Assembly (NCBI GenBank): GCA_963082975.1
Contig: OY720346.1
Location: 47,221,296-47,285,295, forward strand
Origin: Labia minor
Taxonomy: Eukaryota > Arthropoda > Insecta > Dermaptera > Spongiphoridae
Reading direction: 5' to 3'
DNA: 64,000 nucleotides
Each line of letters begins with the position of its first letter. Position 1 is the first letter of the stretch. Below, piece by piece: positions 1 to 64,000 of this stretch. The notes under the pieces were generated by a model. That model did no database searches and had not been told where the DNA came from. It worked only from the letters and a program-made list of their open reading frames with translations. The position numbers were made by a program, and so were the translations under genes.

Positions 1-24
1 GACCTGGCCACAGGTCAACTTATT
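1..24 (+). mobile_element. Helentron-like family 2, 3' terminus (element runs off the left edge)
   Basis: The window opens on the perfect hairpin GACCTG-gcca-CAGGTC followed by AACTTATT. The same hairpin and tail close the family-2 copies near 37.66, 47.50 and 55.47 kb. Only the last 24 bases are in the window; the body should lie to the left. Confidence 0.8.
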
Positions 25-159
25 TTAATCAAATGTCCAGTTTAGCTAATTATGAAAAGTAAAAATAGTAGAGCAGTCTGATGTAAATAAAATAAATAAA
101 TAAATGATTTTTATAATAAATTAATTTTCATGTTTTGAGAATATATATATATAAGTATT

Positions 160-703
160 ATTTTGCAATCGAGTAACGCCTGTTACCATGCAGTAAAGGG
201 GCTTATCTCGTCAAAATTATTATCAAAGAGGATTAAAATTAAAATATATAAACAATTATTTTATCAGTTGTATTATATGGATGTGAGACGTAGTCTATGA
301 CCCTGGGACCCTGAGAGTCTTTGAGAATAGGATTCTTCGCATCATTTATGAGCCAAAAAAGATGAGATCACCGGGTAATGGCGGAGACTGTATAACAAGG
401 AATTGCATGATCTCTATGCATCTCCAGACATAGTTAGGGTTATAAAATCGGGAAGTCTGTGGGCAGGGGACATGGCTAGAATCGGAGAGGAAAGTATGGC
501 TAAAAATATAATGGTGGGATGGCCTATTAGGAAACGTCCGCTTGGAAGACCAATGACGAGGTGGGTGGTCAATGTAGGAAGGGACGTGAGAGAGATGGGA
601 GAGGGTTGAATGGTTATAACTCAGTATAGGGACACTTGGAGAAATGTGGTTGCTGCGGCCAAGAACTTTCGAGTTCCGTAGAGCCACAGAGATAGATATA
701 GAT
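160..703 (+). mobile_element. RTE-clade LINE, 5'-truncated 3' fragment
   Basis: Conceptual translation on + gives the C-terminal part of an RTE-type endonuclease/reverse transcriptase: a weak LYGCE-like start near 270, then AxMARIGEESMAK, GRPMTRW and NVGRDVREM (about 460-600). This follows the tail pattern arginine-rich GRPxxRW, DNVxxD, REM seen in insect RTE elements. Frames are broken by small indels, so it is a dead copy. It ends in a short GATA-rich stretch (about 685-703), the simple-repeat tail expected of RTE. The opposite strand is open for 113 codons (346-687), which is a shadow of this fragment. Confidence 0.8.
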
Positions 704-1365
704 TATTTTAAATAATTTATAAGTTTGAATTTGATTTTAATTGATCCGGTAGGTAGAAGAGGAAATGGTCCAAGTTTCCTACTGATGGACAGATGTATGG
801 ATTAACGGACACTTGGAAACTTATATAGAGAGATTACTTACTGTCTTTGTTCTATACTCTCAAGCAGTTATTGATTAGACTCGGGAGGGAAAGTGTATGA
901 AGGCGGGTCAATGAAAGAGACCGAGAGAGAGAGTAGCAATGAGCTAGAAAAGAGTCGACAAACAGCTCCACATCTCATCCATACCCTTGATTGTTAAGAT
1001 CAGCTCTTTAAAAATTATTCACTTTATTTATATTTACTTCTTTATTGATATTCTTAATCATATTATTTTTATTATTTATTTTTTTAATTAAATAAATTGA
1101 ATTTGTACGATTTTTTAATCAAGGAGTATTTTTTTGTTTATTTCATCAAATAAAATAAATGCCTGGTAGACCAAATGACATTCTAAAAAGAGAATTTCTA
1201 GCAATTTTGTTTTAAACTTCTTGATCCTTTTTTGATGATGTTGAATTAAAAAACAAATGAATTTAAAGAAATGAATATTATGAAATAATACATTTATAAA
1301 GAGTTTTGTTAACTTGAATTGTAAGTTTGGGTCAAAACTTTAAAAGCATTTGTCTTAAATTTTTA
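704..1365. other. A+T-rich intergenic DNA
   Basis: A short non-A+T-rich patch (740-970, with purine-rich GAGAGA tracts) and then A+T-rich sequence. I recognise no gene or repeat family here. Confidence 0.5.
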
Positions 1366-1556
1366 CTATCCCGCCAGAGATAGTATTGCGATGGCAAAGA
1401 ATTTTGATGACTAGATTTTGATGTTTTTATACGTTTTGAAGGTTCCTGAATCATTTTCACTAAGGTTGAAAATAATGTCTGTCTGTCTATGTGTGTGTGC
1501 ATGTAGAAAAAGAATACGGAAAAACGGTTTGAGCTAGAATAATGAAATTCATTTTA
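1366..1556 (+). mobile_element. Helentron-like family 1, 3'-truncated copy
   Basis: Starts TTTTTACTATCCCGCCAGAGATAGT, the family 5' hairpin with one mismatch in the left arm, and runs through the ATGTCTGTCTG microsatellite point to the AAAACGGTTTGAGCTAGAAT block, then loses similarity. The 3' repeat and terminal hairpin are absent. It is more diverged than the copies at 6.1, 18.4 and 28.0 kb. Confidence 0.75.
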
Positions 1557-1731
1557 TATAATTTCGTAAATTTAAACATTTAAATTAATTATAAAGAATT
1601 TTGAAAATAAGATTAATTTTTTGTTATTATTAAACCGAATAGTGCTTCGTTTAAATGTTTCAATTGCTTTTAAATGGTTAATAATTTTTTTTTTACTTAT
1701 TTATTTATATGAATATTTTACATATATAGTA

Positions 1732-1762
<31 letters not shown>

Positions 1763-2399
1763 AGATATATCGATAGATAGAAAAGGAGGGGGGAAACGGA
1801 GTAGAGAGAGAGAAAGGAATGTTTGTTACTCCTTCGCCTATTTTATTTTAGAAATGAAAAATCTAATCGTATTGGAAAATATTACACTCACCTCCCTCCT
1901 TCTAACCCGAAACTATTTGTTTTAATATCCCTTGGGTCCGGTTTCATTTGACATAAAAAATACAAGGAAATTTTATAAAAATAAAAGAACTCCTCTGGCA
2001 ATTTCATTAAAAAAAATATGACTAGTCTAGTTTATCTTATTTTTTGTGAAGATTCCTAGAAAGGAGGGAAAAATGATTAAGAAACCTTAATGCAACAGGT
2101 AGATAGGGTAGAGAGGGTGGTTTGAGGGGGTTGGAGGGGGAATGGGATCAATTCCATAGGATGAGACGTGAAATGTTGTAATAAGTGAATCAACTAGAGC
2201 AAAGTAGGGGAGAAAAAAAAAGCATTTGTTGAATATGTAAATGACAAAAGTAGACTTATATCTTATATTTAGGTTTATTGAATATATAACTACCGTTATT
2301 TGTATATAGATACGTATAAATTTTTTACAATCATTTGATTAATTTAAATATCTACTCGTGTTATCATTATTATTAAAAGAAGTATAATTTGATTACATT

Positions 2400-2400
<1 letters not shown>

Positions 2401-2460
<60 letters not shown>
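2401..2460. repeat. (CT)n(AT)n compound microsatellite
   Basis: About 13 CT units followed directly by about 17 AT units, read directly from the sequence. Confidence 0.97.
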
Positions 2461-2464
<4 letters not shown>

Positions 2465-2522
2465 TTATATATAGAAGGTATAAGAGTATAAAGTGAACTT
2501 AAACCATACGGTACTTTCCCTT

Positions 2523-2700
2523 TAAGAAAAGTTGCGGGCGATGACCGGTCAACTCAATGGTCTGTGGTTCCATTTACGCACCTACCCCGCCCCCTTCTTC
2601 TTCTTCCCTTCCTTCCTATCTCTTCTCCATTTGACCCTTATCCTTCACTAAGGCCCTAACCTTGGCAACCCTTCCTTATACTATCCTAAGTGAGAGATGA
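2523..2700. other. Non-coding island of higher G+C
   Basis: A markedly less A+T-rich patch with pyrimidine tracts, in otherwise A+T-rich DNA. It contains TCCATTTACGCA, also found in another such island near 21.34 kb. No coding frame or known repeat is recognised. Confidence 0.35.
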
Positions 2701-3880
2701 TATATAGTTACTAGGGGGTTTGTCATAAGTGGTAGCAATTTTATTTCTTTTTTTCTAAAAAAAAAAAATTTGTCATATTCCATTTAAATGCTTTTTATTC
2801 CATTTTACTTAAAAGGGGACGAAGTCAAAATGACATTTTTCAAAATTATAAATCATCTTCTGTTTGTAATTTTACTCTTGGAGAAAAAAAAAACGATTTT
2901 TTTTTTATTTTTACTTCTACTTTCCATCAGATTTTTTTTTTATAAGAGATAGAAATTTATAATCAATAGGCATATTTTGCAGATGTTAAAGAAAGTAAAA
3001 GCAAAAAAAAATAAATAAATATATATATTATATTACCAAATACTCTAATCAGTATGTAATCATGTAATTGTACCCTTTTGTCATAAAATGTATTATGGTT
3101 TTAGGAAATTTATTAAAACATTTCTTGATTTGTTTTGAAATAATTTTTTTTTAATAAATAATTAAATACATGAATTTATTTAATGGTTCAGATTGTCTGC
3201 TAGAAAAATGGAGCCTGTGTGTGTGTGTGTGTGTTTGTGTTTTGAATAAGTTTGTTAATTTATTATATAAATCTTATAATTTATTTTTTATTATATATTT
3301 TAAATGGTCATTGTACTTTTTACTAAATATAAATAAGAGTAGGAATAAATGAAAATAATAATCTATAAATATGTTGTTTTTTTTTGTTTATATTTGTTGT
3401 TGATGTGTTTTATTATTTGTCTCTGCTCTTATTTTTTTATTTTTTTTTCATCCGTCAACTGCATCTGGATATTTTCAATTAAACCGTTTTGTTTCTGATT
3501 TATTTCCCATATTATTCCATCCTGCTTCTATCCTGGAGTGCAAATGCTCAGGTCGCTATTGATCGTGCCTTTTAATCGCGTTTCTGTTTGTCTTTTCGAG
3601 ATAAACTCGTGAACATCATAAAACGGGTCCCTCTATAGACTATTATGAACCGATTCCAATCTATATATATATATATATATATATTGTTAACTACAATATT
3701 AGCAAGCAAGCTAGTAAAAACATAACAAAATAGATGATGAAAAACTCATTGAAACTCATCTAAAGGCCTATTCAATAATATATATATTTGTTCGTATAGA
3801 TTTCCTAGAAAGTTTTTATTGTTATTAAAAATTATTTCCGAGTTATTTTCACGTTTATGAGATTTGAGTCTTGACAATCC
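2701..3880. other. A+T-rich intergenic DNA with homopolymer and TG runs
   Basis: Poly-A and poly-T runs, a short (GT)n at about 3216-3237 and (TA)n at 3662-3684. Short frames across the GT run are repeat translations and not genes. Confidence 0.5.
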
Positions 3881-3889
3881 GGCCTCGAA

Positions 3890-4010
3890 CTGTCGTCTGA
3901 AGAAAAGGTGTGTCTGTGGTAGTGTTAGTGCCAAGGATTCTTTGGAGCTTCGGAACACAGTAAGTCCGAAATCTTCAATCCATTCAACCCAAAATTCAAA
4001 TATCGACTCT
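3890..4010. repeat. Unclassified dispersed repeat, copy A
   Basis: Shares with 10829-10950 an ordered set of matches: TAGTG/TAGTA, then GGATTCTTTGGAG against GTATTCTTCGGAG, then ATTCAACC against ATTTAACC, then AATATCGAC. A shorter match lies at 10649-10710. No known family is recognised. Confidence 0.5.
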
Positions 4011-4059
4011 TAGTCACCAAGAAACCCCAAAAAAATTCCTGGGCGTTGAAATCGTGAGA

Positions 4060-5035
4060 TTCAAATCACAGAATTATACGTGAAAATAACCCAGAAATTA
4101 TTTTTCATAATATATATAAATTACTTTTCGATTTATCCGTAAATTTAGTTATCCTTTAAAAATCATAATAAGAGATTAATAATAATAGTAATTATCACGT
4201 TTTTAGTAATTTTAATGCATCAAGTTTATTCTAACATTGACAGGTACATGATAAATAATATATTTATAAGTTAAAGTGTTATATTTAATATACAATAGGT
4301 AATAGAAATATTATGTCTATTGCCTTAATATGGTTTAGTAATATTAACCAAAAATATATGTCAGTAAAATATTTCTGAAGTTTGTTATCAATTTTTTTTT
4401 TCACTAAAATTTTGAATGATAAACTAAATTTATTTAAAAAAAGTGTCGTTGTCTAATTTCCATTTAAATTAATGTTCATTCAATTTCCTATAGATACCTA
4501 TCATATAACGTGTAAGGCTTACAATGATAATAATATATTGAGAACAGTTTTTTTTTAAAGGGTTTTACTGATGAAAATTATACTATGCATTTGATAAGAT
4601 CAAAAGAATGATTTCCATGTTGAAATCTGAGCATCTATCTATATTGAGAACAAATGTTACGTTTAATTCAGGAATTCCATGAAAAACGCCTAGAATATGA
4701 GATTAGTATAAATTTGCTAAATGACAACTTCGTTTGATCTCCTCAGCTTATTTCCTTTCTCAGTCAATATCTCATCCACTTGCAGGATTGTACTTGTAAT
4801 CTAATTGAAAATATTGTTAATTCTAATTCGAACCATCTCTGGTTACCCTCATTTTAAGTTATCAGTCTGAAGAATATTAATGCTGAAATATTGTATTTTA
4901 AATATATTATATATGTTATAGCTAATCAGACCTCCCTAATTTACGTGTTCCGCCTATGGTATCTGTATATCTTACCTTATATATATAGGATCTGAAAAAA
5001 TGAAATTTATTTTATTTTATTATTTTCCCATGAAG
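4060..5035. other. A+T-rich intergenic DNA
   Basis: No supported feature; only A+T-rich sequence with short homopolymers. Confidence 0.5.
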
Positions 5036-5117
5036 ATGTTCTCGGAGTGACTAAGCAAATTCATGTTGCGCCGGGACATATATTTAAAACCTCGCTACCC
5101 CCTCTTAGAAGCTTACG

Positions 5118-5275
5118 ATTGGCTATAATAAGCTGGCCATCTATTGGGTCTTCGTTCAGCGCCTAGCATGCTATTGGTTGTCGAGAATCCCCACCACTCC
5201 ACTTAGATGTCGCCAGCCGGGTATAAAAAGCCGTGAAGCAGGCTAGCTTATCAGCAGTATCAGTAGTATCAGTAG
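5118..5275 (+). promoter_or_regulatory. Polymerase II-type core promoter: three CCAAT boxes, TATA box, initiator-like repeats
   Basis: ATTGG (inverted CCAAT) occurs at 5118-5122, 5143-5147 and 5173-5177, about 25-30 bp apart. TATAAAAAG lies at 5222-5230. TCAGC at 5251 and TCAGT at 5260 and 5269 match the arthropod initiator, TCAGT, at 29-47 bases past the TATA box. The sequence is much richer in G+C than its surroundings. All motifs are seen directly; promoter activity is inferred. Confidence 0.55.
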
Positions 5276-5392
5276 CAGCAGTAGCAGTTGCCAGTAGCAG
5301 TTGTGATTCAAGACGTTAAGAAGAACATATCCGAAGAACGAAGAACGAAGAACCGAAGATTTCCAAGACGTTTATTTTTATCTGTGTATATA

Positions 5393-5528
5393 TTTTTTGC
5401 TAATATTTCTAAACAAAAACGATATATTTTTTGCTACACTTTTCAATAAAAACGATATATTTTTTGCTAATACTTTTCATCAAAAACGATATTATTTTTG
5501 CTACCTTTTTCTTCAAAAACGATATTTT
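5393..5528 (+). repeat. Tandem repeat, about 33 bp x 4
   Basis: Four imperfect units of the form TTTTTTGCTA-(about 10 bases)-CAAAAACGATAT. A frame stays open through them because the period is near 33, giving repeated NKNDIFF-like peptides. I regard the peptide as incidental. Confidence 0.75.
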
Positions 5529-5564
5529 TTAATACATCTGCTTCACTATCGAAGCCACCAACCC

Positions 5565-5566
<2 letters not shown>

Positions 5567-5606
<40 letters not shown>
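5567..5606. repeat. (TA)n microsatellite
   Basis: About 20 TA units directly after the possible LTR. Confidence 0.95.
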
Positions 5607-5608
<2 letters not shown>

Positions 5609-5859
5609 CAGACAGACAGACATGAAAAATTCTAGTCATTTTTGAATTCTAGAGGTCATGAAACATCTTTAAATTCTCAGCAATGTGCAGATAAAAACCT
5701 TTATATATATATAGATATATAGATATAAATCAATCAAAATTACGAAAATATATTTTATTTTATATCAACAGGCCATACTTTTCTGTCTTTCAGTCCATTA
5801 ATACATACGTTCAAGGAGTATATATTTTATTACTATTTTATGTTCTTTTAAATTATTTA

Positions 5860-5975
5860 AACGGTGGCTCGGTGAACGAGTTATTAGTATTACCAGCCAA
5901 ACCCGATAATAAGAAATCATTTTTTTTTAATGACCGAGCGAGCGGTGGCCCGGTGAACGAGGTACTTTGATATTT
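5860..5975. repeat. Duplicated GGTGGCYCGGTGAACGAG motif
   Basis: CGGTGGCTCGGTGAACGAG at about 5862 and CGGTGGCCCGGTGAACGAG at about 5943 are near-identical direct repeats about 81 bp apart in A+T-rich DNA. The element they belong to is not recognised. Confidence 0.6.
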
Positions 5976-6124
5976 AATTTGCACTTAATTCTTTATTTGT
6001 ATTAAAATTTAAACATATTTTGAAGAAAATTATTTCAGAAAGTTAATAATTATATATTTTGGTTTGAATGTTGATTTTTTCATAGTGAAAATTATAAATT
6101 TCTTTGTAATATGTTTTAATTTTT

Positions 6125-6734
6125 ACTATCTCGCCAGAGATAGTATTGCGATCACGAAAATTTTCGATGTTGAGATTTTGATGTTTTTATACGTTTTGAA
6201 GGTCCCTGAATCATTTTCACTAAGGTTGAGAAAAATGTCTGTGTGTGTGTGTGTGTGTGTGTGTATGTAGGCAAGATTACGCAAAAACGGTTTGAGCTAG
6301 AATGATGAAATTTGGTACATGGACATTATTCAAAATTCGTAGTTTTCTATCAACTTTTGAGAAATGTAGCTCAACCGGAAGAGGGTCATTACCTACAACG
6401 TTTTGATTTTTTTTCCTCTAAAGTGACCGTAAAAATAAAAATATATGTTTGATAATTTTTCACATGATTAATAATTGTATAAAACTGCTATATATAGAAT
6501 TTCAGCTTGATTGATTCGCTGAAATTACCAGAATTAATTTTTTAACACTGCAAATCTCACGCGCCAACACGTGACCTGGTGCCATCAACAAAAAGCCAAA
6601 CATGCGCTGGTTTAATATTTATTATTTATTATTTATAATTTATAATTAATTAAATTTAATTTAAATATAATATATTATGTTATTTAATCCAATTCAAATT
6701 GCGAGATAGTCGAGTGGAGACACTCCAGCTAATT
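6125..6734 (+). mobile_element. Helentron-like family 1, complete copy
   Basis: Starts after TTTTT with the perfect hairpin ACTATCTC-gcca-GAGATAGT (6125-6144). The 10 bp ACTATCTCGC (6125-6134) recur inverted as GCGAGATAGT (6701-6710), followed one base later by the hairpin GAGTG-gaga-CACTC (6712-6725) and the tail CAGCTAATT. A (TG)n tract lies about 115 bp in. There is no coding capacity. The subterminal inverted repeats, internal microsatellite and 3' hairpin are the layout of HINEs (the DINE-1 type), non-autonomous relatives of Helentrons. Compared with the copy at 18.4 kb it differs at few positions by eye. Confidence 0.78.
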
Positions 6735-7472
6735 TTCTTTGTTCTATAAATATAATTTTCAGCATTTGATTAATAAGATTAGCTGTAAATGTGGGTGATC
6801 ATGGCAAAATAGTTTGTTTTATTTTAATCTGTTATTCTTAAAATAAATGGTTATTTAATAATAAAAGATATTTCAAATTTAAGCACTTAGTTCAGTCAAA
6901 TAAATTTCGACAGTAGCTCTCAACATTAAATAGCTTTCTTCTTATCAAAAGGCCCATATATTTGTATGCAAAATAAGAAGAAGAGTTATTTATGACTTAT
7001 TCAGATTAAAAAAAAATATTTCTTAAATAGCAAATTTAATGTTTTATTTAATTAATAATTAAAGTATCATTTTATTTTACTTATAATTTATGTGTTAAAT
7101 TAATTTTAAATTCTTTAGATTATCCAAGAAAAAACAATTTAACTTATATTATTCAGCACAATTTATTTTCTTTCTTTATAAAACAAAAAAATAAAAATAA
7201 AAAATACCTCTTAAGAAGATAAATGAAATAGTTTCTAAAATTAGACACAGCAGAAACCTCCTCTCTCACCGTAAATCAGAAGAGTGCTAAATTAGCCACC
7301 TTTTAATTAATTTCTTAATTATTCAACATCGATTAAAGTATTTTTAATATAATGAACTATAGAAAAATATTTAAGAGATAAAATGAATGAAAAGTTAACA
7401 TCACACTACTTTCATTTATTTATATATATATATATATATAATACACTAATATTAATAATTCTAATATTCATT

Positions 7473-7740
7473 ACCGGTCGACGATAGGAAGGCATTGTTT
7501 TCACACCAAATTTCACATGTGGAGATTTTTACATAACATAACATTTACATTTTTGATAACAGAAAAAAGTATTTTTAGCATGATGTCTGTCCGTTCGTTC
7601 ATCCGTCTGTCCGTTGTGTGTCCGTATAGAAGAAGTGTATAGCCTGAACGGCTCAACAGATTTTGATAAAATTTAATATATTTACTTAATGCATCAGTAT
7701 CATAAATTCATCAACTTTTCGGATCCCGGAAGTGGTAGTT
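7473..7740 (+). mobile_element. Helentron-like family 2, 5' part only
   Basis: ACCGGTCGACGATAGGAAGG, then the TTTTCACACCAAATTTCACATGTGG block, a degenerate (CCGT)n tract, and AGCCTGAACGGCTCAACAG. Similarity stops near GGAAGTGGTAGTT. The copy is diverged and truncated. Confidence 0.75.
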
Positions 7741-7805
7741 TACATAGAATTAATTTTATATTCACTGTCGGAAATTTTTTATTTCATTAAACTAACTGAT
7801 GAGAT

Positions 7806-7833
7806 AATATATATATATATATATATATATATA
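7806..7833. repeat. (TA)n microsatellite
   Basis: About 14 TA units. Confidence 0.95.
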
Positions 7834-9150
7834 ATGTTGTTCTTAATTATTTTTAACTTGTCGGTCGGTTCTGTGCCTTATAAATTATATTATAAATGTT
7901 TGTATTGTTTTTACATTACGCAGGCTCTTTGTTGAATAAGTACACTGGTATAAAGTAACTATTAGTTTATTAATATTGAAATATTACATTCGTATATAAT
8001 TTAACAATTTATTTTTAAATCTGCCTGTGTGTAGTCAAACTTGTCATTTATTTATTTTCGTGTTCAAAAGTGTCGCTGCTTACTTGATCTGGTATTACTT
8101 GATGTTGCATGTGAATATAATATTATCATGATATTAATGTTAATGTTAATGTTTATCATCATGACGGGAAATATATAACAGTTTGTAAGAGCAAATATGA
8201 AGCGCCTTCATTCTTCTTATTTTTAGTATAATAGATAATTGGAATAAAACTGAGATCAAATAGAGAAATTATATATTTCATATATTTTCATTAATTGCAT
8301 AAATAGTCGTTTGTTGTCATGAGCGTTTTTGTTTGAATAAATTTATAATCAGAATGGAATATTTAATTAAAAAAACAGTGATAAGAAGTCATTTTTTTTA
8401 AAAATAATTGTCATAAAAACCCTTTAAATTTAAGTTGTTATTTAAATAAAAAAGTCTTTGTCACACAGGACACATATTTCTACAATGTGAGTTACTTCTA
8501 TCCAATTCCTATCCTCTCGATAAGTTGGATTTAAATTGTTTTCCATATCACTAGCCTTTCTTCATCAATGACAATTCAATTAACGATTCTTACCCACCGT
8601 AATCCTCATGATTTTATTATTTTAAGTATTTTGACAGGATTGAGTAGAGAGGAGAGGGCAAACTCCGTCATACTTGAATGATTTCATTATTTTTCTGAAA
8701 ATAAAAGTATAATATTTCCAAATACTCTTGAATCTATATTTGTCTTCCTAAATGAGGAACAAATCAGCGAAAAATCATTATTATATTAATTGAGTATTTT
8801 CATTAATCGGGTTTTGAGATCTTTCCTCATTTAGTCAACCTGTGAATTTATTAGATAATATTGAATTTATATTTATATTAAATTTTTGTATGAACTAGTG
8901 TTTTAATAATATTATTTAAAATTTAATATTAACAAAATTTTATATTTTTCTTTTTTTGATAAAAACATGATTTATTCTTTCTCTTAATGTTTTTTTATAT
9001 ATCTAATGAAATAAATATTTGACCAAAGGGAGGTCTTATCCTAATAATTTAAAACAACATTGATTAAAAGATATAAATAGAGAATACAAAAGATACTTAT
9101 ACAACTAGTTAAATTGTTAAGATTTGATATTATTCATTTATATATAACAC
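7834..9150. other. A+T-rich intergenic DNA
   Basis: No supported gene or recognised repeat. Confidence 0.5.
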
Positions 9151-9151
9151 T

Positions 9152-9420
9152 TATTAATAAGTACCGGGACCCCGAGCCTCGGCTCGGTAATTAAGTTAAA
9201 GAAAAATAATTCATTATTATTGGGTTTAAATTATAAATAAATTTAAATTAAGAAAAAACTAATGAAGATGTATTTTTCCTGAGATGTGATCAATAAAACT
9301 CAATTTTTCTTTATAAATACTATATCTAGTGTGAATTTCAAAAAAATCGTTAGAGCGGTTTTTGAGAACCCATGGCCATACAAACATACAAACAAACAAT
9401 TTAATTAGCATAATAATAAG
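9152..9420 (-). mobile_element. Helentron-like family 4, 3' part (tentative)
   Basis: Read on -, the fragment ends in the perfect hairpin CCGAGCC-ga-GGCTCGG (9173-9188) and then GGTACTTATT, close to the AACTTATT tail of family 2. Further in it has a (TTTGTATG)n-like stretch beside AAAAACCGCTCTAACGATTT and GAAATT, the same order of microsatellite and block as families 1-3. The 5' end is not identified. Confidence 0.5.
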
Positions 9421-10640
9421 ATAAGATAAATATATATCTAGTATATACCTACATATATATAAATGTTAATAAAAATTTTGTTATTCATTATTTTTATGAA
9501 ATTCTTTACTTTATTGACGAAGTCAAATACCAAATATTTATTAAATATGCTTTCATTTCAATATATTACAAAAACAAACAAAGATAAATTCTATTCTAGT
9601 AAAGAAAGAAAATAAAAGTAAAAAAGAAAAATTGAACATAAGCCTAATGAATGGATTATTCGTTGAAATAAAAATGAATAAAAATTTTCCTCCATTGGTT
9701 TCTATTCAAATGGACATTGTGGAAAGTGAACAGTAAACAAAAGTTTTATGTAAATAAGAATTCTCCAAAATATCAAAATAAAAAAGTAAAAGCAATATAT
9801 AATATTTGAGAGTATGTTTTTTTTAGTCATATTCATTTTTATTCGCTACAAGTTTCTTATATTTTTTTTTTTTTAAATAAATACTCTTGAAAATATATTA
9901 TCATTATTATTAATGTAAATCAACATTTATAATAAATTTTATTATATAAATTGGATTATAAACAAGAATTGAATCAAAATAATACAATAAGATATTCTCC
10001 CCCCCCCCCCCCAAGAGTATAAAATCACATACACATCAATTTTTACTTTCATAAATGAGTAGCTTGAAAATTTTTGAAAATATCAGTTATTGAGTTAATT
10101 CTGGTACTATATACATATAGTATAGATATCCAATTACCCTCACAACAAATACTACACCCCATACTACCGGAATATTTTATAAAAAAAAAATTAAGGAATG
10201 CTATTATACCCATTTATTATTTTAAAATCCTTTATTTTATGTTAATTTTGAAGTAATTAAGAATTATTATTATCATTTTATTCAAGTAAAGCTCCTAGAC
10301 GTGATGAAACAATCATTCTATCTCTCATATTTTGAGTAAAATTTTGATAAATGGTTATATTCTTAAATAAAATAATTAATAAACATCAAAGGATAAATAA
10401 AGGATAAATAAACATTGAAGAGGCTTATTAATCGGACTTTGGAATTAATATATATATATGCTTATACTATATAAATATATTATTAATTTATATAAATTGA
10501 TCTTTTAATTAATCAATTGATAAAGTTATATAATAAAAAGTTATTTTCGGGTTATTAATACATGTTTTTGTAAGATTTGATTCTAAATGTTTCAGCGCCC
10601 ATTTTGGAAATAAGTTTGTGGTTGGCTTCGGGCTATAATA
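9421..10640. other. A+T-rich intergenic DNA with a C14 run
   Basis: Contains a run of 14 C at 9999-10012. Nothing else is supported. Confidence 0.5.
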
Positions 10641-10648
10641 CGAGCCGG

Positions 10649-10950
10649 ACGTGTATTAGTGTCAGTGCTAGTATTATTCAGAGCTTTCTAACATAGTAAG
10701 TCAAAGATTACCCTTATAAATATAAATAAAGCATCCAGTTTGTTGTTTTAATATCATAAGATACCTCAGGCGGTCTATTCAATCAGATTTTTTTTACTTA
10801 TTTATTTACTCCGGTTGTGGTAAGAGCCAAAAGTTTGTGTTAGTAGTAATACCGAGTATTCTTCGGAGATTCTGAACGTAATAATTCAAAGATTATGTAC
10901 TCATTTAACCTAAAATATCGACATACAAAAACCCCGAATCAAAAATACCA
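10649..10950. repeat. Unclassified dispersed repeat, copies B and C
   Basis: 10649-10710 and 10829-10950 resemble each other and 3890-4010: an ordered series of TTAGTG/TTAGTA, ATTATTC/GTATTCTTC, and AGTCAAAGATT against ATTCAAAGATT. The two copies here are in the same orientation, about 180 bp apart. Confidence 0.5.
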
Positions 10951-12611
10951 TATATATATGATCTTTTAAACAAATTCTTCTATTCATTATTACAAAAAGA
11001 TTTTCAATTTAGAATGAATGATTTATTTGATAATAATTGGGAAATTAAATTTTTTAATTCATTGTTGTCATATATAGACTCCAAGTCGGTGAAAACAGTC
11101 ATTTCAACAGTCAATAGTCATTATAGATAGAAGAAATAGATGAGATGAAGTAAATTTATAATCATATTCATAATAATTGGAACAGCAAATTAATTTTGAC
11201 TGTAAATCTTCATAATATTCACAAAAACGTTAAATTCTTTAAAGAATTATCAATAGTTTTTTTTTTAAAATAAAAAACTTGGTAAATAATTTTTTGGGTT
11301 TCTCTTTCAATATTTGAAATAAAAATATACTTTATATTAGTGGTATCTTTGGTATTTATTTACTTAACTATTTGTAAGTTAATATATACTATTTGTAGAT
11401 GAAATATAAATGAATAAATCTATATGTTTATTACTTATAGTTAAAGAAAATTAATATAATAATATTTTTATATATATACAACATAGATAAACATATATAA
11501 TTCTTTAAATTATAAACATATATGTATGTATGTATATATTTCTTCATCCTTTTGCAAAATATAATTTAAAGTTCTTTGGTGTTAGTCTCAAATGTATTTC
11601 CTACCTACCCCATGAGCTTATAAAATAAATATTTATAAAAAGTTTATATTTACTTCTCTTTCTCTAAGGCGTTGACTTTTCCTAAATACACTTGAGACTT
11701 TTATACTACCTCAAAAAAAAACTTTTTTTTCAAAAGGAATATTCGAAGAAAAAAATATAATTCATCCTCTCTTTTTCTCTTCCCTTCTCAGGGTTTCTTT
11801 CTGCCCCCTGTTACTTTTTAAGTGAAATGGTTTAGAAAAGTTTTTGAATGAACTTAATAGATGGATTAAATATATTCATTATTTGTTAATGAAAATCAAC
11901 TGATCCAAAGAGAATACAATATAATATTAGTGCGAATAATACTAGTAATAAAATAAATAAATAATATAAACATAATATTTATTTATTATTTATAATATAT
12001 GTAAAAAAAACAAAATTTAAATGGTCCTTTTTGTTTAATTTTAAATAAATATATTACTGTCATATCTCTTAAATTTAAATTTTATAGATTTTTCAAAGTT
12101 TAATAGGGCATCAGCTGGTGATGCCATTATTTTTTCGGTTTATAGTTGTTATTTATAATTTCAAATATTTTAAATAAATACATTTTATATAATGGTTTAT
12201 AAAAATAAAATAAATTCATTAAATTAAACAAGCATCTATTTATAATTAATATTAATGAAAATATTTGTGTAACAACGATTATATAAATATAACACTTGAA
12301 AAAATAATTTAATTTAATTTATTTATTTATTACAAAAACAAATAAAGTTACACTTTCGATAAATAATAACACGTAGTTATAAATATCATTTGATAATAAT
12401 CATTATTTAAATAAAAAAATGTATATGAAAATTTAAATATACATATATATATATAATTTTTATTTTATATTTTTTGTTTATTTTTATATTCATAAAAATG
12501 AAAAATTAGCATTGAGTGCTTAAGAAGGTCAGCAAATGTCTGATATATGACTGATCCCCCATCTAAAATCATCCCGTTCTTTGACATTCAAATCAACACA
12601 ACTCATTTTTA
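10951..12611. other. A+T-rich intergenic DNA
   Basis: Short repeats of TATA, TATG and AATA only; no gene recognised. Confidence 0.5.
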
Positions 12612-12697
12612 CATTAATAGATATATTAAAATTATTTGAAATTGATTCTGTAGCTGGAAATTAATTTACTTCAAACCGTCGGTCGGTTCGGACCTGG
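12612..12697 (+). mobile_element. Helentron-like family 2, 3' fragment
   Basis: Matches the last 90 bp of the family up to CGTCGGTCGGTTCGGACCTGG, ending in the left arm of the 3' hairpin. The right arm and the CTTATT tail are lost. Confidence 0.8.
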
Positions 12698-15529
12698 TTT
12701 GTATGAATATAATAAAATATATGAAATTTACTCATAAAATACAATTCTCCATTAAATGGAATTAATGTCATTTTGGAAAATTTATAAAAAAAAATTAAAT
12801 AATTGATAAAAGATAAATTAATTCGATTCAATTCTCTAAAAAAAATAATAATTTATTAATTATAATATAACATGCTTCATTTCTTAATCTATGCTCAAGA
12901 ATTATCATATAAAGTTGAGTTGATTTTTTAGAGAAGTGACTTTGGAAAGACAAGAGGGTTGATTTTAAGAAAACACATACTTTTATTGATTATGGTCATA
13001 AACCATAAAATTGTTCCCTGAATCGAATTTCTTGTGTTTTTTTTTTTGGTTATTAATGTCTTTAAGATTTGAGAAATTACTTTCCACTCTCTATCCTGAT
13101 GAAAACTTTAAACATTTTCGCTCATTAAACATCTCAATTATGAAGTTTCAATAAGAAGCTTAAGTTTTGTGATTTAATACGATTTCAACCTATTCATTAT
13201 AGCTTTGGAAACTATTGAGGAGTAGCAAAAAGGGAAGAAGAAGAAGAAAGAGAGATACTTTCCAATGCAATTGAGAAGGTTAAGAAAAATATTTAATTTT
13301 AGAAAAAAAAACTTTTAAGAATATTATATTACCAATAAAAGAATTTCTAAAGAAAATATGTTAAATGAAAGATTTATACCTATTTTGTTTTTTTTTTTGT
13401 TTTAAAAAATTTAAAATTAAAAATTATATTTAAAACAATAACCATATAAATAAGGTAAGTTAATAAAAAAATTAAATTTAAATAAATAGCTATATCTTAT
13501 GAATTGAAATAAATTATAATTATATTAATAATTTATTATTATTATTATTTAGGAAGAGTGTCTCATAGGACACAGAACAACTTGAACAGCTTTATATTTT
13601 GCCCAAAATTAACTTCAGGCAGTTGTAGGGCATCACAATCAAATTGTTCGATGAATTTTGATTCAATTCAATGTTGGAATTTATTAAAATTGTTAATTTT
13701 AGAACATAGTAATTTTCATAAAGGTGCCACACGGTGAGAGGCTAGCGTCGCTGACTCACATTCTCGCGGTTATTGAGTTTAATAAGGTCAAGGATTAGAA
13801 TTAAGAAATAACAAAAAAATCATGTTGTTCGTTGTAAACCAAATTATAAAGTATTAATTTCTCATAGTTTTATTACTTTACTTCTAATAAATCATCACTT
13901 AAAATAATTTCCTTTTTTTTTTGAAGAAAGAATGTGACAAGATACCAGATTACAAAATATTTTATTTTAATTTTTCTATCTAGAATGAAAGTTATTTAAT
14001 AAAATATTTACAAAAGTTGCAAGGAGACTAGATAAAATTTTGGCAATAAAATTCATCAATATTAAAAAAAATTAGAAAACAAGATTGAAAAACAGTGTCC
14101 CAAGGTGAGCAAATTTTCCCTACGATTAATGTTATTTGAAAGAATTATCAATTTTTCTTTAATTAAGAATTACTCAGTTGAAAATTTTTATTGCCAAAAA
14201 TTTAAAAAAGATTAAAGAAGAAGTAATAATTTAAGTAATTTTTTAAATTATAAAAAAAAAAAAAAAAAAAAATTAGACAAAAAAATATATATTTGGAAAC
14301 AGCTTTTCTGGACAACTTGATTTCATTCTAAAAAAAATGGAGAAATTCATATTTTTCGCTTTAAGAAGAAATCACCAGATGTCATGTCACCTTAAAAATA
14401 AAACAAATAATCTTGCTTTGTGAGTCATATCTTTAGGATTAAACGTTGAAATATCATCTATCCCTGTCCTAAATGTTATACATCATATAAGATTTATTAT
14501 ATACATAAATAAACACTTATATTAAATATTATATATGAATTTTAATCTTTCTTCTTTAATTCTTCTAACGTTTTTATTTAATTAAAAAGCTTCAAAATTT
14601 TCTTTTCTTTAATTTTTCAATTTTATTAATTAAAAAAAAAATATTTTATAATATTCATTATTTAACAATTCGTTTTTTAATACTTTCATCAATTATTAAA
14701 ATGGTTAAATTGTTAACTAATTTTTCAAAGATCTTGGAGAAAATTCGAAGAAGAATAAATTAATGGTTTTCAAGTTTTTTACTGGGTTTAATAATTATTT
14801 TATTCTTGATTACTGTCCAAAGTGATGGAAGTTAGCCAAGTTTGTATTTCTATGTAATCGCTCCATAACATTTAATCGAAGTCTCTTTTTGAAATCTTAA
14901 GTCTCTTTCATTTTTTTTATAATTATTTATTAAATATCTATTTAAATTTTTAAAATGGAAGATTCTTAAAATATAATTTTGTTATTTTTAGTTTAGTTGA
15001 GTGGGTATAATCCTTTCTTCATTGCTTCTAGCACAAATAATAGAAACATACTTTATAGCGGATTGCTATTTTTTTAATGTCTAATAATTCTTAGAATGAA
15101 GGGTAGTTGGAATAAGGTTAGTAATGAATCTTTTTTATTGATTTTATTGAGCATTAACTAATGTAATTTTCTTCTTTTGAAGGTTTATAGAGTTTAAGTG
15201 AGTCATTGTATGATAGAATTGTACTTTTTATTTCTTCATTTGTTTATACTTAGGGAGAAACGTATCGAGAAGAGAGTTTATAACATAACCTGATTCTGAT
15301 CATGGAGATCCATGAGTAGTTTTGGCGTTAAAGTTTCCACCAACAAATGTTACTAGGCTTTTGTATAATTTAACAAAATCATTATATCTTTACGGACAAT
15401 AAATTTCCATTCGAATATGTTAGGTTGTGAGTTTTTGGAGTTTTTAATACAATCGGTGAAATATTACTTTCATTATATATAAATTTATGGGATTTGAAAT
15501 TGGTGCCCAAAAGCCCCGTGTAATTTCCT
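12698..15529. other. A+T-rich intergenic DNA
   Basis: No supported gene. A short less A+T-rich patch at 13725-13800 has GAGAGGCTAGCGTCGCTGAC and GCGGTTATTGAGTT, vaguely like the A and B boxes of a tRNA-derived SINE, but too degraded to call. Confidence 0.45.
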
Positions 15530-16260
15530 CAACAGTAGCAATCTGATAACCACGATCGCGATATTCGCACATCAAAGCTGAACAATCCCCACCACATTAA
15601 TCGGCATTCTGCTACAATAGATGCAATCTAGCTATATTCAGCCCTTCTATCTATTCTGTCCTGGCGAACTGTATAGGCCGTTCCAAGAATCTATCAACCC
15701 ACCTCGATCCGCGGAGTTACGACAGAAAGTGTAATTTCAAGGAGGTCTTATAAGTAACTCCAGTCGCTGAATACATTTTCGAGTTCCGAGTAAATTTACC
15801 GTGAACCTGGCCTTTTTGGCCAGTAGTGCAGATTTTTGTGATCAGTATAAACCAGCCTCCCACTTCAGCGTTACGAACAGATAACATGAAAGGTAATGTT
15901 TAGAGCTAACGATCACCCCTCAGCCGTTGTAGGATAGTGTATTATTTGCAGTGAACAACTATCAAACGAGGCAATGGTACCTAGTAAACTAAATCGCCAT
16001 CTAATTTCAAACCATCCCAAGTTCGCCAAAAAAGACAAGCAATATTTTCAGAGACCCTTACAACAAAATCAGAAACAGAAGGAATTTATGAAAAGGCCAG
16101 CCAGTAGTGCCATTCCCAATCGTCGAGCCACCAAATTTCCCATATATTCGAAAGAAGTGATGCGTTCCTGCCTTGCCTCTCAAATAAAAACCTTCTTTTA
16201 TGAGAGTATCAGGAAACTTGAATAATGATGGACCAAATGCGTTAGAAAGCAGGAGGATTA
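15530..16260 (+). mobile_element. hAT-type transposon remnant with BED zinc finger
   Basis: A block of about 700 bp that is less A+T-rich than its surroundings and is centred on a BED-finger coding remnant (15938-16225). I found no terminal repeats, so the limits are set by composition only. Confidence 0.4.
15938..16225 (+). pseudogene. BED-type zinc finger protein fragment (hAT transposase / ZBED-like)
   Basis: From 15938 the reading frame gives CIICSEQLSNEAMVPSKLNR and then HLISNHPKF, that is Cys-x2-Cys, a PSKLxRH motif and His-x4-His, the BED finger of hAT transposases and of the domesticated ZBED/SCAND3-like proteins. A basic KKDKQYFQR stretch follows, as in the insect and vertebrate relatives. 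The frame stays open to a stop at 16225, about 95 codons, while the family is usually more than 500 residues. A stop (TAG, 15935-15937) sits directly upstream of the first cysteine, so the N-terminus is broken. The catalytic core and dimerisation region are missing. It is probably a dead transposon fragment. The opposite strand is also open for 131 codons (16058-16453), which I take as incidental. Confidence 0.65.
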
Positions 16261-17501
16261 TGTCAAAAAAATGATGTACTTGTAAGTTTCCTATTTGAAT
16301 ACAATAAAATTTTATAACTATATTGAGAATAATAATTGATTTACCCTCGAATATGTAATAAAAAATAATTGAATTTGATATGGATCTACCATAATCATGA
16401 TAGAAAATAATAATAAATTTTAAATCGAAAAGTAAAAATAAAATTAAAAACACAAAAAAAATTAATAAAAAAGAAGAAAATAGTGTAGAGTGTAAACAAA
16501 ACCATTGGAATTGTTAGAAAAAACGTCTAGGTTAGGGGGGGGGGTTGTGGGCTTTAACACTAAGTGAATAGATGAGAATTCCACTGATCAGCTTGTAAAT
16601 AAAAGACAATCATGCTTTTACTTTTGCTTTTTGGTTTTAAATCAATACGCAAGATAATAATTAATCCCATTCATTTCTATTAAAAGGAAAACCAAATACG
16701 AGTTAAGAATAAAAAACATTTAATAAATTAAATTTACAAAAGAGGAAATTTAATTATCTGAGTGGGTTGTATTTTCTTTTTTTTCGTAGTTTTGTATTTT
16801 CGTTGAAACATCTTCGTGTAGATTTGTCTGATAGAAGAATATCCTTTGTTTTAGACATTCCGTCAGAGTGTCATTTAAGTGCCCAGGGTTCGAAAACCGC
16901 ATCGAACTATCTGAGGCTTTTACCCTAACGAGAAACGGCCCAATAAAAACGATAATGGCCGAAATGGATTTCCAGCCACAAGCCAACATCTATTTAAAAA
17001 GATAAAAAAAATTGGATTATTCATTTAATTCTAGTTCACTTAAAATAAATAGAAATCGAACAGAGAAGGAAACTCTATACTCTATTTCATTAGTAATAGA
17101 AAAAACAACATTCTGAACACACTATTAATGCAGTAAAGATGATGATATATTTCAAGTCAAAAGGTTTTAGTGTTTTTATTTTACTTTTTTAAGGTCTGAG
17201 AATTATTTTAATGCTGGGTGAATGTTCTTTCAACTTGAGTGTTTGTTCATTTGGGTTGAAATTTTATTTTTTGCTAAGTTAAAATTCACCAAATCATCTT
17301 GGAAAGTGTCAACTTTTCTTTATACAATAATATATTGTTTAAGCATTTTTTTTATTTTAAAGGGTAAATTTTTTATATTTTATTATTAGATTTAACATTA
17401 AAATTATATGAGTGTTCAAATTCAGTTATAGAGGTTCCTCATAGTATATATTTATTAAATATATTATTTAAAAATTCAGATATTTATAATATATATATTC
17501 T
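16261..17501. other. A+T-rich intergenic DNA
   Basis: Holds a G10 run near 16537. A 79-codon frame on - (16750-16989) lies in a slightly less A+T-rich patch but matches no family I know; I do not call it a gene. Confidence 0.45.
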
Positions 17502-17509
17502 GTATTTTA

Positions 17510-17930
17510 CAGGGTCGCCCTAACCACAGGGCTAATTGGACTATAGCCCTAGGGCGCAATCCTTCTGGGGCGGCATTTTTTATTGGATTATATATTTTTT
17601 CTTATTGTTAAATAAAAGTTTTATAGTAACCTCCAACCCGGAGTGACATCACTTCAAAGATTTTAATCATGCACATTCAAAATACATATCTATTTTTCTT
17701 ATTCATTATTTACCGTATAAGCATTGAATAAATAATTTTAATAAGAATCCTCCAGCGATAATTGTGCAGTTTGAAAATGTTGACATATAACATTTTCAAC
17801 ACAAATGACAATGTTTCAAATTTTATTGAAGAGTGTCTTTATTTTACGTGAATTTATTAGAAAATTTCTTATGAAAAGGGGCGCAAAATTTTAGAAGCCC
17901 ACGGGCGCCGAAAATCTTAGGACGGCTCTG
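17510..17930. mobile_element. hAT-type MITE with perfect 8-bp target duplication
   Basis: Ends CAGGGTCGCCCTAA and, inverted, CAGAGCCGTCCTAA (11 of 14 identical). GTATTTTA stands at 17502-17509 and again at 17931-17938. An 8-bp duplication and CAGRG termini are the hAT signature. The length is 421 bp with no coding capacity. Related GGGCGCC-rich elements occur near 26.68, 32.63, 34.29 and 44.84 kb. Confidence 0.85.
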
Positions 17931-18445
17931 GTATTTTATATTAATATAAATTCGAATAATAAATATAAATAAGAAAAATAAATACACTAAAATTAATAAA
18001 TTTTAATTTTAATATCTGAATTAAATATATTTAAGAGAATATTAAGTAAAATTAATTAAAAATAATAAAACGTTTTTTATATATATTATTTAAAACATCA
18101 TTTAAGAGATTTAAAAAGATAATTAAAATTTAAAATAAAAATCATATGTTTTAATTAAATGTCAATTATTGTTTTAATTGAGTTTATAATAGGTATATAA
18201 GTACTGTAGAAACTTTAAATATAATATATATTCTCACTTAGAGAAGATGTGTGTGTGGGAGGATGGAGGGGGGGGGGATGATGTAGTTGGTATAAAAGAA
18301 ACGTGGAACTTAGCACTTTGTTCATAAGGAGCATTCACCCTCTTCTATACAAAAATTGTATTATTATTATTTTAAGTATGATTTTATTACTTTAGATTTT
18401 TTTTAATATTTTATTTCTATGATAATTTTTTTATATTGCTTTTTT

Positions 18446-19094
18446 ACTATCTCGCCAGAGATAGTATTGCGATCACGAAAATTTTCGATGTTGAGATTTT
18501 GATGTTTTTATACTTTTTGAAGGTTCCTGAATCATTTTCACTAAGGTTGAGAAAAATGTCTGTGTGTGTGTGTGTATGTGTGTGTGTATGTGTGTGTGTG
18601 TGTATGTGTGTGTGTGTGTATGTATGTAGGCAAGATTACGCAAAAACGGTTTGAGCTAGAATGATGAAATTTGGTACATGGACATTATTCAAAATTCATA
18701 GTTTTCTATCAACTTTTGAGAAATGTAGCTCAACCGGAAGAGGGTCATTACCTACAACGTTTTGATTTTTTTTCCTCTAAAGTGACCGTAAAAATAAAGA
18801 TATATGTTTGATAATTTTTCACATGATAAATAATTGTATAAAACTGCTATATATAGAATTTCAGCTTGATTGATTCGCTGAAATTACCAGAATTAATTTT
18901 TTAACACTGCAAATCTCACGCGCCAACACGTGACGTGGTGCCATCAACAAAAAGCCAAACATGCGCTGGTTTAATATTTATTATTTATTATTTATAATTT
19001 ATAATTAATTAAATTTAATTTAAATATAATATATTATGTTATTTAATCCAATTCAAATTGCGAGATAGTCGAGTGGAGACACTCCAGCTAATTT
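18446..19094 (+). mobile_element. Helentron-like family 1, complete copy
   Basis: Same 5' hairpin, 10-bp subterminal inverted repeat, 3' hairpin and CAGCTAATT tail as the copy at 6125-6734. The (TG)n tract is expanded, with TATG interruptions. Outside the microsatellite the two copies differ at only a handful of bases by eye (for example CACGTGACGTGG here, CACGTGACCTGG there), suggesting recent spread. Confidence 0.78.
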
Positions 19095-19221
19095 GAAATT
19101 GCGTATTTGATTTATAAAAGGGGTGTTGAACTAGAAGATTAACTAACTAACGATTTGCATGTTCATTCCAACTATGACACTATTACAGAATGTTTTTGAC
19201 GCTAAATTATAGGATCGGTTA

Positions 19222-19255
<34 letters not shown>

Positions 19256-20505
19256 TATATTTGTTACCACATCTGTACGGGTCAATGTGAGTGTTAATTA
19301 CATTATAAAGAGCCCTTAATTTAACTAAGTAATTTAGAAATTAAGTAGTTTTTAGCGTTCAATCGTGTTGAATTATTATTATTATTTTTAGCCAATCCTA
19401 TAATAATAATATTAATAATAATGACAAAAAGAATATATGCACACGCCATTGAGTCATAATTATGTTAAAAAAGATGATAATATTATAAATTTTAGAGAAT
19501 TGGTTAAATATTGGATGTAACTAGCTGAAGTTAAAAATAGTTCGAAGTATATAATTAGATGATATGGACAGAAACTTCTAAGAATATATATATATTTACA
19601 CAAAGAGATAAAAAGATTATATATTGTTGATATTACATATGTATTCTATATCTATTTAATGTTATCTATACAATTAATTAATTTTAATAAATAAGTTAAT
19701 TACGAGATTAAAAGATTTTTTAACTGTAAATAAATATACTCGTTGAAGATTTTAATAATATATATTATAAATTTCAAACTTAAAAATAAAAATAATTTTT
19801 AATTAAAGACCCACGGTGAATTCCAAGTTGATTGATACATTTGATTTATGCATTCTTCCCAAACTTATGATGTTGATGAATTAAATTTATATTTTTATTT
19901 CTGATTTCAGATTATGTAATAAATTGACTTCAAAAAAATTGTTATTAAAACTTTTTGAAAATGTTGGATTTACTGAATAATTTAATAATAACACCTAGCA
20001 TATAGGCAAAAAGTTAAAATTCTTATTTTATCAAAGAACTTTTAGTTCGTTTATAAAATCTATATGTCTGTGTGTCTGTCGCCAAAAATTTAAATTTAAT
20101 TTTGGATTCGAAAATGTGTAAGTGTAATTTCCCATATAATAACTACTGTATTATAATGTAAAATTATAAAGAAAAAATGTTTAGACATTAATTTTTCTAC
20201 ATTATTTATCTAATTCTCACAATATATTAAGATCATATAAATTGGAATTATTTATGAAATTTTGTGATAAATATCAACAAAAGTTCGTTGATAGTAATGC
20301 TCCCTAGCATTCCCAGATGTTTTTGTTTAAAATTAATCTTTTTTTTTCCAATATAACGATACTAAAATAAAATAAATGTATTAAATAGTAAATTTTTAAA
20401 TTAGCATGCATTAAAAATCTACTATTAAAAGTGAAAGAGTTTATTTCACACTTTCTATTAATTCACACGATATCTTTCATTTTAATATATTATTATATAT
20501 CTGTA
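19095..20505. other. A+T-rich intergenic DNA
   Basis: (ATT)n and (TA)n tracts near 19.22 kb; no gene recognised. Confidence 0.5.
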
Positions 20506-20800
20506 TCTTCTTCTTCGTTGTCGATAACTTCCTAGCGGAAGTGTCGTGGCCCTAATAACTCCACAGGAGTCATAGGGTATTCATGGGAAAATTTGACCGA
20601 AGTGGTTTCCCCTTGCCTTCTTCGGTGGGGCAGCCGATGTTAAATTTGAATCAAATTTTTATATTTATTAATTAATTAATTAATTAATTAATTATTAATT
20701 AAATTAAATAAATATATAATATTGAGTTCTATGCTGGGATTCGAACTCAGGCTTCCTGTGTAGAAATCTAGTACTCTACCCACTCAGCCATGCTGCCCCT
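20506..20800 (-). mobile_element. tRNA-derived SINE (S1)
   Basis: On -, the head from 20800 reads GGGGCAGCATGGCTGAGTGG; TGGCTGAGTGGG fits the polymerase III A box, and GAGTTCGAATCCC (20736-20748) fits the B box. The head is about 75 nt, tRNA-sized, but the 3' arm does not pair with GGGGCAG, so it is not a working tRNA. An (ATTA)n stretch and then a non-tRNA body of about 120 bp follow (AGTGGTTTCCCCTTGCCTTC on the + strand), which is the SINE layout. Confidence 0.7.
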
Positions 20801-21300
20801 GTATATCAAATATAAATACATAATAAAGAACAATAATTTAGGCAAATGGTGATTAGATGAATTATACTTAGGCTTTTGTGTCTCAAATCATCATTTGATA
20901 ATAAAAAGTTTGACATTAAAAATTATGTTAATTTATATAAATATTTATATACATATTAATGTTTTTTTTTAGGAGGTGGTTAAATTGAATTCAATGCCCT
21001 AAGGCTAAACAAACATATAAATATAATATATATATTATATATATAATATTTATAGAATGAAAAATAAATAAAATATAGAAATTCTTTCTTGAATGTGTCT
21101 TTAGGAAAAATATGGGTGTCTAAAAGATAAAAAAGGTCATATGTCAAAATTTGAATGATTGGCATATAAAAAATATGACCTGCCTCATTTTCCATTGGTT
21201 TAATTTTCTCCCAAATGACACTTATCTAACCAATCATTTATCAAACAAATACAACAAATGAAAATCACTAAACATTTATTTATGTATTAAAACTATAAAT
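20801..21300. other. A+T-rich intergenic DNA
   Basis: A 71-codon frame on - (20980-21195) is low-complexity and not supported as a gene. Confidence 0.45.
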
Positions 21301-21560
21301 CCGTGTGTGAATGATACAAATTAACGTCCCGTTGGTCCATTTACGCATTGTAGAATTGATAATTTTTCCCTTTCCATTTACACATCTCCCGTTCGCCATT
21401 TCCCGCCACCTTTCTGAAAATTGGATTGGAATGAAAGGGCGATGGAATTTCTAGGTTGCTAGGCGTGATGGCTTGTCAAATGAGCATTTCGGAATTCCAC
21501 CCCCCCCCCCCACTCCGCCGCATCCAACACCAAGGGCATTGCCTAGCCATTAATTCAATG
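21301..21560. other. Non-coding island of higher G+C
   Basis: A block of mixed composition with a C12-13 run near 21.50 kb, containing TCCATTTACGCA as at 2.56 kb. No coding frame is recognised. It could be an old transposon fragment or a conserved non-coding element. Confidence 0.3.
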
Positions 21561-22480
21561 TGAATGTAGCTAGAATTTCAGAATGGCACTATCCACCTAA
21601 GTTATTCCAAAATGTCAATTCTAAATCACATTTCCAATAAAGAAATATATCCTATATTGAATCAATTGAATATATTCTTACTATATAGTAAGTAAATATA
21701 TAATACCCGTATTCTTACTACCAACATTAAAAAATTTAAATTTTTAGAATGAAATGTTATTTTATTAAATAAATAATAAAAATGTTTGTTTTTTATATTT
21801 TATAACTATTTTTTATAAATATGTAAAATCTTTATTATTTAAATTTGAGCAAATAAAATCTAAATTTGAGGTGATTTATCTTTCGACACTATTATTTCTC
21901 AATCATAATACTATTTTTATATTTATCCATAATAAAGACTGAAATTTCATCATTGAAGAAAGACATATATATGGTGCATATTACGAAAAATAAAATATAA
22001 CTATACATATATTAAAATATATATACATATATCTCATATTTAAAAATGAATCCCTATTTCCCTTGGTCAACGCATCACTTGACAACGGCTTTACCGATTT
22101 CATTCATTTTTTTTACAAAATTTCTAATATTTTTTATCAGGTTCTTACAGAAAAAAAATGTAAGAAAATTGTGCAGAAGATTGAAAAATTTCAGAAAACT
22201 TAATTACGACTATTTGAATTTCCCGCATGTGACGCCAAGTATTGTTAGTTGTTACAACTACTCCTCCATTCCTCGTTCATGTACAATATTTATTTATTTA
22301 TCATTTAATTTTCTTAATTATAAATTCTAATTCATTATTTTTGATAAATTAGTTTGGAAAATAGTTTTAATAATTTTAAAAAATATTTATTTTATTTTTC
22401 TAAATAGTTTATTTGTATATCGTTTAATTTTCGTAACCAATTTTAGTTAACGTTTTTAAATGAAGATAATTTTTTTTTCA
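21561..22480. other. A+T-rich intergenic DNA
   Basis: A 94-codon frame (22046-22330, +) has no recognised domain and an A+T-driven composition; not called. Confidence 0.4.
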
Positions 22481-22483
22481 TTC

Positions 22484-22523
22484 ATAAAGTCACGGATTTA
22501 TTGACCTGCCCTCGTATATTAGT
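22484..22523. mobile_element. Solitary mariner terminal repeat
   Basis: AAGTCACGGATTTATTGACC followed by TGCCCTCGTATA is, inverted, TATACGAGGGCAGGTCAATA and onward. It is the same end as the deleted mariners at 30.9 and 39.2 kb. The matching second end was not found. Confidence 0.65.
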
Positions 22524-22728
22524 ATACGAATATATAAATAACTATGGCATTTCTAAATTCGAAAGTTCTAGATTATCAGAACGATCCCTAACACCAGATT
22601 CCTCCACTCCAAATCAATTTGACCAAATAATATTAGAGAAAATTTTAATTAAAACAAATTGTTGTTTCACATCCTTTTAATACCAATATTAAAATAATTA
22701 TATTATTTATTTTAAATTTAATATTTCT

Positions 22729-22760
<32 letters not shown>

Positions 22761-24700
22761 TTATTTTGTAAATATATGTGTGTATATGAGCACTAAACAT
22801 GAGTTAATTCCTGATTATAATCTTAATTAATATTCTTGTTATTCTTTTTCTAATTTAGTTATAATCATTTATTTATTAAATCAAAATAAAGAAAGATTCT
22901 ATGATAGAAAAAGTATATTATTTAAACAATGATTATATAAATTTGAAAAATAATATTTGGTTAGAATGAAATATTCACGTTTGTATAGGTAAATAAATTA
23001 GTTCTGCCATGCGAGAATAAAAATAGACTTATAACTCAATAAATGATAAGTTGGTTGTACGTATACTGACTAAAAATAAACATGAAAATATTACAATAAA
23101 GAAGTCAATGAAATATTGATTTCTCTCTATAATATCTACATACAAATTATCTACGAATAATATATATACAAATATATTAAGGTCACAAAAACTATATGAT
23201 TGACAAAATAAAACATAAAGCACACTTAAAATTAATTAATTAAATAATTAAATATATATTAGAAGGAGAAATGTGGCTCATGAGGAATGGACATTTTATG
23301 TAGTTTAATATAGTGTCATAGATATAGATAAATATAATTAATCATTTTAGAAAAACTTCACTTTATATTATTCCTTTTTTAATAAAATAATTAATTATAT
23401 AAATATGTGTGTGTTTTCATTATTAAGGGCTAAGTGATATTAAAAATATCGCTTTTATGTATTGTGTGTGTATTATTATGATTAAATTTTATAAATACAA
23501 GATAAAATTACATAAACAAAGATTTTAAACTATACGGAGAAACATTAAAAGATAGTAAAGGCAGCAGTGTATGACAATTGGTTGAAAATCCCTTCAATAT
23601 AAGGCTCTAATATATTTTTTGCATGTTATGTACCATAAAATCATGCAAAAGGCATCTGCCAACTGTAATGGCCGACTAACCATCAAGATTACTAAAGGCT
23701 TTTAAGAATATGAAAATAAAAACTGAAAGCTTGTAAGTTTTTAAGCAGTTCTTATCAATATTCATAAGGCTCATTAGATTTGTATCAATTCACAACGTAT
23801 TTATTTTTCACTTGATTTGTTTGAGATCTGCACATATGTATAGATTATTATTTATATTATGCCCCAATATAATTTGTTTGTCCTTCATTTTGAAAAAAAA
23901 TTTAATTTATTCTCATTGTCATTTACTGGATCGCAAGACCTCAAAAATGCAGTGTTTGACAGTTGCATTTATTTTTTAAAAAAACTTCTTTTAGAATTTT
24001 AGAATTCGTAGGTAATTGTACGACACATTGTACGGAGAGTAGGAAACATGCTAACCTCTTAAATGACCTTTCGGGGGGAGACAAAGGGTTGTAAACTAAT
24101 GACTTATGAAAATTAATTTCTGTGCGTTTGTTTTCATAAAATGAAGAATTCATATGAAGAAATATAATTTCTATCTCTTCATTCTTGGAAAAAATTGGCC
24201 AGAATTGGAAATAGAAGGAGTGTCAGTGTCTTTGATTGCACTAACCAGACGACTGTGGAAATGACCTGAACCCGAAGATTTGCTATTTTTTTTCTTGGTG
24301 TGACATTGTTTCACATATTTCCCCTACTTACCAGACAATATGAGGTGGTAACTTTTTTGTAAAATGTAAAACTTTTGATTCTGGACAGTTTTTGATTCAT
24401 TGTCAAAACTGAAACTCTAAGTTTCAATAATTGAAAAAAAAAACTTAGTAATTTTTGTTAATATTTTTTTTGTTTTTTTGTGTAACTAAAAGTCTTATTC
24501 TTTGAACCTAAACCGATTTTTTCAACAGAACCTAAAGCAGTTAGCACTTTTGAATGAACAGTCCATCAGAAATTGATGTTCAAAGTGGCAAAAAGTTATA
24601 AATGTCATACATTAGTGCTTTAACCCTATATATCAATTATTTTATTTTCTTAGAAACATTTACTATTTTCAATTATATGAATTAAATATTTATTTATTTT
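22524..24700. other. A+T-rich intergenic DNA with a (GA)n tract
   Basis: (AG)13 at 22731-22756. Short frames of 64-70 codons on - (23029-23223 and 23941-24153) match nothing I know. Confidence 0.45.
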
Positions 24701-24710
24701 AGATTCCACG

Positions 24711-24920
24711 CAGTTTCGGTGATAACGCTCTCCCATTCTCCTGGCCCAAGGTTCAAGTCCCGGGCCTGCCAAAGGAACTAGAAGGGTTGGGTCCACTCGC
24801 CTCCAGATTCAAAATTGGGAAGCTACTCGATAAAAAGTTGCGCCTCCAAACAAGAAAATCAAGATTAAGCATGAAAAAATCCATTATTTTGATTATCATA
24901 GAACACCTTTATCCACTTAA
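24711..24920 (+). mobile_element. tRNA-derived SINE (S2), copy with head
   Basis: GGTTCAAGTCC (24750-24760) is a good polymerase III B box, with an A-box-like stretch about 35 bp upstream. The body has CTCCAGATTCAAAATTGGGA and GCTACTCGATAAAAAGTTGC, repeated at 56.55 kb. The tail resembles the fragments at 33.4 and 48.7 kb. Confidence 0.65.
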
Positions 24921-26673
24921 ACAACATTTGACTTGTGTAGGATGTACATAAGTCATAGGTTTCAATTTATTTTTGTTTAGACACATTCCCTTCTATTCTA
25001 AAAATTTTTTAATTAATATTAAGTTGCTGCAAAATAGATGATACCTAGATTTATAATAATTTTATTGTTCGCTTACATTCACAGGTAGATGAAAATAATT
25101 AAAGAAAATATTGACCATTAATTTCCGAATTTATATTATCATTTCAAAGATATATAATGTCTCCACATTTTGTTTGTATTCTCTAATAAAATATAAATGA
25201 ATTAAACGTTTCTATTTTATTTTCTCTCTGGTCGGAGTCGTGCGTTTTAAATCAAATAAGAATATAAACAAAAAAAAAAAGAATACAAGTTTTTAATTTA
25301 TTGTTATGTCCTTTTTATTGTTATTAATGTCTTTTTGAATGAAAAATTTATTAAAATATTTTCAGCTAGAAATGTTTCTCTTAATTTATATTACAGAAAA
25401 CAATAAATAAATATAGTAAAAAAAAAAAATTCAAGTTTGATTAAAATTAAAATGAAGAGGGTTGTTATATAAATTCATTAATTATTAATTAATTAATTAG
25501 AAATAGTCTATAATTTATGAAGTATTTTTTTTCATAACATTTATGGTAAGATGTGGAGATAAAGGAGAGGAGAGAAAAGATTATAAACTTTTTCCATTTA
25601 TTTGTAACTTAAACATTTTAATTAATTTAACATTATAATACAACATCAACAAAAAAAGATTTTAATTAATAGATATTTCATTTTTATATTTAAGTTATTC
25701 ATGTATATAAATTTATTATATATAAATGAAATTAAAGTTGTATTAAAATATGTGTGTAATAGAAACAAAGAGACAAATGATAACATAACATTAACATTCG
25801 ATAACGCTAGATAGTTAGAAAAATTAAGAAGAAATTGAATAATAAAAGCAAATTAAATAAATTATGAAAGTAATTCTCCTTTTCTTATTTAAATAAAGAG
25901 AGATAGAGAGGTAAGTTGTTCGAATATAGCTGTAAAGGGTAAAATAGTCTTGTTAAAAAATGTAATAAAAACACCGATAAAATGTGACGAGCTATAAAAT
26001 TTATTTCCATTGCCCTCTCCATTCCATTTGATTGGTAATGTTCTATTACTAGCTTATCAGAAATTTTATAAGATCATCTCCAATATCAATAATATTATCT
26101 TTAGTTTAAATAAATCAAAACAGATATATACATATATACACGTAGAGATAGAATATTTTGATTCATATAATTTACCATTAAATGAATAATCAAATTGTTG
26201 GGATCTATATTATGATTAATTATAGACCAGTACTGTTGAAAGATAATAAAACTCGTTAAGTTGAACAAAATTTAGGTGTGAAAACCTGCGAATGCTTTCT
26301 GGCCAGCATTTTATCTAAAATTTTGTTTATTTTATTGTTTTTTGTTTTATTTCGTATATATTTCTTTCAACTCTACTGGAAATTGGAGAGAAGACTGAGG
26401 GAGTGAAAGATTAATGAAGTGTAATATATCATTGAATACGACCAGCAGTTAATATTAAATAATACATTTAAGTTAATCGTTTAATAATTTCATTTGAAAT
26501 AAAAAAAAAATAATTAGTGTTTATAACTTGGTTCAGATCTTTTTTTTTATTGTAACAATTTAAAAAAATAAACAAATGTTTCATTATTCTTTTGTAGTTT
26601 GTTCTATAATAAATTATAATTACACGAAAAAGGGAGTAAGTTCTTGAGTTAAACCACTTGCAAATGTTAAAAG
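24921..26673. other. A+T-rich intergenic DNA
   Basis: No supported feature. Confidence 0.5.
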
Positions 26674-26681
26674 TTTAGTAA

Positions 26682-27157
26682 TAGGGCCGGATAAAACACG
26701 CGACTGCTCAGGGCGCCAAATTTTGAGGGGCGCCGGTATAATAAGAAACTATTTTATACATTCATTAATTTTTTTAGATTTTATTATCTCAAATTTATCA
26801 TTTTTCATGAGTCATCAATTTTTTAGCAAGTAATAATTTGTTTTTTTCCTTAATAATACCAAATAAAAGTCACAAGTTTAATTATTTTATTGTTATCAAA
26901 AGATTTAACAATTTTAATATTAATGTTAGGAAACTATGTGTATAGTCAGAATTCTTAACACAAAAAAAAAAACTAATAGAAAAAATAAAAAATTACTAAT
27001 AAAAATAATGTAATCTAAGAATTTTTATGGAGTTTAGGATAAAACATTGATGAAAACAAATTCTTTTTGATCTTTTAAAAAATTTATTTTAATTTATTTT
27101 GAAAAGATAATAGCACACAATTTTATTTTGGCAGGGGTGTTCAAGAATCTCGCCCTG
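26682..27157. mobile_element. hAT-like MITE, GGGCGCC-rich family
   Basis: Left end TAGGGCCGGATAAAACACGC with GGGCGCCAAATTTTGAGGGG, right end AAGAATCTCGCCCTG. Flanks TTTAGTAA and TTTACTAC agree at 6 of 8 bases, compatible with an old 8-bp duplication. It shares CGCCAAATTTTRAGGGGCGC with the copy at 32.63 kb. No coding frame. Confidence 0.55.
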
Positions 27158-27973
27158 TTTACTACATCTCCCAATGACATTATCAACTCACAATCAGTTA
27201 TTGTTCTTCTAGAATGTTGTTAAATATGTTAAACCTTACGGCACCAGGACGAGAGAGGCATTCTATAATTTTATATAAAACATTATAAATTAAGAACTTC
27301 GCCAATACATTGAAAAATATTTATTTCAACAATATTAAATTTGTTGAATATATTATCTTAAAAATGTAAAAATTTTATTTAATTTATTTTATTTTGTTGG
27401 TATGAATAGGATTATATAAGTAATACAATAAAAAAAATTTTCGTTAATATTTAAATAGAAAAATAATTTTGTTAATAATAATTTTTGATGTTTTAAAATT
27501 TTAATCTTTTTGATGAGATAAAATAAATCAAAATACATTTTCAACCAAATAGTATTCATTTATCTTCTTCTAATTTTTAATGTTATTGTGAAACTACTTA
27601 AAAAAATACAAATGTATATTTGGACCCAGTTTGCTAGGTGACCTAGAGCTCAAAACAGTCTCAATACAGAGTTAGCCTCTAAAGTGATTATTTATTTAAT
27701 ATTTTTTTTATTATGACTACAAGGCTCAACTAGTCTATATTTAGAATATTTTTGAAGTGAAACTTCTTTAGCGGCGTCCTGACATTTGGTTGAGAATGGA
27801 GAGTGAATTGAAAAATTGAAATTTCGTAACGCAAGAGAGAAAGAAGATATAGGTATAACGAGTGAGAATGAGATAGCCTCTATCTGCGTTTCCCTTTTGT
27901 GCTGTCTTTCGTTCTAATCCCCACTCTAGGTCCAAAGTCCATGACGCGCATGCGCGCTAGTTAAGTCATATAT

Positions 27974-28438
27974 AATTAGCTGGAGTGTCTCCACTCGACT
28001 ATCTCGCAATTTGAATTGGATTAAATAACATAATATATTATATTTAAATTAAATTTAATTAATTATAAATTATAAATAATAAATAATAAATATTAAACCA
28101 GCGCATGTTTGGCTTTTTGTTGATGGCACCACGTTACGTGTTGGCGCGTGAGATTTGCAGTGTTAAAAAATTAATTCTGGTAATTTTAGCGAATCAATCA
28201 AGCTGAAATTCTATATATAGCAGTTTTATACAATTATTAATCATGTGAAAAATTATCAAACATATATCTTTATTTTTACGGTCACTTTAGAGGAAAAAAA
28301 ATCAAAACGTTGTAGGTAATGACCCTCTTCCGGTTGACCTACATTTCTCAAAAGTTGATAGAAAACTATGAATTTTGAATAATGTCCATGTACCAAATTT
28401 CATCATTCTAGCTCAAACCGTTTTTGCGTAATCTTGCC

Positions 28439-28492
<54 letters not shown>

Positions 28493-28607
28493 GACATTTT
28501 TCTCAACCTTAGTGAAAATGATTCAGGAGCCTTCAAAACGTATAAAAACATCAAAATCTCAACATCGAAAATTTTCGTGATCGCAATACTATCTCTGGCG
28601 AGATAGT
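27974..28607 (-). mobile_element. Helentron-like family 1, complete copy (nested)
   Basis: Inverted relative to the 6.1- and 18.4-kb copies: AATTAGCTG, hairpin and repeat at the left (3' end), and the hairpin ACTATCTC-tggc-GAGATAGT followed by AAAAA at the right (5' end). It contains a (CA)n tract of about 23 units (about 28443-28489). It lies inside the 15-bp inverted repeat of the outer element and so inserted later. Confidence 0.78.
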
Positions 28608-28615
28608 AAAAATTG

Positions 28616-28645
28616 ATATTTATATATATATATATATATATATAT
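28616..28645. repeat. (TA)n microsatellite
   Basis: About 13 TA units next to the 5' end of the nested element. Confidence 0.9.
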
Positions 28646-28694
28646 CGTGAAATAATTAAAATTCTCAAGTCAAATATACAGCGTGCACGCATAC

Positions 28695-28764
28695 CGACGC
28701 ATGTAATTGTGTGTGTGAACATGGTCGGCGATTCACACGCCAACACATACAGTTATGTGCGTCG
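28695..28764 (+). other. 70-nt imperfect inverted repeat (hairpin)
   Basis: CGACGCATGTAATTGTGTGT pairs with ACACATACAGTTATGTGCGTCG over about 22 bp; every mismatch is a transition that leaves a G-U pair in RNA. GCGTGCACGC, a perfect 10-nt palindrome, lies just upstream at 28681-28690. The loop is about 26 nt. The inverted repeat is seen directly; transcription is unknown. Confidence 0.65.
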
Positions 28765-28875
28765 ATGACCATTCACGTTATTTATCCGAATCTCAACATT
28801 ACTTTAACATTACTAAATCGATTTAAAATTATTATTGCATTTAAAACTGCTTTTCTCTACTCCACAGATTTCACT

Positions 28876-29280
28876 ATGCCGAAAAAAAATAACGACCAAA
28901 ATTTAGACGATATTATTTATTTCATACACCGTTCACTACTGGTTTATAGCCACACAGGTGCTAATGCACTTGAACGAGGCGAAGATAAAATCCCTCTAAT
29001 TCTCGGGGGAGATTTTAATGTAAATTTTGGATCTGATGATTCGTTGCCGTTGATCAACTTTCTTCGAGAAACATTTGGTCTGCTTATAAATAACGATCCC
29101 AAGGAATCAACAACAAAATCTGGAACTACAAAAGATGCTGTTTTTACAGGTTATATAGAAAATATCGAATCACGAACATATATATCTTATTTTAGTTATC
29201 ACAAGCCATTAATATCAGTATTACCAATTGAAGCACCAACCGACAATAGTACAGGCAATGTAGATATGATGATAGAGTAG
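28876..29280 (+). CDS. Endonuclease/exonuclease/phosphatase-type domain, Helentron-associated (partial)
   Basis: From Met 28876 there are 134 codons with no stop; the frame is open from an earlier Met at 28711. IPLILGGDFNVNF (about residues 35-47 from the later Met) is the Gly-Gly-Asp-Phe-Asn catalytic loop of the APE-like endonuclease fold. TTKSGTTKDAVF and YFSYHKPLISVL follow, resembling the closing motifs of the endonuclease attached to insect Helentron helicase proteins (there usually GTTIDAVF and SYHKP). This is about the last third of the fold; the N-terminal catalytic residues are missing. TTTTCTCTACTCCACAG just upstream (to about 28867) looks like a splice acceptor, so the frame may be the last exon of a longer transcript. 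It is the cleanest transposon frame in the window. Confidence 0.6.
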   Translation: MPKKNNDQNLDDIIYFIHRSLLVYSHTGANALERGEDKIPLILGGDFNVNFGSDDSLPLINFLRETFGLLINNDPKESTTKSGTTKDAVFTGYIENIESRTYISYFSYHKPLISVLPIEAPTDNSTGNVDMMIE

Positions 29281-29460
29281 ATAATAATAATAATAAAGCG
29301 AATATTTGTTACGAAAATTTTATACTGTTATATGTCTTTCGAAATGATCCCTTTATTTTTCTCTATTTCTCTCTCACTCACACTCTCAACTAAAATTTAT
29401 CTTATTCTCTAGATTGTAAGAAGTTTCACTTCCGCCACGTGTACGATGCTGCACATTTTG

Positions 29461-30890
29461 CTTTTTTTCTTTTAATAATTTTATTAAATAAAAATGAAAA
29501 TTGGAATAAATATATAATATTGTATATATATATATATATAGACATCTGATTTAATTGACATAATGATAAGAGATAGAGAGTGAGAGAGAAAAAACAGCTG
29601 AAATTAATGCTGAACCTTCTGTGCACATCAAAAAGAGGAGTAATTGAATAGAGGGTTTTGGAATTAGAACGTTTAATTAAAATCTTGGCTTATGTGAATG
29701 TATATCTATACATTTAACAAGAGTGTGAATGTATATGTGTATTTGTGTGTGTGTGTGAGGGAAGGAGAAAGAGAGAATGATGCGATGACGAAAATTAAGG
29801 ATGGGAATTGGGGGGGGGGGGGGGGTAAGGGAGTGAAGAACGAGCAAAAAGCCAGAACAAATAAATAATCCGAAATATGCCTCTTTTGTCAACTGGTCGG
29901 CCGGTGCCCTGACGCGACAAAATAATTAAATTACAGTAATATTTTATGAAAATTCATATTATTATTAGTAGTAGTAATTTTCATAGGAAAATAGATAAAT
30001 TGGTTAAGTGGGTGGGGGTGGGGGGATGAGAAAGGGTAAATGTGGGATGGAAAGTCAATGACCGATTTACTGATTAGATATCAAGAAGTGATCTAACATT
30101 TAATTGTTTTAGATATTATATATATAAGGAGAAAGAGAGAGGGTGAAACAAAGATATTCATTGATAATTTATTAAAATAAAATATATAAATGATAACACT
30201 TTCTAATTAATAATATTAATAGATTTGAATCAAGGTTCAATGACATGTTAAAATAATTATTCCATTTTGTATATATATATATACATATATTTTGTAAATC
30301 CTCCTTTATTTATATTTTTTATATTATAAATTTTTATTTTCTATTATATTAATTACGAGTATTATTTTTTTAGAAGAATATTTTAATTTTTTTAAAAAAA
30401 ACGCATTTTGTGAAATATAAAAAGAGTAATAATAATTATTAATTAAGAAATTTAATAAACAAATATTGTATTCTCTAATTAATTAAAGAATATTCGAAAT
30501 AAATAAATAAAATAAAAATAAAATAAAATAAAGTGGTGAGAAAATTTTCTATTTGAAATTCAATGGGTTACTTAATAAATTTACTTTTTATTTATTTACC
30601 AGCTGCCACCAAGAACCATAAAATTTAAATTCCTTATAGTTCTCTTCCGTAATGTGATTTATACAGCGGTAAAGAAATAAATGTTGAGATGTCTGTTGAA
30701 ATCAATATTGTTTTAGAGACAAAAATGTTTATGAAGTAATTCTAGGCAAACTTGCATAATAGATTATTATCAAATTATATTTAATGTTGAACTAAGGTAA
30801 GAAGGAGAAGAACAGAATTTAATTTGAATTATATCGTTTAATAAATATTAGTATTATTATATATATTATATATATTATATATTAAGGTAT
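29461..30890. other. A+T-rich intergenic DNA with G16 run
   Basis: (TA)n at about 29523-29540, a G16 run at 29810-29825 within a G-rich patch, and GA tracts. No gene recognised. Confidence 0.5.
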
Positions 30891-31372
30891 ATACAAGGGC
30901 AGGTCAATAAGAGAGAGAGAGAGAGAGAGAGTCCATGACTTTTTGAATTTCCGGCATCTTAAATTTTCTGTCGAAGTTTGAACCAGCTGCGTCTTTTAAT
31001 AATTATTTGACATTCATTAATAGCAGACTACCTTGTGATTTGAGAAGAAAATGAAAAACATTGAATTTCCATGAAAATCCATGAAATGGGATACGAATTG
31101 CTACTCCCTCGTTCGTCCTATTCTTCGGATTCAGCCCCGAGTGACATTTTCGTTTCCAAACCTTAAGAGACTCCAACAATGAAATCATCTCACAAACAAA
31201 TTTTGATGTCTTCGACAAATCTTAATTTTTGGAAGGAAAAAAAAATTGGAGAAACGTTGGACGAAATGTATAGAGCTCAAAGGAGATTATGTTGAAAAAT
31301 AAAATAATTTTTTATCCAAAAACGTGGGTTTCTTCAAAAGTCACGGACTTATTGACCCGCCCACATTTAAGT
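30891..31372 (+). mobile_element. Internally deleted mariner (family M)
   Basis: Ends GGGCAGGTCAATAAG (left) and, inverted, GGGCGGGTCAATAAGTCC (right). The right part translates on + to CIELKGDYVEK and a stop, the C-terminus of irritans-type mariner transposases. A (GA)n tract interrupts the left terminal repeat between GGTCAATAAG and GTCCATGACTTTTTGAAT. At about 480 bp it has lost most of the usual 1.3-kb element. Confidence 0.75.
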
Positions 31373-32620
31373 ATGTGGGAATTGCGAAATTTCTAAACAT
31401 TATGGTTACAAAATTTTAATGAAAACAAAATTTTCGCCAGATTGGCAAAGACGATAAATATATTTTTAGTTTTAGATAATATAATATATGAAATAAGAGA
31501 TATATATAAATTAAATATAAATAATAGAAAATTTTATAATGTGTGAAGAAATAGTTCAAGTTATTTGTTTTTTGTTTTTGTTTTTGAAATTATTAATTGA
31601 ATCTAGAGTGTAGTCTCTATAAAGTTGGTATTGGATCATGTAAGATTCGGGGACAAGTAGAATCCGGGGTTACCATTTGTCAACTGGTGGAAGTTTTTGG
31701 ACATCCCATGAGGCTATGTTCCTATCTTAACATGAGACTTGTTTTCATTGTGTGTTTGTGTGTATATGTGTTTAGTTGATAAATATTTCACAAAACAAAC
31801 AGAATATCAAGACTAATAATAGTAGAGGTGCAGAGAGAGAGAGAGAGAGAAAGATGTAACAAGTTAGAATAATGATTGGTGTGGGTAGGAAGGCATTGAA
31901 TAATTTTCTCTTACTTTTAAAAAAATCATAATAGATAGAAATGAAGACTGAAATGATTAAGAGTGTTTTTTATTTACCTTATGAGTTAAATTTAATGAAG
32001 AACATATTTGCAGCTTACCTGTAACAAAAACATTTTAATTAATTCAATTAAAATACAATAAAAAGAATATGAATAATGAGATATTCTATTTGTAACGTTT
32101 GATCACCAGTCAAAAATACTTTAACCTCCCTCTTTCTCTCTCCCTCCCCCGCCTCTAAAACACTTTTCACTCATCTCGTTAAAGGATAAAGAAAAATATA
32201 TTTTATTTATGATTTATGATTTTGCATTCTAAGATGTGTTTAAGTAATCGATACAACTTTTGCGTTGTTTTAAAAAAATATTAAATAAATAAATGTTATT
32301 TATTACAATCGGTTGACTTGATTTTATGATTTGATTAACTAAAGAAAACACTGTATTTTATTATAAACACTTTTTTAATTAATTATTAGAATTGAATTAA
32401 ATATGTATAGAGACAATTCCTAATCTAGTTTTTATCCAATTATAACTACGCGCACGGTCCGAATGAATAAAATAGCGCCACCTCCCCCTCCTCCATATGA
32501 TATTACTTTTGTTTACTTTTTTTACTTTTAATTTTTTATTTTACTGTAAATAAATTTAGAAAGGAAGGTGAGGTACAAAAACAAGTATATATATATATTA
32601 TATATATTGGAATATTGGAT
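31373..32620. other. A+T-rich intergenic DNA
   Basis: (GA)n at about 31832-31850. A 60-codon frame at 31597-31779 lies in a mixed-composition patch but matches nothing known. Confidence 0.45.
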
Positions 32621-32625
32621 ATAGT

Positions 32626-32812
32626 ATCAGATAAAGTGGGAAGGTGGGCGACTGCCCGGGCGCCAAATTTTAAGGGGCGCAGATATTAAAATAAAATACT
32701 TTTTTTACATTCATTATTTTTGTGTATTTTCGATTTTTTTGCCCTTTTATACTATTAATGAATGAAAGGGCATCAAATAGGGGTGCCCAAAAGCCTAGAA
32801 GCGACCCTAATT
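32626..32812. mobile_element. hAT-like MITE, GGGCGCC-rich family
   Basis: GGCGACTGCCCGGGCGCCAA and then AGGGGCGC at the left; GGGGTGCCCAAAAGCCTAG and AAGCGACCCTAAT at the right. The same blocks in the same order as the copies at 26.68 and 44.84 kb. Confidence 0.6.
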
Positions 32813-33410
32813 ATATATTGTAATATATAAGCATAAAATGCCCTTTAATACAGAAATAGTAGTATAAATATTATATATTAACTTTTATAACAGACATTGA
32901 CATCCTTATATCCACTTACAGTTTGGGTCGAAAACATGTGGACAATATAAAGAAATGTTCTTAAAAAATGGAAGCAATTGTCATGAATTAAACTCATAAA
33001 TAATAATAAATTTCATTACATGTTTCTTAAAACTTTTAAAAGTACAAAATACCTGAAAAAAGGCCAAAAAGATAAACTAAGTATTTTCAATTGATGAAGA
33101 GAAAATATTTATATATTATTTTTTTTTTAAGTAATAAATTACATGGCATGTGGTTCTTGATTGATATTGGCCAGAATTGACCACGGAACGGACGTTTCCC
33201 TATCGGTCTTGCCATAAATATATTTTTCGCATTCTTTCCTCTCCCATTCTAGCCACGTATCCTGCCCATCATCAAGTTAACTATCATTTTTAAAATAAGA
33301 GAGGTATTAGAGCCCTTAGAATTTCAGAAAATTGATTATTATCGTATTATTATCGTATTATCGATTTATTATTATTATTATTATAGAAAAACATTAGACT
33401 TATCTACAAC

Positions 33411-33495
33411 CTACGAAAGGACAGCGTCTATCATTTGGGTGGCTGATTATGGGAGATAAAGATGTTCTATGATCCGTAGAACTGGTTCTCTCAAT
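33411..33495 (-). mobile_element. SINE S2 tail fragment
   Basis: CTACGAAAGGACAGCGTCTA and GTTCTATGATCCGTAGAAC on + match, inverted, the tail of the 56.5-kb copy (ending GCTGTCTTTTCGTAG). Confidence 0.6.
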
Positions 33496-34280
33496 CAAAG
33501 AATAATCGAAAAGTTTTTGTATAATTTCCTAAATGGTATAGATAAAGAGTGGTAGGGATTTAAGGTGGAAAGGGTTAAGTATGATGGGGAACGAAGAAGT
33601 GAGGAATGGTGGAAAAGCACCAAAAGGAAATATTGAATAAGAGAAATTTCTCTCAAAGTACTCCAGAGTGTTTTCGTTTAGGACTAGTGATAAGAAAGCA
33701 AATTGCTTTTGCCTCTCTCTTTCTCTCTCTGATCATATAAATTATAAATAATAACATTGAACAATAAACGTAACAGAATCCAAAAGAATGAGTAAATAAT
33801 CAACTGATTTATATGGAATAGTAATTATTTATTTGTTAAATAATTATTATTAATGTTTGTTTGTAAAAAATAATAATAATTATTATTATTAAATAGATAC
33901 ATATTATTATATCGTAAAATGAAGATTTTCATATTCGTTAATTACTTAATTTATTAAGGGAATAATTTTCATATATAAATATATACATTATCAAAAAAAT
34001 TATATAATTTTAAATTCTGGATATTAATAGCGTTAAAATTAATTATTTTTGTAAAACTATATTAATTTTCAGGTAAGTAATTAAAATTTATAAATTTTAA
34101 TGTTAATTGAAAATAAATTTATACAAAATTGAATTACATAATAATAATTAGTTTGTAATTTTTATGTTTCTAAAATTAAATTGGTCAAATAGCAATTTTA
34201 ACTAATTACAAAACTTGTAGCAGCTAATAAAAACAATCATTATAGTACAATTATTATAATCTAAAAATTAATATTGAAAA
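33496..34280. other. A+T-rich intergenic DNA
   Basis: No supported feature. Confidence 0.5.
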
Positions 34281-34287
34281 AAATGAA

Positions 34288-34322
34288 GCAATAGGCACTC
34301 AAAACACTAGAACCGACCCTGA
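34288..34322. mobile_element. hAT-like MITE end fragment
   Basis: AGGCACTCAAAACACTAGAA followed by CCGACCCTG matches the right end of the GGGCGCC-rich family. No left end was found nearby. Confidence 0.5.
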
Positions 34323-34639
34323 TTGGGCTGCTCATTTAACAAATAACATATCAATATTAGAGATAATTAAAAATTAATACGAAAGGTTCTTTGGTCATGA
34401 ATTTGACTAGATATTTTGATTATATTTTTATAAAATAAAGATTAGGCTACGATTGACTTATATTTTGCTACATCAAATTTCACAAAATCTAATAAAAAAG
34501 AATATAATCAAAATTTTTAAAATACATAGTAAATTCTTCCCTGGGCATTAATAATCAAATTAGAAGCATTCATTGAACCTTCAATTTCTAGAAGGATATT
34601 TTGGAAAAATTATTATTAATTTTGATGTAATAACAAAAA

Positions 34640-34930
34640 ACATATCTATCTATATCAAAGAAAAATGAGGTGGTGGGCAGGTCAATTGGCTAGAATGGGA
34701 GAAGATAGAATGAGGAAAAATATATTGGTAGGGAGACCGAGTGGGAAACGTCCACTGGGAAGACCAAGGACACGGTGGGTGGATAATGTGGGAATGGACG
34801 TGAGAGAGATGGGGAGGATAGGGACTGGAAGGTTGTGGCTCAGAATAGGAATACTTGAAGAGGAGTGGTTGCTGCGGCCAAAAACTTTCGAGTTTCGTAG
34901 AGTCACAAAGATAGAGATAGATAGATAGGC
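34640..34930 (+). mobile_element. RTE-clade LINE, 3' terminal fragment
   Basis: Open for 87 codons (34665-34928): WWAGQLARMGEDRM, GRPSGKRPLGRPRTRW, DNVGMDVREM and FEFRRVTKI. This is the C-terminal tail of the RTE polyprotein, ending in the (GATA)n tail. The 5' side is truncated at about 34640. Confidence 0.85.
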
Positions 34931-35106
34931 AACAAAAAACATATCAATCTTCTAATTTTAAAAATATTTAATAACACAAATTTCCTATTTAAATTTATTA
35001 TTTTGTTATTTTACTTTTTTCTAAATGTAAAAATATTTTTTATAAATAATTTTTTTCTCTCAAAACTGGGTAAAGTATTAAATTTGTTATAAATATTAAT
35101 TATTAT

Positions 35107-35243
35107 ATCTATCTAGCAACTACATGTCTCCAAATGTCCCTATCCTGAGCCACAACCATCCTATCCCTAACCTCTCCCATCTTTCTCATGTCCCTTCCTA
35201 AATAGTCCACCAACCTCGTCTTTGGTCTTCCAAATAATAATTA
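35107..35243 (-). mobile_element. RTE-clade LINE, short inverted fragment
   Basis: On - it carries the same tail region (LGRP-like and RLVDY-like codons, then GRDMRKM). It lies about 180 bp from the + strand fragment at 34640-34930, in opposite orientation. Confidence 0.7.
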
Positions 35244-35519
35244 TTATATTTGAAATATAATAATTACAAATCCACAATTGATAAAGAAAATGTATCTGGC
35301 GCTTTGTACGTATATTGTATAGGTACAATTTAAAAAAATTTTGAAATAAAAATATTATAATATATACAAGTTCTACATTTTGTTAAAACCTATTTTATAT
35401 CTGAATTATTGTAATAGTCAAAGAAAGGAATGTTAATGTAGTTGTATCATTGTAAATTATCTTTTAGATTGTTTCAATAGTCATAAAGTTTATAGATGAA
35501 AGTCTAAAGATATAATCTA

Positions 35520-35830
35520 TCTATATCTATATATATATATATATAAAAGTGAAATGTATGTATGTTTGTACACGGCTGTTGATTGGTCGAGGGATCCAAG
35601 AGGTGGAGGTAAACTATCAACAAAGCTCAGTGCCAGTCACTCAAGTGCTGCGGAATTCATTTGCAATCCCTATGTTTTTCCCACAGCCAATTATATGTTG
35701 CATGTTCTCGAGTAGGTAAAAAACAACATTTGTTTATTTACGCTTCAAGTGGAAAAACAGAGAACGTTTAGTAAACCATACGTATGGCTCATTAGATCCG
35801 GATAAACTTTATCCGGATAAATTTTATTTA
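35520..35830. other. Mixed-composition patch, possible repeat
   Basis: A (TA)n tract, then GTGAAATGTATGTATGTTTG and a less A+T-rich stretch of about 200 bp including TTTATCCGGATAAA. The arrangement is typical of interspersed repeats, but I cannot place it. Confidence 0.35.
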
Positions 35831-35959
35831 ATTTAGTATTTGAGTATGTGATTACACAAATTGGGAAAAAATCACTCGAAATCCAATTAAACAAAAAAAT
35901 TCAAAAATTAGGCTAAGCAGACGTCTTAAATATTATAAGATATTCAGCAATTGCAATTA

Positions 35960-36415
35960 AAGATAGCTCAAAAAATTCATTGAGGCAGGAAATAAGATGG
36001 GAATTGAAATTAATAGGGATAAAACAAAATATTTAGTAAGAGAGAAAAACATTATTAACACACAAAGTCTTAACATACAAAATGTAGAATTTGAAAATGT
36101 AGAAAAATTTAAATACTTAAATTCTGTAATTACAAAGGAAAATAATATTGGATAAGAATTTAAATCGAGGTCGCCTTCGGGTAACGCGTGAATTCAGTAA
36201 AGAGGCTTTCTCATCAAAACTTTCTATCAAAATAGATGAAAATGGAAATATTTAAAACAATTATTTGGCCTGTTGTATTATATGGGTGGTCAATGTTCTT
36301 GGAGGACGAAAGCAGATTTAGAGAATTTGATATTAGGATTGTTCGCAGCATTTAAGGACCAAAGAAAGATGAGGTCACCGGGGTATGCCGAAGATGGCAT
36401 AATTAGGAATTGCAT
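35960..36415 (+). mobile_element. RTE-clade LINE, internal fragment
   Basis: Broken frames on + give KMGIEINRDKTKYLV, then FENVEKFKYLNSVITKEN, then the VNVLGG-like and RTKER-like region: the RT thumb of RTE and the segment leading to the tail. The sequence stops at AATTGCAT and is joined to the GC-hairpin sequence at 36416-36466. Confidence 0.75.
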
Positions 36416-36466
36416 CTCCCGACTAGGTGAGAAGAGTGCCGAAGGCGCTCTGCTAAGCTAGTATCA
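36416..36466 (-). mobile_element. GC-hairpin repeat terminus
   Basis: Read on -, GATACTAGCTTAGCAGAGCG, CCTTCGGCACTC, CACCTAGTCGGGAG. It matches 46289-46345 (CTAGCTGCTCCGAGCGCCTT), where RTE sequence again lies next to it in the same relative orientation. Confidence 0.65.
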
Positions 36467-37043
36467 TATAAATTTAAAATATTTTTCTTCTAAGAAATGG
36501 GATAATGTTAAATTATTAATTCAATATAGATAAATAATTATACTGAAATTAAATAAAAAATAATGATTGATATCCTAAAAAAGGACGACTAATCGATTAG
36601 TTAAAAATAAATTTAATTGATATTCATTTGAATTTTAATTGAATTTAAAAATAAAAAGAAGATCAAATTCTTATATATATTAGAAGTACGTTTAGCTCAA
36701 GTTTCTACAACGCCCACATTATTTTTTTCTGCACCTGATGTCCTAGAATACCGCCCACTTGTAATTTTCAAAAACGAAACCTCCCACTCGGAAAAATTCT
36801 CCGTACTAATCTTTATCTTTTTTTTTTGGTTTTAATTAATATACAATTGGTAGCATGTATTTTTTTATTTAATATAATTAATAAGTTCTAAATATTATAT
36901 ATTTAATGTAATAATATTCAAATTATAAATAAAAAAAAAATTATTTTACTGCTGATTAAATAATAAATATGAATTATTATAATAAATTAGTTCTATTAAA
37001 AATAGAATAATACTTTTGAATGGCTTTAAATATCTCAATTTTT
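36467..37043. other. A+T-rich intergenic DNA
   Basis: No supported feature. Confidence 0.5.
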
Positions 37044-37668
37044 ACCGACCGACGATAGTAAGGGAGGTATTGTTTTCATACCAATTCACATGTGGAGATT
37101 TTTACATATTTCCACGAATCATGCATTTTCTTAACAGAAAAAAAAATTTTAGCATGATGTCTGTCAGTCCGTCCGTCCGTCCGTATAGATGTGTACAGCC
37201 TGAACGGCTCAACGGATTTTGATGAAATTTGGTATATTTACTTAATGCATCAGTGGGATGAATTGATCAACTTTTGGTGCAAATCGGAAACCAGAAGTGG
37301 TAGTATTAGCGATCGACGATAGGAAGGGAAGGGTTATTTTCACACCAAATTTCACATGAGGAGATTTTTTACATATCACCACGAATCATGCACTTTGTAT
37401 TGGTTTTATCCTCGAGAAAAATCATCCTTATTAGTTGTTTCTTAATTTAAAATTAGATGACGTCATCCAGCCATTCATGACGTCACAGCCTGGTCTTACA
37501 TATATATTATAAATAAAATAAAATTAAAAATATTTATGTTATTTTCATATTTGTTTTTTATTGCTTTAATAGATATATTAAAATTATTTGAAATTGTTTC
37601 TGTAGCTGGAAATTAATTTACTTCAAACCGTCGGTCGGTTCGGACCTGGACACATGTCAACTTATTTT
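37044..37668 (+). mobile_element. Helentron-like family 2, complete copy
   Basis: After TTTTT, ACCGACCGACG (37044-37054) recurs inverted as CGTCGGTCGGT (37629-37639). Then TCG, the hairpin GACCTG-gaca-CATGTC (one mismatch) and AACTTATT. The (CCGT)n tract is near 37.17 kb, followed by CCTGAACGGCTCAACGGATT and GAAATTTGGTAT. An imperfect internal second copy of the start (GATCGACGATAGGAAGGGAA, 37312 on) makes the element partly self-repeating. Non-coding, about 625 bp. Confidence 0.8.
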
Positions 37669-39200
37669 TAAATTAATTTTAAAATTTAAATATGAAATTT
37701 AAAAAAAAAATAATGAAATTAAGAATTTAAATCATGCTAGTTAATACTTAAGATATTTATAATTTATAAGAAAAAAAAAAATTAAATTTAAAACGATTTT
37801 TTGTAATTTTCTAATTTATCATTCTTCAATTTTTGTAAATATAAACAATATAAATAAAATATAATAAATATTCATTTCAATCTGACTATAAATAAATAAA
37901 AAATAATAATATTGAAATTAAGAGCATGAAATTTCATATATCTAAATGATCAAAAAATTGTATAGTAACCAAATTTTAAAATATTAGTATGTGTTTGTGT
38001 ATGGATGTAATATTCGAAAATGCGTAGTTAATAACTGTTTATGTTACCCTGAAGTTATACATTAAATTATCGAGTCACGCAAACTACCCACGCACACCAA
38101 TTACTTGCTTTTATTAATTAAGGAACTTTTGAATGCGATAAGGGGTTAAAGTCAAGAATTTAGGTCAAAAACCTGCATGAATATGATAAAGGTTATAATG
38201 AAATTCATATATATGTATACTTATAAATAATCCATCCACTTCTTTTCTCCCCCTCTCTCTCTCTCCCCTTCTATCAAAAGTATCATACTGTATAATATAT
38301 TTATTTATAATAAACCTATATATATATATATATATATATAGGTATATATTATTCAGATGTATGATAAAGTAATTTCTTTGTAATTGTATAAAAATCATGC
38401 GTAGGTTGATATTATGATATACGTACATATGTATATATATATAATATATATAATTTAAATAAAATTGTATGAGGTTTTTAATATATGAATTTGATTAAGA
38501 AAAAAAAATATTAAAAATATAAAATATATTTTTTTCCTTTGAAAAAGATTTTTTAAAAAAAATAAAAAAAAAAAAATTAATTTGCATAAAAATTAAAAAA
38601 TAAATAAAATGTCTATACATGTAAGTTCTATGTATTATTTATTAAATTCATTTCCTTTTTGCATGTTACACACCGTGGAATTAAAATAAAAAAAAATTCG
38701 AATTTTATTTAAATATATCATACAAGTAGGATCCTCACAATCAGTCAACTTCCTTTCATTCTCTCACTCTCTCTATCTATATATATTAGTATATAGATAC
38801 ATAACTTCGAATCAAAATTTCATAAAAAAATTAAATTTCAAAAATTCTTTACTGTTTTCTAATTGCATACAATATACTCATAAGGCAAAATAACTATATT
38901 AAACTTAATATATTCTTACATACTTATAAACATTTAAAATTATGTGAAAAATTTGTTTGTCAAGGTGTCATCATCAAGAAATTTAATTACAATAATGATC
39001 TTTCAGGTTAATTAAGATGTTCGAATAACCTAAGATACTATAATATACGAGTATTATAGCGTAAAAATTGCCTCCAATACAATGTGGCATTTTTGAAAAA
39101 CTATATTTAATAGTTGTAAAAATTAATTAAATTTTCAATTAGAAATAAAAATAAAACTACGGGTTAAGAATTATATGGCAAAAATTTAATATAGGTATAT
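37669..39200. other. A+T-rich intergenic DNA
   Basis: (TA)n at about 38318-38341 and long poly-A stretches; no gene. Confidence 0.5.
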
Positions 39201-39728
39201 TCATATACGATGATAGATCAATAAGTCCGTGATTTTTTGAGACAAACCCAGGTTTTTGAATAAAAAATTATTTTATTTTTCCCCTTTGAGCTCTATACAT
39301 TTCGTCCAATGTTTCTCCAATTTTTTTATCCCTTCCAAAAATTAAGATTTGTCAAGGACATCAAAATAGATATTTGTTTGTGAAATGATTTCATCGTTGG
39401 AGTAAAATCTATTTCCACCAAGCCATTTCTTCAGGTTTGGAAAAAGAAAATGTCACTTGGGGCTAAATCTGGAGAATAGGGCGAATGAGGGAGCAGCAAT
39501 TCGTATCCCATTTCATGGATTTTCATGGAAATTCATGTTTTTCATTTACTTCTCAAATCACAAGGTAGTCTGCTAATAAAGGATGTCAAATAAATACTAA
39601 AAGACCCAGCTCGTTCAAATCTTGACAGAAGTTAGCTTATAGTTGCCTGCGGAGCAGTGTTTTCATTTTATTTAAGAGACGGGAAATTCAAAAAGTTACG
39701 GACTTTCTGCCCCCCCCCCCCTAGTATA
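39201..39728 (-). mobile_element. Internally deleted mariner (family M)
   Basis: Left end ATATACGATGATAGATCAAT continuing AAGTCCGTGA; right end, inverted, AGTCCGTAACTTTTTGAATT. On - it encodes KKWLGGNRFYSNDEIISQT, the region after the third catalytic Asp in mariner transposases, and KCIELKG near the C-terminus. A C12 run (39710-39721) has expanded inside the right terminal repeat. About 530 bp remain. Confidence 0.75.
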
Positions 39729-42129
39729 ATTATGAAAATCTTTACCTTAGCTCTACAAATATATACCTAATATATATATATACCTATGTTATATAATTTT
39801 TATAATTTTTAATGTTTTAGTTTTTTATTTTTTATTTATTGATTTATTATATTTGATTACTTTTTTCATTTAATTTTTGATATATTTGATAAGATTTTTT
39901 TTATTTTTATTAATATATATTTATTCACACATTCAGGAATATATATATGTCCTTTTAATTTAATCATGTTTACATTAGTTAGTATTTTAATTAAAATTTA
40001 TTATTTGTTCTTCTATCACAAATTTTAACGAGATCTAGATTCATTCGTATAAGTCCGATTATTTCATTAAATTAGTAAATTAAAAGTATTATATATATAT
40101 ACATAATTTAAAAAGTTCATTAACAAGGTGGTTTGTTGGCTTCAACTCTCTAAACCAATTCATATAGAAAGGTTTTATAAAAACTTTTAGAAATGTCAAA
40201 CACAATTCATTTCTGTATTAAAATTTTTAATTATTTCCTTGAAAATGGGAATTATTTACTTTGAAATATGAAAATAAAACATGATTTATTAAATAAATCA
40301 TAATTATTTAATAAATTAGTAATTTTACAATAAACTAAATATGAATAATCTACGATTAATAAGAAAGATATTTTTTAATATCTTATATAACAGGACTTCT
40401 TTACAACCTCCTCATCATTGGTCTACTTGTTTAATTATTAATTTAACACTTTTGGCCAAAATTGTCCCATTTCTTCTTCTGTTAATCCTCTGTAAACACT
40501 GTTATTTATTATTTATTTAATTAATTATTGTTTATTTATTATTAATTCTTATTAATAAAGGAAATAGGAAATTATCATTTTTTTCCATAAGGAGAGCGAG
40601 GCCTGAAACTATGGAATTGCTCAAGATGCAGTTGATGTTAACTGTTTTCCTGGCTGAACCCCGGCAAAGATGATTTCCTGCATAGAATGATGTCAAATAA
40701 TGATTGAGCAATGATAGATGATTATTCCATTGCACAAATGTGAGTTAGAACCCAAATAATCATAATAAAAATAAAATTATAAATTTTTGAATTATTAAAA
40801 AATACAAATTCACATATTTTATCAATTATTATAACTTTATTATATAATTTAAGTAATTAATAATAACTAAAAATGAATATTTATTTATCTACTATTTTTT
40901 TTATTCACTTAGCACCATTTTATCTATGAATGAATTTCAATGAATGTGTTTTTGATTTTCATTTCTCATTTAAAAATACAAAAAGATAAACATCTATTTT
41001 GATAGAAACACTTGCGTGACAATCGCACTAAAAACTGTAATCATTGAAATATTTATTCGTAACGACATTGGAGACATAACTTTTGTTAGGAAGAAATGTT
41101 GCAATCGTTTTTCTCACGTAATCCATTACCTGGGTGCCATCGCCTGTCCCCCTTCCCCATATCGACACTCATCCAATCGCACACTTCACTCTTACGCCTT
41201 TACTTCCCCCACAAACTCACCACCCATATACAACTAAATTCTCTGGCAATCGTGCCCGGATTAATGTTTAATACTTTTCCAGAAATTGGAAACTCTCTTT
41301 TTTTTAATTGAATTAGAATTAATTTAGGAAACTGTTTGATATTAAAGACACGAGTTATTATATTTATATTTTAGGTTTTGTGCAAAGAAAATACAAATGT
41401 TAAAATTGATTTTGGGAATAGTATCGTGTATTATCCTCAAGTGAAACAAATAATAAAATAAAGACCTATAGAAAGTTTTATTTTTTCAAAATTAAAAAGA
41501 AAATAAGGGTTTAATAATAAAAAATGGATTTAATAATTATATACTAAAGAAGTGATATTGATTTGATTAAAGAATAAATATAAATAAATATTGTATTTAT
41601 AGGGTTACAAAACAATACATTGGTTAAGTGGTCTGAAGACTTTTTTGTGGTAATTTTTCTTAATAAAAGGCATATGAGAATAAAAAAAAATGTATAATTT
41701 TAAGGTTGTTGCGAAGTTTGTTTATAGTTAAACAAATTTAGAAACGACAAGCAGGTATAACAAAGTCGCTATGAACAAATTAAATGAGGGAATTGGGGGA
41801 ATATAGCATTTGGGTTTAAGTATCTCTGAATAGAGACAGATAGAAGCATGTAGATGATGCAACCAAGAATCGAGTTCAGTAGTGTCACCGAGTTATTATA
41901 GAAAATAGATCAAAAATTTCTCTTATAAAATCTACTTTTCAATTCTCAAAAACAAACCTACAAAACTCATTATCTGACTCTTAGTGTAAAAATATTCTTA
42001 AATTTAATTTATATATTGTATAATAATTACAACTGAGCATTTTATTTAAAAAATAATAAAAATTGCAATTAGAAATAAGTTTAGATTTAAAATTCGTAAA
42101 AAATTTCTAAATCTTTATAAGTGCATGTA
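39729..42129. other. A+T-rich intergenic DNA
   Basis: A less A+T-rich stretch at 41090-41270 with two overlapping short frames on +; I recognise no product. A 67-codon frame on - (40532-40735) is likewise unassigned. Confidence 0.4.
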
Positions 42130-42785
42130 CGATGTATAATAAGTACTTGATATCATTGAATATGATTTGTCGAAATCAGCAAAATAGGCCTCTGTTGCGG
42201 CGATGACTTCCTCGTTTGACGTGAATCGCTTTCCGCCGAGCCATTTTTTCATGTTTCGAAATAGAAAAAAATCGCATGGGCCAAATCTGGAAAATAGGGT
42301 GGATGAGGCAGCAATTCGTAGTGTAATTTGACCAGTCTTGCTGTTGCGATTGCGGATGAATGAGCTGGTGTGTTGTCATGGTGGAAGAGCACTTTTTTCC
42401 TCAATTCAGCATCGAATCGGTCCAATAAATCAGTAACGTACTACTCCGTGATTGTCCTTCCAAATAGTCGGAGAAGATGATGCCTCGCGAAATCAAAAAA
42501 ACGGTGGCCATGACTTTTCCGGCCCATGGAACCGTTTTCGCCTTCTTTGGAGCAGGTTCATCGGGTGAAGTCCACTGTTTAGATTGTTCTTTCATTTCTT
42601 GGCGTGTAGTGATGGACCCATGTTTCGTCTACATTGACGAAACGCCGTAGAAACTCTTTTGTATTGCGCTTAAACTTGTCCAAACAGTGCTCCGAAGTTG
42701 TCATTCGATTCCGTTTTTGTTCCACTGTGAGCAAACGTGGCACCCATCTCGCCGATAGCTTTCTCATGCCCAGTTTTTCGTGTAG
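42130..42785 (-). pseudogene. Mariner transposase, C-terminal two thirds, frameshifted
   Basis: On -, from 42785 downward: KLGMRKLSARWVPRLLT, the FLRRFVNVDETWVHHYTP block with the first catalytic Asp (VDETW), KQWTSPDEPAPKKAKT, KVMATVFLISRGIIFSDYLE, then after frameshifts the LFHHDNTPAHS-like block with the second Asp, the DLAP-like motif and MARRKAI/KKWLGGKRF. The family is usually about 345 residues; here the frames break at about 42595 and 42390. In mariners the third catalytic residue is Asp 34 positions after the second (D34D). It belongs with the N-terminal piece at 43912-44327, from which it is separated by 1.1 kb. Confidence 0.85.
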
Positions 42786-43679
42786 GATATATGTGTACTT
42801 ATAATTATTATAGGTTTTTTGCCTTTATTACATGCGTTATTTATAAGTGGTGTCCTATATAAGATAAGTAGATATAATATAGAAAACGTAAAAAAGTAAA
42901 AGATAAAACACTTAATATTTCTTAACATTTTTAGATAAGTTTCATATATATATATGAGTATACCATTTATTTAGGATAAAATTTAAATGATTTTAATTTT
43001 TAACAAAAATGTGTATATTTTCTAAAACTACATCATGATACATAAATTTATAATCAAAATGCAGCCGTTGAGTGTTGCCGCCCCGGGCAAATGCTTGGTT
43101 TTCAGCCCTTGATAAGAAAAAAGAATAGTTTTCTTTTTTTGCTAAAAATTTAAAAATAATATGTAACAATACCTTCCCATCGGTCGGTAAAAATCTAATT
43201 TGCTGCATAGAAAAGTAAATAAAATTGTAAATATAAATTAAATGGTAATAGATATTTTAAAAAAATAAATTTTATAAAAAATTGAAGATGGGGAACAAAG
43301 TATAATAGGTACTAAAACAAAAAAGTATAGATTGCGAATGAAGCATTTTTTGCAATATATATATATAAATCACAATTAAATTACATCCATCGTTTTTAGT
43401 ATAGACTTACTCTCTATCTAACCTTTCAAAGGAATCAATATAATGGATGTGCTTAATTAAGGCCAAATGGTAGCATTGAATGCTTTTCCTTCTCTGTCTT
43501 TCTCTCCGTTTTAGTAATTTGAAATTTATTTATTTTTTTTTTTTTTTGGTGGGTGGGTAGCTAAAATGATAGGGGATAGGAAATTGGAAGAATAAAATGA
43601 TTCTTTGTAAAAGCATTCATTTTTTTCACCCTTATATCTATCTCACTTCTTTATTATTTTAGCAAATTATTCAATTTTT
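42786..43679. other. A+T-rich sequence between the two mariner halves
   Basis: Contains a family-2 5'-end relic at 43171-43188 (minus orientation, CATCGGTCGGT before AAAAA) and a T-rich and GGTGGGTGGG patch. About 60 transposase codons that should join the two halves are missing. Confidence 0.5.
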
Positions 43680-43905
43680 ACTATTTCGCCAGTATTGCGA
43701 TTACGAAAATTTTCGATGTCGAGATTTTGATGTTTTTATACGTTTGGAAGGTTCCTGAATCATTTTCACTAAGGTTGAGAAAATGTCTGTCTGTCTCTGT
43801 GTGTGTGTAGACAAGATTACGCAAAAACTGTTTGAGCTAGAATCATGAAATTTGGTACATGGACATTATTCAAAATTCGTTGTTTTCTATCAACTTTTGA
43901 GAAAC
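43680..43905 (+). mobile_element. Helentron-like family 1, 3'-truncated copy
   Basis: TTTTTACTATTTCGCCAGTATTGCG: the right arm of the 5' hairpin is deleted. It continues through the (TG)n point and GAAATTTGGTACATGGACAT to TTTTGAGAAA, where it meets mariner coding sequence directly. Confidence 0.75.
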
Positions 43906-43911
43906 TAACTA

Positions 43912-44327
43912 ACTGGATGTTTTCCATGATTTGATCTGTATTCGACGTCACAGGTCTTCCGCCGGCTGACCTATCCATGGTGTCGTTTTCACCGGCTCTG
44001 AATCGTCGAAACCATTCCTCCACGGTTCGAAGTGATAGAGAACCATCCCCCAAAACACCATTAATCTCACGGAACGTTTCTCTAGAGAATTTTCTCTTTA
44101 ACGAAGGAAAACTTTAAAATAGCGCGAATTTCGAATAATGAACTCCATGTTTACACGTCTATAACCAACCGTCTATATCCAAACTAATCATGCATAGTGT
44201 CGTTTAGTAGATTATGTTAAGACCTTTCAAATGATGTATAGTATTCCCAGATACGAGCTCTGTAGCGCTTTGTACATAGCCGCGAAATTCAAAGACGAAA
44301 AGGCGGAAGGGAGATTTTGACAACCTA
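43912..44327 (-). pseudogene. Mariner transposase N-terminus with 5' terminal repeat
   Basis: On -, the 5' end reads TAGGTTGTCAAAATCTCCCT (from 44327) and the putative ATG is at 44148. After a frameshift come NGVLGDGSLSLRTVEEWF, RRFRAGEND and GGRPVTSN: the second helix-turn-helix and GRP linker of mariner DNA-binding domains. The coding sequence ends at 43912 against the family-1 copy. Confidence 0.8.
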
Positions 44328-44837
44328 TTATTTTATTTAATAAAATAATAATAAAGTAAAAATATATTTATAAATTTGTTATTAATTTTTTTTTTTATAA
44401 ATTTTTATTACTTTTTGTTACTTTTTCTCAGTATATATATTTTATAAAAATTAAGAATTTAAATTTCTTTCCTTTCTTATTATAAATACAACCATTTCAA
44501 ATTAAATTATTATCCTCTGGATTTGAAATAATATTATAAAATAAAATAAATTAGCTATACAAATACTAATAAATCTTATAAAATAGTTTTACAGAAGAAT
44601 TCCAAATATTTTTTTTTTTGCACTGAAAAATCTACAGAGAAATCTTATACCAAATTATAATATGCTAAAAATTTAAAATTAAAATATTTTGTTAAATAGT
44701 TTATAGAAATTAAAATAAAAATAAAAATTATAGTACGCGAACTTAAAAGTTAACATTATTAATATTAGTTTAAGATATATTAAACTTAAACTAAACTCAA
44801 CCCTAAACCCATAATTAAAAAACACAAAAGATGGGTG
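44328..44837. other. A+T-rich intergenic DNA
   Basis: No supported feature. Confidence 0.5.
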
Positions 44838-44842
44838 ATGAT

Positions 44843-45032
44843 CTGCGCCGGATAAAGAGGCAGAGAAGCCGCCCAAGTGTTCGGGTGACAAATTTTGAGG
44901 GACGCCAATATATAAATAAAATATTTTATTTTACTATTTTTTTATATTTGCAGTAAATCTGTATAGTCTTCTATTAAAAGGCACCAAATTTTGATATGTC
45001 CAGGGCTCTTAAAATTCTAGAACCGGCCCCAA
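44843..45032. mobile_element. hAT-like MITE, GGGCGCC-rich family
   Basis: CTGCGCCGGATAAAGAGGCA at the left, GACAAATTTTGAGGGACGCC inside, and CTAGAACCGGCCCC at the right. No clear 8-bp duplication. Confidence 0.6.
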
Positions 45033-45735
45033 TTATGATGTTTATATTTACATTTAGGACGTAACAAACTTAAAAAATTAAAAAATACAAATTAGAAGTG
45101 ATAAATATAAACAATTTATACATAATCATAAATACCATGTAAAAATAATTTGACAATTTACCTTAAATATTTGGATGCAAGTGAGGTGTATCATATTTAA
45201 ATACAAGTTGATATCATTATTTATATGGAGAGGTTTGTTTTAAAAAAAATACCAAGAAAAATCTTAAAAATATTTAAAATTTTCTTTTCTTTTAATAAGT
45301 AGATGCAATTAAAGATAAAATATTGTTTTATTATCTTTGATGATTTTTTTCTTATTCGTTTTATAAAAAATTACTCGGGGAAATATCCAGCTAATTAAAA
45401 AAATATGCTTGAAAAATTATACTAACTGTGTGTATGAAATAGGTGTTATATCATAAATAAAAAAAAAAATAAACAATTTCAATGATAAAAAATCTAAACA
45501 AATTTCACCTTCTCAGCATCACTTCTATATATAAATTAAAGTCGATAAAGCACTTAGATTGTTAAAAGTAGATTCTGAAATGTATTTTTAGCCACTTATC
45601 AGTGTTTAGTGATCAACATGCCATTTATTTATTGACTTATAATTGGCCTCCATTTTAAACTTGCACGATTTAGAACTTAATTTTTGTTTATTAAAGCGTG
45701 TAAAATCAATTTCAATTTTAATTTCAATCATTTTT
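45033..45735. other. A+T-rich intergenic DNA
   Basis: No supported feature. Confidence 0.5.
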
Positions 45736-46288
45736 ACCGACCGACGATAGTAAGGGAGGTATTGTTTTCACACCAAATTTCACATGTGGAGATTTTTACA
45801 TATCTCCACGAATCATGCATTTTCTTAACAGAAAAAAGTATTTTTAGCATGATGTCTGTCCGTCCGTCTGTCAGTCTGTCCGTCCGTCCGTCCGTATAGA
45901 TGTGTACAGCCTGAACGGCTCAACCGATTTTGATGAAATTTGGTATATTTACTTAATGCATCAGTGGGATGAATTGATCAACTTTTGGTGCAATTCCGGA
46001 AACCGGAAGTGGTAGTATTAGCGATCGACGATAGGAAGGAAAGGGTTATTTTCACACCAAAGGAGATTTTTTTATATATCACCACGAATCATGCACTTTG
46101 TATTGGTTTTATCCTCGAGAAAAATCATATTTATTAGTTTTTTCTTGATTTAAAATTATATGACGTCATCCAGCCATTCATGACGTCACAGCCTGGTCTT
46201 GCATATATATTATAAATAAAATAAAATTAAAAATGTTTATATTTATTATTTATGTATGCCTATCTGTTTTTTATTACATTAATAGATA

Positions 46289-47414
46289 CTAGCTGCTCCG
46301 AGCGCCTTCGGCGCTCTTCACACCTAGACGGGGGCTCCGCCCCCTGTACCCCCGAGTGATACATAGTATTTGGTTGAATGTCTGTATGTAAAAGGTTTTC
46401 ATCCATTTTGTTTCAATCAGTATAAGTAGATAAGACATGTATTTGTTTTCTTGTAAAATATATTTTAATTTAATCAGTAAATTAATTATATATTATTATT
46501 GTATTTATCTAACTCTGTGTCTCTACAGTTTTCGAAAGTTCTTAGCCGCAGCATCCATATTTCTCTAAGCGTCCCTATCCTGAGCTACAATCAAATCTTA
46601 CCCTGTCCCATCTCTCCCATGTCCCTTCCTTCATTGTCCACCCACCTTGGTCCTTGGTCTTCCACCGGATGTTTCTCCCAATTTATACTTTCTCCAATTC
46701 CAACCACGTCCCCTTCCTATCCCTACCTTCTTGATTTTATAACCTTAACTATATCTGGACATTATTTCTCGTTATGCCATCTCCGCCATCCCCCTGATCC
46801 TCTTTGATGAGATAAGCCCCTTTACTGCATAATAACAGGCGTTACTCAATTACAACGTCGATTTAAATTCTTATCCTTCGTGATTAGAGATCTTAAGTAT
46901 TTAAATATTTATACTTTTTCAAATTCTACATTTTGTATGTTAATTGTATGTAAGTCGTATCCGTATCATAATTCTTGAATTTTATTGTTTAATTACATTT
47001 CGGTTGATTTTCCGCAATTTCTCTAATCATATGTCTCCTCTTCCAGTCCAATTCATTTACCTATCAATGTTGCATAAGGAATTTAAATTTCTTAATTTGG
47101 CTAGAACACTCCATTTTTTAAAATTTTAAATAGAGGGAGAGAGAGAGAGGTTCTAATTATATATATATATTTCTGTTTCTATGACAGCAAAAAAAAGTAA
47201 ACAAATTACATATATACAAACACTCTCCTTTATATATATTTCTGGAAAATGGAACACCCGGAGCTCAGCTCAGGAGTTACCTAAGATTCTAATTTCTTTT
47301 TTATTTTTCATCATTTGGGGTACCCTTCACCTCAGAAAAATTTGGTTACCTTACTCCTTGTAGTTTAGGCTCTGGAGTTTTTTGCGTACAGACGGACACT
47401 AGCGTATTAAATAT
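46289..47414 (-). mobile_element. 1.1-kb insertion: GC-hairpin repeat with RTE sequence
   Basis: Flanked by ATAGATA at 46282-46288 and 47415-47421, a likely 7-bp duplication. The left edge has GAGCGCC-ttc-GGCGCTC and GGGGGC-tcc-GCCCCC hairpins. The right edge reads ACAGACGGACACTAGCG. Between them is an RTE tail on the - strand (46500-47040). Confidence 0.65.
46500..47040 (-). pseudogene. RTE LINE polyprotein C-terminus, broken
   Basis: On -, the FEN-like start, QYLNLR-like region, the GNGGDGIT segment and the tail are seen across several frames; the + strand is open for 102 codons (46499-46807) as a mirror image. It matches the fragments at 0.16 and 35.96 kb. Confidence 0.7.
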
Positions 47415-47510
47415 ATAGATATTAAAATTATTTGAAATTGTTTCTGTAGCTGGAAATTAATTTATATCAAACCGTCGGTCGGTTCGGACCTGGCCACAGG
47501 TCAACTTATT

Positions 47511-48672
47511 AATTATAATATAATAAAATATTACAAATGTTTTTGTTAAAAGAAAAAAAATCTATCCTGCTCTAAGGATTAATACTTTGCAAAAATTCAA
47601 TGAAACGTGTTGAAACAAATTCTGTTTAAAATTTTTCTTAGAAATTATTATAGAAATTTATAGAAATTTAGATATGGTTGATTCCTTCTGAAGAGGCTAT
47701 AATTAATATCAACTTTCAAGAAGGTTTTTTTTGTAATAAAATTATATTTAAACAAAAAATAATTTTATTTATTTATTTTAAATGAAAAAGTTTTTTATTT
47801 CCATTTCTATTTCTTATAGATTTGTTACTTTTTGTTTGTATATAGAATAAAATTCGATAATTTTTAATAGAGTGAATAGCTTCTCTTGTGGGCCGTAAAA
47901 ACAGTTCCAGAGAAAATTAATGGGATTAATGTTGTGTTTTATTCAATATTTTAAAATTTAAACCAACCTAATTCTTAATTCATCATTTACTATTAAAAAA
48001 ATATATAGATTAAATAAAAAATTATGTCATCATTCAACATTTCAATTCATATTAATAAGAATACTTTTTATATGGATGGCTCTTTGATAAATTAAAAAAA
48101 TATTTTAAAATTTAAAATTATGTCATAAGATTCCCAGACAAAATTTTGAACACATAAATAATAATGATTTTTTCGTTGTAATCCTATTGCCTTATTTGTG
48201 TGAAAGTAAAAGAGGATGAATGAACAGTCTGTGACTTAAGGCTATATTTATCTTGAATCTGATTTGTTTAATTTATTCTTAAATTTAATTATAATTCACA
48301 AATTTCAATTTTTAGATTAGATAAAATTTTAATTGAAATGTTTGTTTTAATTTGAATTAAACATTTTATAAATATTAAAAAAAAATGCAATTTTCAAAAT
48401 ATAAGCTTGAATTCAGAAAAAGCATAAAACACAAACTATATGTCACGCTATAATTAAATTAATGATTTTGTTTTTTTATCTTCAAGTTCAAGTTTTTGTT
48501 GTTCAAGTTAGATCATTTTTTTAGGGAGGAGGTGTTGAAAAATAATAATATTAAAAAATATACATAATTAACTATAATTATTAATATAACAATTCACAAA
48601 TCTAAGTACTCAAATTGATGATCTACAACAAAATACACCTAAAAAAACCCTCTTTTTTTACTTTTTTTGAAT
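47511..48672. other. A+T-rich intergenic DNA
   Basis: No supported feature. Confidence 0.5.
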
Positions 48673-48752
48673 TCTACGAAAGGACATTGCCTATCAAATT
48701 GGTTACCGCCTAAATGGGGTAAAGGTGTTCTCTGATCAGTAGAACGGGCCCT
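48673..48752 (-). mobile_element. SINE S2 tail fragment
   Basis: CTACGAAAGGACATTGCCTA, then GGTGTTCTCTGATCAGTAGA on +: the same blocks, same orientation, as 33411-33495. Confidence 0.6.
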
Positions 48753-49536
48753 TTTAACCTTAATAACAAAATACACATAAATAATAATTAATTATATTTT
48801 CATAACAGTTAAATGCTATTTTTCCTTATAAAGTCATTAAATGGTAATTATCCATATATACATAAATTATCCATATTCTACTTTTTTTCTTTTTTTTATG
48901 TTACTTATTCATAAGGATCAATGAATGAATAAATAATGTCTGAATAGTGTATTCATATTATATTTAAATAAATATTATGATAATACATGTAATAAATATG
49001 CTTAATGTTTCAACAAGTGGCAATAGTTAAATCCTTTTATTTGTATAGTCTGTTTTTGAATATATATATAATATTACATTATCTTTTAAAATTCATTCCC
49101 GTATTAAATCCAATTCATCCATCATCCGTCTATTTATTCTCTTTCTTCCATTCTCTCCCCTACTCTATGCCTAGTTTTAAGATTTGTCCATAATCCTATA
49201 AACCGATTTGTATTTATTATGCACAAAAAGAGAGAGTAAGGGAGGATCACATTAATTTTTAACTCTAAGAATGCAAATAATCTCAATCGTGTTTTGTGAA
49301 AAGGTCATTCACAAAAATACACATAAACAAATTGAAATAATAAATTAATTAAATTATTATTTTTTTGTAAAACCTGTATATAATAAACATTAATAAAATC
49401 GATGTTTTAATTAGACAAATTTAAATTGAAATACGTTTTATATTAAATGATAAATAAAAAGTAAAAAAATAGGCATTAAACAATCAATAAAATGTTACAA
49501 TAAAAAAGTTCTTATATACTAGGACGATTTTAAGTA
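48753..49536. other. A+T-rich intergenic DNA
   Basis: No supported feature. Confidence 0.5.
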
Positions 49537-49540
49537 TTAA

Positions 49541-49780
49541 CTCTTTGCACTCGTATGTCCCCGTATAGGGGACATCAGTCGTTTTACCGTTGCGCTCGTA
49601 TGTCCCCGTACAGGGGTTGTAAACAGGGATGAAAATTTTGTATTTTGAGATTTGAACCCTCAAACCTTAAAGTTGAAAAATAATATGTTCTCATAAAAAT
49701 AATTTTATCCTAATGGATTATGAAAAAAAAATTCCCAGTTGGTAGGTACTCTTCTCAGAAAAAAATACGAGTGCAAAGGG
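49541..49780. mobile_element. piggyBac-type MITE
   Basis: CTCTTTGCACTCGTAT at the left and ATACGAGTGCAAAGGG at the right are inverted repeats matching at 15 of 16 bases. TTAA stands immediately outside on both sides (49537-49540 and 49781-49784). TTAA duplication with CCCTTT-type ends is the piggyBac signature. The element is 240 bp and non-coding. Inside it, TCGTATGTCCCCGTA is repeated twice near the left end. Confidence 0.88.
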
Positions 49781-49784
49781 TTAA

Positions 49785-50228
49785 ATTTCCAATAAATAAA
49801 ATAATGAGTTAAAAAAATGTTTCATTCTTTTCTAATATTGTTCACGAATATATTTATTAAAACTTTTGTGGTATTTATAATTATTAAAGGGATTTTTATT
49901 AATCCACCACGTATTTGAATGATTTATTTATTTAGTTTAATAAATGTACAACGTTTCGACTTCTTATTCTGCAGTCGTTATCAAGTAACGTACGCTTGCT
50001 CCGACTCAATCAGACTGACTGATATTGTTTTATCTCAATTAATTTGACTTTTTTCAAATTTTTTTTTTAATATTTTTGAAAGTGAATTTTTCGTTTATTT
50101 TCAATTTCAAAAATACTAAGAATTTTGTAAGAAATTTTTTCAATTTTTTTTTATATTAAAATTATTAAAATGAAATAAAACTTTTGAGCAGCCTTACCTG
50201 CTATTAATATATTCATTTTATTTTAAAA
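49785..50228. other. A+T-rich intergenic DNA
   Basis: No supported feature. Confidence 0.5.
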
Positions 50229-50617
50229 AAATCTGGGGTGTCTCCACTCGACTATCGGATTAAATAAACATATATTATATTTAAATTAAATTTAATTAAA
50301 ATTAAATTATAAATTAAAATTAATAAATAATATTTATTAAATCAGCGCATGTTTGACTCTCTGTTGATGGCACCACGTCACTTGCTGGCGCGTGATTGAC
50401 AGTCAACGTGTTAAAAAATTTAAAAAATTAATTCCGGTAAGTAATGACTCTCTTTCTAATGAGCTACATTTCTCAAAAGTTGTTAGAAAACTATGAATTT
50501 TGAATAATACCCGTGCGTTAATTACTAATTATTCTAGCTCAAATCGTTTTTGCCTAATCTTGTCTACATACATACACACGCACGCACGCACGCACACACA
50601 CACACTGGCGATATAGT
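50229..50617 (-). mobile_element. Helentron-like family 1, diverged copy lacking the 5' end
   Basis: The left side has GGTGTCTCCACTCGACTATC (the hairpin is largely kept), CAGCGCATGTTTG and the TAATTCCGG block, ending in a (CACG)n/(CA)n tract. Everything past the microsatellite is replaced by TGGCGATATAGTAT and then RTE sequence. Confidence 0.7.
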
Positions 50618-51123
50618 ATATCTATCTCTGTGACTCTACGGAACTCGAAATTTCTTGGCCGCAGCAACCACACCCCTCCAAGTATTCCTATTCTGAGCCA
50701 CAACATTCTAGTCCCTATCCTCTCCCTTCTCTCTCACATCCTTTCCCACATTATCCACCCACCGCGTCCTTGGTCTTCCAAGCGGACGTTTCCCACTCGG
50801 TTTCCCTACCAATATATTTTTTGCTATTCTTCTCCCATTCTAGCCACGTGTCCTGCCTACCGTAGCCTTCTCGATTTTATAATTCTACCTATATCTGAAG
50901 ATGGATAGAGGTCATGCAATTCCTCGTTATGCAATCTTCGCCATTCCCCGGTGACCTCGTCTTTCTTTGGCCCATAAATGCTTCGCAGAATCCTATTCTC
51001 AAATACTCTAAATCTACTCTCGTCACCTAAGGTCATAGACCATGCCTCACATCCATATAATACAACCGGTAAAATAATTGTTTTATATATTTTAACTTTT
51101 ATCCCGATATAGTAAAAAGACAA
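50618..51123 (-). mobile_element. RTE-clade LINE 3' fragment (inverted member of a pair)
   Basis: On -, open for 88 codons (51123-50857): VKIYKTIILPVVLYGCEAWS, FRVFENRILRSIYGPKKDE, TGEWRRLHNEELHDLY and IGRIIKSRRLR. This is the classic RTE C-terminal region just after the RT domain, and the best preserved RTE stretch here. The remaining tail continues in another frame to 50618, ending in (TATC)n. Confidence 0.88.
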
Positions 51124-51230
51124 ATTATTATATATTAATAATTATTATATATATAATATAATACCACATAATATAATAGCAAAAAAGCTTAGTTTCATTA
51201 AAATAATTATATTTGTTTACTATATATACT

Positions 51231-51445
51231 GTGGCTAGAATGGGAGAAGATAGGATGGTAGGGAGACCGAGTGGGAAACGTCCTCTTGGAAGACCAAAGA
51301 CACGGTGGGTGGATAATGTAGGAAAGGATGGGAGAGAGATGGGAGAGGTGGACTGGAAGGTGTGGCTCAGAATAGGAATACTTGGAGGGGTGTGGTTGCT
51401 GTGTCCAAGAACTTTCGAGTTCCGTAGTCACAGAGATAGATATAC
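51231..51445 (+). mobile_element. RTE-clade LINE tail (direct member of a pair)
   Basis: ARMGEDRM, GRPSGKRPLGRPKTRW, DNVGKDGREMGE, WLRIGILGGVW and FEFR on +, then GTCACAGAGATAGATATA. It starts about 110 bp from the 5' truncation of the - strand copy, so the two tails form an inverted pair. Confidence 0.85.
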
Positions 51446-52872
51446 TATATATACTATAGTAGATAAGAATAATCAATAAGTGTATGAATAATTGTTAATT
51501 TGGAGAGAGTAGCTGATATGGGTTTCTAATATTGTTGTTTATATAATTGAATGTACCATGTGGTGGATGGGAAATTAAAGGCGGATAGGATGGGCGTGGC
51601 CTGAGGTTGGATCTAATCTGACAAGGACAAGGCGCTAGTCCCTTGGTGAAGATCTAATAAATGGATAACGTCAATATACAGAGAGAGAGAGAGAGAGGAT
51701 TTCAAAGGAGTTGTGAGCTAACAGTGGATAGTAAAAAAAAGTGAAATTATCTCTCCCCTCTCCACATATGTCCCTCCAACATAGAACTACCACTACCACC
51801 GTATATATATATACATATATACAAACTCAAATCATACATATTATTTCAAAGTCAGCATCTGTTAATGACAATTTATTCCCACATTTGCGCGCACACACAC
51901 ACATACACAAATTAATTTATTTCACAATTCATACTAAAAAAAAATACAAACATAATAAAAATCTAAATTATTTAATTAACATTTTATTTATATTTTATTT
52001 TTACTTTTTATTATAATTATTTATTTATCATATAAAAATTCATTTATAAGATTACATGACAAGTTTGAGTCGTGGTAGTAACAAAATCAATGTTATCTCA
52101 TATTTTTTTTTTTGATGACTGCGCTATAGACAATTGAGCAAAAATTATCAAAACTCATAAAAAAGTGTACAATTGGGGGCAAAAGATTTTAATAACATTG
52201 ATAAATGTTAAATTGAAGAAATGCCTTTTAACCACATAATCAAAAAATATATATATATATATATATTTGTTTAAAAAAAAAAGAATGAGAATTTTTTTTA
52301 TTTTATTTGATAATCTCTATTAATTAGCCTATTTTTCACTTATTTATAGATCTCGCAAATTCATGACCACACCCAATTTGACATACCTATTCCATTAAAA
52401 AATTAAAAAAAATAATTTATACTAATTAAATAGAAATAGATTTATTATTCTTTTATATATATTTACTTATATAAGAAAATTAATTTCTATTAAATTTATA
52501 TTTAAATTTTTATAATTTATTAGAGTATTTCTTATGTCAAATTAAAGATGGACAATAAAAAAAATGTGAATCTATTCAAATTATAAATTATAAATATTTT
52601 GAATTAGAAATATTCAATTTCTAAATAAAGTACCTTAATGTTTTTTCTAGAGCAATCTAGTGCATTTTTTAAAATATATTAAAAATAAAAAAATATGTTA
52701 ATATAATACACATATACCTATAAATTAAATTAATGTGTTAATTACTCACTAATTATTTTAATATTAGATATCAAAATAGAAAATATATAGAATTTTAATA
52801 TACCTACAAAGAAAAATATTATTTCTTATTTCTCATTAATTTATTAATAATTAATAAAGTTGTATCTAAATA
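51446..52872. other. A+T-rich intergenic DNA
   Basis: (GA)n at 51681-51696 and (TA)n at about 52245-52266. A 91-codon frame at 51741-52016 is low-complexity and not called. Confidence 0.5.
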
Positions 52873-53020
52873 TTAATAAGCGGGAGTGTCCTCCCCTAGA
52901 CTTTCCCGCATATAAATAGGTATAAAGAGTTGTGAATGAATATTTAGAATGTGTAAACTTGTTATTGATAAAGAGCCAGTTCGTATTAGTTTATTGGTGT
53001 CAAATTTGATATTTGGTAAC

Positions 53021-53071
<51 letters not shown>

Positions 53072-53107
53072 AAATTGCTACTTCCGGTTAACTGATATTT
53101 TAAATGT

Positions 53108-53656
53108 AAAAAAACAGATATGGATATAATATAAATATTTTTAATTTTATTTTGTTTATAATATATAAGGGCTGGCTGTGACGTCATGAAGTGCTGGGTG
53201 ACGTCATATAATTTTAAATTAAGAAAAAACTAATGAAGATGATTTTTCTCGAGGATAAAACCAATACAAAGTGCAAAACACGTGGAGATATGTCCTCACG
53301 TGAAATTTGATATGAAAATAACCCTTCACTTCCTCTCTTCGATCGGCAATACTAGCACTTCCGGTTTCCGGATTTGCACCAAAAGTTGATCAATTCATCC
53401 CACTGATGCATTAAGTAAATATACCAAATTTCATCAAAATCCGTTGAGCCGTTCAGGCTGTACACATCTATACGGACGGACGGACAGACATCATGCTAAA
53501 AATACTTTTTTCTGTTAAGAAAATGCATGATTCGTGGTGATATATAAAAAAATCTCCTCATGTGAAATTTGGTGATTCGTGGAGATATGTACCTAAAAAT
53601 ATCCATAGGTGAAATTTGGTGTGAAAACAATACCTCCCTTACTATCGTCGGTCGGT
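53108..53656 (-). mobile_element. Helentron-like family 2, copy without 3' end, inside family 3
   Basis: 5' end at right: CGTCGGTCGGT before AAAAA (53646-53656). The GACGGACGGACAGACATCAT tract and the GTGACGTCATGAAGTGCTGG block are present. The last 100 bp, with 3' repeat and hairpin, are missing. A partly duplicated stretch follows the 5' end side (GTGATTCGTGGAGATATGTA). Confidence 0.75.
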
Positions 53657-53956
53657 AAAAAAGAAACGCTACTTGTATAGGTAAAATGTCACTTCCGGTA
53701 GTCAGATCATGATGAAATTTGGTATCTCAATTTTTTTCATATTTTTAAATCTATATACAAAATAGGAAGCAAATATCTCGAAGCAAACTGGTACTTTACT
53801 TGAAAGGTCAACGCAACCAGTGTAGGTAAAGTACCACTTCCGGTTAACCGATTTTGACGAAATTTTGATAGAAATCTACAAACTGTGAATAATATCGGTG
53901 TACCAAATTTCGAAGTCCTAGCTTGATTAGTTTTTGAGTAAATTTGCTTACAGACA

Positions 53957-53987
<31 letters not shown>

Positions 53988-54020
53988 CATACATACATAC
54001 ATACATACATACATACATAC
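53957..54020. repeat. (ATAC)n microsatellite
   Basis: About 15 units of the tetranucleotide at the microsatellite position of the family-3 element, followed by CACACACACA. Short frames reading MYVCMYVC or IHTYIHTY across it are not genes. Confidence 0.95.
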
Positions 54021-54154
54021 ACACACACAGACATAATTCGAAAAATGGTATTTTCCGACTCAGGGTGGTCTAAAACGTCAAGTTCTATCGAAATCTCGAA
54101 GTCGAAATTTTTGTCGATTCCAATACTTCCCTTATACGAAGTATGCGGGAAAGT

Positions 54155-55203
54155 AAAAAGTAAAAAATATGTAAATTTTAAATAATTAACATTAGTTCAA
54201 AGGACTTTCAAATGTTAATTTTCGTTGTTATATTAAATTTAAATTTTTAAATTCCATTTCTATAACTTATATTCAGTAAGTAAGTTAATAAGTATTCGAG
54301 ATAATTAATCTATCTAGTATCATTTAATTATTTTTCGATTAAATTCCGTTTAAAATGCAAGATTTTTTTTATTGTTATATTATATTAATAGTATATTTTT
54401 ATGAAAAAAAGAAAGAATGTCAAATGGAAAAAATTTGATTAACAATTAGTTTCGTGCGGTACTGATAATATGTTCTTTTCCTCTAAGAAATTTCCATTTA
54501 ATTAACATGCCCTAATACAGAGAGAGAGAGAGAGACCTGGCTTCATCCTTTCGGTGACCGAGTTACATTATATTTGCATATATTTAATATTTGGATAATA
54601 TGGAGAGGAATCAAACAAAAACAACCCAAACTATTATTAGTATTAATTATCTTCTAAAAAACAAACAATTTGAAATTTAAATTAAAATTTAATTTCACCA
54701 ATTTAAATTATTTTTATTTAAATTTTGATTGACCATAATTGAATAATCTAGTTAATCTATATCGAAACAGTTGATTAATCAACTGCTAAGATGTCTGAAA
54801 ATTCTTTGGGAGTTTGAGCTGGAATCTTGTCCACTAAGTTGAAATTCACTGCCTTCGAAATTTTTTGTCCTCATTGACACCAAAATCGCCATTTTTGTTG
54901 AAACCAAAACAGACTATTGAGATAATAACTATAATTTTTAAAAGTGTTTGATGGGTAAATCACACAATAAAAGTCGAATTTTAGAAATTACAATTTTGAG
55001 CCTTCCATGATTAGCTACTATGCACTGAATAACCCAATAATACTGAAGGAAAAACTGTTATTTTATGCAGAGAAATGTCAAAACCATCGAATTTAATAGT
55101 TAGGTTAGTTTGTTTGCATTAATACTTCGCATCTTAACCAATAGATGTCGCTGATCAAAATACATGCAAGCACTTATTATAATAATAGCATTTTAGAATA
55201 GTC
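54155..55203. other. A+T-rich intergenic DNA
   Basis: Short (GA)n near 54.52 kb. No gene recognised. Confidence 0.5.
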
Positions 55204-55466
55204 TAAAGGTAAGTGTCCACTTGAGACAAATTGGTCTCGAGACTGATATCGAGACAAGACTCTCAAATGTATGTGTGCCTGAGAGCGCTCTCAGAGACAA
55301 GCCTATACAAGTATCAGACACTGCACTTGTCACAAGTGGACATGATCATTCCTGCTCACGAGATTTAGTCACCAGTCTTCCGTCAATGTTGGAAGAGCTG
55401 AGAGTCGGTCTGGATACTTTTTATTTAAAATATTTCTTTAATTTAAATTACAAATCAATTTTTTAA

Positions 55467-56099
55467 ATAAGTTGACCTGTGGCCAGGTCCGAACCGACCG
55501 ACGGTTTGAAATAAATTAATTTCCAGCTACAGAAACAATTTCAAATAATTTTAATATATCTATTAATGTAATAACAAACAGATATGGATAGAACATAAAT
55601 ATTTGTAATTTTATTTTATTTATAATATATAGCTGAAGTAGCCCTCGTTGCCGGCGTTACCCGAGGCTGTGACGTCATGAAGGGCTGGGTGACGTCATAT
55701 AATTTTAAATTAAGAAAAACATAATGAAGATGATTTTTCCCGAGGATAAAACCAATACATTCGTGGTGATATATAACAAAATCTCCTCAAGTGAAATTTG
55801 GTGTGAAAATAACCCTTCCCTTCCTATCGTCGATCGCTAATACTACCACTTCCGGTTTCCGGATTTGCACCAAAAGTTGATCAATTCATCCCACTGATGC
55901 ATTAAGTAAATATACCAAATTTCATCAAAATCGGTTGAGCCATCCAGGCTGTACACATCTATACGACGGACAGACGGACAGACATCATGCTAAAAATACT
56001 TTTTTGTTTAGAAAATGCATGATTCGTGGAGATATGTAAAAATCTCCACATGTGAAATTTGGTGTGAAAACAATACCTCCCTTACTATCGTTGGTCGGT
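55467..56099 (-). mobile_element. Helentron-like family 2, complete copy nested in the Harbinger element
   Basis: Left: AATAAGTT, then the hairpin GACCTG-tggc-CAGGTC (55474-55489), then ACCGACCGACG (55493-55503). Right: CGTTGGTCGGT before AAAA, one mismatch. It sits five bases before the ATG of the MADF remnant. Confidence 0.82.
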
Positions 56100-56103
56100 A
56101 AAA

Positions 56104-56253
56104 ATGAATGATAAGCGCGAGTGGACTGACGAGGAAGTGTTTAAATTAATCGAACTTTATGAGGAGAAAGAGTTTTTATGGAATGTAAAACATAAACTTT
56201 ATAGAAATCGCGAAAAAAATGGCAATGTACGAAGAATTTGCTTCGAAATTTGA
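56104..56253 (+). pseudogene. MADF-domain protein N-terminus of the Harbinger element
   Basis: 49 codons from ATG 56104: KREWTDEEVFKLIELYEEKE, then FLWNVKHKLYRNREK, then a stop at 56251. The [KR]LIELYEE-x-x-x-LWN pattern is the first helix of the MADF/Myb-like DNA-binding domain, the accessory protein encoded by PIF/Harbinger transposons. Leaving out one A of the A7 run at about 56213-56219 would restore the continuing MAMYEEFASKF helix, so a 1-base indel broke it. The rest of the domain (usually about 85 residues) is lost. Confidence 0.75.
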
Positions 56254-56485
56254 AAATTAAATCTCAAAACTTAATCTCAAAACTAACAACCAAGTCACAG
56301 AATCGACTGAGACTTGAGAGTAAGCTCTCAAGTGTACACAAAATTTTCCGATCTCGAGACTGCAGTGACTGTCGAGTCTCCAAATGCTGTCTCGAGAGCG
56401 CAAGTGATCTCAAATGGACAACACTTCGGAACTAATCTCGAGACTTTCTCTCGAGAATTTGTCTCAAGTGGACACTTACCTTAAG

Positions 56486-56691
56486 GCAGTGGCAAAGGAA
56501 TTTCTCTCTCTGGGGTCTATGGGACGGAGAAAACCCAGCCTCCGGGATCAAAATTGGGAAGCTACTTGATAATTTGATAAAAAGTAACGCTTCCGATCAA
56601 GAGAATGAAGGTAAAGGTTGATAGGACGCGTTCTACTAATCATAGGACACACAATTAATAGAACCGACTTGATAGGCGCTGTCTTTTCGTA
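56486..56691 (+). mobile_element. SINE S2, 5'-truncated copy
   Basis: CTCCGGGATCAAAATTGGGA, GCTACTTGATAATTTGATAA and the tail GATAGGCGCTGTCTTTTCGT match the copy at 24.71 kb and the tails at 33.4 and 48.7 kb. It directly abuts the right TAA of the Harbinger element. Confidence 0.65.
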
Positions 56692-57499
56692 GTATGTACA
56701 ATAGTCAGAGTTTTTTTTTTATATTTTATATTTCCAAAAAGTAAAATTATATTAATTTTAAAGTTTTAGAAAAGTGAAGAATTCTATATTTATATATAAT
56801 TATAGTAAATCTCAATTGTAAATTAATTTTAATTTTATAGATTGTTGAGATAGAAGAGAAGAGGTGAGTGCTGGGGCAAACTATATTTGATAATTAAATA
56901 AATGTAAATATCGTATCACTCTTCTCCCCATATTACTACTTGAACATTTTTGGTTTTGAAAACAAACAGGTAGGAGAATGGGCATAACGTGGGGTGAATA
57001 AAGGGAAAATAGAGAAGCTGCATAAAAAATTGAGTGATTCTAGTGAAAAGAGCCTTGGAAGATTGTTTACTGCCACTCTAAGGTATAGTAAGATTCTTTG
57101 GATTACGAGCAACCCATTGGAATCAATAACATTCATGAGAGTGGCATTGAACATGGCCACTCTCTCTATTGGGAATTGAAACATCTCCTCCTCTCATAGA
57201 TGAATAAAGAAAAAAAACAGAAAAATTATTTTAATATTATTTGTACCATTTAAAAAAAACAAACTAATTTTATTCAATAATAAATAAAACAATCAAAAGT
57301 ATATGAGATGTTTTTTATATAATTTAATTAACTTTTAATTAATGGTAAACAAACATTGCTTAAATTTTCTTGTATTTTAAAATTTAGTGTTTTTTGATAT
57401 TTTATAATCTGATTTATTCCAATTTAAGCATCTCAAAGTGAACAGTTCATAATTTACTTATTATTTATATATAATTTATTAAAATTAAATATTCAGTGA
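56692..57499. other. Intergenic DNA with an unassigned patch
   Basis: 56936-57184 is less A+T-rich and open on both strands (61 codons +, 82 codons -). No domain is recognised, so I do not call a gene. Confidence 0.4.
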
Positions 57500-57545
57500 T
57501 AATTGAGACAACGATACAATCAATTCAGTCCCTCATCTATATAAA

Positions 57546-58788
57546 ATGTCATCATATAATGACGAAGCATCATCAATGAAACATTCATCTCACGCCTATG
57601 GGCCAAGATATCCATACAGAATCCAATATATCCTGGCAAAGAGTCAAACGCAAAAGAAATGGATCTAACGAAAACCCAAGTATATTTATATATCAAAAAA
57701 TCCTAATATATATCCAAACAAATAATCAGGTATCTATTCAAAATAAAAATCGCTTTGAAATTCTCAAAATTAAATCTAATAATTCAAAGGAAAACTACAC
57801 TCAAGAAGAATCTGTAAATAAAATCCTTAGAGTACCTAAGCCACCTCCTATATTTACATATATATAAGCTATGGCAAATTATTCGACTATTAAAATAAAT
57901 ACTTCTTCAAACGAAGCATTCAGAAAATTATCTAAATTCTTGAAAGAGAATAAGATCATTTAGCATACATACCAACTAAAACAGGAGAGAGCATTAAGAC
58001 TAGTAATAAGTCACCTTCACCACTCTATAGATATTGAGGATGTGAAAAAGGAATTACTCGAAAAAGGATTTGAAGTAAGAAATATGATGAACATCAGACA
58101 TAAATTCACAAAGGAACCTATGCACTTATTTCTCGTGGATCTTGAACCAAGTGGAGATAAATTATTAATTTATATTGTAACATATTTGCAAAACTGCAAA
58201 ATCTCTATAGAACCACCCTATAAAAACAGATATTCCTCAATGTGCTAGATTTCAGTCTTTTTATCATACTAAATCATATTGTTTCAAACCCTACAGATGT
58301 AGATTATGCTCTGGATCTCATGATACAGCCCAATGCACAAAGCCTAAAGATAGACCTGCTGTATGTGCAAACTGCAATCTAATCATCCGGAAAATCCTAA
58401 AGGTTGTAATACCTACAAAGAAATTCAAAAATTAAAAGGTAAACAATATAATCAATTAATTGAATATACAAATAATTAAACAGCAACTACTATTCCCTCC
58501 CATCAATCACTCCATCTCCCTCCTCCTCCTCCTCCTCCACCTCATTTTCCTCAAACACCTTATCTAATAAACCCACAAGCTCAAAATTTTCAAAATAGAC
58601 AGCAAAATACATATGCAGACACATTAAATAATGAAAACCCGAACCCAACTCCTTCAAATGATAGCTATAATCAACTCGCATCAATTATGAACAAATAAAA
58701 AATTATGTTTAATCAACTGATAAATCAAAATACTATGATTCTCAATCTACTAACAAAAGTAATCAATTCTACCACCAAAAATGTCTAG
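57546..58788 (+). pseudogene. Jockey ORF1 (gag-like nucleic-acid-binding protein), broken
   Basis: About 414 codons across at least three frames. The middle part, KKELLEKGFEVRNMMNIRHK and then MHLFLVDLEP (about 58040-58150), is the RRM-like PRE_C2HC region of insect Jockey ORF1. CARFQSFYHTKSYC (about 58232-58273), CRLCSGSHDTAQC (Cys-x2-Cys-x3-His-x4-Cys) and CANC followed by HPENPKGC (after a frame change) are the three zinc-knuckle-type motifs. A proline run encoded by repeated CTCCTC follows, and the C-terminal LNLLTKVIN-like segment before the stop is typical of the clade. The product normally packages the RNA and targets it to chromosomes. In-frame stops occur at about 57867, 57961 and 58696. 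Confidence 0.82.
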
Positions 58789-61487
58789 TTCATATAGAAT
58801 AGCTCTCTGGAACTCAAACGGTTTAATCCAACGTCGTCATGAAATTGAAATTTTTCTAAATTACGAAAAAATAGATATTATGCTAATAAGTGAAACGCAT
58901 TTCACAAACAAACATTACCTTTACATTTCTGGATACAACTGTTACACCACACAACATCCAGATGGAATCGCCCATGGTGGATCTGCCATGCTAAATAAAA
59001 ATTCTATTTCCCATTATGAAAAAGAAAAATAAGAAAAAGATTACCTTCAAGCAACCTCCATTCATATCACAGATAAAAATGGCGCTGGAATCACAATTAG
59101 TGCTGTCTATTGCTCTCCTAGACACAATATCACTAAAGAAGAATTTTCTAGGTTTTTCGAAACACTTGGTCCAAAATTCATTACAGGTGGGGAGTTTAAT
59201 AGTAAACACACTAATTGGGGATCACGGGTCATAAATACAAAAGACACACACAGAAACTTATATAAAACTATATCCTCTAACAATTACGCTACTCTAACTA
59301 CAAGCAAACCTACTTATTTTCCTTCTGATACAAATAGATTGCCAGATTTACTTGATTTATTCATTTTAAAAGCTTTAAATAATTCTTATAGATCTTTAGA
59401 AGAATGTACAGATCTAAGCTCTGATCATATACCTATAATAGCCACAATCAGTTCCACAAAAATAATAAATCACTTAAATCCTATCTTAATTAATAAAAAA
59501 ACAAACTGGTTACATTTTAAAAATCAAATTGAGAATAATCTAAATACAAATATTCCCTTAAGAACTGACAAAGAAAATGAAATTACAATTGAATATTTCA
59601 ATGAAATAATTCAGCAATCCGCCTGGCAATCTACACCCTCAACCAACAATGGGAAACGAAAAATTAATTGTATATTTGAATTAAGAGAAAAAAATAAAGG
59701 AAAAGAGAAGGCTCCGTAAAATATGGCAAACAACTCATTTCCCGGGAGATAAATCGAAATTTAATAAAGTTTCAAAAGAATTAAAAAATGTAATAATAAA
59801 AAACAAAATTGATACACTGCAAGATAAATTATCAAAATTGTCGCCTCAAGGTAACAATGAACATTTTCTTTGGAGCTTCACAAAATACTTAAAAAGATCC
59901 AAATCTTTCATCTCACCTTTAAAAACAAACTCAAATACCTGGTCAAGATCAAACTTAGAAAAAACTGAAACTTTTGCCAAACATCTAGAAAATACATTCA
60001 ACCCTTTTCCCCAAACCTGTCCAAACTCTGAAAATATTGAAATAGAAGAATTTTTACTTTCACCATCTCAACAGACGCCACCGATTCGACCTTTCTCCAC
60101 AAAAGAAATAAAACAAATTTTAAAAAAAGAACCCTCTAAAAAAAATCTCCCGGTTATGACCTTAATACGATTCAAGTGCTTAAAAATCTCCCTAAAAAGG
60201 CGGTAATTTTACTGAAAGAAATATATAACGCTTTTATAAGAATCAGCTATTTTCCAATTCAATGGAAATTCGCACAAATAATTATGATTGCGATACCTGG
60301 CAAACCGGAACATGAAGCCTCTTCATATAGACCTATTAGCCTCATTCCTTTAACTTCAAAAATCTTTGAAAAACTACAACAAACTCGACTAAAATCAGAT
60401 ATCAATATAGATCAAATTATTCCTCAGCATCAATTCGGATTCTGTAAACAGCACTCTAAGACAGAGCAAATACATCGTATTGTTAATATCATTTAATCAA
60501 CACTTGAAGAAAAAATGATATGTTCTGGGGTGTTCATGGATGTCAAACTAGCCTTTGACAAAGTTTTGCATAAAGGACTGCTATATAAAATCAAAAAACG
60601 TTTACCTCAACAATACTTTTGAATCCTTAAGTCATACTTACAAGATCGATGGTTCTAGATAAAAATAGAAAATGAATTTTCAAGTATTCACCAAATCAGA
60701 TCAGGGGTTCCACAAGGCAGCATTCTTCCTCCACTTCTTTATACAATATACACTGCAGATATTCCTATATTAAATGCCACCTTCATTGCTACATATGCAG
60801 ATGACACAGCTTTACTTGTAATAAACAACGAACCTGACATAATTTCAAGAAAACTTCAAGAACAATTAGATTGTTTACAAAGCTGGCTACAAAAATGGAG
60901 AATTCATATAAACAACCAAAAAAGTGTTCATATTACATAACAGACAATTAACATGTCCACCCATTTACTTAAATTCCCAAATTATCCCTAACTGTGACGT
61001 TGTTAAATATCTCGGATTTCATTTAGACACAAGACTCACGTGGAAAACACATATCGAATCTAAACGAAAACAACTGAACATCAAATACAAAAACATGTAC
61101 TGGTTAATAGGAAGAAAATCACAGCTTGCATTAAAAAACAAAATTTTAATATTTATATATTAAAACTAATCTGGTCCTACGCCTCCAAGTGATTCCAAGA
61201 ACACAATCTAAGATCCTTAGATTTATCACAAACGCTCCTTGGTATATAACCAAAGAATCTTAACATAAAGATATTCTTGTCCCTTCAGTCAGGGAAGTCA
61301 TAATCAAAACATATGAAAAATATATTTCAAAACTATAAAATCATACAAACCCATTGGTTATCGACCTAGTCTAACCAAAAGAAGATTAAAAAAATTTCAC
61401 ATTTATTGGACACAGAAGATCGTTCAAAGCATAACGATTGGACAAATAAATTCCATTAGAGAGATCATCATTGGAAGACAACTCTAA
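58781..61487 (+). pseudogene. Jockey ORF2 (endonuclease and reverse transcriptase), broken
   Basis: About 900 codons, the usual Jockey length. Endonuclease motifs: ALWNSNGLIQRRHEIEIFL, ISETHF with the catalytic Glu, YCSPRH, ITGGEFNSKHTNWGS and LSSDHIPI. The normally invariant Asp of GGDFN is Glu here. Reverse transcriptase motifs: SSYRPISLIPLTSKIFEKL (about 60325), FMDVKLAFDKV (block A), IRSGVPQGSILPPLLY (block B), ATYADDTALLV (block C, YADD intact) and VKYLGFHLDTRLTWKTHI (thumb). Stops occur in frame at 59030, 60494, 60620 and 60657, with several frameshifts. It would nick the target and prime cDNA synthesis on the nick; this copy cannot. Confidence 0.88.
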
Positions 61488-61625
61488 ATCACTTTGTATG
61501 AATGATGTATGAATGTAAAATGTAAGTGTGAATGAGTCTTAAATGTAAATCAAATTTACTTATAGTTCATTTTTTATTTTTTTTAACTGATTGAAAATAT
61601 ATTTAAAATTAAAATAAAAAAAAAT

Positions 61626-62664
61626 GTAATTAATAAAATACTGAAAAGTAATTAAAACAATTAATTAGTATTAAATTAAATCTTACTGTATTAACTTCCA
61701 AGTATTAACTTAATTAATTAATATTTATTCTTTTATTTATAATTATTGGCGAAATAAACAGAATTTATAAAAAAAAGTAAATAGTAAACCTTAATAATAA
61801 ATAATATATTTAAAAAATATTCTTTTATTAATATATTTATTATTCTTTTGATTAATTAAAATATAAATAGTCTATGGATATATGAAATATAATATTTTAA
61901 AATAATAAAAAATAATTTTAATTCATTTATGAAGTTTTTATAACAGACATATCTTATATCAATTCTAAAATGGAATTCATCTAGATCAGTGATAAAATAC
62001 TTTAAGTGCTGGATTTGTGAGGGTGAAGATACAAAAATCACAAAAAATTAATATCTAATATTTTAAGTAATAAAATAAAAATAAATAAATGTGTGAACTG
62101 GTCAATGTAGGCTTAGTTAGATGGATAATACTTATGATGTATTATAATATTAAATATTACATTACATATTGAATTTTTAAGGGATATATTAATTTCTTAT
62201 ATTCCATATAAGGATTGGGGCTACAGATTTGTTATTTATTAATAATATATAAAACTATACTTTTTAGAGAGATTAAAATATTTTTTTTTATATTTAATTT
62301 TTTTTCTTTTTACTTATAAAATCATCATGAAAAGGATTAAAAAATTTCACCAACACCTAATATATACAATAATTAATAATTAGTGATAAAATATTAAGTA
62401 TTATTATTCTTTACGATTTTTTTTGTCGTTTTATATAAATTATGAAATGTTTTCTCGTTGATTCAGCAGACAGAGTCCAGAAATCCGCAGCTGCTGCTTT
62501 TCGAGATAAGCGAAAATGGAAATGGGAGTTAAAAGGCAATATATACAATCTTTATAATATATCAAACAAGATGACATTTTATCACCTTCAGAAGAAATTT
62601 AAAAGAACTCCCCTCTCACTCTTACTCTCCATTCAATCTTCGTTATAATAAGTAATTTAATACT

Positions 62665-62706
<42 letters not shown>

Positions 62707-63024
62707 TTAATTTTATGTTTTTTTTTAATTTTTCAATCTTTATTATCTACTCAAAATGCGGGAGAATGAGATAGAGAAAGGATGAATAATTTTCAAGAAA
62801 ATATTTAATCTTGAAATATTTTAAAATAAATACTTATTTATTTTATTTTATTATAACATTTTTCTCAACTTCACTTGGCGTCTGTCTGTTCGCTCTTTAG
62901 ACAAATTGAAATCGATTTTTCATCAACTTTTTATTTTTTCAGAAGTAGTATTTACAACTAACTTATCTATAAATCGTTTAATTATATAATTATATTATAC
63001 ATTCATATTTATATATAATAATTT
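61626..63024. other. A+T-rich intergenic DNA
   Basis: (TA)n and (GA)n at about 62663-62706. A 68-codon frame (62442-62648, +) in a slightly less A+T-rich patch has no recognised domain. Confidence 0.45.
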
Positions 63025-63029
63025 TAATT

Positions 63030-63135
63030 AATACTGCTCAGTCGCACCTAGATGGGGAGCTTCCCTCTGTACTCCCGAAGTAATACGTATTGTGTTTGGT
63101 TGAAAGTCTGAATATAATAGGTTTTCATTTATTTG
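63030..63135 (+). mobile_element. GC-hairpin repeat, diverged end
   Basis: ATACTGCTCAGTCGCACCTA, then CCCTCTGTACTCCCGAAGTA and GTTTGGTTGAAAGTCTG, parallel to 46286-46400 (CACACCTAGACGGGGG, TGTACCCCCGAGTGATAC, TTTGGTTGAATGTCTG). The GC hairpins have decayed. Confidence 0.6.
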
Positions 63136-63897
63136 ATGTATAAAACTAAAACTAACTTTTTTAACTCCCTTGGAAAAATTTTGAAAAAAAGTACGAATTA
63201 TCCTAAATATATTAAAAAACGGGACAAGAGACAGAGCACCTAAAAACGATTGGTCACCCTACCTATAACCATATAAAATTTAAATAAATTCAAATATTTA
63301 TTTTTTTTAATTTAAATACAATTTGTATAGAAATATTGAATGCTCTTAGCAAGATTAGATTGATCAAATGTTGTGTTCGATTTGGCATTATTTTCCTAAG
63401 ATTAGAAAAAAACTTATAAGTTGAGTCCAATTCATTTACCCATCCAAGTTATGAGGCAACTAAATTTGTTAAATAATATTTATATTTAAATCTTATAACT
63501 TAATATTCTAATTTTTAAATTTATAATATTATTTTGTATCAATATCACATCACAAAAGAGAATTTATTTAACATGATAAATAAAATAAGAAACTTAATAA
63601 TACAATACTCGTATAATGATTTGGATTTAAAACAAACAAAAATCAAACACAGAATATTTTATAAATTATTAAAAATTAATTTCTGATTAGATATTGATAA
63701 AATTTATATCATATGTTCAAATAGTATGATGTAATTCATAGAAATCGGTACAGACAATTTTGAGTCTAAAAGGACACCATTTCCCGGCCGGCAAACAGCC
63801 ACACAATTATACAAATAGACAGCCAAACATGAAAAATTCTGAAGTGACCTAAATTCTAGAGATCATGAAACGTGAAGATAATCAAACTTAAATATAC
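63136..63897. other. A+T-rich intergenic DNA
   Basis: No supported feature. Confidence 0.5.
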
Positions 63898-64000
63898 TAG
63901 GTTTGTTCAAAAGAAAAGGTGAATTTTGAATTATTTCGAAAAGTATTTATTTATTCATCAATATCCATTTTGTCCCTTTCAAAGTAATTCCCCTCAGATA
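63898..64000 (-). mobile_element. Mariner element, 3' end (runs off the right edge)
   Basis: On -, EGNYFERDKMDIDE followed by a stop (63951-63953), then about 50 bp to TTTTCTTTTGAACAAACCTA. The acidic DIDE C-terminus next to a terminal repeat of this kind is seen in mariner transposons. A TA at 63898-63899 fits the target duplication. The element continues past the window and may be longer than the other mariners here. It is a different subfamily from those at 30.9 and 42.1 kb. Confidence 0.65.

What the first reader, a model, noticed from the sequence alone, without database searches (positions are those of the whole stretch)
27754..29460. Endonuclease-bearing element bounded by a perfect 15-bp inverted repeat, with nested younger element
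GAAGTGAAACTTCTT and its exact inverse enclose an open endonuclease frame and a later family-1 insertion. The element has no Rep or helicase part, so it would be a short derivative that kept only the endonuclease. A stand-alone Helentron endonuclease cassette would be unusual.
Basis: partly seen in the sequence, partly recalled or inferred. Interest (0 to 1): 0.78.

Follow-up and report, generated by a model that had tools for sequence, protein, structure and literature searches.

The report
Short jumping-gene offspring of a Helentron
This is one of many nearly identical, shortened copies of a rolling-circle jumping gene that lost its replication machinery but kept its two ends and half of its DNA-cutting enzyme; it is a very successful genomic parasite of a known kind rather than a new system.

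Summary
The 15-bp inverted repeat is real and marks a mobile element. The host assembly (604 Mb) holds 1200 forward and 1208 reverse exact copies, against 1 and 1 for the control pattern. The 35 distinct copies compared, chosen for exact 15-mers at both ends, share Helentron-type ends beyond the 15-mers: T-run, self-palindromic 15-mer, second 15-mer, about 29 bp, T-run. The 134-aa frame is not a whole endonuclease: it is the first 8 codons of a Rep protein fused in frame to the C-terminal half of a Helentron endonuclease, by a deletion with 3-bp microhomology. The exact junction occurs 918 times. A candidate parent on contig C2 has Rep, PIF1 helicase, endonuclease and the same 3' end; its 5' 15-mer was not seen. 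The family-1 piece is a nested insertion (empty in 5 sister copies, filled in 11 others), multiplied with the unit. Copies differ by about 0.26% from their majority sequence: a recent burst. In 20 copies chosen by spacing the frame is intact in 11, broken or absent in 9, so it looks like a passenger.

The parts
27749..27753 (+). 5' terminal T-run (boundary lies within it)
   Evidence: all 37 rows (35 distinct copies) have at least TT directly before the 15-mer; the flank beyond differs between copies
27754..27768 (+). 5' subterminal inverted repeat GAAGTGAAACTTCTT, itself holding a 5-bp stem
27769..27973 (+). 5' non-coding module, shared with sister copies with indels (79-99% identical in the pieces matched)
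27974..28609 (.). nested family-1 element (another palindrome-ended repeat), inserted between A and A without visible target duplication; ends given to within a few bases
   Evidence: empty site in L023, L032, L035, L040, L044 and in the leader L100 of the candidate parent
28610..28875 (+). leader of the parental Rep gene, including an AT microsatellite and CTCCACAG before the ATG (possible splice acceptor, untested)
   Evidence: 28607-28860 is 98% identical to L100 at C2:16279933-16280188; the parent has about 150 bp more before the ATG
28876..29280 (+). 134-codon fusion frame with stop: MPKKNNDQ (start of the Rep protein) joined to the last 126 residues of the Helentron endonuclease
   Evidence: junction counted 918 times in the genome
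28897..28899 (+). deletion junction: the 3-bp microhomology CAA, common to both parental sides
   Evidence: sides aligned; position counted from the ATG at 28876
29281..29417 (+). 3' untranslated stretch
   Evidence: 97% to L102 of the candidate parent
29418..29432 (-). 3' subterminal inverted repeat
   Evidence: same in the candidate parent at C2:16286252
29433..29461 (+). conserved 3' tail CGCCACGTGTACGATGCTGCACATTTTGC (weak stem-loop)
   Evidence: variants in L010/L011/L048 and L030; folding energies weak
29462..29468 (+). 3' terminal T-run (boundary lies within it)

Best explanation
It is one copy of a high-copy non-autonomous Helentron (HINE-type) family. SHOWN: the ends are Helentron-like; an internal deletion joined the first 8 codons of a Rep protein to the C-terminal half of the endonuclease; the same junction is present 918 times; one locus with Rep, helicase, endonuclease and the same 3' end exists; a family-1 element inserted into one branch and was multiplied with it; the copies read are nearly identical, so the burst is recent. 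INFERRED: copies move by rolling-circle transposition, when Rep/helicase protein from a partner acts in trans on the shared ends and copies are inserted into T-rich sites. The 134-aa frame is open mainly because the family is young; it is probably not needed for movement and probably cannot cut DNA, as it lacks the N-terminal catalytic half.
For: 15-mer counts 1200/1208 against control 1/1; 48 pairs in the 100 listed places. Uniform ends in 37 rows, 35 distinct copies, chosen for exact 15-mers. L066 has a longer N-terminal fusion, which gave the query for the Rep start. That 35-mer matches at 100% at C2:16280358 in a 779-aa frame, the length and phase of the frame that carries the Rep match C2:16282032-16282490; PIF1 at C2:16283881-16284504; endonuclease with NCQSLR, SETW, RAGGVAIY and GGDFN in L101, PF03372 E 1.4e-05; 3' 15-mer and tail at C2:16286252. 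Leader 98% identical, 5' module 97-98% identical to that of L050, L052, L065 and L066. Junction 494+424 copies, control 0/0; undeleted 26-mer 46. Mean 2.1 substitutions per about 809 bp to the majority sequence in 33 rows; 1.8 in the 16 rows not picked by similarity. Published anatomy of Helentrons and their deletion derivatives: PMC4067079 (passages).
Against: The candidate parent's 5' 15-mer was not seen: it is absent from C2:16279050-16280500, and a gapped pattern for one range of distances upstream found 0 in the genome. Of the parent only C2:16279050-16280500, 16285200-16285900 and 16286130-16286400 were read; the rest is known from domain matches. Its PIF1 match is in another phase than its Rep and endonuclease, so this copy may have introns or may not be functional. 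The 3' stem-loop is weak by calculation. Empty sites for the outer element were not tested. Movement itself is not shown.
Confidence: 0.92

Rival explanations
1. The 134-aa fusion protein is made and acts in trans on the family, either as a repressor of the full Helentron protein (as proposed for KP and the P element) or as a helper.
For: The derivative with the highest count keeps the native start codon, leader and an in-frame fusion. 4 of 7 derivative junction types join in frame by length (window junction plus 6 types; P = 0.17 against one third), so no excess is shown. Truncated P elements are precedents (PMC6917496, passages; there KP-type variants are said to have been seen as inhibitors).
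Against: In 20 copies chosen by spacing, 11 frames are intact and 9 broken or absent. Of 20 kinds of base change in 53 aligned frames, 17 change the protein (30 of the 53 were picked by the protein search, some rows repeat one copy, and no neutral expectation was computed). L048, L052, L063 and L065 share a 2-bp frameshift. The N-terminal half of the endonuclease is missing.
Confidence: 0.08
2. The frame comes from a LINE (CR1/Jockey-type) endonuclease that was caught between chance repeats.
For: The window frame alone scores only weakly against Pfam, best for Exo_endo_phos_2 (E 0.089), a model that also fits the endonuclease frame at window 59033-59716.
Against: In the copies read the frame is followed by its stop, about 137 bp and the 3' 15-mer. 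The same endonuclease lies downstream of Rep and PIF1 at the candidate parent.
Confidence: 0.01
3. A cut-and-paste DNA transposon or MITE with 15-bp terminal inverted repeats.
For: Perfect inverted repeat; many short copies.
Against: The repeat is subterminal, with T-runs and a conserved 3' tail outside it; no flanking duplication is visible by eye in the 22-bp 5' and short 3' flanks of 37 rows; the locus that shares leader, frame and 3' end has Rep and helicase domains.
Confidence: 0.03

Closest known systems
HINE / DINE-1-like non-autonomous Helentrons (Thomas, Vadnagara and Pritham 2014, PMC4067079; passages read)
   Same: Palindromic subterminal inverted repeats in some families, T-runs at the boundaries, deletion derivatives that outnumber the partner, high identity to the partner (98% leader, about 99% endonuclease part, 97% 3' end here)
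   Different: Here the main derivative keeps a start codon fused in frame to half the endonuclease; in the passages read, non-autonomous elements are described as not encoding proteins. The 3' stem-loop is weak here.
Helentron (autonomous partner)
   Same: At the candidate parent: order Rep, PIF1 helicase, AP-type endonuclease, then the same 3' end
   Different: The window element has neither Rep nor helicase; at the candidate parent the PIF1 match is in another phase than Rep and endonuclease
KP and Har-P elements of Drosophila P (PMC6917496; passages read)
   Same: Internally deleted derivatives of a full element
   Different: Different transposition chemistry (recalled); no regulatory effect is shown here

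Membership tests
non-autonomous Helentron (HINE) | subterminal inverted repeats, palindromic in some families | tested here: met
   15-mer pairs with a 5-bp self-complementary stem
non-autonomous Helentron (HINE) | T-runs at both boundaries | tested here: met
   all 37 rows (35 distinct copies) have TT before the 5' 15-mer and at least 5 Ts after the 3' tail, counted by eye
non-autonomous Helentron (HINE) | no target-site duplication, shown by paralogous empty sites | not tested
   empty sites were found only for the nested family-1 piece, not for the outer element
non-autonomous Helentron (HINE) | short stem-loop just before the 3' end | tested here: inconclusive
   DNA folding gives -4.1 kcal/mol for 29418-29480 and -1.7 for 29430-29470
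non-autonomous Helentron (HINE) | related locus with Rep, PIF1 helicase and C-terminal endonuclease | tested here: met
   C2:16280358-16286266; domains in that order on one strand
non-autonomous Helentron (HINE) | endonuclease fused to Rep/helicase in one reading frame of the partner | tested here: inconclusive
   Rep and endonuclease are in one phase, PIF1 in another; introns or frameshifts not resolved, most of the locus unread
non-autonomous Helentron (HINE) | partner shares both ends | tested here: inconclusive
Helentron (autonomous) | encodes Rep and helicase | tested here: not met
   the longest frame in the element is 206 codons, stop to stop; no Rep or PIF1 match listed at the window's place
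working stand-alone AP endonuclease | complete catalytic domain including the N-terminal motifs (motif roles recalled) | tested here: not met
   NCQSLR and SETW are in the candidate parent (L101) upstream of the junction and missing from the window frame; Pfam Exo_endo_phos is matched only from position 144 of 225 (E 0.17)
LINE | reverse transcriptase next to the endonuclease in other copies | tested here: not met
   stop to 3' 15-mer leaves about 137 bp in the copies read
cut-and-paste TIR transposon | terminal inverted repeats with target-site duplication | tested here: not met
   repeats are subterminal; no duplication seen by eye in 37 rows; no empty-site test

The most novel reading that the evidence does not exclude
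The family's main derivative spread because its in-frame fusion protein (Rep start plus half endonuclease) is expressed and modulates the full Helentron protein in trans, which would be, as far as I know, the first KP-like self-regulatory product of a rolling-circle transposon.
Probability: 0.07. Interest if true: 0.65.

Novelty: new member of a known kind. Interest (0 to 1): 0.3.

Why it matters
It is a clear and recent case of how a rolling-circle transposon gives birth to a parasite of itself: one deletion with 3-bp microhomology, one Rep-bearing candidate parent found, and 918 copies of the junction in one genome, with another element hitch-hiking inside one branch. It also warns annotators that an open endonuclease frame with a leader and an ATG in such copies is half a domain, not a gene. 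Whether such fusion products are made and do anything is directly testable with RNA data.

Tried and rejected
LINE origin of the frame: set aside because of the candidate parent. Private later insertion of family-1: rejected, because the filled site recurs in 11 other copies and the empty site in 5; L030 has other sequence left of the site. Conserved gene or selected frame: not supported, on the broken frames and protein-changing substitutions. The 7.4-kb pair L059 as the full element: rejected; no Rep or PIF1 match is listed there, the endonuclease is interrupted by about 100 bp with a 14-bp overlap of match ends, and the extra length holds a 1087-codon frame on the other strand that looks by eye like a LINE. 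Canonical Helitron L070 as partner: no endonuclease in C5:34919900-34921500, with 0.4 kb after the PIF1 match unread. L096 as partner: none in C9:34494400-34496000, with 0.64 kb after the PIF1 match unread. None of the 30 Rep loci holds the Rep start or the endonuclease within the about 3.5 kb fetched. Viral contigs: the protein search found 5 pattern matches, none confirmed; 17- and 19-mers of the 5' end occur in 9 contigs, none of which appears in the blastn table of matches of 60 bp or more, so chance is likely. Phage records: none. PDB by sequence: no meaningful match, best E 0.045. The 5' end in print: 0 papers in one search for a 16-base word.

Full report
OBSERVATION. The 15-mer GAAGTGAAACTTCTT is at 27754-27768 and its exact inverse at 29418-29432. 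In Markov-simulated windows a comparable perfect repeat within 3 kb arose in 1 of 60; the real window holds others too, most of them inside other repeat families. The genome settles it: 1200 forward and 1208 reverse exact copies, control pattern 1 and 1. Of the 100 places listed, 48 are +/- pairs with outer lengths 801-7421 bp, clustering near 1.6-1.8, 2.3 and 3.0 kb; 3 are lone and 1 is cut by the list. How many of the 2408 are paired was not counted.

ENDS. 37 rows from 35 distinct copies (one copy appears three times) were compared. They were chosen for exact 15-mers at both ends inside the fetched stretch, so the 15-mers agree by construction; several other fetched loci have only one exact 15-mer or none. 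Beyond the 15-mers all rows agree: variable flank, at least TT, 15-mer, then tagcggcgtcctgac (one base differs in L066); at 3' the inverse 15-mer, a tail that is CGCCACGTGTACGATGCTGCACATTTTGC in most rows (variants in L010/L011/L048 and L030), and at least 5 Ts. Each 15-mer holds its own hairpin, GAAGT-gaa-ACTTC. This matches the anatomy given for Helentrons with palindromic subTIRs and Ts at the boundaries (PMC4067079, passages), although the 3' stem-loop is energetically weak here.

FRAME. The 134-codon frame at 28876-29280 scores weakly against Pfam endonuclease models (E 0.089 and 0.17, below both cut-offs). A tblastn in the host genome scored 150 of 1430 candidates; those 150 best are 98-100% identical over all 134 residues. 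A differently deleted copy, L066, reads MPKKNNDQPQGTKGGKNVPGIKKVAKTAAERMRAY before the endonuclease. Searched alone, that 35-mer has 19 matches; the one at C2:16280358 is 100% identical and lies in a 779-aa frame, the same length and phase as the frame with a Helitron_like_N (Rep) match at C2:16282032-16282490 (E 4.7e-21; phase). PIF1 follows at C2:16283881-16284504 (E 1.1e-28). The endonuclease, with NCQSLR, SETW, RAGGVAIY and GGDFN, lies in L101, and the 3' 15-mer with tail and T-run at C2:16286252. The window's 28607-28860 is 98% identical to the leader of this Rep gene. Of this locus I read 16279050-16280500, 16285200-16285900 and 16286130-16286400.

JUNCTION. Aligned, the window reads AACGACCAA|AATTTAGACG, the Rep start AACGACCAA|CCACAAGG and the endonuclease CCAAATCAA|AATTTAGACG. 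One deletion with a 3-bp microhomology (CAA, window 28897-28899) thus removed nearly all of Rep, the helicase and the N-terminal half of the endonuclease, and left an in-frame fusion of 8 plus 126 residues. The exact 19-base junction occurs 918 times (494 and 424; control 0 and 0); the undeleted 26-mer, searched with up to one mismatch, occurs 46 times. Pairing those 46 with 18 Rep-start places (two of the 19 matches adjoin and were taken as one), only C2:16280358 has the two parts kilobases apart (5256 bp); seven others have the endonuclease within 230 bp, and ten have none within 20 kb downstream. Counting L066 and C2:79333365 (same spacing) as one type and adding the window junction, 4 of 7 derivative types are in frame by length (P = 0.17 against one third); for C9:21666181 the listed open frame of 131 aa looks too short to span the joined parts. 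This is no evidence for selection.

CLASSES. The copies read fall into classes that share the 3' module but differ inside: about 1.68 kb (window type, with the family-1 piece at the same place), 3.0 kb (another family-1-related piece), 2.3 kb, 1.2-1.3 kb (no family-1), 1.0 and 0.9 kb, and one copy (L056) that has both ends and lacks the endonuclease. The family-1 site is filled in the window copy and 11 others and empty in L023, L032, L035, L040 and L044, and empty in the leader of the candidate parent: AAGTCATATATA|AAAATTGATATTT, two bases shorter in L044; no duplication is visible. So the nesting is real, but it happened before the unit multiplied.

AGE AND SELECTION. Over about 809 bp of the 3' module, 33 rows (32 distinct copies, the window copy being present twice) differ from the majority sequence by 2.1 substitutions on average, about 0.26%, gaps not counted. 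16 of these rows came from the similarity-picked set; the 16 rows from L048-L067 average 1.8. Four copies with shorter matches (L048, L056, L059, L066) were dropped. In 53 aligned frames (30 picked by the protein search, some repeats of one copy) 17 of 20 kinds of base change alter the protein, among them a start loss, a stop and a stop loss; I did not compute the neutral expectation. The 20 copies L048-L067 were chosen by me by spacing from the places listed on C1, before any frame was known and not at random: 11 have the frame intact to the native stop (one of 131 aa, one the longer L066 form), 9 do not. L048, L052, L063 and L065 share a 2-bp insertion that shifts the frame. The frame is thus unlikely to be needed in cis. 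The window's change at codon 86 is seen in no other of the 53 rows (L018 is the window itself); that at codon 92 is shared at most with L019 and L060.

MECHANISM. Best reading: Rep/helicase protein made by a partner acts in trans on the shared ends, and copies are inserted in T-rich sites by rolling-circle transposition, as proposed for Helentrons and their deletion derivatives. This step is inferred from family knowledge. Whether the C2 locus is the active partner is open: Rep and endonuclease are in one phase, the PIF1 match in another, which may mean introns or frameshifts; I did not resolve this. Its 5' 15-mer was not reached: the part read matches the inner 5' modules of L050, L052, L065 and L066 at 97-98%, and one gapped pattern found 0.

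NOVELTY. Rolling-circle deletion derivatives that outnumber their partner are established (PMC4067079, passages). The points that stand out are the high count of one junction and the in-frame fusion. I found no printed counterpart in the searches, of which only the listings were read, apart from passages of PMC4067079 and PMC6917496; this is not a proof of absence.

Noticed in passing
window 6118-6735, 18441-19093, 27974-28609: Family-1 is itself a palindrome-ended repeat (3' ACTATCTCTGGCGAGATAGT, with a 10-bp subterminal inverse ACTATCTCGC near its 5' end) that inserts without visible duplication, so it may be a second Helitron2/Helentron-like family.
   Followed up: partly
window 59033-60206: LINE-type endonuclease frame (Exo_endo_phos_2, E 5.4e-16) followed by a further open frame without a Pfam match.
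   Followed up: partly
window 55206-55231 and 56457-56482: Perfect inverted repeat of at least 26 bp (AAGGTAAGTGTCCACTTGAGACAAAT; the list was cut there) around another dispersed repeat (55415-56105).
   Followed up: no
L074-L080 and L082 (host genome): A Helitron-type Rep/PIF1 family with open frames of 1537-1655 aa in copies that look near-identical, so rolling-circle elements other than the partner may be active in this genome.
   Followed up: no
L048, L052, L063, L065: A 2-bp insertion in the endonuclease frame is shared by copies of different length classes, which suggests exchange of modules between classes or a common source.
   Followed up: no
L051 (same copy as L015 and L016), L039, L047, L057: Copies whose end lies within about 50 bp of a family-1 repeat, as if family-1 ends were favoured targets; not tested against chance.
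   Followed up: no
L059: A 3-kb-class copy carries a long insertion with a 1087-codon frame on the other strand that looks by eye like a LINE, and a second insertion of about 100 bp in the endonuclease with a 14-bp overlap of match ends.
   Followed up: partly
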